A stretch of 33,546 nucleotides of DNA from the NCBI GenBank assembly GCA_030682795.1, contig JAUXNJ010000011.1, positions 1 through 33,546 on the forward strand, given 5' to 3'. This stretch comes from Sphingobacteriaceae bacterium (GTDB lineage Bacteria; Bacteroidota; Bacteroidia; UBA7662). The notes beneath the pieces are model-generated. The model was not told the DNA's origin. It did no database searches and saw only the letters and a list, made by a program, of their open reading frames with translations. Of this stretch, positions 1 to 33,546 are shown piece by piece (positions within the stretch are counted from its first letter, which is position 1; each line of letters begins with the position of its first letter). Made by a program: the position numbers and the translations under genes.

Positions 1-19
1 AGACAACGGAAGGTTGTCT
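1..19. repeat. Inverted repeat upstream of 5S rRNA
   Basis: The first bases form a perfect hairpin: AGACAAC at 1-7 pairs with GTTGTCT at 13-19 around a 5-base loop. It lies just before the 5S gene, so it probably belongs to the 23S-5S spacer or the 23S 3' processing stem. The 23S gene itself is outside the window, so this is inference. Confidence 0.45.
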
Positions 20-32
20 GAACCATTAACCA

Positions 33-143
33 ATGGTGATTATAGCGTAGGTGAGCACCTCTTCCCATTCCGAACAGAGTAGTTAAGCCCTACAGCGCCG
101 ATGGTACTGCAGTAAAATGTGGAAGAGTAGGTCGTTGCCAGAT
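33..143 (+). rRNA. rrf: 5S ribosomal RNA
   Basis: 5S rRNA of the large ribosomal subunit. The core matches the bacterial 5S consensus: the loop B/C region CCATTCCGAACAGAG at 65-79, then AAGCCC, then GCGCCGATGGTACTGC at 95-110, then AGAGTAGGTCG at 124-134. Helix I can be drawn between TGGTGAT at 35-41 and GTTGCCA at 134-140. It can be extended by AACCAAT at 28-34 against ATTGGTT at 142-148, so the exact mature ends are uncertain by a few bases. It is probably the last gene of an rRNA operon that enters from the left, because a strong terminator follows directly. Confidence 0.95.
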
Positions 144-151
144 TGGTTTAG

Positions 152-185
152 CCCCGGTTATCGTAAGATAATCGGGGTTTTTTTA
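152..185 (+). terminator. Rho-independent terminator of the rRNA operon
   Basis: CCCCGGTTATC at 152-162 pairs with GATAATCGGGG at 167-177 around a GTAA tetraloop, followed by eight T. Only one G-T wobble interrupts the 11-bp stem. It ends transcription of the 5S gene. Confidence 0.9.
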
Positions 186-236
186 TGGCCGGGCGGTACG
201 GTGTTTCTTGGGTATGTAGTATTTTAGGTTGCTTGA

Positions 237-923
237 TCAAGGCTGTAGCGGCGCAATCTGAATATGCTGACGATGCTTAAGTTCAATGTAACTGCTATCT
301 CCAAACGGAACGTTGTTTACAGTGCCATGATAGCTCACCCAAATTGGCTGATTGTCGCGCAAGGGGACGGGCAATCTATAGGTCGTGTAAGGGGATTGGT
401 TAATGTCAATTAACAACGGCCCCATTCTCCAGTAGTTATTGAGGTTGTAATTGAATTGTATGATTTGGCGCGTGCTACTGGGTAGGAAATGAAAGTCTAT
501 CAGACCAACAGGTACAACGGTATCCCGTACGGTATACTGTTGATTCAAGGCATTGTCTTGTGCTTCAAGCAAAATGAAGTCATTATAAATGTATTTTCTT
601 GTTTGAAGTAGGTAACCATCATCGATGCATCGCAAAGCATATTGGTTGCCAGGGTTTTTGAAGATTTGTTTTTTGGGTACACGTTGGCTAAAATACCCTA
701 ATCCATCGGTTTGAAACTTTTGAAAATCAGGAGCATTCCACCATCCCCCGCGTTCTGGGATGAATTGAAGATGTACGAAAGGTGCACCTCTATTGTTGAG
801 ATCGTCCCAAAGCCGGCCTTCTAAGATGATGCAACCGCCATCAAGACAAGGATCTATGGGTTCCTTCTTGCAGGAAGCGAATAGTAGTAGCAGTAGTATT
901 GCAAATGTAACCCTGTATGCCAT
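237..923 (-). CDS. Hypothetical lipoprotein
   Basis: I do not recognise this 228-residue protein. Its N-terminus is a lipoprotein signal: a hydrophobic stretch ending in the lipobox LFASC (residues 14-18), followed by KKEP, so it is probably anchored in an envelope membrane. After the anchor, residues about 27-80 (CIILEGRLWDD, then TDGLGYFS) resemble the carboxypeptidase-regulatory-like beta-sandwich common in Bacteroidota surface proteins; this is a weak resemblance by eye. The ATG at 923 has only a weak purine-rich stretch upstream. It stands alone, convergent with the rRNA operon on the left and separated by 271 bases from the universal stress gene on the right. No promoter of the phylum type was found upstream. 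Confidence 0.75.
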   Translation of the reverse strand: MAYRVTFAILLLLLFASCKKEPIDPCLDGGCIILEGRLWDDLNNRGAPFVHLQFIPERGGWWNAPDFQKFQTDGLGYFSQRVPKKQIFKNPGNQYALRCIDDGYLLQTRKYIYNDFILLEAQDNALNQQYTVRDTVVPVGLIDFHFLPSSTRQIIQFNYNLNNYWRMGPLLIDINQSPYTTYRLPVPLRDNQPIWVSYHGTVNNVPFGDSSYIELKHRQHIQIAPLQP

Positions 924-1139
924 TTCTTTATGTTTGATAAGTTGAATATAACAATTTAATCATTGTTGGCAATTTTATCGTAGGGTTTGGGCCATCAATG
1001 CATTTCTACCTGTCTTCATGAAAGTGATAGTATTTTGGAACTTGTTCTGCTAGTGAAAATTGTATTAAGCTATATTATTTATCCTTCTTAAACGTATGAA
1101 TTGAGGTTTTAATGAAACAGTACCTCTAAGTTAGGCATG

Positions 1140-1173
1140 AAAAAACCCCATTAGCCAGGCTAACGGGGTTTTG
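1140..1173 (-). terminator. Terminator after the universal stress gene
   Basis: A hairpin formed by CCCCATTAGCC and GGCTAACGGGG (one mismatch) is flanked by A6 on the left and T4 on the right. Read on the minus strand the stem is followed by six T, so it should end the leftward fabI-USP transcript. It lies 22 bases beyond the USP stop codon. Confidence 0.85.
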
Positions 1174-1194
1174 TAAAAGGATGCTTTGCTAACG

Positions 1195-2079
1195 TTACAT
1201 CGAAAACTCAGCCGTATTACTCATTTCATGTGGACGTAAACTGAGTACTGGAATAGGAGCACGGTTAATCATTTGCTGGGCAAACTCACCCATAATCAAA
1301 CTGCGGATAGAAGGCTCCTGCTCGGTCATGATGCTGATTAAATCGGCGTTCACTGCCTTGGCATATACCATGGTGGCATCGGTGATGTTGTTACCAAAGG
1401 CTTCATTGAGCGTATGCGCAATGCCACGATTGCTTAAATACTCTCCAACTTGTTTGGTGATGATGCGCACATGGTGCATGCTTTCAGCATCGTCTTCTAC
1501 CGATACGCCAAAAACATGAACATGGGCAGCAAATTTCTCAGCTAAATCAGCAGTTAAACGCACCTTTTGACGCGTATAAAAGCTGGTATCGATGGGCATC
1601 ACGATGGTAGCATAAGAATGCGTATACAAATCCTCGTTTTTCGGTACTGTAATTACAGGACAAGGAGCTGTGGCACAAAGACGGAAGGAATTGCTGCCGA
1701 TGAGGAATTCCTCAAAGCCAGATTGGCCATGTGCGCCCACTACAATAAAGGCCGCACCGATTTCCTCGGCGGTATTGGCGATGGTTTTATGCACCGCACC
1801 ATAATCAATGCGATATTCAGCAACGATACCCTTTTTATTGAGCTCCTCAGCTCGTTTTTTCAAACGGGTTTCTACCAATTGGTAAATGGCGTTTTCACGT
1901 GAATCGCTGTGCAAGGCTAGATCGGCCAAATTGAAGCCCGAAAAATGCGTTTCAATAGCGTGCATGAGTACAATTCCAGTTTGATAAGTGCTCGCCAACA
2001 TGATGGCATGCTCTAAGGTATGTTCGGTACTAGGCGAAAAGTCTACAGGTACCAAAATGGGTGCGGATGATGTACTCAT
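1195..2079 (-). CDS. Universal stress protein, two-domain
   Basis: A 294-residue cytoplasmic protein with two UspA-type domains in tandem, roughly residues 5-142 and 147-285. The first domain begins ILVPVDFS and carries the ATP-binding signature GAHGQSGFEEFLIGSNS at 115-131, matching the family's G-2x-G-9x-G(S/T) pattern, so this half probably binds ATP. The second domain begins IVMPIDTS but lacks that motif, so it has probably lost nucleotide binding. Family members help cells survive starvation and other stresses; the actual role here is unknown. The gene starts 12 bases after the fabI stop, so both are probably co-transcribed, and a terminator follows. The ATG at 2079 fits the family N-terminus. 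Confidence 0.9.
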   Translation of the reverse strand: MSTSSAPILVPVDFSPSTEHTLEHAIMLASTYQTGIVLMHAIETHFSGFNLADLALHSDSRENAIYQLVETRLKKRAEELNKKGIVAEYRIDYGAVHKTIANTAEEIGAAFIVVGAHGQSGFEEFLIGSNSFRLCATAPCPVITVPKNEDLYTHSYATIVMPIDTSFYTRQKVRLTADLAEKFAAHVHVFGVSVEDDAESMHHVRIITKQVGEYLSNRGIAHTLNEAFGNNITDATMVYAKAVNADLISIMTEQEPSIRSLIMGEFAQQMINRAPIPVLSLRPHEMSNTAEFSM

Positions 2080-2091
2080 GGCTAAAGGGGT

Positions 2092-2904
2092 TTAAGGTTG
2101 CATTTTATCTACAATATCCTGACTGATGCCGGTATATGAAAAACCACCATCGTGGAAGAGGTTCTGCATGGTTACCATGCGCGTAAGATCGGAGAACATC
2201 ACTACACAATAGTCGGCGCAAGATTCGGCGCTGGCATTTCCCAAGGGTGACATTTTATCGGCATAATCGAAAAAGGAGTCGAAGCCTTTTACGCCTGAAC
2301 CGGCTGTTGTGCGGGTAGGACTTTGGGAAATCGTGTTTACACGAATTTTCTTCGCTTTTCCAAGGTGGTAGCCAAAGCTACGTGCAATGCTTTCGAGCAA
2401 GGCTTTGGCATCGGCCATATCGTTATAATCGGGGAATACCCGTTGCGCGGCAATGTACGACAGGGCTAAGATGGAGGCGCCTTCGCTCAAAGTATTGGTT
2501 TCGAGCGCTGCCTTCATTACGCGGTGAAACGATATTGCTGAAATATCGAGGCCTTTGTGGAAGAAATCATAGTCCATATCGGTATAATGACGGCCCTTGC
2601 GTACGTTCAACGACATGCCAATGGAATGCAGTACAAAGTCAATTTTACCACCCAAAAGTTCTTCTGACTTGGTAAAGAGCGTCTTCAGATCGTCGTAATT
2701 GGTGGCATCTGCACCAATAACTTCGGTATTGCAGGCCTTGGCCAGCTCATTGATTTGGCCCATGCGCAAGGCAATAGGCGCATTGGTTAGCGTAAAGGTG
2801 GCACCAGCGGCATAGGCTTTTTCAGCTACATGCCAGGCGATAGAGTTGGGATCGAGGGCGCCAAAGATGATGCCGCGCTTCCCATGAAGTAAATTATGAG
2901 ACAT
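2092..2904 (-). CDS. fabI: Enoyl-[acyl-carrier-protein] reductase (NADH), FabI
   Basis: FabI carries out the last reduction of each fatty-acid elongation cycle (trans-2-enoyl-ACP to acyl-ACP, with NADH) in the cytoplasm. The 270-residue length is normal. The nucleotide-binding segment GALDPNSIAWHVAEKA (residues 15-30) replaces the usual SDR glycine motif, as is characteristic of FabI. Tyr150, Tyr160 and Lys167 (SYIAAQ, then PDYNDMADAKALLE) match the catalytic Y-x6-K layout at almost the same numbering as in E. coli. The later segment SQSPTRTTAGSG corresponds to the substrate loop region. The gene lies between recN and the universal stress gene; a promoter candidate sits in the tail of recN. 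Confidence 0.96.
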   Translation of the reverse strand: MSHNLLHGKRGIIFGALDPNSIAWHVAEKAYAAGATFTLTNAPIALRMGQINELAKACNTEVIGADATNYDDLKTLFTKSEELLGGKIDFVLHSIGMSLNVRKGRHYTDMDYDFFHKGLDISAISFHRVMKAALETNTLSEGASILALSYIAAQRVFPDYNDMADAKALLESIARSFGYHLGKAKKIRVNTISQSPTRTTAGSGVKGFDSFFDYADKMSPLGNASAESCADYCVVMFSDLTRMVTMQNLFHDGGFSYTGISQDIVDKMQP

Positions 2905-2920
2905 AATTGGGTGTTTGTAT

Positions 2921-2948
2921 CAAAAATAATGAAATATCACTTATGCAA
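2921..2948 (-). promoter_or_regulatory. Candidate fabI promoter (Bacteroidota type)
   Basis: On the minus strand, TTG (2946-2948), 17 bases, then TATTTTTG (2921-2928), matching TTG-N(17-19)-TAnnTTTG. It overlaps the last codons of recN and lies 16 bases before the fabI ATG, so the leader would be only about 10 bases. fabI could therefore be transcribed separately from the bamD-recN operon. Confidence 0.4.
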
Positions 2949-4601
2949 GAGCTCTTTTGCTTGACGTAAAGCAGTTTCTCCTGCACCATCTCCCGCAATC
3001 ATTTGGGCAATGGCACGTTCACGGCCCTCATTATCAAGCACATCAACTCGTGAAACGGTACGCCCGTCCTCGTTTTTTTTGCTGATAAAAAGATGCATAT
3101 CTCCCTTGGCAGCAATTTGCGGGAGGTGTGTTATGAGGATTACCTGGTGTTTATCGGCCAACGAACGCAGCACTTTGCCCACTTGCAAGGCCGTTTCGCC
3201 AGAGATACCGGTATCGATTTCATCGAAAACCACGGATGGGAGGCGTACTTGACCATGTAAGAGGCTCTTTAAACACAACATGATGCGCGACAACTCGCCG
3301 CCGCTGGCTACTTTTTGGAGCTCCATGGCAGGACTGCCCTGGTTGGCGGTAAACAAAAAGCGGATGCTGTTGAGGCCTTGACGGGGACCAATTAACTGTT
3401 CATGGGCTTCAATTTCAATCTTGAATTGCGCGTGTACAAGTCCTACCGCCGGCAATAAAGCCTGCATTTGTTTGTGAATGCCCGGCAACGCTTGCTGCCT
3501 TTTATCAGATATGTCCTTGCCTGTTTTCAGGAGCCATTTTTCGAGTGCCTGTATATCTTTTTCGAGTTGCTCAGTTTCACTGCCTGATTTCTCGAGTAGC
3601 GCTACCGAGGCAGATAATGCTTCCCAACGCTCCAGCAAGGCGCCCAAATCATGCACACGGTGCTTGCTGAGTAAACGGTTGAGTAAATCAACCCGGTTGC
3701 TGATTTCCGACAATAAAGCGGGGTCGGCTTCAAAACTGCCTACCAGGCGTTGACTGTCGCGCGATAATTCGGTGAGTTCAATTTGGCTGTTGTGCAGTCC
3801 TTCATACAAACGCCCCAACTCTGGATGTAGCTCCTTAAACCCATTCATTTGGGCACTCAACTGCTGCAGTTTTAAAATCACGGCCTCCTCGGCTTCTTGC
3901 AGCTGAAAGCTCACTGATTCGAGCGTTTGGCGGATTTGCAAGGCGTTTTCCTGTACTTCTAGCTGTTGCTCCAGTGCTCCCAGCTCGTCGGCTTGTTTGA
4001 GGCCAGCTTGCTCGAGCTCGTCGCATAAAAAGCGCTCTAAATCGAGTTGTTGCAAGCGGCTAGCTTCTGATTGACGCAAGGCGGCCAAGCGGCCTTTGAG
4101 CTGCTGCCATTGCTGGTATTTTTCTCGGAATAGTGGAGCCGCGTCACGCAAACCGCTCATTTCATCTATAAAATCGAGCTGAAAACGGGTAGTATGTAAT
4201 TCTCTGCTTTCGTGTTGCCCGCTGATGTCCATCAGCCATTCGCTTAAAGCTTTGAGTTGTTGAATGCCGGCAGGACTGTCGTTGATAAAAGCACGCGACT
4301 TGCCGGTGGGCATAATTTCGCGGCGTACCAGCAAAGGCAAGGTGGTGTCAAATCCTTCTTCAGCAAGCCAAGTCTGCAACTCGACCGCCTCCATGTCATA
4401 TTCTCCTTCTACGATGCACTTTTCGTTGGCATCAAACAAACTGCCCACATCGGCACGTTCGCCTAGCAGCAAACCCATGGCGCCTAGTACAATGGACTTT
4501 CCTGCGCCGGTTTCGCCGGTGATTACCGTGAGGCCTTTGTTGAAGCGGATCTCATGCTCCTTGATGATGCCGTAATTGCGGATGTAGAGGCGGGTTATCA
4601 T
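2937..4601 (-). CDS. recN: DNA repair protein RecN
   Basis: RecN is an SMC-like ATPase involved in recombinational repair of double-strand breaks. The 554-residue length is typical. Visible parts: Walker A GETGAGKS at residues 29-36; a long Gln/Glu/Leu-rich coiled coil from about 150 to 370; the ABC signature ASGGELSR at 432-439; and Walker B VVFDE at 457-461, followed by IDTGISG and the H-loop ITHLPQIAA. All ATPase motifs are intact. It is the last gene of the bamD-rpoZ-coaBC-DUF4835 cluster and follows the DUF4835 stop by 44 bases. The ATG at 4601 gives the canonical RecN N-terminus, MITRLYIRNYGII. Confidence 0.96.
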   Translation of the reverse strand: MITRLYIRNYGIIKEHEIRFNKGLTVITGETGAGKSIVLGAMGLLLGERADVGSLFDANEKCIVEGEYDMEAVELQTWLAEEGFDTTLPLLVRREIMPTGKSRAFINDSPAGIQQLKALSEWLMDISGQHESRELHTTRFQLDFIDEMSGLRDAAPLFREKYQQWQQLKGRLAALRQSEASRLQQLDLERFLCDELEQAGLKQADELGALEQQLEVQENALQIRQTLESVSFQLQEAEEAVILKLQQLSAQMNGFKELHPELGRLYEGLHNSQIELTELSRDSQRLVGSFEADPALLSEISNRVDLLNRLLSKHRVHDLGALLERWEALSASVALLEKSGSETEQLEKDIQALEKWLLKTGKDISDKRQQALPGIHKQMQALLPAVGLVHAQFKIEIEAHEQLIGPRQGLNSIRFLFTANQGSPAMELQKVASGGELSRIMLCLKSLLHGQVRLPSVVFDEIDTGISGETALQVGKVLRSLADKHQVILITHLPQIAAKGDMHLFISKKNEDGRTVSRVDVLDNEGRERAIAQMIAGDGAGETALRQAKELLHK

Positions 4602-4645
4602 ACTTATTACTGCAAATCAAAGGGAGAGGAAGGAAAGAAAAAAGA

Positions 4646-5551
4646 CTAGGGGGAATTTATTTTTTGATACTGCAGGATGTTGGGAGGATCAATCTCGGAT
4701 AACATCGTGAGCACGTTCGATTTTTCGGCTGGGGTAGCTTTTGAATAGATGCCGATAATTTCTGTGAGCTTGCCGTTTAGGTACACCTGCTGCAGCATCG
4801 AACCAGGTTTGGTTTTGTGTACATTATGCATTTTGGTAATGGCAGAGGTGATTTGTTTGCGTGCCTCTATCATGTTTTCACTGCGGTGCATGATGTCGAG
4901 CCCTAAACGATGGTAGAAGTACAAACTTTCCCGAAAGGGCTTGAAGGCACTGTTTAGTAAGTTTTCGTTGAGCCAGTAACGATTGCGTAAATTTTGGTTT
5001 TGACGCCAACCGGGTTCAACGGCATTCTGAGCATTTACTACTACTTGCTGTGCACGTTGGTGGAATTCAGTGCCGCCTAAAAGCGAAAAACTGTCGTAGT
5101 CGAGTCCGATGATGGTAAAAGCATAAAAGGCGAGCAGACTACTCAAATTATTTAAAAACGAATTATCGTTGAATTCGAGTGGCTGAAATTCGACGTATTC
5201 AAACACCCAATCTGGATCGGTATGGTTCAGCATTACGGCATTGTAGCCAGAGTTGTAAACCGGACGGGTGCTTTGTATTTGTACGGTAGCTTTAAACTGA
5301 TTGGTGCTGATTCTTTCCTCAAGCATGATGGTGATGTTGCACACAATGCGTTCTTGCTGTTGGAAAATATCTTCCGTCCATTTTCTGGTATTTAAAAATT
5401 CAGAGATGGTGGTTTGCATGGCCTGATACAGCTGCTGATCGGCTCCGCCAATTTTGTTGAAGTTTACATTTACGGTAGCCTGTAATTCCTGTGCTTTTGT
5501 GCCACTGAGCGAAAAAAATACTGCGAAAAAAAGACTGATGACGTATTTCAT
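4646..5551 (-). CDS. DUF4835 family protein (PorD-like, T9SS-associated)
   Basis: A 301-residue exported protein: residues 1-20 form a signal peptide ending SGTKA before QELQATVNVN. The sequence, with NFNKIGG, the FQQQERIVCNITIMLEER stretch and DPDWVFEYVEFQPLEF, matches my knowledge of the DUF4835 family, found across Bacteroidota and often annotated as type IX secretion protein PorD. The molecular role is not established, and I assign it by resemblance only. The start overlaps the coaBC stop by four bases (ATGA), so translation is probably coupled. It belongs to the conserved bamD-rpoZ-coaBC-DUF4835-recN operon. Confidence 0.85.
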   Translation of the reverse strand: MKYVISLFFAVFFSLSGTKAQELQATVNVNFNKIGGADQQLYQAMQTTISEFLNTRKWTEDIFQQQERIVCNITIMLEERISTNQFKATVQIQSTRPVYNSGYNAVMLNHTDPDWVFEYVEFQPLEFNDNSFLNNLSSLLAFYAFTIIGLDYDSFSLLGGTEFHQRAQQVVVNAQNAVEPGWRQNQNLRNRYWLNENLLNSAFKPFRESLYFYHRLGLDIMHRSENMIEARKQITSAITKMHNVHKTKPGSMLQQVYLNGKLTEIIGIYSKATPAEKSNVLTMLSEIDPPNILQYQKINSP

Positions 5552-6738
5552 AAACGATTGATCAGGTATTGAACGATTTGCTGGGCAATTTCTTGCTTGC
5601 TGGCCAAGGGAAGTTTTATCTGTTCGGTAGCGCTAATGAGGGTTACTGCGTTGGTGTCGTGACCAAAGCCTGCACCTGCTTCTTGTAAGGAGTTGAGCAC
5701 AATTAGATCTGCATTTTTGCGCTTTAATTTGTCTTGGGCATGTGCCAATTCATTGTTGGTTTCGAGCGCAAAACCTACCAACAGCTGTCCCATTTTTTTT
5801 CGCTTACCCGCCTCGGCGAGGATGTCGCGCGTGGGCACCAATTCGATGGCCAGCGCTTGGCCGTCTTTTTTGATTTTCTGTACCGCGCTTTGTGCGGGCT
5901 TAAAATCAGCTACTGCCGCGCTAAAAATGGCTAAATCTGCCTCGGCAAATACAGAAAGGGAGGCTTCATACATTTCTTCGGCCGACTCTACCATTTGGCG
6001 TTGCACGCCTTCGGGACAAGTCAAGGCGCTTGGGCCGCTGATGAGCTTCACCGAAGCACCTAAAGCTGCCAATTCGGCTGCCAAGGCATAACCCATTTTA
6101 CCCGTTGAGCGGTTGCCAATAAACCGTACCGGGTCGATGGCTTCGTAGGTTGGACCGGCGGTCATCACTACTTTTTTGCCTTTTAACGGCAATTTTGCGC
6201 TGAAAAAGGCTTCCATTTGCCCCTGAATGTCTTCTGGTTCTGCCATGCGTCCTTCACCACTTAAGCCGCTGGCCAAGGGGCCTGTGCCGGGCTGAATGAG
6301 GTGGTTGCCATAGCTTATCAGTTTTTGGATGTTTTCCCGGGTGGTAGGATGCTGGTACATATCGAGATCCATGGCCGGCGCAAACATCACCTCGCAACGT
6401 GCCGATAAATACACAGCCATCAACAGGCTGTCGCACTGACCATGGGCCATTTTCGATAAAGTGTTGGCTGTGGCTGGTGCAATCACCAACAAATCGGCCC
6501 ACAACCCCATCTCCACATGGTTTACCCATTCCCCTTGTTCGTTTTTCAAATATTCGCTGTAAACAGGATTGTTCGACAGGGTGGATAGGGTGAGGGGGGT
6601 AACAAAATCGAGGGCTGAGCGCGTGGCAATAACCCGCACTTCAGCCCCCGATTTTACCAGCGAACGTACTAGGAACGCTGTTTTATAGGCAGCAATGCTT
6701 CCGGTTATCCCAAGAATAATCTTTTTGCCGGTGAGCAT
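5548..6738 (-). CDS. coaBC: Bifunctional PPC decarboxylase / PPC synthetase, CoaBC (Dfp)
   Basis: CoaBC performs two steps of coenzyme A synthesis: ligation of cysteine to 4'-phosphopantothenate (CoaB, C-terminal half), then FMN-dependent decarboxylation (CoaC, N-terminal half). The 396-residue length is normal. The flavin-binding start GKKIILGITGSIAAYK and His74 of NHVEMG are present. Two positions differ from the E. coli Dfp pattern: the PxMNxxMW motif reads PAMDLDMY (121-128), and the active-site flap cysteine is Ser157 (LASGLSGEGRM). The CoaB half starts near 187 with VVMTAGPTYEAIDPVRFIGN and includes KIKKDG near 278 and PTRDIL near 292. I believe the variant CoaC motifs recur in Bacteroidota, but I could not check. 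It starts 10 bases after the rpoZ stop. Confidence 0.95.
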   Translation of the reverse strand: MLTGKKIILGITGSIAAYKTAFLVRSLVKSGAEVRVIATRSALDFVTPLTLSTLSNNPVYSEYLKNEQGEWVNHVEMGLWADLLVIAPATANTLSKMAHGQCDSLLMAVYLSARCEVMFAPAMDLDMYQHPTTRENIQKLISYGNHLIQPGTGPLASGLSGEGRMAEPEDIQGQMEAFFSAKLPLKGKKVVMTAGPTYEAIDPVRFIGNRSTGKMGYALAAELAALGASVKLISGPSALTCPEGVQRQMVESAEEMYEASLSVFAEADLAIFSAAVADFKPAQSAVQKIKKDGQALAIELVPTRDILAEAGKRKKMGQLLVGFALETNNELAHAQDKLKRKNADLIVLNSLQEAGAGFGHDTNAVTLISATEQIKLPLASKQEIAQQIVQYLINRL

Positions 6739-6748
6739 GGCTTTCGTT

Positions 6749-7060
6749 TTACTTCAACAATTTCTCTTTCGCTGGAACGCGGAAATAGGTATTGCCCTCA
6801 TTGTACTCTTCAATGGCTTGCAAGGTAGGCTTTGGCATGCGCTCGTAATGCTTCGAAATTTCGATTTGCTCACGGTTTTCAAATACCTCTTCCAAATTGT
6901 CACTGGTAGGTGCAAACTCGGCCAATTTTCCATTGAGCTCCTCTTTAATCTTCACAGAAATCTGGTTGCTGCGCTTAGCGATGATGGCTACAGTTTCGTA
7001 GATGTTGCCAGTAACGGCATCCATGGCGCGAAGGTTGCGGGTTTCAGTTGTGTTTGACAT
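6749..7060 (-). CDS. rpoZ: DNA-directed RNA polymerase omega subunit
   Basis: A 103-residue protein of the omega/Rpb6 family, which helps assemble and stabilise RNA polymerase around the beta' subunit. The segment NIYETVAIIAKRSNQIS (residues 19-35) corresponds to the conserved alanine/arginine-rich helix of omega (usually VxxAxxRAxQL). The rest, including HYERMPKPTLQAIEEY, fits the longer Bacteroidota version. The position between bamD (stop 5 bases upstream) and coaBC (10 bases downstream) is the usual one in this phylum and supports the call. The ATG at 7060 is the only reasonable start. Confidence 0.92.
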   Translation of the reverse strand: MSNTTETRNLRAMDAVTGNIYETVAIIAKRSNQISVKIKEELNGKLAEFAPTSDNLEEVFENREQIEISKHYERMPKPTLQAIEEYNEGNTYFRVPAKEKLLK

Positions 7061-7065
7061 ATGTG

Positions 7066-7929
7066 CTAGTTTTTAGCGATTGATTGTGAAATTTTTATTC
7101 TTTCTTGGTCCTCTGCAGCCAATTTGGCCATGGCCTTGGTTGATTTATCGACCATCAGAGTACTTTCTTTGAGGTATTTGCTTTCTGGAAAATCCTCTTT
7201 TAATTCCTGCATGGCCTTGATACAAGCCTCGTAGCGCTCCATTTGTTTGTCGCGGATGCTGTTTTCAGCCAACAAAAAGTAAGATTTCCCGATCAAAAAC
7301 ACCAGTTGTTCGCGCTCATTGATGTCGGGAAATTCCGACAAAGTGCGCCGAAGCATGGTAGCGCTTGCCCGATAATCTTCCATTTGGTAAAAAAGCATGG
7401 CGCTCTCATAGGCCTTACGCTCTAATTTCGCCCGTAAATAATCCATCATCCGATTTGATTCAATGATGCGGGGACTATTGGGGTATTTGTTGATGTACAA
7501 CTGCAATGCTTCGAGTGCTTTGAGGGTGCTCGATTGGTCTAAAGCAAAGCGCGGCGACTCTAAATACAAGCAATACGCATACATAAAGTCCATTTCTTCG
7601 GCCTTTCCGCTGGTTGGAAAATTGGTAGTGTAATTTTTAAAATGGAAACTGGCTACCAAATAATCTTTCATATGGTAATCGCAGTAAGCATAAAAATAAT
7701 ACACTTCTTCAGCGCGGTCAGAGCCACGATAAGCCGAAATAAGTTCTTCTAGAAGTGGTTGGGCCTTGTAATAGCTGCCTTCGTAATAAAACTTCTTGGC
7801 CATCTCGAATTTGTAATTCAAGTCTGGACTCTTCAAAATCTTATTGTACGGGTCGCAAGACTGTGTTAACCACATCCCTGACAAACCAATGAATAGCAAA
7901 AAGAGGCGAAACCGCTGACTTTTGAGCAT
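7066..7929 (-). CDS. bamD: Outer membrane assembly lipoprotein BamD
   Basis: BamD is the TPR lipoprotein of the BAM complex, which inserts beta-barrel proteins into the outer membrane. From the ATG at 7929 it has 287 residues: a signal MLKSQRFRLFLLFIGLSGMW, a lipid-attachment Cys25 in LTQSC (a somewhat weak lipobox), then CDPYNKILKSPD, a very typical BamD beginning. Helical TPR-like repeats follow (for example EEVYYFYAYCDYHMKDYLVA and YINKYPNSPRI). The reading frame stays open to a TTG at 7992 and has another ATG at 7953, but both would put extra charged residues before the signal. It is the first gene of the rpoZ-coaBC-DUF4835-recN operon. Its promoter candidate lies remarkably close to this ATG. 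Confidence 0.92.
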   Translation of the reverse strand: MLKSQRFRLFLLFIGLSGMWLTQSCDPYNKILKSPDLNYKFEMAKKFYYEGSYYKAQPLLEELISAYRGSDRAEEVYYFYAYCDYHMKDYLVASFHFKNYTTNFPTSGKAEEMDFMYAYCLYLESPRFALDQSSTLKALEALQLYINKYPNSPRIIESNRMMDYLRAKLERKAYESAMLFYQMEDYRASATMLRRTLSEFPDINEREQLVFLIGKSYFLLAENSIRDKQMERYEACIKAMQELKEDFPESKYLKESTLMVDKSTKAMAKLAAEDQERIKISQSIAKN

Positions 7930-7935
7930 AGCCTG

Positions 7936-7965
7936 CAAAGATATGGATTTCATTAGAGATAACAA
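7936..7965 (-). promoter_or_regulatory. Candidate bamD operon promoter
   Basis: On the minus strand, TTG (7963-7965), 19 bases, then TATCTTTG (7936-7943): an exact match to the Bacteroidota sigma-A consensus. The -7 box ends only 6 bases before the chosen bamD ATG, so the transcript would be leaderless or nearly so. It faces away from the promoter at 8017-8045. Confidence 0.45.
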
Positions 7966-8016
7966 CCAGTTTTGGATGAGAATAGTATGCAAATCACGCT
8001 TTTGTATTTTATTTTT

Positions 8017-8045
8017 TTGTCATCTGCTGAACTACTTTAACTTTG
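8017..8045 (+). promoter_or_regulatory. Promoter of the oxoamine synthase gene (Bacteroidota type)
   Basis: TTG (8017-8019, at the end of a T7 run), 18 bases, then TAACTTTG (8038-8045). This fits TTG-N(17-19)-TAnnTTTG well. The GTG start of the downstream gene is 30 bases after the -7 box, giving a plausible 20-25 base leader. Confidence 0.7.
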
Positions 8046-8074
8046 TCTGATAATTTTACTAAAAAACATTTACC

Positions 8075-9325
8075 GTGGATTTATTAGATAAACTCAAACA
8101 GCGTCGTGGTCCATTGGGACAACATGCCAAAGCCGCTGAAGGCTATTATATGTTCCCGAAATTGGAGGGAGAAATTGCGAGTAAAATGCAGTTCCGGGGC
8201 AAGGAGCGCTTGGTTTGGAGTTTGAACAATTACTTAGGATTGGCCAACCATCCTGAGGTGCGCAAAGCTGATGCAGATGCTGCTGCTGCTTTCGGTATGG
8301 CCTATCCCATGGGGGCCCGCATGATGTCGGGTAACTCCAACTACCACGAGCAATTGGAGCAAGAACTGGCAGCTTTTGTGGGTAAGCCTGCTGCCATGCT
8401 ATTGAATTTTGGCTACCAAGGCATTTTGTCGGCCATCGACGCCTTGGTTGACCGTCACGATGTAATTGTATATGATGCCGAGTCGCATGCCTGTATTGTA
8501 GATGGGGTTCGTTTGCACCAAGGCAAGCGCTTTATGTACAAGCACAACGATATGGAGAGTCTCGAAACCCAACTCAAGCGTGCCACCCGATTGATTGAAG
8601 AAAATGGCAATAAAGGGGCTATTTTGGTGATTACAGAGGGGGTATTTGGCATGTCGGGTGTACAAGGTGATCTGCGCGGCACTGTGGCCTTGAAGCAAAA
8701 ATACCAATTCCGTTTGCTGGTAGATGATGCCCACGGCTTTGGCACCATGGGGGCAACGGGCGCAGGCACAACCGAAGCACAGGGTATAACAGAGGGGGTT
8801 GACATTTACTTCAGCACTTTTGCCAAGTCGATGGCCAGCATTGGTGCTTTTATCGCTACCGACGCTGATACGGCTGAATTTTTACGTTACAATACCCGCT
8901 CACAAATTTTTGCGAAGTCGCTACCGATGCCTTTGGTGATTGGTGCCCTCAAGCGTTTGCAATTGCTCAGAGAGGAGCCGGCTTTGCGCGAGCAATTGTG
9001 GAGCGTGGTAAATGCCTTGCAAAACGGCTTGAAAGCGCGTGGCTTTAACTTAGGCAAAACCATGTCGCCGGTAACGCCAGTGCTTTTAAGCGGCTCTTTG
9101 GGCGAAGCAACGGCACTGGTAGTCGATTTGCGTGAACGCTACAATATTTTTTGCTCGGTGGTAGTATACCCGGTAGTACCGAAGGATGTGATCATGTTAC
9201 GTCTTATTCCTACAGCGGCTCACAGCTTAGAAGATGTAAAATATACCCTCGATGCCTTCTCAGATGTGGCTGAAAAACTGCGCTCTGGCAGCTACCAGCG
9301 AGAGGGTGTTGTAGCCATGAGCTAA
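8075..9325 (+). CDS. Alpha-oxoamine synthase, probable serine palmitoyltransferase
   Basis: A 416-residue PLP enzyme of the alpha-oxoamine synthase family (serine palmitoyltransferase, 2-amino-3-ketobutyrate CoA ligase, AONS, ALAS). These condense an amino acid with an acyl-CoA and release CO2. Family features: WSLNNYLGLANHPEV (48-62), GARMMSGNSNYHEQLE (80-95), VDDAHGFGTMG (216-226) with the PLP-contacting Asp and His, and STFAKSMASIGAF with the Schiff-base Lys251. A serine palmitoyltransferase role (first step of sphingolipid synthesis) is likeliest in this phylum, but CoA-ligase activity cannot be excluded. The start is GTG at 8075, which gives the expected N-terminus; a good promoter lies just upstream. 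The gene is divergent from bamD and appears monocistronic. Confidence 0.88.
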   Translation: MDLLDKLKQRRGPLGQHAKAAEGYYMFPKLEGEIASKMQFRGKERLVWSLNNYLGLANHPEVRKADADAAAAFGMAYPMGARMMSGNSNYHEQLEQELAAFVGKPAAMLLNFGYQGILSAIDALVDRHDVIVYDAESHACIVDGVRLHQGKRFMYKHNDMESLETQLKRATRLIEENGNKGAILVITEGVFGMSGVQGDLRGTVALKQKYQFRLLVDDAHGFGTMGATGAGTTEAQGITEGVDIYFSTFAKSMASIGAFIATDADTAEFLRYNTRSQIFAKSLPMPLVIGALKRLQLLREEPALREQLWSVVNALQNGLKARGFNLGKTMSPVTPVLLSGSLGEATALVVDLRERYNIFCSVVVYPVVPKDVIMLRLIPTAAHSLEDVKYTLDAFSDVAEKLRSGSYQREGVVAMS

Positions 9326-9346
9326 AAGAAATTGCAGATAAAGTTT

Positions 9347-9374
9347 TTGCATTTGATTGAAAGTAATATTTTTG
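9347..9374 (+). promoter_or_regulatory. Promoter of the histone-like gene
   Basis: TTG (9347-9349), 17 bases, then TATTTTTG (9367-9374), close to TTG-N(17-19)-TAnnTTTG. It lies 27 bases before the ATG at 9402. A GGGAGGT stretch at 9374-9380 lies about 21 bases before the start, too far for a normal Shine-Dalgarno. Confidence 0.6.
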
Positions 9375-9401
9375 GGAGGTAAAACCTTAATTAATTGAAC
9401 C

Positions 9402-9575
9402 ATGAACGAATTTGAAGCAATCAAAAGCATGCTAATGTCTTTGGAAAAAGACTTTGAGAAATTCTACGACAAGGGTAACAACGCTGCTGGTACCCGTGTA
9501 CGCAAAGGACTCCAGGACTTGAAAAACAAGTGTCAGGAAATCCGTTTGGATGTACAAGGCCGCAAAAACGGTTAA
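9402..9575 (+). CDS. Histone H1-like (Hc1-type) DNA-binding protein
   Basis: A 57-residue protein translated from 9402: it begins MNEFEAIKSMLMSLEKDFEK and continues FYDKGNNAAGTRVRKGLQDL, then KNKCQEIRLDVQGRKNG. The pattern FYDKGNxAAGTRVRKGxQ(D/E)LKN is the signature of the small histone H1-like proteins that are abundant in Bacteroidota and resemble the chlamydial Hc1 N-terminus. Members are thought to bind DNA as nucleoid proteins; its exact role here is inferred. It is almost entirely helical, with alternating acidic and basic patches. It has its own promoter upstream and its own terminator 18 bases after the stop, so it is an independent, probably strongly expressed unit. Confidence 0.9.
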   Translation: MNEFEAIKSMLMSLEKDFEKFYDKGNNAAGTRVRKGLQDLKNKCQEIRLDVQGRKNG

Positions 9576-9592
9576 TCACATCCCTAAAATTG

Positions 9593-9623
9593 TAGCCCTG
9601 CTGGTTTCAGCGGGGCTTTTTTG
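9593..9623 (+). terminator. Terminator after the histone-like gene
   Basis: AGCCCTGCTG at 9594-9603 pairs with CAGCGGGGCT at 9608-9617 (one T-G wobble) around a GTTT loop, followed by T6. It separates the small gene from tatC. Confidence 0.9.
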
Positions 9624-9681
9624 TGCATAATAGGTGCACGAATAAATGTGGTGCCAACTCGCTTTTGGCCATTTCATCGCC

Positions 9682-9689
9682 TATCTTTG
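9682..9689 (+). promoter_or_regulatory. Candidate -7 element of the tatC operon
   Basis: TATCTTTG matches TAnnTTTG exactly and ends 17 bases before the TTG taken as tatC start. The only TTG upstream (9665-9667) is 14 bases away, too close for a consensus -33, so the call rests on the -7 box and its position after a terminator. Confidence 0.45.
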
Positions 9690-9706
9690 TCTGAAATTTT
9701 TGGAGA

Positions 9707-10546
9707 TTGAGTTATACCGATCAGTTTGAGCAAAAGGATGAAAAGCGCATGTCGTTTTTCGATCATTTAGAAGAACTACGCAAACACCTGATTCGCTCGG
9801 CGATCGCCGTTGTTGTGCTAGCTTTGGCCGCCTTTTCTTTCAAAGGCTTCATATTCGACGACATCATTCTGGCGCCTAAGAACCTCGATTTTCTGACCTA
9901 CCGTTTTTTTTGCAAGTTAGGTGAGACGTATAGTTTTTTAGGAGGCTTGTGTATTGAGCAAATCGGCTTTACCGTTGCGAACATCGATATGACAGGGCAG
10001 TTTATGCAGCATTTGAGTGTTTCGTTGTATGCTGGTATCATCCTGGCTTTTCCTTATTTGGCGTTTGAATTGTGGCTTTTTATAAAGCCTGCCTTGCATG
10101 TGAAAGAGCGCAAAGCAGCCAGTGGTATGGTGTTTTACATCAGTATTTTGTTTTTCATGGGGGTGCTTTTTGGCTATTATGCTTTGGCTCCCGTGAGTAT
10201 TTTGTTTTTGGGTTCCTACCAGGTAAGCGCGGAGGTGGCCAATCAAATTACCTTGCGGTCATACATTGGCACCTTGAGTACCATGGTGTTGGCAGCTGGA
10301 TTGATTTTTGAACTTCCCATGCTCGCTTATTTTTTAGCACGCGTAAACTTGGTGAATTCGGCTTTTTTGAAGAAAAACCGCAGGTTAGCCGTGGTGGTAA
10401 ACATGATTGTTGCCGCCGTGATTACACCAAGCGATGTGGGTAGCATGATATTGATGTCGATTCCCCTGTTTATTTTATACGAAATTAGCATATTGGTGGT
10501 GAAACGCGTAGAACGCAAGCGCGCTGCCGCTGAACTCAATGAATGA
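9707..10546 (+). CDS. tatC: Sec-independent protein translocase subunit TatC
   Basis: TatC is the multispanning inner-membrane receptor for twin-arginine signal peptides. The 279-residue protein has the conserved N-terminal cytoplasmic motif FFDHLEELRKHLIRS (17-31). About six hydrophobic segments follow, with the family segment AFPYLAFELWLFIKPAL after the second, and the late loop VVNMIVAAVITPSDVGS. A TTG start at 9707 is used here. It puts 14 polar residues before MSFFDHLEELR, as in relatives; the in-frame ATG at 9749 is the alternative. GGAG at 9702-9705 is too close to the TTG to be an ideal ribosome site. No tatA is seen nearby. It opens a run with rpiB, an M28 peptidase, a LutB-like protein and E1; the rpiB start lies inside its last codons. 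Confidence 0.93.
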   Translation: MSYTDQFEQKDEKRMSFFDHLEELRKHLIRSAIAVVVLALAAFSFKGFIFDDIILAPKNLDFLTYRFFCKLGETYSFLGGLCIEQIGFTVANIDMTGQFMQHLSVSLYAGIILAFPYLAFELWLFIKPALHVKERKAASGMVFYISILFFMGVLFGYYALAPVSILFLGSYQVSAEVANQITLRSYIGTLSTMVLAAGLIFELPMLAYFLARVNLVNSAFLKKNRRLAVVVNMIVAAVITPSDVGSMILMSIPLFILYEISILVVKRVERKRAAAELNE

Positions 10547-10988
10547 TATGAAATACCAAACCCAAAAAGTGAGCATTGGTAGCGACCATGCTGGCTACCT
10601 TTTAAAAGCCAAGCTGGAGCAGCTTTTAGTGGCTGCCGGATTGTTGGTTCATGACCAAGGGCCCCATACAGCCGATTCGGTAGACTATCCAGACTATGCA
10701 CATCCAGTTGCCAAACAAGTTGCACAAGAAGGCATACTGGGCATACTCATTTGTGGCAGTGGCAACGGGGTTTGTATGACTGCGAACAAACATGCTGGCA
10801 TCAGAGCAGCACTCTGTTGGAATAAAGAGCTGGCCATGTTGGCTCGCCAGCACAACAACGCTAATATCTTATGTATTCCGGCACGCTTTGTTTCGGAAGA
10901 AGTGGCCATCGACATGGTGGAGGCATTTTTAAGCACGGCCTTTGAAGGGGGCAGGCATGCAACGCGTGTAAATAAAATCATATGTTGA
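10539..10988 (+). CDS. rpiB: Ribose-5-phosphate isomerase B
   Basis: RpiB interconverts ribose 5-phosphate and ribulose 5-phosphate in the pentose phosphate pathway. The 149-residue protein has the family's SDHAG motif (15-19), VDYPDYAHPVA (48-58), the catalytic cysteine loop ICGSGNGV with Cys72, and the later segment RQHNNANIL with His105. All key residues look intact. The ATG at 10539 overlaps the tatC end by 8 bases; a second ATG three codons later (10548) would also serve. Its 3' end overlaps the M28 peptidase start by 7 bases, so the three genes are probably translationally coupled. There is no obvious functional link to its neighbours. Confidence 0.95.
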   Translation: MNDMKYQTQKVSIGSDHAGYLLKAKLEQLLVAAGLLVHDQGPHTADSVDYPDYAHPVAKQVAQEGILGILICGSGNGVCMTANKHAGIRAALCWNKELAMLARQHNNANILCIPARFVSEEVAIDMVEAFLSTAFEGGRHATRVNKIIC

Positions 10989-12532
10989 AATTCGGCTTGA
11001 GCCTTGTACTGTATTGCTGGCTGCCCTTGGCAGGTCTGGCCCAATTACAGAGCACCCAGTTCCCCCCCCATAAATTGAATAAAGACACCATGCTCTTAGA
11101 CATGAGTAGGCTCACCTCTCGCGATTTTGCGGGAAGGGGGACTGGTCACGAAGGGTATCAGCGGGCTGCCGAAATGGTGGCTGGGAAACTCGCCGCTTTC
11201 GATTTTGAGTATTTCGAACAGCCGGATCGGGCACCCGACCATAATCCTTATTTTTTATCTGTGCCCTACAAAGGAGAGCAGTTAAGGGATGCTCATTTTA
11301 AAGTGGGCAAGGCTGCGTTTGGTTTTGGAACAGGTTTTTATCCTGGCAGCAGTCTGCCCAAACAGCCCCTGCAGTTTGGCGAAATTGTTTTTGTGGGCTT
11401 TGGGCAAGAATCGGTTCATTATTCCGACTTTAATGGTACTTCTATAAAAGATAAATGGGTAGTGGCCATGCCGGGTAGGGTTGACAGCTTAGGGAAGTGG
11501 CAGGTGGCTGAGTTGCGGCAGCAATACCGCAGTTTGATGCAAAAGGGTGCCGCTGGAGTCATTTTGGTTAATCCGAATTTCGATAAAGAGGTAAAGGCCG
11601 TGGTGAGCAGGTTAAAACACGAACGGGTTTCTTTATTAGAAACGGTAGATGAAAGCGGTGAAACAGTGCGTCAGCCAATTCCGCTGCTTCTAATATCTCC
11701 AAAAGCCGCCAAAAAGCTGTACAAACAAATGCGCATAAATGCTAAAAAGCAGTACAAGCAGCGGTTAAAAGACAAAGGTGGTAAGCCCGTTGCGGCCATA
11801 ATAGCGGGTAGTTTGGAAGTAGATCAATACGTTCGTTCATTTGATGCCCCTAACGTAATTGGTTTTGTTCGTGGCGAAGAAAAACCGGATGAATATGTGC
11901 TTTTGAGTGCTCACTTGGATCATTTGGGAGAGCATGACGGGGAAATATATTACGGAGCCGACGATAATGGCTCTGGTTCTGCCGCTTTACTTTCGATTGC
12001 ACGAGAGTTGAGCAGCTGGTTACAGGCGGGTATTCGGCCGCGCCGAAGCATTGCCATCGTGTGGTTTTCGGGAGAAGAAAATGGCTTGTTAGGCAGTAAA
12101 TGGTTGGCCAATCATGCGCCAATGCCAACAGACATGATCACCACCAATATCAATGTTGACATGATTGGTCGGAGTGATAGTCGCCATAAGCCTGATCAAA
12201 AGTACATTTATGTGATCGGTGCCGATCGTATCAGCCGCGAATTGCATGAGGTAGGAGAGGCGGTAAATGAACAATGCTGCCAGCTGGAGCTGGACTATAC
12301 TTATAACGACCCGAAGGATCCAAACCGCTATTATTATCGCTCAGATCATTATAATTTTGCTAAACAAGGGATTCCCAGCGTGTTTTATTTCAGTGGTGTA
12401 CATGCCGATTACCACCGGCCAACGGATACCATGGATAAAATTGATTTCAATCGCATGTTGTACCTCACCGAGTACATCCTTTATACCGGCTGGGAGTTGG
12501 CCAACCGGGCAGAGCGTTTAATCATAAACTAA
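10982..12532 (+). CDS. Secreted M28 family zinc metallopeptidase
   Basis: A 516-residue exported aminopeptidase-like protein. Residues 1-20 are a signal peptide ending AGLAQ. Residues about 95-290 hold a protease-associated-like insert. The M28 catalytic domain starts near 293 (NVIGFVRG). The two-zinc site is complete by eye: His311 in SAHLDH, Asp327/328 in YGADDNGSG, the Glu365-Glu366 pair in SGEENG (the first being the usual general base), Asp393 in NVDMIGR, and His478 in HADYHRPTD. It probably releases N-terminal amino acids from peptides in the periplasm or outside the cell. I see no T9SS tail. It overlaps rpiB by 7 bases and precedes the LutB-like gene by one base. Confidence 0.92.
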   Translation: MLKFGLSLVLYCWLPLAGLAQLQSTQFPPHKLNKDTMLLDMSRLTSRDFAGRGTGHEGYQRAAEMVAGKLAAFDFEYFEQPDRAPDHNPYFLSVPYKGEQLRDAHFKVGKAAFGFGTGFYPGSSLPKQPLQFGEIVFVGFGQESVHYSDFNGTSIKDKWVVAMPGRVDSLGKWQVAELRQQYRSLMQKGAAGVILVNPNFDKEVKAVVSRLKHERVSLLETVDESGETVRQPIPLLLISPKAAKKLYKQMRINAKKQYKQRLKDKGGKPVAAIIAGSLEVDQYVRSFDAPNVIGFVRGEEKPDEYVLLSAHLDHLGEHDGEIYYGADDNGSGSAALLSIARELSSWLQAGIRPRRSIAIVWFSGEENGLLGSKWLANHAPMPTDMITTNINVDMIGRSDSRHKPDQKYIYVIGADRISRELHEVGEAVNEQCCQLELDYTYNDPKDPNRYYYRSDHYNFAKQGIPSVFYFSGVHADYHRPTDTMDKIDFNRMLYLTEYILYTGWELANRAERLIIN

Positions 12533-12533
12533 G

Positions 12534-13913
12534 ATGGAGCAGGCAAACGTTTTTCTTCAAAAAACAACCGACAAGCCTTTTGATTTGGAGCATCGTCGCA
12601 AAATCAGCTTCAATATGTCGAAGTATGATTTGGCGGTTGGAGCTGGCAAAGGACGCTATGCCGATTTGGAGCTGGCCCGAGAGCGTGCGAATCACTTGAA
12701 GTGGAAGTCGCTAGAGCAGCTAGAGCAATATTTGCTGCAGTTCGAGACCAATTTTACGGCCAATGGCGGCAAGGTACTTTGGGCCAATGATGCGGAAGAG
12801 GCCCTGAAAGAGGTGCTGCACATCTTTAAAAAGGTGGGTGCACGTTCGGTGGTAAAGTCGAAAAGCATGGTAACTGAGGAAATCCACCTCAATCCTGCCC
12901 TTGAAAAAAACGGGATAGAAGTGGTGGAGACCGATTTGGGCGAGTTTATTCAGCAGCTCGATGAGGAACCTCCTTATCACATTGTGACCCCGGCCATGCA
13001 CAAATCGAAAGAAGACATAGCCGATTTGTTTCATCGCAAGCTTAATACAGCCCCTAATTTATCGCCAGAAGAGCTTACCAATATTGCCCGGCAATTGTTG
13101 CGTGAAAAATATGTAAAGGCCGATGTGGGCATTACTGGCGGTAATTTTATCATTGCCGACACGGGCAGCATTGCCATCACCGAAAACGAAGGCAATGCAC
13201 GTTTGAGCATGACTTTCCCGAGGGTGCACATTGCCATCGTGGGCATTGAAAAGGTGATTCCTTCGATCAACGACCTGGATTTGTTTTGGCCACTGCTGGC
13301 GAGTCACGGCACGGGCCAGCACATGACGGTGTACAACAGCATTTTGAGTGGTCCACGCCAAGCCGGCGAAACCGACGGTCCACAAGAAATGTATGTGATT
13401 TTGCTCGATAACAACCGCACCAACATTTTAGCCGATACCGAGCAGCGACAGTCGTTGTACTGCATCCGTTGCGGGGCCTGCTTGAATGCTTGTCCAGTTT
13501 ATAAAAACATAGGCGGTCACAGCTACGGCACTACTTACAGCGGTCCCATTGGCTCGGTCATTACCCCGCACCTGCAAGGCATGGCCGAATTCAAACATTT
13601 GAGTCAGGCTTCGTCACTGTGTGGCAATTGCACGGCGGTTTGTCCGGTTAAAATTGACCTCCACGAGCTGCTGCTGGTAAACCGCAAGCAAGCGGTGACC
13701 GAACAACTGCAGCCCGCTGCTGAGCAGCGCATGTGGAAATATTGGAAGAAGGGCATGATGAGTCGCCGATTGATGGACATCGTAGGCGGCGCTCCCAAAA
13801 ACTTCTTGCTCAAATACCTCTTTAAAGGCGGCTGGGGACCGAGGCGTGAACTGCCTTTGGTAGCGGTCAAATCCTTCAACAAACAGTGGCGCGAACGCCA
13901 TCCCAACAAATAA
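12534..13913 (+). CDS. LutB-like iron-sulphur protein (LUD domain)
   Basis: A 459-residue cytoplasmic protein like LutB, the [4Fe-4S] subunit of the L-lactate oxidising complex LutABC. The N-terminal two-thirds form the LUD domain (for example GITGGNFIIADTGSIAITEN and NDLDLFWPLLASHGTGQ). The ferredoxin-like part holds CIRCGACLNACP (Cys310, 313, 316, 320) and CGNCTAVCP (Cys363, 366, 370), enough for the expected iron-sulphur clusters. A basic C-terminal tail follows. No lutA or lutC is seen in this window, so lactate oxidation is not proven; the partner subunits may lie elsewhere. It begins one base after the peptidase stop and ends 12 bases before the E1 fusion, so it is in the same operon. 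Confidence 0.88.
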   Translation: MEQANVFLQKTTDKPFDLEHRRKISFNMSKYDLAVGAGKGRYADLELARERANHLKWKSLEQLEQYLLQFETNFTANGGKVLWANDAEEALKEVLHIFKKVGARSVVKSKSMVTEEIHLNPALEKNGIEVVETDLGEFIQQLDEEPPYHIVTPAMHKSKEDIADLFHRKLNTAPNLSPEELTNIARQLLREKYVKADVGITGGNFIIADTGSIAITENEGNARLSMTFPRVHIAIVGIEKVIPSINDLDLFWPLLASHGTGQHMTVYNSILSGPRQAGETDGPQEMYVILLDNNRTNILADTEQRQSLYCIRCGACLNACPVYKNIGGHSYGTTYSGPIGSVITPHLQGMAEFKHLSQASSLCGNCTAVCPVKIDLHELLLVNRKQAVTEQLQPAAEQRMWKYWKKGMMSRRLMDIVGGAPKNFLLKYLFKGGWGPRRELPLVAVKSFNKQWRERHPNK

Positions 13914-13925
13914 GTCTGAATTTTT

Positions 13926-15902
13926 ATGCAATTCGATCGTACGAATTACAGCGACGAGCAGCTGCGCTCGATGTACGCTGCCTTGGTGCTTCCGCGCCTG
14001 ATTGAGGAAAAAATGCTCATTTTACTGCGTCAGGGTAAGGTGAGCAAGTGGTTTTCGGGCATCGGCCAGGAGGCCATTGCTGTGGGAGCCACTTTGGCAC
14101 TGCATCCCGACGAATATGTGATGCCCTTGCACCGCAATTTGGGGGTGTTTACCACCCGGCAAATGCCGCTCAATACCCTCTTTGCACAATTGCAAGGCAA
14201 GGCGTCGGGCTTTAGTCAGGGCCGCGAACGGTCGTTTCACTTTGGCAGCAATGCGCACCACATTGTAGGCATGATTTCGCATTTAGGTCCACAAATGGCC
14301 ATTGCCGATGGCATTGCCTTGGCGCATAAGCTGGGGAATGAAGCCAAAATTTCGGTGGCCTTTAGTGGAGATGGGGGCAGCAGCGAAGGCGATTTCCACG
14401 AGGCATTGAATGTGGCGGCGGTGTGGGACTTGCCCGTGATTTTCATCATCGAAAACAACGGCTATGGCTTGAGTACGCCATCGCACGACCAGTTTCGTTG
14501 CAAGCAATTCATCGACAAAGGCATTGGCTACGGCATGGAAGCGGTGCAGGTAGATGGCAATAATTTGCTGGAGGTACATCGTACGGTGTCGGCTTTGGCC
14601 GAATCGATGCGTGCGAATCCCCGGCCGGTTTTGCTTGAATGTATGACTTTTCGCATGCGCGGGCACGAGGAAGCCTCAGGGGTGAAATATGTACCTACCG
14701 AATTGCTCGAGACCTGGGCGAAAAAAGATCCCGTAAAAAACTACGAGGAATTTTTGCAGCAGCAGGGCATTTTGAATGAGGAGCAAAAGACCGAAATCCG
14801 TCAAAAGCACCAGCAGGCCATTGACGTGGCCCTGCAAGAGGTTTTTGCGGAGCCGGAGATTGTGGCCGATTTGGCCAAAGAAATGGGCAGTGTGTATGCA
14901 CCTTATCAGCAGCAAGTGGTGGCAGCACCCGCGGGAGGGGTCGAAAAACGCTTGGTGGATGCCATCAGTGAAGGCTTGCACCAGGCCATGGAAAAGCATC
15001 CGAATTTGGTGTTGATGGGACAAGACATTGCCGAATACGGTGGGGTATTTAAAATCACCCAAGGTTTTGTGGAGGCATTTGGCAAAGCCAGGGTGCGCAA
15101 TACGCCTTTGTGCGAGTCGGCCATTGTGGGCGCCGCACTTGGTCTCTCCATAAAAGGCTACAAGGCCATGATGGAAATGCAGTTTGCCGATTTTGTAACG
15201 GTGGGCTTCAACCAAATTGTAAATAACCTTGCCAAAATCCATTACCGCTGGGGACAAAATGCCGACGTGGTGATTCGCATGCCTACAGGCGCTGGGGTAG
15301 GGGCTGGGCCTTTTCATTCGCAATCGAATGAGGCTTGGTTTTTTCATACGCCAGGACTTAAAATCGTATATCCCTCCAATCCCCACGACGCCAAAGGCTT
15401 GTTGCTGGCGGCTTTTGAGGACCCTAATCCATACCTCTTTTTTGAGCACAAAGCCATGTACCGAAGTGTAAGCGGATTGGTGCCCGAGGCCTATTATACG
15501 GTAGAAGTAGGCAAGGCATGCGTGGTGCAGGAAGGCAGTGATGCCACCATTGTGACCTACGGCATGGGGGTGCATTGGGCTTTAGAGGCGGCCAAAGAGC
15601 TGCCAGATGCTTCCATTGAGGTAATAGATTTAAGAACTTTGTTGCCTTGGGATGAGGCCACGGTATTGGCTTCGGTGCGCAAAACTGGCCGTGTGATGGT
15701 GGTGCATGAAGACACTTTGACGGGTGGAATTGGGGCCGAAATTGCTGCTGTAATAGCTGAAAAGGCGTTTCAGTCGCTCGATGCACCGGTGATGCGGCAC
15801 GGGTCGTTGGATAGTCCAGTACCCTTTGCCATCCCCCTCGAACAGCAGTTCCTTGGGGTGGACCGTTTTAAAATACAATTAAATCGACTCCTCAAGTTTT
15901 AA
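13926..15902 (+). CDS. Fused 2-oxoacid dehydrogenase E1 (alpha-beta)
   Basis: A 658-residue thiamine-diphosphate enzyme in which E1 alpha (residues 1 to about 330) and E1 beta (about 338-658) are joined in one chain. The alpha half has GIGQEAIAVG and the ThDP motif running from GDG (148-150) to NN (177-178), followed by YGLSTPS. The beta half has LMGQDIAEYGGVFKITQGF, the segment ESAIVGAALGLSIKGYK, and MPTGAGVGAGPFHSQSNEAW. The best fit is the branched-chain (2-oxoisovalerate) E1 that feeds branched acyl-CoA primers or leucine/valine breakdown, but a pyruvate E1 role cannot be ruled out. Such fusions are common in Bacteroidota. No E2 or E3 gene is present here. It ends the tatC operon; the next gene starts 48 bases later. 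Confidence 0.93.
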   Translation: MQFDRTNYSDEQLRSMYAALVLPRLIEEKMLILLRQGKVSKWFSGIGQEAIAVGATLALHPDEYVMPLHRNLGVFTTRQMPLNTLFAQLQGKASGFSQGRERSFHFGSNAHHIVGMISHLGPQMAIADGIALAHKLGNEAKISVAFSGDGGSSEGDFHEALNVAAVWDLPVIFIIENNGYGLSTPSHDQFRCKQFIDKGIGYGMEAVQVDGNNLLEVHRTVSALAESMRANPRPVLLECMTFRMRGHEEASGVKYVPTELLETWAKKDPVKNYEEFLQQQGILNEEQKTEIRQKHQQAIDVALQEVFAEPEIVADLAKEMGSVYAPYQQQVVAAPAGGVEKRLVDAISEGLHQAMEKHPNLVLMGQDIAEYGGVFKITQGFVEAFGKARVRNTPLCESAIVGAALGLSIKGYKAMMEMQFADFVTVGFNQIVNNLAKIHYRWGQNADVVIRMPTGAGVGAGPFHSQSNEAWFFHTPGLKIVYPSNPHDAKGLLLAAFEDPNPYLFFEHKAMYRSVSGLVPEAYYTVEVGKACVVQEGSDATIVTYGMGVHWALEAAKELPDASIEVIDLRTLLPWDEATVLASVRKTGRVMVVHEDTLTGGIGAEIAAVIAEKAFQSLDAPVMRHGSLDSPVPFAIPLEQQFLGVDRFKIQLNRLLKF

Positions 15903-15950
15903 TGTTGCGTTCGAATATCTTAAATTAGCGGATTAACATATACGGTTGCG

Positions 15951-18900
15951 ATGACGAAACGTTTAAGTTTACTAATAGTAAGTGTGCTGTGGGCAGTTGC
16001 TGCCTATGCTCAGCCTACCAATTTACCTGCGGGTGTGAGTGCTCGGTTTTTTACCTCTTTTGAAAACCCGAATCCCTTTGATAGTACCACTTCTGTTGGG
16101 GTGCCAGGCTGGCAGTCTAATACAACATATCAATTTCCTGTTGGTTCTGGAGGAAGGTCAGTTGTTGGCCGTTTTGATCCGAGCCAGGGAAACACCCTCA
16201 CCACCGCACCTTTTTCAACTTTGGGACAGTTTAAAGTTTGGTTAGACTTTGCACATATCTGTAAAATCGAATTAAATGACTCCGCCGTAGTTCAGATTTC
16301 GGTGGATGGAGGCATTACTTGGCAGCCGCTAACGGGTCAAAATTGCCTTTATTTGGGTGGTTCCGCTGATTTTCGGAATAGCGGGCGTTTTTCTCACTTC
16401 AGTTATCCTGCTGATTGGGCCCCTGCAACTTTGTTGACCATTCCCACAGCTACCTGGTGGAAACAAGAGCGGTTCGACATCACCAACATCGCCAGCAACC
16501 AAGCGGATGTTCGCATTCGATTTAGAATGAGGGACAATAATAACAATGGTATGGGCAATCCATTACCTGGTGGTTTTGGTTGGATCTTAGACAGCGTATT
16601 AGTGACGTCCGCCTTTTCTGAAATCATACCACCAATCATTACACATACTCCTCTTACAGGTCTACAATTCAATATTGGTCAAAACATTAGTGCAACCGTG
16701 CGTGATAGTTTTGGTTGCGATTCATCGGGTGTTTTAGATGCTTGGGTATTCTATAAAATCAATGGTGGAGCACTCGATTCGGCCCAAATGGTTCGTCAGG
16801 GCACCACTTTGACTTGGTCTTTCAACCTCGATACCAGCAGGGTTGTGGATGGTGATACGGTTCAATATTATTTACGCGCCCGAGATTCGTCTCCTCGTCA
16901 AAATATCCGTTATTTCCCGAACATGGCAACGCCAGGCGCAACTTTCATAACGTATTTTGCGTCTATTTTTCCTACCATCGCAAACCATACGCCTATTGTC
17001 GGTCAGCAGTTTTCTGCCGGTCCGTTCGTGTTTAGCGCCAACATTTCAGATGCATCGGGTATCGATTCAGCCATTTTGCATTACCGATTCAACAATGGCC
17101 CTTGGCAGTTGCGTCGAATGCCGTTGATCAGTGGCATTTTGTATAGAGACACCCTCCGTCCACTTGACGGTGATACGGTAGATTATTACATCGAGGCCGT
17201 TGATAATTCGATCCGTCGTTTTCGCCGAGCCATACCTGATACAGCTACTTCATGGCGTTTTATTGCATCGGGTAAGCCTACAGTAACGTGGCCAAACAGC
17301 TCTGCGCAATGCGATGTGTTTTTGGGCGCTTTATTTGAACTTGGTCCATTTAACATTGGCGTGAAAGCTGAAGATGGCAGTGGTATTGATACGGTGATGT
17401 TGTATTACCGCGTGAACAGTGGTGCTTTTGACTCGGTGGGCATGGTGCGTAATACGGTCGCGGGTGCCTTCTGTAATTGGATAGGAACCATACCTGCGGT
17501 GAGCGACAGCGATACAGTAGCTTATTATGTGCGCGCCATTGATGCTTCTTCGCGCAGAAATTTCAGGATTGATCCTGATAATGGACAATTCAGACAATTT
17601 GTGGCTTTGGCGGGTATTCGCTTCCCTTATGTAGATGGTTTTGATGCTTCGGATGCGTGGAGGTCGTTTATTGCTAGCGGTACGAACCTAAATAATCCGG
17701 TTACTGTGCCAGGAGGTTGGGTTCGCGGCACACCAGCCAAATCCATCCTCAACAGCGCCCGTTCAGCACCAAATGCCTGGATGCCAGGGCCATTGAATGC
17801 GAACTACGACAACAACGCTTGGTTTATTTTAGAGACCCCAGTGTTTGATTTTGCTACTGCACAAAACGCTACGCTATCGTTTTGGCAGTGGAGAGACATC
17901 AACAATGGTGGGGCCTCTACATCGCCTGGCATTCCAGGCAATGGCGATGGATTTTGGATTGAATACACCACGCAAGTAAATGCTACTGCTCCGGTTTGGA
18001 ATCGTTTGGGGAATGCAAATGCTGCCGATACGAATCAATCGGGTTGGTACAATCGTTCCAACATCAACGGGTTGGCTGGTGCTTTAGGTGGTGCATGGGA
18101 TGGCCAAAGTAACGGCTGGGAACGTTCTGTAAGGAGGTTGATTGAGCCGGCTTTCCAAGGGGCTAATGGTGCTGGACGTATCCGTTTCCGTTTTGTTTTC
18201 CGTTCAAATGCGACCATTCAAGCCAATGGTGTGGCCATCGATGATTTTAGCATTGTGTTGCCTAAGCAGCGCGATTTGGCGGTAACAACCATTGCCAGCA
18301 ATGCGCAAAGCACGCCTATACAGCCGAGCAACAATAACTTCCAGGTGATTGCGGGTGACCCCGTTGTTGTATTTGCTCGCTTGAGAAACTTTGGATTAGC
18401 GGTGTTAGATACCATCGTGCCGATAGTGGTTGAAGTAGGTAGCTATAGAGACACTACTTTTTTAAATACAGGCGCCATTCAGCCCAATGCATTCACCTTT
18501 AATTCACTACGGTTAGATACGATACCTGCTGCACCAGCGCGCTGGTTTACAGTGAAGGTTTATTCTATTTTACCTGGCGACGAAGATCGTCTCAATGATA
18601 CTTTGGAAATTCAGATGTACGGGGTACCGCAGCTCAACGTTCCACACTCAGATAACTTTGATGGGGTTGATAACTGGTTACCGCTTGCAACAGGAACCAA
18701 TCCGATTGTTTGGGAACGGGGTGCACCCACTGGTACACAATTAAGTGCACCAGCATCGGCGCCAAATGTTTGGGCCACTGGACTTACAGGCAATCCTGCC
18801 AGCAATATTTCTGGTTATTTGCTCTCGCCTCTATTTAATTTTAATAACTCCGTTAATACCACCCTTCGCTTCAAAATGAACCGACGTATGCTACCCGGTG

Positions 18901-21674
18901 CTGGTGTGCGCATTTCATTTGCGGATGGTTTGTTTACCAACTGGCAGGTTTTGGGCACAGTAAACGATGCAGCTGGTATCAACTGGTACAATGCGCCTAC
19001 TGCATCGATTGTTGGTGTAACGGCTGCTGCCTGGACTGGCTTGTCGCCTGCTTTCATTCAGCATACCTTAGAATTACCACCTGCCTTCAACTACAGGGCT
19101 GGTAGAGGTGTTCGTTTCCGTTTTGATTTCCAAAACAATCCAACTGGTGGCGGTGAAGGTGTGATTATTGATGACTGGGAGATTTTGCCCCCACCACCTC
19201 GTGAAATTGGTTTGTTAGGTTTTGTAGGTCCGGTTGCTTGTCCTGATAGCGTACGTGCTATTGACACCATTCGGGTGATTATTCGGAATTTTGGTGGAGA
19301 TACTTTATACAGTGTGCCATTCAACTACACCTTTAACAACGGTCCTTTGCAGCTTGCGAATGACTTTATATACAACGATACCATTCCGCCAGCGGCTACC
19401 CGAATTGTGACGATTTTGCCAGGTTTCATTTCTCCACAACCAGCGGCCAATTACGATCTACGTGTGTTTGCGCGCCTATCGAATGATGCCAGAAGGGCAA
19501 ATGATACCATTATGCGCTGTATCAAGACAATCCCGCCGATTGATTTGTTAATGGTGCGGGCCATTTCGCCACCTAACTCTATTTGTTTCCCAAGCGGACC
19601 GCGGGAGGTGAAATTTTTGATTAGAAACATCGGTAATAGTGCATCGAGTACCTTCACTGCGGGATATCGCTTAGATTCTCTTCCTGCCGTAACGCAAACC
19701 GTTAATTTGGTAATTCCGCCCAATGGCTTCGATACCATTACCATGACGGTTCCTGTGAACATTCCCAATGGCACCAGTCGTTTAAGGATGTTTGTGAATG
19801 CCTCTGCTGACCCAGTGCGCAACAATGATACCCTATCGGTACAAATTACAGGTCGTACACCAATTACGCTCACGCATATCGACGATTTTGAGCGCAATAC
19901 GCCTTTGCAGTACTGTTTGTTTTCGGGCATCAATGCACGCTTGGAGATACGTGATAATCTGGTACCTTTTTCGAATAACCCAAGCGGCAAAGTCCTATTT
20001 ATGGGTTCTTTTGCGGCGGGCACATCCTTCAATGTTAATATCCCTACTAATCCATGGGTAGATACTTGGAATGGCCCATGGCTCTCAACGGTAGCTTTCC
20101 CGGTAGAGACTTCGAATCGCGACAGTATTCGCATCCGTTTCCGTTTATTGCAAATTGCTGGTAGCAATAATCCTGGCGATCGTATTTCCTTGTTCCGTGT
20201 GGTGGCCAATGGTCGTCAAATAGGTGCAACGTTGCAACCGATTGCAGCTACGCCTGCTAACCATCCGTATGTGCAATACGACTTGCGCTTAGATACCGTG
20301 TACAATGCGGGTGAACCACTCTTGATTGAGTTTCAGTCGAAAACACGCTACACTTTATCTACCACCGGTGCACAACGTAATGGTAATTTGGTTGACGATG
20401 TGATTATTTACAATGCGATGCCGAATGGTGCAGAGGTTATGGAAGTTTCTTATACGCCTCCATTCCCAAGTGCTAATACGCCAGTAACTGCATTGGCACG
20501 TATTCGCAACAACGGAACCAATGTTTTGAATACCGTACAGCTAAACCTGGTGGTGAATGGCACAACCATTCAAACTGTAAACGCGCCATTGAATTTGCCT
20601 TTCATGCGCGACACCTTGTATGCCTTTACTACCACCTTCAACCCACGTTTAGGTTCTAACGACATCTGCGTATTTACTGCCAATCCGAATGGTCAGCCAG
20701 ATGGTTTTCCTTTAGATGATACTGCTTGTACGGAAGCCATCGGTTTCCCGGTGATTAGTAATTTCCCTTATTGTAATGATTTTGACAGTAACTTGCCAGA
20801 ATGGTTAACTCGAAATCCATATACGCTGCGAAATGCCGGAAATTCGTGGCAATTGGGCACGCCAAACAAAGGCTTTATTAATGGTACCGCAAGTGGTCCG
20901 AATGCCTGGTACATTGGGCAAGATAGTTTGTATGGTCCTTATGATAGCTCAGCTCTTTACACGCCAATTTTTGAAGTGGCATCGGGAGAATGTTATCGGA
21001 TCAGCTTCAAGACCAAGTTTTTGGAGGATTTCTGGAACAATGATCCAAATGCGGCTCCTTTATTAGGGGATGGTGGCACATTGGAATATTCTACCGATGG
21101 TGGTGCCAACTTCACCAATTTTGGAAGGCTGGATACCTTTGCTTTTGAGTGGTACAACAACTCGGTGTTCTCGTTACGCGATTTCAACAGTACCCCGAAC
21201 AGTTTAGGGCTCGGCTGGTCGGCTAAATCAGATTCGAGCTGGACGAGTATGCGGCAAATCTTTAATACAACTACCAATACCTTGGTGTTGTTTAGGTTCC
21301 GGCATGGTTCGGATGATGCTTTCCACGGAGAGGGTTTTGCAGTGGATGATTTTTGTTTTGAGATTGTACCTGGTCCTTGCGGTTTGGTAAATGTAGAAGA
21401 AGCCGAAATGGCAGGATTCCAGCTCAAGCAGAATTATCCGAATCCTTTTGCACAACGTACAACGGTGGAGTATGTATTGCCATCCCATGGGGAGGTGAGT
21501 GTGCATGTGAAAGATATGCTCGGACGCACCATATACGATAAACGTGAAGGTTTATTGGGTGAGGGGGTACATCGCACGGAGCTTGACTTGGCGCGCATGG
21601 AAGCGGGTGTGTATTTCTACACAGTAACTTTCAACGGTATGAGTCAAACTAAAAAGATGATTATCAGTAAATAA
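15951..21674 (+). CDS. Giant T9SS-secreted multidomain surface protein
   Basis: A 1907-residue exported protein with no recognised catalytic domain. Residues 1-20 are a signal peptide (ending AAYA before QPTN). Three related Ig-like modules lie at about 226-325, 340-430 and 443-550, each ending in the same strand: GDTVQYYLRARD (301-312), GDTVDYYIEAVD (407-418), SDTVAYYVRAID (520-531). Further on, jelly-roll-like segments beginning with a DxFD motif (DGFDASDAW, DNFDGVDNW, NDFDSNLPEW) and ending in VDDF or IDDW strands alternate with CARDB-like Ig segments. The last 90 residues, with NYPNPFAQRTTVEYVL and AGVYFYTVTFNGMSQTKKMI, are a typical type A T9SS sorting tail, so it is exported through T9SS and probably attached to the cell surface. 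An adhesive or structural role is likely. A terminator follows. Confidence 0.9.
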   Translation: MTKRLSLLIVSVLWAVAAYAQPTNLPAGVSARFFTSFENPNPFDSTTSVGVPGWQSNTTYQFPVGSGGRSVVGRFDPSQGNTLTTAPFSTLGQFKVWLDFAHICKIELNDSAVVQISVDGGITWQPLTGQNCLYLGGSADFRNSGRFSHFSYPADWAPATLLTIPTATWWKQERFDITNIASNQADVRIRFRMRDNNNNGMGNPLPGGFGWILDSVLVTSAFSEIIPPIITHTPLTGLQFNIGQNISATVRDSFGCDSSGVLDAWVFYKINGGALDSAQMVRQGTTLTWSFNLDTSRVVDGDTVQYYLRARDSSPRQNIRYFPNMATPGATFITYFASIFPTIANHTPIVGQQFSAGPFVFSANISDASGIDSAILHYRFNNGPWQLRRMPLISGILYRDTLRPLDGDTVDYYIEAVDNSIRRFRRAIPDTATSWRFIASGKPTVTWPNSSAQCDVFLGALFELGPFNIGVKAEDGSGIDTVMLYYRVNSGAFDSVGMVRNTVAGAFCNWIGTIPAVSDSDTVAYYVRAIDASSRRNFRIDPDNGQFRQFVALAGIRFPYVDGFDASDAWRSFIASGTNLNNPVTVPGGWVRGTPAKSILNSARSAPNAWMPGPLNANYDNNAWFILETPVFDFATAQNATLSFWQWRDINNGGASTSPGIPGNGDGFWIEYTTQVNATAPVWNRLGNANAADTNQSGWYNRSNINGLAGALGGAWDGQSNGWERSVRRLIEPAFQGANGAGRIRFRFVFRSNATIQANGVAIDDFSIVLPKQRDLAVTTIASNAQSTPIQPSNNNFQVIAGDPVVVFARLRNFGLAVLDTIVPIVVEVGSYRDTTFLNTGAIQPNAFTFNSLRLDTIPAAPARWFTVKVYSILPGDEDRLNDTLEIQMYGVPQLNVPHSDNFDGVDNWLPLATGTNPIVWERGAPTGTQLSAPASAPNVWATGLTGNPASNISGYLLSPLFNFNNSVNTTLRFKMNRRMLPGAGVRISFADGLFTNWQVLGTVNDAAGINWYNAPTASIVGVTAAAWTGLSPAFIQHTLELPPAFNYRAGRGVRFRFDFQNNPTGGGEGVIIDDWEILPPPPREIGLLGFVGPVACPDSVRAIDTIRVIIRNFGGDTLYSVPFNYTFNNGPLQLANDFIYNDTIPPAATRIVTILPGFISPQPAANYDLRVFARLSNDARRANDTIMRCIKTIPPIDLLMVRAISPPNSICFPSGPREVKFLIRNIGNSASSTFTAGYRLDSLPAVTQTVNLVIPPNGFDTITMTVPVNIPNGTSRLRMFVNASADPVRNNDTLSVQITGRTPITLTHIDDFERNTPLQYCLFSGINARLEIRDNLVPFSNNPSGKVLFMGSFAAGTSFNVNIPTNPWVDTWNGPWLSTVAFPVETSNRDSIRIRFRLLQIAGSNNPGDRISLFRVVANGRQIGATLQPIAATPANHPYVQYDLRLDTVYNAGEPLLIEFQSKTRYTLSTTGAQRNGNLVDDVIIYNAMPNGAEVMEVSYTPPFPSANTPVTALARIRNNGTNVLNTVQLNLVVNGTTIQTVNAPLNLPFMRDTLYAFTTTFNPRLGSNDICVFTANPNGQPDGFPLDDTACTEAIGFPVISNFPYCNDFDSNLPEWLTRNPYTLRNAGNSWQLGTPNKGFINGTASGPNAWYIGQDSLYGPYDSSALYTPIFEVASGECYRISFKTKFLEDFWNNDPNAAPLLGDGGTLEYSTDGGANFTNFGRLDTFAFEWYNNSVFSLRDFNSTPNSLGLGWSAKSDSSWTSMRQIFNTTTNTLVLFRFRHGSDDAFHGEGFAVDDFCFEIVPGPCGLVNVEEAEMAGFQLKQNYPNPFAQRTTVEYVLPSHGEVSVHVKDMLGRTIYDKREGLLGEGVHRTELDLARMEAGVYFYTVTFNGMSQTKKMIISK

Positions 21675-21687
21675 TTGATTGAAATGC

Positions 21688-21722
21688 AAAAAAAAAGGGT
21701 GGCCAGGGCTACCCTTTTTTTT
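21688..21722 (+). terminator. Terminator after the giant surface protein gene
   Basis: GGGTGGC pairs with GCTACCC (one G-T wobble) around CAGG (21697-21714), flanked by A9 on the left and T8 on the right, so the stem can extend by A-T pairs. It lies about 14 bases after the stop codon. Confidence 0.92.
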
Positions 21723-21732
21723 GTATATTCTT

Positions 21733-21761
21733 TTGAATTGCATTTTACTTGCCTATATTTG
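21733..21761 (+). promoter_or_regulatory. Promoter of the L31 gene (Bacteroidota type)
   Basis: TTG (21733-21735), 18 bases, then TATATTTG (21754-21761), an excellent match to TTG-N(17-19)-TAnnTTTG. The L31 ATG is 46 bases after the -7 box, leaving a leader of about 40 bases that contains a small hairpin at 21776-21793. Confidence 0.75.
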
Positions 21762-21807
21762 CAGTCCGAATAAAAGCATGGCCTAAATCATGCACAAAAA
21801 ATAGATT

Positions 21808-22056
21808 ATGAAAGAAGGAATCCATCCTACTAATTACAGAGTTGTTGTATTCAAGGACATGTCGAATGAATACACCTTTTTAGGTAGATCTACTGCTGAA
21901 ACCCGCGACACGATTGTGTTTGAGGATGGCAAAGAGTATCCATTGATTAAACTGGATATTTCTTACAAGTCACATCCATTTTACACTGGCAAGCAAGTTT
22001 TGGTAGATACTGCTGGTCGCGTTGACAAATTTAACCAGCGTTACAAGAAGAAATAA
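21808..22056 (+). CDS. rpmE: 50S ribosomal protein L31, type B
   Basis: An 82-residue basic protein of the large ribosomal subunit. It begins MKEGIHPTNYRVVVFKDMSN, continues with FLGRST and ends DKFNQRYKKK, matching the longer type B L31. It contains no cysteine, so it is the zinc-independent form; classical L31 has a CxxC zinc site. Bacteria with both forms switch to this one when zinc is scarce; whether a zinc form exists here cannot be told from this window. It is a single-gene unit with its own promoter and terminator. Confidence 0.96.
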   Translation: MKEGIHPTNYRVVVFKDMSNEYTFLGRSTAETRDTIVFEDGKEYPLIKLDISYKSHPFYTGKQVLVDTAGRVDKFNQRYKKK

Positions 22057-22074
22057 GCATTGTGCTTTTAATTA

Positions 22075-22099
22075 GCCCCGCCTTGGCGGGGTTTTTTTA
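22075..22099 (+). terminator. Terminator after the L31 gene
   Basis: CCCCGCC (22076-22082) and GGCGGGG (22085-22091) form a GC-rich stem closed by a minimal loop, followed by T7. It begins about 19 bases after the L31 stop. Confidence 0.92.
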
Positions 22100-22147
22100 T
22101 GCCTTTTGCGGACGATGTCGTATTTTTAGGGTTCAATAAAAAGATTT

Positions 22148-23437
22148 ATGAAGGCTGTTTGGTTTTTGATTGTTGGGTTTGTTTTGAGTGGAAGCGCTGT
22201 GAGGTCGCAAGGGATCGACACTGTAACGGTAATGACCTATAATTTGCTCTATTATGGAGCAAATACGAGTTTTTGCACTACTGGGAACAATAATCTTCAA
22301 ACCAAAAATGGGCATTTACGTACCATCATTAGTCATGTACAGCCCGACATTATAGGCGTGCAGGAGATGGCCAATAATGTGGGCACCACCCTCACCTTTT
22401 TGAATGAGGTTTTAAATTTTGGGGGTGTGAATCGTTGGGCACGTGCCAATTTTATGAATACAACTACCTCTAACATCTTAAGCATTCTTTATTACGATGT
22501 TAACAAGTTTGGTGTGGCGGAGCAGCAGCCTATTCAGACGAGTTTGAGGGACATTATGTATTACCGCCTTTTTTATCGTGAGATACCAGCTGCGGGGGAT
22601 ACCGTGTTTTTAAATGTAGCAGTGATGCATCTAAAGGCGGGCAGTACGGCAGCTGATGTAACGCAGCGGGGCCAGGAAACGCAGGCCATGATGAATTTTT
22701 TTAATACAAGAAATTTGAGGGAGAATCTGATCATTATGGGGGATCTCAATACAAACAGTAGCAATGAGGTGGCTTATGCGAATATGATTAGTCACCCTAA
22801 TGCGAATATTCGTTTGTTAGACCCCGTAAATCGATTGGGTACATGGTGGAACAATGTGGCTTTTGCCGATTTGCATACACAATCTACGCGTGTAACTTCG
22901 GATGGTTGTAAATCGGGAGGGGGAGTAGATGATCGCTATGATCAAATTCTCATTAATGAGTTTGTGCGCGCTGATTCGGCCAGGGTACGTTACCTGCCCG
23001 GGAGCTACAGGACCATTGGGAACGATGGACAGCGTTTTAAGGGAAATCTGAACAGTCCTTTTAATGCTTCAGCGCCATTGAATGTAATAACAGCGCTTTT
23101 TGAAGCCTCCGACCATTTGCCAGTGGTGTTGAGGTTACGTATCAATGCCGGATTTGGGGTACATGTGGCAGAAACCCTTGTTGCTACTTGGGAGTTCAAA
23201 GTGGGTACTTTGGCCAGCGATGTTTTACACTACTTCGGCAGCATGGCTCAGGATGAGCAATTGCAATGGGAGATTGTAAATATGACAGGCCAATTGCAGG
23301 CGCAGGGGGCAATGGAGCTGGCACGAGGCGACTTTAGTGGAACGCTGTCGATACCAACATTACCGGCGGGTATGTATTTAATGCGCTTGCGTGATTTGGC
23401 AGGACAGCAGCGCTTTATTCGTTTTGTGAGGCAGTGA
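22148..23437 (+). CDS. Secreted endonuclease/exonuclease/phosphatase family protein with T9SS tail
   Basis: A 429-residue exported protein with the fold of DNase I-like nucleases and phosphatases. A signal peptide (1-21, ending VRSQ) precedes the domain. The metal and catalytic positions look complete: Asn32 in TYNLLYY, Glu73 in GVQEM, His161 in MHLKAG, Asp199 and Asn201 in GDLNTN, Asp265 in DDRYDQIL, and Asp322-His323 in SDHLPV. Residues about 340-429 form a T9SS sorting tail (WEIVNMTGQLQAQG, then LPAGMYLMRLRDLAGQ). It probably cuts nucleic acid or removes phosphate outside the cell; the substrate cannot be read from sequence. Its last 23 bases overlap the end of engB on the other strand. 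Confidence 0.9.
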   Translation: MKAVWFLIVGFVLSGSAVRSQGIDTVTVMTYNLLYYGANTSFCTTGNNNLQTKNGHLRTIISHVQPDIIGVQEMANNVGTTLTFLNEVLNFGGVNRWARANFMNTTTSNILSILYYDVNKFGVAEQQPIQTSLRDIMYYRLFYREIPAAGDTVFLNVAVMHLKAGSTAADVTQRGQETQAMMNFFNTRNLRENLIIMGDLNTNSSNEVAYANMISHPNANIRLLDPVNRLGTWWNNVAFADLHTQSTRVTSDGCKSGGGVDDRYDQILINEFVRADSARVRYLPGSYRTIGNDGQRFKGNLNSPFNASAPLNVITALFEASDHLPVVLRLRINAGFGVHVAETLVATWEFKVGTLASDVLHYFGSMAQDEQLQWEIVNMTGQLQAQGAMELARGDFSGTLSIPTLPAGMYLMRLRDLAGQQRFIRFVRQ

Positions 23438-24038
23438 TCTGCGCGCGGTAGGTTTCGTTGTTTTCCTTGATGAATTTCAGCATTTCGTCGCGTCCTTGCT
23501 GGTTAACCGAGGAGGTTTGAAAGATGGGAGGGAGCTCAGTCCACCACTTCAACATTTCACGCTTAAAAGCGGCGATGTTGGATTGCACGGTGGAGGCGCC
23601 TAGTTTATCGGCCTTGGTAAATACAAGTACGAAGGGTACTTCCATTTCTCCTAAGAAATTGGCAAATTCAATGTCTGCTTTTTGCGGTTCATGACGGCAA
23701 TCGATGAGCAAAAAGGTATAAAGTAAGTTGGGCCGACCTTTGAAATACTTACGAATCATGAGCTGCCATTTTTCGCGTTCTTTTTTAGATACTTTGGCAT
23801 AGCCATAGCCGGGTAAATCGACGATGTACCAGTTTTTTTGAATCAGAAAGTGGTTTACGGTTTGGGTTTTGCCTGGACTGCCAGATGTTTTGGCTAATTT
23901 TTTTTGTCCGGTCAACATATTAATCAGCGAGGATTTCCCAACGTTAGAGCGGCCTATGAAGGCATATTCGGGCAAAGTGGCCTTGGGCATGTCGCTAACG
24001 AGCACGCTGCTCTTTACAAAAACGGATTCCAAATTCAT
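23415..24038 (-). CDS. engB: Ribosome biogenesis GTP-binding protein EngB (YsxC/YihA)
   Basis: A TRAFAC-class GTPase needed for assembly of the 50S subunit and cell division. From the ATG at 24038 it has 207 residues. The motifs are G1 GRSNVGKSS (29-37), the switch I threonine in GSPGKTQTVNHF, G3 DLPGYGYA, G4 TKAD and a G5-like SSV. All are intact, and the length is normal. The frame is open to a TTG at 24068, but the ATG gives the family N-terminus (MNLESVFVKSS). It is convergent with the secreted nuclease-like gene, overlapping its stop by 23 bases, and divergent from ubiE. No phylum-type promoter was found upstream. Confidence 0.95.
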   Translation of the reverse strand: MNLESVFVKSSVLVSDMPKATLPEYAFIGRSNVGKSSLINMLTGQKKLAKTSGSPGKTQTVNHFLIQKNWYIVDLPGYGYAKVSKKEREKWQLMIRKYFKGRPNLLYTFLLIDCRHEPQKADIEFANFLGEMEVPFVLVFTKADKLGASTVQSNIAAFKREMLKWWTELPPIFQTSSVNQQGRDEMLKFIKENNETYRAQITASQNE

Positions 24039-24090
24039 GCTGTAAAAGTAGGCTTTAAGCTTGGTCAAACAAAGGCGGCTTTCTATTGTC

Positions 24091-24098
24091 TATATTTG
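24091..24098 (+). promoter_or_regulatory. Candidate -7 element of ubiE-porT
   Basis: TATATTTG, identical to the -7 box of the L31 promoter, lies 14 bases before the ubiE ATG at 24113. No TTG is found at the correct distance upstream, so the -33 part is weak. The short leader supports using the ATG at 24113 and not the TTG at 24086. Confidence 0.5.
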
Positions 24099-24112
24099 CA
24101 GAAATATTTGGC

Positions 24113-24844
24113 ATGCAAGAAACGGTAAAACCCTACCCGGGGCAAGATGGAGGTAAGAAGGAGCAGGTAGCTTCAATGTTTGACAGCATTTCACCACGTT
24201 ATGATTTGTTGAATCGTGTTTTATCGCTTGGTATCGATACCATTTGGCGTAAAAAAGCCATTAATTTATTAAAAGCAGATAAGCCGGAACGCATTTTGGA
24301 TGTAGCTACTGGCACGGCTGATTTAGCTATTGAAGCTTTGCGCATTCATCCGAAGCAAGTGGTGGGAGTTGATATTTCGGCGGGTATGCTGGCCATGGGT
24401 GATATTAAGTTGCGTAAGCGGAAGCTGGAAGACCGTATCAAACTGGTTTTAGGTGATTCGGAAGGTTTGCCCTTTGCAGATAATGAGTTTGATGCGGCTA
24501 CGGTGGCTTTTGGAGTTCGTAATTTTGAACATTTGCTGGAGGGCTTGCAGGACATTCAACGGGTATTAAAGCCAGGCGCGAAGTTAGTGGTGCTAGAATT
24601 TTCAAGGCCAAATGCTTTTCCTGTAAAACAGTTGTACAACTTTTATTTTCGTTTCATTTTACCGGTTGTAGGGCGTTTGGTGTCGAAAGACAGTGCTGCT
24701 TATACCTATTTACCGGCTTCGGTGCAGGTTTTTCCGGAGGGTCAAGCATTTTTAGGCTTCATGGAACGTGCTGGATTTGTGAATAATCAAGAGAAAAGAT
24801 TAACTTTCGGCATATGTTCGATTTACGTTGGTCAAAAGGGTTAA
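24113..24844 (+). CDS. ubiE: Demethylmenaquinone methyltransferase UbiE/MenG
   Basis: This SAM-dependent methyltransferase makes the last step of menaquinone synthesis (and of ubiquinone in other bacteria). The 243-residue protein has the UbiE start region VASMFDSISPRYDLLNRVLSL, SAM motif I LDVATGTAD (62-70), the VVGVDISAGML region, and FGVRNFEHLLEGLQDIQRVL, all typical of the family. In this phylum the substrate is most likely demethylmenaquinone, hence also menG. The ATG at 24113 is chosen; a TTG at 24086 would place the -7 box inside the coding region. Its last 31 bases overlap the porT start in another frame, so the two are co-transcribed. Confidence 0.95.
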   Translation: MQETVKPYPGQDGGKKEQVASMFDSISPRYDLLNRVLSLGIDTIWRKKAINLLKADKPERILDVATGTADLAIEALRIHPKQVVGVDISAGMLAMGDIKLRKRKLEDRIKLVLGDSEGLPFADNEFDAATVAFGVRNFEHLLEGLQDIQRVLKPGAKLVVLEFSRPNAFPVKQLYNFYFRFILPVVGRLVSKDSAAYTYLPASVQVFPEGQAFLGFMERAGFVNNQEKRLTFGICSIYVGQKG

Positions 24845-25512
24845 TAGTAGCCCTGCTGTTATTGTTTGCCGGCCAAGCGGCCGTAGCTCAAAAAAACAAT
24901 CCTTATTACGACGATAAGCCCATTCACTTTGGCTTTTTGGTTGGTTTAAACTACAGTACATTGCAGATGCGGTTGAATGCACCGGCGGTGTATCGCAACG
25001 ATACTTTGCAGTACATTGATCCCAATTGGGGGCCGGGTTTCCAGTTAGGTGTGATCAGCGACTTGCGCATGAATGAGCACATGACGTTGCGTTTTACCCC
25101 TACTTTGATGTTTTCACAGCGAAATTTGCAGTATTCGTTTGAGAATCCACTTTATGACATCCGCAAAGCAATTCAAGTAGCGAATGTGGACCTCCCTGTG
25201 AATATTAAATGGCGGTCGGATCGGGTGAACAACTACCGGGTATACCTTATCAGTGGTTTCAAGTACAGCATCGACATGGCTTCGCAGCAGCGGGTGGTAG
25301 AAGATGTGGAGCGTGTGAAGTTGATGCGGCATGATTTTGCCTATGAGGTGGGCATTGGGGTAGATTTGTATTTGCCCTTTTTTAAATTATCGCCTGAGCT
25401 GAAGTTTTCGCAGGGTGTTCGTAACTTAATGGTGCCTGAAGCCCATAAATATGCAGCCTCAATTTTAGGCTTGCAATCCCGTTCCATCATCATCTCCTTT
25501 AATTTCGAATAA
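24814..25512 (+). CDS. porT: PorT family outer-membrane beta-barrel protein
   Basis: A 232-residue exported protein. Residues 1-25 are a signal peptide ending AAVAQ, followed by KPIHFGFLVGLNYSTLQMRL and beta-strands of an eight-stranded barrel, for example NVDLPVNIKWRS and YRVYLISGFKYSIDMAS, closing with RSIIISFNFE. This matches PorT/SprT, an outer-membrane protein required for type IX secretion in Porphyromonas and Flavobacterium. The position directly after ubiE, overlapping it by 31 bases, agrees with the order I know for porT in Bacteroidota. The stop overlaps the next start (TAATG). It links to the T9SS cargo proteins elsewhere in this window. Confidence 0.9.
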   Translation: MFDLRWSKGLIVALLLLFAGQAAVAQKNNPYYDDKPIHFGFLVGLNYSTLQMRLNAPAVYRNDTLQYIDPNWGPGFQLGVISDLRMNEHMTLRFTPTLMFSQRNLQYSFENPLYDIRKAIQVANVDLPVNIKWRSDRVNNYRVYLISGFKYSIDMASQQRVVEDVERVKLMRHDFAYEVGIGVDLYLPFFKLSPELKFSQGVRNLMVPEAHKYAASILGLQSRSIIISFNFE

Positions 25513-26279
25513 TGGAGCAGTCGCGCATTGCACTGATTACCGGCGCTACGGCTGGCATCGGGGAAGCTACAGCCATTCAGTTGGCGGAGGCTGGGTATCG
25601 CCTCATTTTAACCGGACGTAGAGCAGAGCGTTTGCAAAATTTGGCGCAACGTTTGCGAACGGCCTATGGGGTCGATGTATTGGAACTTTGTTTCGATATC
25701 CGCGACAGAAAAGCCACACGAGCTGCCGTAGCGGATTTGCCTGCTGACTGGAGGGCCATCGATGTGCTTGTGAACAATGCTGGTTTGTCGCAAGGCCTAG
25801 AACCCGTACATATGGGCAGTGAAGAGGATTGGGACACCATGTTTGATACCAATGTAAAAGGACTGCTTACCATGTCGAAAGCCATTGGTAAAATCATGGT
25901 AGAAAGAGGCAGCGGTCACATCATCAATGTAAGTTCCACGGCAGCCAAGGATGTGTATGCCAATGGTGCGGTGTATTGCGCTTCGAAGCAGGCGGTAGAG
26001 GCCATTACCAAGGTATTGCGATTGGAATTACACGTTTACGGCATCAAAGTGAGCAGCATTGCGCCGGGCATGGCCGATACAGAGTTTTCGGAAGTGCGTT
26101 TTAAAGGCGATCGCGAGCGGGCGGCCCAAGTGTACAAGGGTTTTGAGCCTTTGCATGCCACCGATATTGCTGAGGCCATTTGGTTTATGATTAACCGACC
26201 AGCGCATGTAAATATTGCCGATTTAATCATCATGCCTACTGCCCAAGCCGCTTCTGGGGTGGTGAAAAAACAGCTTTAA
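25512..26279 (+). CDS. Short-chain dehydrogenase, YdfG-like
   Basis: A 255-residue classical SDR oxidoreductase. Cofactor motif TGATAGIG at 10-17, with Arg36-Arg37 after strand 2 (TGRRAE) suggesting NADP; NNAG at 88-91; and the active site Ser142, Tyr155, Lys159 (NVSSTAAK, then YCASK). The C-terminal part, APGMADTEFSEVRFKGD and PAHVNIADLIIMPTAQA, closely follows E. coli YdfG, an NADP-dependent 3-hydroxy acid (serine, allo-threonine) dehydrogenase, so that is the likeliest activity; the physiological substrate is not known. It starts on the last base of the porT stop and shares four bases with the convergent dcd end. Confidence 0.93.
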   Translation: MEQSRIALITGATAGIGEATAIQLAEAGYRLILTGRRAERLQNLAQRLRTAYGVDVLELCFDIRDRKATRAAVADLPADWRAIDVLVNNAGLSQGLEPVHMGSEEDWDTMFDTNVKGLLTMSKAIGKIMVERGSGHIINVSSTAAKDVYANGAVYCASKQAVEAITKVLRLELHVYGIKVSSIAPGMADTEFSEVRFKGDRERAAQVYKGFEPLHATDIAEAIWFMINRPAHVNIADLIIMPTAQAASGVVKKQL

Positions 26280-26812
26280 AATTTATTACGCCACATTTGT
26301 GAGGCCACAGGCTTTACGGTACGGACGTTGTATTTCGCGTTTTTCTTGGTGTTGTATTTGTTAATGATGTTGCCTTCTACCGAAAAGTAAATGAGCTGGC
26401 CGATGGGCATACCTGCGTATACGCGCACGGGTTGGGTGCAAGAAATTTCCAGGGTCCATGTGTTGCAAAAGCCCACGTCGCCTTTGCCCGCGGTGGCATG
26501 AATGTCGATGCCGAGGCGCCCTACCGATGATTTTCCTTCTAAAAAGGGTACATGTGCATGGGTTTCGGTATACTCTTCGGTTACGCCCAAATACAGCGTA
26601 TTGGGTTGTAATACAAAGCCTTCGGCCGGAATGATCAGTTCTTCGATTTGGTTATCGGCGCGGGCATCGAGTACCCGGTCTTTATAGATAGCCAAATACC
26701 TGCCCAAGTGCACGTCATAAGAATTGGTGCCGAGGTTCTCGGGACGAAAAGGTTCGATGAGGATGTTGCCATTTTCAATTTCTTCGAGGATGCGGGCGTC
26801 GGTTAAGATCAT
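26276..26812 (-). CDS. dcd: dCTP deaminase
   Basis: Dcd deaminates dCTP to dUTP, the main source of dUMP for thymidylate synthesis in many bacteria. The 178-residue length is normal. Landmarks: MILTDARILEEIENGNILIEP-type start, EGKSSVGRLG (92-101) with the nucleotide-binding Ser/Arg residues, and GFCNTWTLE (114-122) with catalytic Glu122. The end YNVRTVKPVASQMWRNKF resembles the C-terminal lid. Nothing indicates the bifunctional deaminase/dUTPase form, but sequence alone cannot fully exclude it. Its stop overlaps the stop of the SDR gene. The 197-base region upstream is shared with the glycosyltransferase gene. Confidence 0.95.
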   Translation of the reverse strand: MILTDARILEEIENGNILIEPFRPENLGTNSYDVHLGRYLAIYKDRVLDARADNQIEELIIPAEGFVLQPNTLYLGVTEEYTETHAHVPFLEGKSSVGRLGIDIHATAGKGDVGFCNTWTLEISCTQPVRVYAGMPIGQLIYFSVEGNIINKYNTKKNAKYNVRTVKPVASQMWRNKF

Positions 26813-26908
26813 GGGTGCTTTTTTTGTGCTGCGAAAATAGGCATTGTAGCTTGAACATTAAGGGATAAAAGCTGCTGATTTTTAGATTTTGTTGCCTTAA
26901 AAAATGAA

Positions 26909-26935
26909 TTGATACATTATTCACATCTAATTTTG
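26909..26935 (+). promoter_or_regulatory. Candidate promoter of the glycosyltransferase-GH57 pair
   Basis: TTG (26909-26911), 16 bases, then TAATTTTG (26928-26935), matching the -7 consensus exactly with a spacer one or two bases short. The start codon of the glycosyltransferase is 74 bases further on. The region is AT-rich and divergent from dcd. Confidence 0.4.
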
Positions 26936-27009
26936 ATTAATTATTTTTTAATGGTTATTTTCATCCAAAACGACAAGGAAGTGGATATTCTAGCCGAATT
27001 TTACAGCCG

Positions 27010-28302
27010 ATGCAGGTAAAACATAATTTTGAAGGAAAGCGCATTTTAATGCTGGGTTGGGAGTTTCCGCCCGTACATGCTGGTGGCTTGGGCATAGCTT
27101 GTTATGGCTTGGCGAAGGCCACTCGTAATTTTATTGATGTGACCTTGGTATTGCCGAAATCGGACCCGCGCATGCAGCTCGATGGGGTTCAGATTTTTGG
27201 TTTAAATGAGTTGCCAGAATCGCTAACCATTACCGATCCTGAGTTGAACCGACTTAATGGCGGCATGCCTGAATTAGAATATTACCAATTGAGTGCGTCG
27301 GCTTGTGATTCGGTTCGCAAGGGGTATCAGTCGCAGTCGGGTTTGGGCCGCACCAGTTTCAAAGCGCTTTTCTCCGACCAGGAGGTGTACGGTCCCCAGT
27401 TATTGGCCAAAGTAAGCGCCTATGCCGAGGCTTTGGTGGAGGCATTTGGGGAAGGGGATTTTGATTTGATACATGCCCACGACTGGATGACCTATTTAGC
27501 TGGGGTGCGTCTAAAGAAAAAAACGGGGAAGCCCTTGTTGATTCACGTACATGCCCTGGAAACCGACCGTGCTGGTCGGGATGCACGCAATACCATGTAT
27601 TACATTGAGCGGTTTGGCATGCAGATGTGTGACCGGATTATAGCGGTGAGTGAGTATACCCGAAAAAACATTGTGGAGTTGTACAATGTGCTGCCAGAGA
27701 AGATTGAAGCCATTCACAACGGCATTGATCCGCAGCAAGTATTTAGGGCTGAGCACCATGTGCCAGAAAAAATAGTGGCTTTTGTAGGGCGATTAACCCA
27801 CCAAAAAGGGCCCTATCATTTGCTTGAGACTGCAGAAAAGGTCATTCGCCGCTTTCCCAATGTACGTTTTGTGGTAGCAGGCACCGGCGAAAAGATGAAG
27901 GAAATTATCGACTGGACTGCTTTTAAAGGCTTGAGCCGACATTTCTTATTTACTGGATTTGTGTCGCGTGAAAAGGTAGAGCAGTTGTTGGCGGTGGCCG
28001 ATGTGTATTTTATGCCTTCGGTTTCGGAGCCTTTTGGTTTGTCGGCCCTCGAGGCAGCGCAGTTCAATGTGCCCTGTGTAATTTCAAAACAGTCGGGCGT
28101 AGCAGAAATGTTACAGCACGCTTTGCAAGCCGATTATTGGGATACCGATACTTTTGCCGATCATATTGTAAAGTTGCTGGCAGATGAAAACTATCACCGC
28201 GAGGTGTTGGCGGCCATGCAAGGCGATTTACAGCATATTTCTTGGGATGATGCGGCTACCCGGGTAATTAAAGAGTACCGCAAATTTTTACTCAACGAAT
28301 AA
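27010..28302 (+). CDS. GT-B fold glycosyltransferase (GT4/GT5-like, glycogen synthase-like)
   Basis: A 430-residue cytoplasmic glycosyltransferase. The N-terminal Rossmann domain starts MLGWEFPPVHAGGLGIACYGLAKA, with the sugar-acceptor glycine loop GGLG at 25-28 (KxGGL-like, as in bacterial and starch synthases) and HAHDW at 155-159. The C-terminal nucleotide-sugar domain holds VGRLTHQKG (259-267) and the E-x7-E motif from Glu340 to Glu348 (EPFGLSALE). Such enzymes elongate glucans or glycosylate other acceptors with an activated sugar. The GH57 gene two bases downstream suggests alpha-glucan (glycogen-like) metabolism, which is an inference from context. Start: the ATG at 27010, with GGAAAG far inside the coding region and no strong ribosome site. 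Confidence 0.9.
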   Translation: MQVKHNFEGKRILMLGWEFPPVHAGGLGIACYGLAKATRNFIDVTLVLPKSDPRMQLDGVQIFGLNELPESLTITDPELNRLNGGMPELEYYQLSASACDSVRKGYQSQSGLGRTSFKALFSDQEVYGPQLLAKVSAYAEALVEAFGEGDFDLIHAHDWMTYLAGVRLKKKTGKPLLIHVHALETDRAGRDARNTMYYIERFGMQMCDRIIAVSEYTRKNIVELYNVLPEKIEAIHNGIDPQQVFRAEHHVPEKIVAFVGRLTHQKGPYHLLETAEKVIRRFPNVRFVVAGTGEKMKEIIDWTAFKGLSRHFLFTGFVSREKVEQLLAVADVYFMPSVSEPFGLSALEAAQFNVPCVISKQSGVAEMLQHALQADYWDTDTFADHIVKLLADENYHREVLAAMQGDLQHISWDDAATRVIKEYRKFLLNE

Positions 28303-28304
28303 CT

Positions 28305-29480
28305 ATGCCAGCGATTAGCCTCTATTTTCAAGTGCACCAACCTTACCGCGTAAAGCATTACGATTTTACAAGTATAGGGAGCGATCATCTGTATTTTGAT
28401 GAAGTGATGAACAAGGCCATCCTCGATCAAATGTGTGATAATTGCTATTTGCCTGCTAACGAGGTACTGTTAGAGGCCATTGAAAAGAACCATGGTGATT
28501 TTAAATTGGCTTTCTCGATCAGTGGCTCGGCTTTGGAGCAGTTGGAGGCGCATCGGCCGGATGTGCTGGAGAGTTTTTTGGAGTTGAACGCTACGGGTTG
28601 TGTGGAATGGATTGGGGAGACTTACTATCATTCTCTGGCCAGTCAGTATTCGCGTTCGGAATTTGCCCGGCAGGTAGAAATGCATGCCGAATTAGTTGCT
28701 GAGCTGTTTGGCAAGCGCCCCACTGTTTTCAGAAATACGGAATTGCTTTTTAGCAATGAATTGGTGAATGAGGTGGTGAAAATGGGCTTCCAAGGCATCT
28801 TGGTGCCGAGCACAGAGAAATTGCTGAAACAACGGAGTCCCAACCATGTGTACAAAACCCCCTTGTCGAACAAGCTTTTGTGCATCCCCAAAAACAGCAG
28901 TTTAACGGCCGAATGGAGTCGGCATTTTTACCATGCTGAGCCCGATAATGTGCTTACGGCGCTCAAATTCACGGGCATGTTGGACGAGCTCAAAGAGGAA
29001 GCGGATTGTGTGAATTTGTTTATGGATTATGGGGCTTTGTCGAAGCAAGCCGATGGGAGTAATGGCCTATTGAGTATGCTAGAGCGTTTTCCGAAACTGG
29101 CCTTGGCGCATGGGCATCCCTTTTATACGCCTAGTGAGTTACTTACCAAAGTAATGCCCACTGGTAAATACGATGTTCCTTATCCGATTACCTGGTCTTA
29201 CCCCGATTATAATTTGGGCTACCTTACGAGTAACGACATCCAGCAAGAAGCGATTAATAGGCTTTACGAATTGGAAATTGCGATTTTAGAGAAGGGGAAT
29301 GCAGATTTATTGGCCGATTGGGGCAGGTTACAGGCGAGCGATCACTTTTTTTACATGACCCATAAGTTTGAGGAGAAGAGTGAGTCAAATATTTACTCGC
29401 CTTATAAGACGGCTTATGAGGCTTACAATTATTTTTTAAATGTGTTAACCGATTTAGAGTTGCGGGTACGCAGGGATTAA
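28305..29480 (+). CDS. GH57 family protein (alpha-amylase-like), degenerate region 4
   Basis: A 391-residue cytoplasmic protein of glycoside hydrolase family 57. Four family regions are visible: FQVHQPYR with HQP at 11-13; GCVEWIGETYYHSLA near 98-112; VFRNTELLF with Glu146 at the nucleophile position; and NLFMDYGALSKQ with Asp241. In the Bacteroidota GH57 proteins I know, the last region usually reads FMDYETFGEH, so the Asp is kept but the following ETFGEH is replaced. Catalysis may therefore be altered or lost. The C-terminal DHFFYMTHKF and YSPYKTAYEAYNYF helices are typical. It pairs with the glycosyltransferase two bases upstream, suggesting intracellular alpha-glucan turnover. A bidirectional terminator follows. 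Confidence 0.88.
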   Translation: MPAISLYFQVHQPYRVKHYDFTSIGSDHLYFDEVMNKAILDQMCDNCYLPANEVLLEAIEKNHGDFKLAFSISGSALEQLEAHRPDVLESFLELNATGCVEWIGETYYHSLASQYSRSEFARQVEMHAELVAELFGKRPTVFRNTELLFSNELVNEVVKMGFQGILVPSTEKLLKQRSPNHVYKTPLSNKLLCIPKNSSLTAEWSRHFYHAEPDNVLTALKFTGMLDELKEEADCVNLFMDYGALSKQADGSNGLLSMLERFPKLALAHGHPFYTPSELLTKVMPTGKYDVPYPITWSYPDYNLGYLTSNDIQQEAINRLYELEIAILEKGNADLLADWGRLQASDHFFYMTHKFEEKSESNIYSPYKTAYEAYNYFLNVLTDLELRVRRD

Positions 29481-29496
29481 TCGAGGCATTTCGGCA

Positions 29497-29535
29497 TAAA
29501 AAAAGGGCCATCTTTTCGGAGATGGCCCTTTTTTG
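29497..29535. terminator. Bidirectional terminator between GH57 and T9SS genes
   Basis: GGGCCATCT and AGATGGCCC form a perfect stem with the loop TTTCGG in between, flanked by A7 on the left and T6 on the right. It can terminate both the plus-strand GH57 transcript and the minus-strand surface-protein transcript. Confidence 0.9.
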
Positions 29536-29550
29536 TGGGTGCTTTGAGGG

Positions 29551-32500
29551 TTATTTGGTAACCACCAGTTGACGGGCAATTTGCTCGAAACCGTTGAACA
29601 TGCGCACATGGTAAATGCCTTCGGCCCAGCCTTGAACATTCAACTTAATGCTGCCATTGGTTACTGCTTTTTCGTTGATTTGTGTGATCATTTTGCCTCG
29701 GGCATCATAAACAGTTACGTTTAGGTCGCTTGGTGTTTGAAACTCATAAGCAATGTTGGTTTCTGCATTGCTCGGGTTCGGGTACATGCGGATGGCCTGG
29801 TTCAAGCTTCCCGCTTCAAATACACTAACGCCACAAGCTTCGCAACGACCGAAACATACGATGGGTATGGTGATTGTGCTGGTGTCTACCACAACAAAGC
29901 GGTTTCCGTTTTGTGCACAAGCAGCTGGTACCGATTCGTCGAAACCTGGTCCCCACTGATTGCCGTTGATGAATTTGTATTCATAGGTGGCATTGCGATC
30001 GAGCATGGCGGTGTAGGTGTAAATGCCATTGCCCTGACTAACCATTGGGGTTGTGTTGGGGCTCCAACCTTGGAAGCTGCCTGCGATGTGTACACCGTTA
30101 GCGGATACGGTTTCACGGCTCATGTCTACCCGGAAGGTCACCGACACTTTGGGTTGTGGCGTTACCACTGTACCGCCAAAGAAGACAGAATCGGCATAAA
30201 AAGTAGCACCAGTACCTGTGGTTCCAAATCCGTAGAAAATCGACAATACATTGTAGGTATTGGCAAAATTGATGGCTGCAGTACCTGTAGCTTGGTTGGC
30301 GAAATTAAACACCAAGGTTTGCCAGCCTGTGGTTGAAGTGGTGGCTTCGGTCTCAACTGAAATGGTAGGAACGCCCGCCTGTTCTGCTTTCAAACGAACA
30401 ATGACCCCGCTAGCTGGTGCATGCACACGCACTGAAAGGGTAGTGGCACCTGCTGCAAAAGGAATGGGCGTGCCTAAGCCTGATACTGGGGTAATGGTGG
30501 TTCCTGCCCACGTTTCAGCACCAGCAGTCTTGATAGACCGCAAGGTTGTGTTGGTAGCGTTTGTTGGGGAAGGAGCCAAGGCCGAAACATTGCCGCCGAA
30601 ATCGGTAAAACTATACGGAATAGCTGGATTATCCCAAGTGATAGGAAGGTTAACAGGTACGGGAGGTGGGCCAACCGGACCGCCACCGAAGAATACAGAA
30701 TCGGCGTAGAAAGTAGCCCCTGTACCTGCGCTGCCAAATCCGTAAAAAATGGAGAGCACATTGTAGGTATTCGTAATATTAAGGGCGGCCGTGCCTGCGG
30801 CAGGGTTGGCGAAGTTAAACACAAGTGTTTGCCAGCCAGCTCCTGTGGTGGTGGCATCGGTTTCAACAGAAATGGTTGGTACCCCGGCTTGCTCAGCTTT
30901 GAGACGAACCAGGATGCCGCTTGCAGGCGCATGCACCTTTACTGAAATGCTGGTAGCACTTGCAGTAAATGGGATGGGGGTAGAAAGACCTGTAGCTGGG
31001 GTGATGGTGGTACCCGCCCAAGTTTGCGCACCTGCCGTTTTAACCGAACGCAAGGTGGTGTTGGTGGTATCGGTTGGAGAAGGTGCCAGGGCCGAGGCAT
31101 TGCCGCCAAAATCGGTGAAGCTGTAGGTGATGGCTGCATTGTCCCAGGTGATAGGTAAATTAAACACAACGGGAGGTGGGCCAACGGGACCGCCGCCGAA
31201 GAATACAGAATCGGCGTAAAAAGTAGCTCCAGTACCTGCGCTGCCAAATCCGTAGAAAATGGAGAGCACGTTGTAGGTGCTTGCAAAATTGATAGCTGCT
31301 GTTCCAGTGGCTTGGTTAGCGAAGTTGAACTCGAGCAGCTGCCAGCCGGCCGCTGTAGTAGTGTCCTCGGTTTCAACTGAAACGCTTGCTACGCCTGCTT
31401 GCTCAGCTTTGAGGCGTACAATGATGCCGGCAGCAGGTGCATGCACCTTCACCGTAATTCGGGTTGCACCTGCAGCAAACGGAATCGGACTTCCGAGTCC
31501 TGTTCCTGGCGTGATGGTAGTGCCTGCCCAAGTTTGAGCTCCTGCTGTTTTAATTGACCGCAAGGTGGTATTGGTAGAATCGGTTGGGGATGGTGCCAGG
31601 GCCGATACATTACCGCCAAAATCGGTAAAGCTATAGGTAAGGGCGGTATTGTCCCAGGTAATGGGCAAGTTAATCGGTGGCGGTGGTGGTGCCAGTGGTG
31701 TGCCACCAAAAAACACCGAATCGGCAAAAAATATGGCTCCCGTTCCTGCATTGCCGAATCCGTAAAAAATCGACAACATATTGTAGGTGGTGGCGAAGTT
31801 GATAGCTGCTGTGCCTGTAGCTTGGTTGGCGAAATTAAAAACAAGCGTTTGCCAGCCTGCTGCTGTGGTATTGGTTTCAGTTTCTACAGAAAGGGTAGGG
31901 TTACCTGCGGTTTCAGCTTTCAAACGAATGGGAATGCCTGAAGCTGGTGCGTGTACCTTTACCGAAAGCGTGGTAGCGCCTGTAGCAAAGGGAATGGCAG
32001 TGGTAAGACCAGGAGGTGGGGTAAGGGTGGTGCCTGCCCAAGTTTGCGCGCCGGCGGTTTTGATGGTGCGCAGCGTAGTATTGGTAGAATCGGTTGGGGA
32101 AGGCGCTAAATTGGAAATATTGCCACCGAAATCGGTAAATACGTAGTTGATCGCTGGATTGTCCCAGGTGATAGGGAGGGCTGTTTGCGTAGGAGGAGGG
32201 AGCAGGTTCCATGTAGTTTGAACTATGATGCCATCAACTGTAATGTTTTGAGAGGCATTATACTGCCGCAATGCAATGTACTGCAAAGCGGCGGCATCGG
32301 CAGCGCTACCAGCTAATGGTCCAATAGCAGCGACGGCAGGTTCTGTAGCAATATTACTACCATCGGTAAATACATACAAGCTTACAGAATCGTTGTTGGC
32401 TCCAGGTACAAATTGGTATTTTACTACCACCAGATAGGTAACACCCGTATCGAGGTTGGTAGCTGTAGTGTTTGTGGTGGTTGCCAAATTGAATTCAAGC

Positions 32501-32967
32501 CCAAGTTTGTATTGTGCAGCGGTGGGGGCGGGTGCTATGAAGGTTCGAGCCCTGAAATTGCTACTGGTGAGAGTAAATACTGGGGTATCTACACTGGCAT
32601 AAGCACCTGAATGTAGAAAAAAGCCTGCATTGGTTGTGGTTACGGCTCCATTTACACGCATCAGGAACGACATATATACATTGCCGGAAGTAACGCTGCT
32701 GCTAAATGGGCGGTTCTCATCAGAACCAGTATTGTTCACGGCGGCTGCATTGCCGATGCCGCTGCCAAGGTAAGGGGTAGTGGCCCAGCTCAATCCTCCA
32801 TTGCGTACACGAATGGGGTTGGTGGCGGGTGCGCTGTGTGAGAACCAGCCGTTGCTTTGCAACAAGGAGTCAGCTGGGTAGTTAAAATGCTCAGTGAGCA
32901 GGGTCGTTTGTCCGTAGCTGGTAAAGTAGCCCAGACAGAGTAAAACTAAGGTGTAAAATCTTTTCAT
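29551..32967 (-). CDS. T9SS surface protein with four tandem modules and a starch-binding-like domain
   Basis: A 1138-residue exported protein from the ATG at 32967. The signal peptide MKRFYTLVLLCLGYFTSYG is followed by an N-terminal concanavalin/LamG-like domain (about 22-255). Four near-identical 159-residue modules follow at 264-422, 434-592, 604-762 and 774-932, each running from LPITWDN to DSVFFGG and joined by 11-residue proline-rich linkers. Next is a domain (about 938-1045) beginning VSVTFRVDMSRETV with GSFQGWSPNTTPM and YEYKFING, resembling CBM20/CBM48 starch- or glycogen-binding folds. The last 85 residues are a T9SS sorting tail (IRMYPNPSNAETNIAYEF, then AEGIYHVRMF). No catalytic domain is recognised, so it is probably a glycan-binding surface protein. 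The frame is open to an ATG at 33000, but only the later ATG gives a proper signal peptide. Confidence 0.9.
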   Translation of the reverse strand: MKRFYTLVLLCLGYFTSYGQTTLLTEHFNYPADSLLQSNGWFSHSAPATNPIRVRNGGLSWATTPYLGSGIGNAAAVNNTGSDENRPFSSSVTSGNVYMSFLMRVNGAVTTTNAGFFLHSGAYASVDTPVFTLTSSNFRARTFIAPAPTAAQYKLGLEFNLATTTNTTATNLDTGVTYLVVVKYQFVPGANNDSVSLYVFTDGSNIATEPAVAAIGPLAGSAADAAALQYIALRQYNASQNITVDGIIVQTTWNLLPPPTQTALPITWDNPAINYVFTDFGGNISNLAPSPTDSTNTTLRTIKTAGAQTWAGTTLTPPPGLTTAIPFATGATTLSVKVHAPASGIPIRLKAETAGNPTLSVETETNTTAAGWQTLVFNFANQATGTAAINFATTYNMLSIFYGFGNAGTGAIFFADSVFFGGTPLAPPPPPINLPITWDNTALTYSFTDFGGNVSALAPSPTDSTNTTLRSIKTAGAQTWAGTTITPGTGLGSPIPFAAGATRITVKVHAPAAGIIVRLKAEQAGVASVSVETEDTTTAAGWQLLEFNFANQATGTAAINFASTYNVLSIFYGFGSAGTGATFYADSVFFGGGPVGPPPVVFNLPITWDNAAITYSFTDFGGNASALAPSPTDTTNTTLRSVKTAGAQTWAGTTITPATGLSTPIPFTASATSISVKVHAPASGILVRLKAEQAGVPTISVETDATTTGAGWQTLVFNFANPAAGTAALNITNTYNVLSIFYGFGSAGTGATFYADSVFFGGGPVGPPPVPVNLPITWDNPAIPYSFTDFGGNVSALAPSPTNATNTTLRSIKTAGAETWAGTTITPVSGLGTPIPFAAGATTLSVRVHAPASGVIVRLKAEQAGVPTISVETEATTSTTGWQTLVFNFANQATGTAAINFANTYNVLSIFYGFGTTGTGATFYADSVFFGGTVVTPQPKVSVTFRVDMSRETVSANGVHIAGSFQGWSPNTTPMVSQGNGIYTYTAMLDRNATYEYKFINGNQWGPGFDESVPAACAQNGNRFVVVDTSTITIPIVCFGRCEACGVSVFEAGSLNQAIRMYPNPSNAETNIAYEFQTPSDLNVTVYDARGKMITQINEKAVTNGSIKLNVQGWAEGIYHVRMFNGFEQIARQLVVTK
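30172..32178 (-). repeat. Four tandem coding repeats, exact 510-nt period
   Basis: Units of 477 nt at 31702-32178, 31192-31668, 30682-31158 and 30172-30648 (in reading order), each followed by a 33-nt linker except the last. Start-to-start distance is exactly 510 nt three times. Each unit encodes 159 residues from LPITWDN to DSVFFGG, with shared blocks such as FTDFGGN, APSPT, TAGAQTWAGTT and YGFG. The first unit is the most divergent; the other three are close to four-fifths identical in protein by eye. Confidence 0.95.
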
Positions 32968-33263
32968 GCGGGTGGTTTTAGTACATTTTACTATAAACAT
33001 AACGATAAAATCTTAAATGCCAAATTACCAGCCAAGATATTATGGAGATACCAGTTTGGTTTTGTTGGAGTTAAGCTGTTTTAAAGCATATTTAATTGGG
33101 GACATTTGCAGGTGATTTTGGTCTTTACATGGTCCTGAATTGCTCGAAAACAACAAAACCAGCACCAAGGCGCCAGTTTTGAAGTTGTGAATCACGCAAG
33201 ATTCATTAAGCTGTTTGGTTATTTTTTTAACTACAGCTGATGTATTTCAACGGTGCAAAAAAA
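32968..33263. other. Intergenic region, no gene recognised
   Basis: An AT-rich stretch of 296 bases between the start of the four-module surface protein and the end of the small PID-tail protein. It should hold the surface-protein promoter on the minus strand, but I found no convincing TTG-N(17-19)-TAnnTTTG match. CAAATTAC at 33020-33027 is only a partial -7 resemblance. No hairpin terminator is evident for the PID-tail gene. Confidence 0.5.
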
Positions 33264-33452
33264 TCAGCTGCGTTTGCGGGCGTCCCAGGCTTTTTTGGCA
33301 CCGAGACCGGCACCAGCAGCGAGCAACAGACTCAAGCCGCCGTCGATGGGCACGGCTTCGGGGGATGCTGGGGGTTGAGGCTGCGCCATGGCTACCTGAC
33401 TTATAACGATCAAGGCAACGATGGCCAAGCTAATGTGAAGGAACTTTTTCAT
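33264..33452 (-). CDS. Small exported protein with VPIDGG-type C-terminal sorting-like tail
   Basis: A 62-residue protein. Residues 1-24 are a signal peptide (MKKFLHISLAIVALIVISQV then AMAQ). A short proline-rich spacer PQPPASPEA leads to VPIDGG (34-39), a hydrophobic helix LSLLLAAGAGLGA and a basic end KKAWDARKRS. The order of short motif, transmembrane helix and basic tail resembles sorting signals such as PEP-CTERM, and I recall the VPIDGG version being named PID-CTERM in Bacteroidota. Almost nothing would remain outside the membrane after processing, so it may act as a tiny membrane protein. The ATG at 33452 is 21 bases after the stop of a T9SS-tail gene, so they are probably one transcript. 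Confidence 0.85.
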   Translation of the reverse strand: MKKFLHISLAIVALIVISQVAMAQPQPPASPEAVPIDGGLSLLLAAGAGLGAKKAWDARKRS

Positions 33453-33473
33453 ATCTATAAGGTCGTTTATTGC

Positions 33474-33546
33474 TTAGAAAATAACTTTTACGGTTTTTAC
33501 ACTTGCGCCGCTCACCAACTGCACTACATAGGTGCCTTTGGCCAGG
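33474..33546 (-). CDS. C-terminal fragment of a probable T9SS cargo protein
   Basis: Only the last 23 complete codons and the stop (33474-33476) are inside the window; the gene continues beyond the right edge. They read LAKGTYVVQLVSGASVKTVK then VIF, which matches the end of a type A T9SS sorting domain (the L-x-K/A-G-x-Y-x-V pattern followed by a basic KxVKxVI end). The rest of the protein, and so its function, is unknown. It lies 21 bases upstream of the PID-tail gene. Confidence 0.7.
   Translation of the reverse strand, partial: LAKGTYVVQLVSGASVKTVKVIF

Follow-up and report, generated by a model that had tools for sequence, protein, structure and literature searches.

A GH57 protein with a degenerate conserved region 4 as a candidate partner subunit of the adjacent GT4 glycosyltransferase

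We lean toward the view, suggested by comparison of its residues with those of its homologues, that a GH57 protein encoded immediately downstream of a GT4-type glycosyltransferase in a Sphingobacteriaceae bacterium is a partner subunit of that GT4, glucan-binding or regulatory in role, with its hydrolase activity lost or much reduced. The GH57 alpha-amylase-type barrel would have been kept as an obligate partner of an upstream GT4 alpha-glucan (glycogen-type) synthase. It may hydrolyze inefficiently or no longer, and would mainly hold the glucan chain or stabilize or regulate the GT4, in complex with it. The DNA analyzed (hereafter, the window) is a stretch of 33,546 nucleotides, contig 39 among the 47 contigs of a draft genome of 3.1 Mb.

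Fold and conserved regions of the GH57 protein

The GT4 gene (27010..28302, + strand) encodes 430 aa with an intact EX7E motif (EPFGLSALE, residues 340–348), and the ATG start codon of the GH57 gene (28305..29480, + strand; 391 aa, an ORF without stops) lies 2 nt downstream of the GT4 stop codon. The Pfam model Glyco_hydro_57 (PF03065) covered residues 6–291 of the GH57 protein (E = 2e-51; 175.5 bits against a cut-off of 21.2), and no NCBIfam model matched it. When solved structures were searched with the single protein, chiefly chance matches to RNA helicases and a weak match to 1k1w were returned, so that a profile was needed; the profile search also drew one unrelated methyltransferase (3ilk). 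An AF2 model built from nine sequences (pLDDT 82.6, pTM 0.86) matched solved GH57 enzymes along the whole length of the protein, for example, Aquifex amylopullulanase (9ihu; Z 31.5, rmsd 3.2, 342 residues) and the T. litoralis 4-alpha-glucanotransferase (1k1x; Z 28.6). The (beta/alpha)7 barrel plus helical bundle of GH57 was recognized in the model and its structure matches. By profile and predicted fold, the protein should be placed in GH57; as a typical active enzyme of the family, it probably should not. Its nearest named relative (88% identical; L033) comes from a metagenome-assembled genome that carries the record label Chitinophaga pinensis.

The conserved regions, all on the + strand, were read directly in the ORF. 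Region 1 (QVHQP, residues 9–13; 28329..28343), region 2 (GETYYHS, residues 104–110; 28614..28634) and region 3 (RNTELLF, residues 143–149; 28731..28751), the last with Glu146 at the nucleophile position (28740–28742), are all kept, as the first-pass annotation of this DNA had reported. Region 5 (LQASDHFFY, residues 342–350; 29328..29354) is kept with Tyr349 replaced by Phe. In region 4 (FMDYGALSKQ, residues 239–248; 29019..29048), 6 of 10 positions are changed: Asp241 (29025–29027) and Tyr242 are retained, and each of the six conserved positions that follow (ETFGEH) is substituted, beginning with Glu243 to Gly (29031–29033). The profile alignment sets Glu146 against chain residue 123 of the T. 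litoralis enzyme (1k1w) and Asp241 against residue 214; the catalytic pair of that enzyme consists of Glu123 and Asp214, nucleophile and acid/base, according to PMC5347038. The GH57 protein accordingly has both the Glu nucleophile of region 3 and the Asp acid/base of region 4, and the set of five conserved regions is broken at region 4. The Glu243 position lies two residues beyond the acid/base in the sequence, and our literature search found no statement of a role for the corresponding Glu of the T. litoralis enzyme (Glu216, numbered from the profile alignment).

The homologues were compared as aligned rows. Out of 131 loci, 123 yielded a GH57 frame, and counts were made on 98 distinct rows, leaving out same-place repeats, two fragments and a fusion (L032, L041 and L072), window repeats and loci without the gene. 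A row was called canonical if it has E146, D241 and E243; these three positions are invariant by selection of the rows, and the rest are not. DYETFGEH was found in 29/29 canonical rows, which upholds the reading of the first-pass annotation that Asp241 remains and the conserved residues after it are gone. The alignment with Bacteroidota homologues beside the same GT4, which that annotation had proposed as a check, gave five DYG rows, from two genera, and no activity report was found in the open-access literature for any homologue with a GALSKQ-type segment. The damage is wider than had been stated, as two further segments are gone: SLTAEWSRHFY (28899..28931, + strand) stands where canonical homologues have (x)LSDDIAFRFS, and TWSYPDYNLGYL (29190..29225, + strand) stands where they have SWADxERDLxAW.

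Of the 90 positions at which at least 95% of the 29 canonical rows agree, the GH57 protein differs at 33, compared with 0–10 of 90–94 such positions when canonical rows were left out one at a time. These changes are distributed unevenly (1/34 up to residue 165 and 32/56 beyond). The mean identity to the canonical rows is 0.39 for the GH57 protein, and the four canonical rows listed as most distant have 0.44–0.50, so that the canonical rows resemble one another more than they resemble the GH57 protein. Part of the gap is therefore plain divergence, but the one-sided pattern is not.

Association of the GH57 and GT4 genes

Among 21 genomes of the order, 7 carry GH57, one of them as a relic, and the six with a GT4 at E <= 1e-60 are those with a GH57 frame. 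Among 392 genomes of the phylum, GH57 was found in 13 and GT4 in 12, all of which lie within the 13; in 12/12 genomes the genes are direct neighbors on the same strand, and the thirteenth genome (G454) carries a GT4–GH57 fusion of 881 aa in a single ORF. In the family of G454 (f86), which is not that of the window, full fusions in one frame were found in 5/27 genomes (L072 / L132–L137; frames of 881–925 residues), with intact GH57 active-site motifs, and a sixth genome has the fusion in two pieces on two contigs. For 25/29 canonical GH57 rows, the DNA examined has a GT4 on the same strand. None was found in the DNA examined near the canonical rows L009, L010, L034 and L040, and the contig of L040 ends there. 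In a separate case (L031, G135), a heavily eroded GH57 has lost 55/90 invariant positions, and no GT4 was found in the DNA examined.

The GT4 itself is well preserved: 3/67 invariant positions are lost in the window GT4, and 3–4/67 are changed in the clades with eroded GH57, compared with 0–8 when canonical rows were left out one at a time. Its EX7E motif is that looked for in a glycogen-type synthase partner, and it matches glycogen-synthase-like as well as other GT4 models, all below their cut-offs; from this family resemblance, its substrate may be a glucan built from ADP- or UDP-glucose. We found neither GlgA nor GlgC above the curated cut-off in the genome, and a canonical glycogen pathway that would make the GT4 redundant was rejected on this basis. 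The genome also has a GH13 protein, by eye a branching enzyme. The sole other GH57 protein in the genome, considered as a possible intact copy, is an 816-aa GH57–DUF3536 protein of a different type. On contig 20 of genome G000 (L055:1895-7944), the neighbors of GH57–DUF3536 are a GH13-like amylase and a protein that resembles a branching enzyme and has a long Lys/Ala/Pro tail.

Origin of the DYG change and parallel erosion

The nearest relative, which is the other genome of the genus, has FMDYGVLSKQ at this place, and LDYG(V/A)VS occurs in three genomes of a sister genus, so that DYGx(L/V)S is common to 5/5 rows of two genera between which synonymous sites are saturated. In a tree of GT4 and GH57 computed without the trait columns, the next outgroup in the same family (L005), which has an intact DYETIGEH and the same GT4 partner, branches before both genera (SH-aLRT 97), as it does with GT4 alone (SH-aLRT 90); the tree analysis carried a long-branch warning for some outgroup rows. 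This branching order means that a single loss of Glu243 explains the five DYG rows. The outgroup protein is itself changed at 26/90 invariant positions, 22 of which are also altered in the window GH57 protein, but its DYE is intact; the C-terminal part was thus already being rewritten before Glu243 was lost, and the erosion came in steps.

The window GH57 protein, region 4 included, is under strong purifying selection. Against the other genome of the genus, pN was 0.075 and pS 0.80 (saturated) for the whole gene, and 0.109 and 0.706, respectively, for residues 236–262; omega between pairs of the three sister-genus genomes was 0.053–0.090. A fourth sister-genus genome (G004) retains only a frameshifted GH57 tail (about residues 264–390; L053:4214-4593), at the conserved location next to dcd, and has no GT4 at E <= 1e-60. 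Both genes are absent from nine genomes of a further genus and from an incomplete genome of the same genus. The GT4–GH57 pair is thus dispensable, but as a pair.

Erosion of GH57 has gone further in two other families, which are sisters in the tree of GT4 and GH57. In f34 (32 rows, among the matches listed for 114/121 genomes), the nucleophile Glu is absent from 32/32 rows read (Ser, Gly or Asn), and Asp241 is replaced by Glu in 26/32. In f58 (30 rows, among the matches listed for 72/78 genomes), Asp241 is replaced by Asn in 30/30 rows read. Almost all of these rows are the best-scoring ones against a mostly canonical profile and lean towards the less eroded; those of f58 exclude lower-scoring or second copies (e.g. 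G641, G654 with two stops, G684, G693, G695 and G701). All 62 rows have an upstream same-strand GT4 with both EX7E glutamates. GH57 is present in 86/87 near-complete genomes of f34 and 50/50 of f58, and the median omega of close pairs is 0.027 (11 pairs; highest, 0.24) and 0.042 (5 pairs; highest, 0.087), respectively. Examples of the two families are L029, L075–L102, L019 and L103–L131; in those of their rows that were inspected for it, a charged tail follows the GH57 domain, as it does in some canonical rows.

Possible function of the GT4–GH57 pair

For a GH57 protein of the f34 type, which lacks the nucleophile yet hardly changes and stands beside an intact GT4, the best explanation is that it serves this GT4 as a subunit or helper. 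With moderate confidence, we place the window protein in the same role, as a less advanced case, because of its descent and its company. Several points can be set against this. Both catalytic residues are present, so that catalysis would still be possible by sequence; the partnership does not need the loss, since L005 with its intact DYETIGEH is paired with the same GT4, and the fusions of f86 likewise keep an intact GH57 active site. Moreover, 4/29 canonical rows without a nearby GT4 indicate that GH57 may exist without one, and linked genes may remain neighbors for no other reason than that they serve the same pathway.

The first-pass annotation had allowed for either a changed specificity or a role as regulator or binding partner of the glycosyltransferase. 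The partner half gained support from co-occurrence, adjacency, fusion, joint loss and eroded homologues under selection. The changed-specificity half is compatible with the two remaining catalytic residues, and we regard it as the main rival, possible but less likely: the protein would still be an enzyme working with Glu146 and Asp241, and the rewritten region 4 and neighboring segments would change its specificity for acceptors or chain lengths, e.g. for branching or trimming the GT4 product or making primers for it. Such a re-tuned site fits the retention of the nucleophile and acid/base positions and of regions 1, 2, 3 and 5, as well as the persistence of DYGx(L/V)S in 5/5 rows despite synonymous saturation. 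However, the changes reach SDDIAFR and DxERDxxAW and take in 33/90 invariant positions, and in f34 and f58 catalytic residues are gone while the protein is conserved.

It is improbable that the window protein is instead a relic, i.e. that the pair is dispensable in the window's family and GH57 is decaying first. The frameshifted tail without a GT4 in G004 and the genomes that have neither gene would agree with decay, but strong purifying selection acts on GH57 in both genera that keep it, region 4 too, and the losses cluster in a single part of the protein. An artefact of sequencing, assembly or alignment might be suspected in a draft genome of 47 contigs; we give it almost no weight, as independent genomes read the same change and no frame break is needed.

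Returning to the partner-subunit reading, the closest known proteins are those of the GH57 alpha-amylase group (Methanocaldococcus jannaschii type). The window protein shares with them the fold, regions 1–3 and 5, the Arg that opens region 3 and the positions of the catalytic Glu and Asp, and the adjacent GT4 is also known from some archaea (PMC11046441). It differs in region 4, which is replaced after Asp-Tyr, and in region 5, which ends with one of two tyrosines; the comparison is with the group as described. According to PMC6037648, traits of this group are a region 5 ending in two tyrosines, Thr, Ser or Ala at logo position 23 and Arg or Glu at position 12; the window protein has Phe349-Tyr350, Ala244 and Arg143, respectively, the logo-to-residue assignment being ours. 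The same source, which surveyed 126 sequences, describes alpha-amylase-like proteins in which one catalytic residue, or both, is missing and which are very probably not typical enzymes. Like these, the window protein is closely related to the alpha-amylase group and has a damaged active site; unlike them, it keeps Glu146 and Asp241 and falls outside the definition by substitution, which the f34 and f58 proteins do fit. The kind is thus already known, with the window protein as a less complete variant of it.

Archaeal clusters in which a GT4 likewise stands next to a GH57 amylase are described for Picrophilus and Methanoculleus in PMC11046441, a 2024 review that considers GT4 enzymes beside GH57 genes as possible uncharacterized glycogen synthases, with such a synthase suggested for Methanoculleus; the available text of its account of these clusters makes no mention of eroded GH57 partners, fusions or Bacteroidota. 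It also reports that a GH57-amylase null mutant of Sulfolobus acidocaldarius contains much less glycogen. By analogy, this phenotype would point to an anabolic role for a GH57 protein in a glycogen pathway; the source explains it by missing branching, which is a catalytic role. In the open-access literature, we found neither the pairing of an eroded GH57 with GT4 in Bacteroidota nor the fusion or the selection result, and a search for 'GH57' with 'pseudoenzyme' returned no paper.

More tentatively, and with less confidence than we place in the partner-subunit reading for the window, the GT4–GH57 pair may in general be a two-subunit alpha-glucan synthase in which GH57 is ancestrally a non-catalytic glucan holder. 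On at least two independent occasions in Bacteroidota, in the window's family and in the clade of f34 and f58, hydrolytic catalysis might then have disappeared or weakened, because selection keeps the glucan-holding job. One lineage would have lost the nucleophile itself, the pair would be inseparable, and in another family it would have become one polypeptide. The GH57 alpha-amylase-like proteins have so far been catalogued without a function. The series found in nature, intact in L005, partly rewritten in the window protein and nucleophile-less in f34, always beside the same GT4, gives constructs with which GH57 acting by catalysis can be distinguished from GH57 acting as a subunit.

Two other genes of the window were noted. 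Convergent with the GT4–GH57 pair is a gene for a 1149-aa secreted protein (29551–33000, − strand) that carries a type IX secretion tail, a sub-threshold AMPK/CBM48-type glycogen-binding domain and four repeats that are nearly identical (CBM35-like match); part of this protein is also encoded near the pair in another genome (G001). At 13926–15902 (+ strand), the window encodes a 658-aa protein in which, by eye, the alpha and beta subunits of a 2-oxoacid dehydrogenase E1 seem to be fused.
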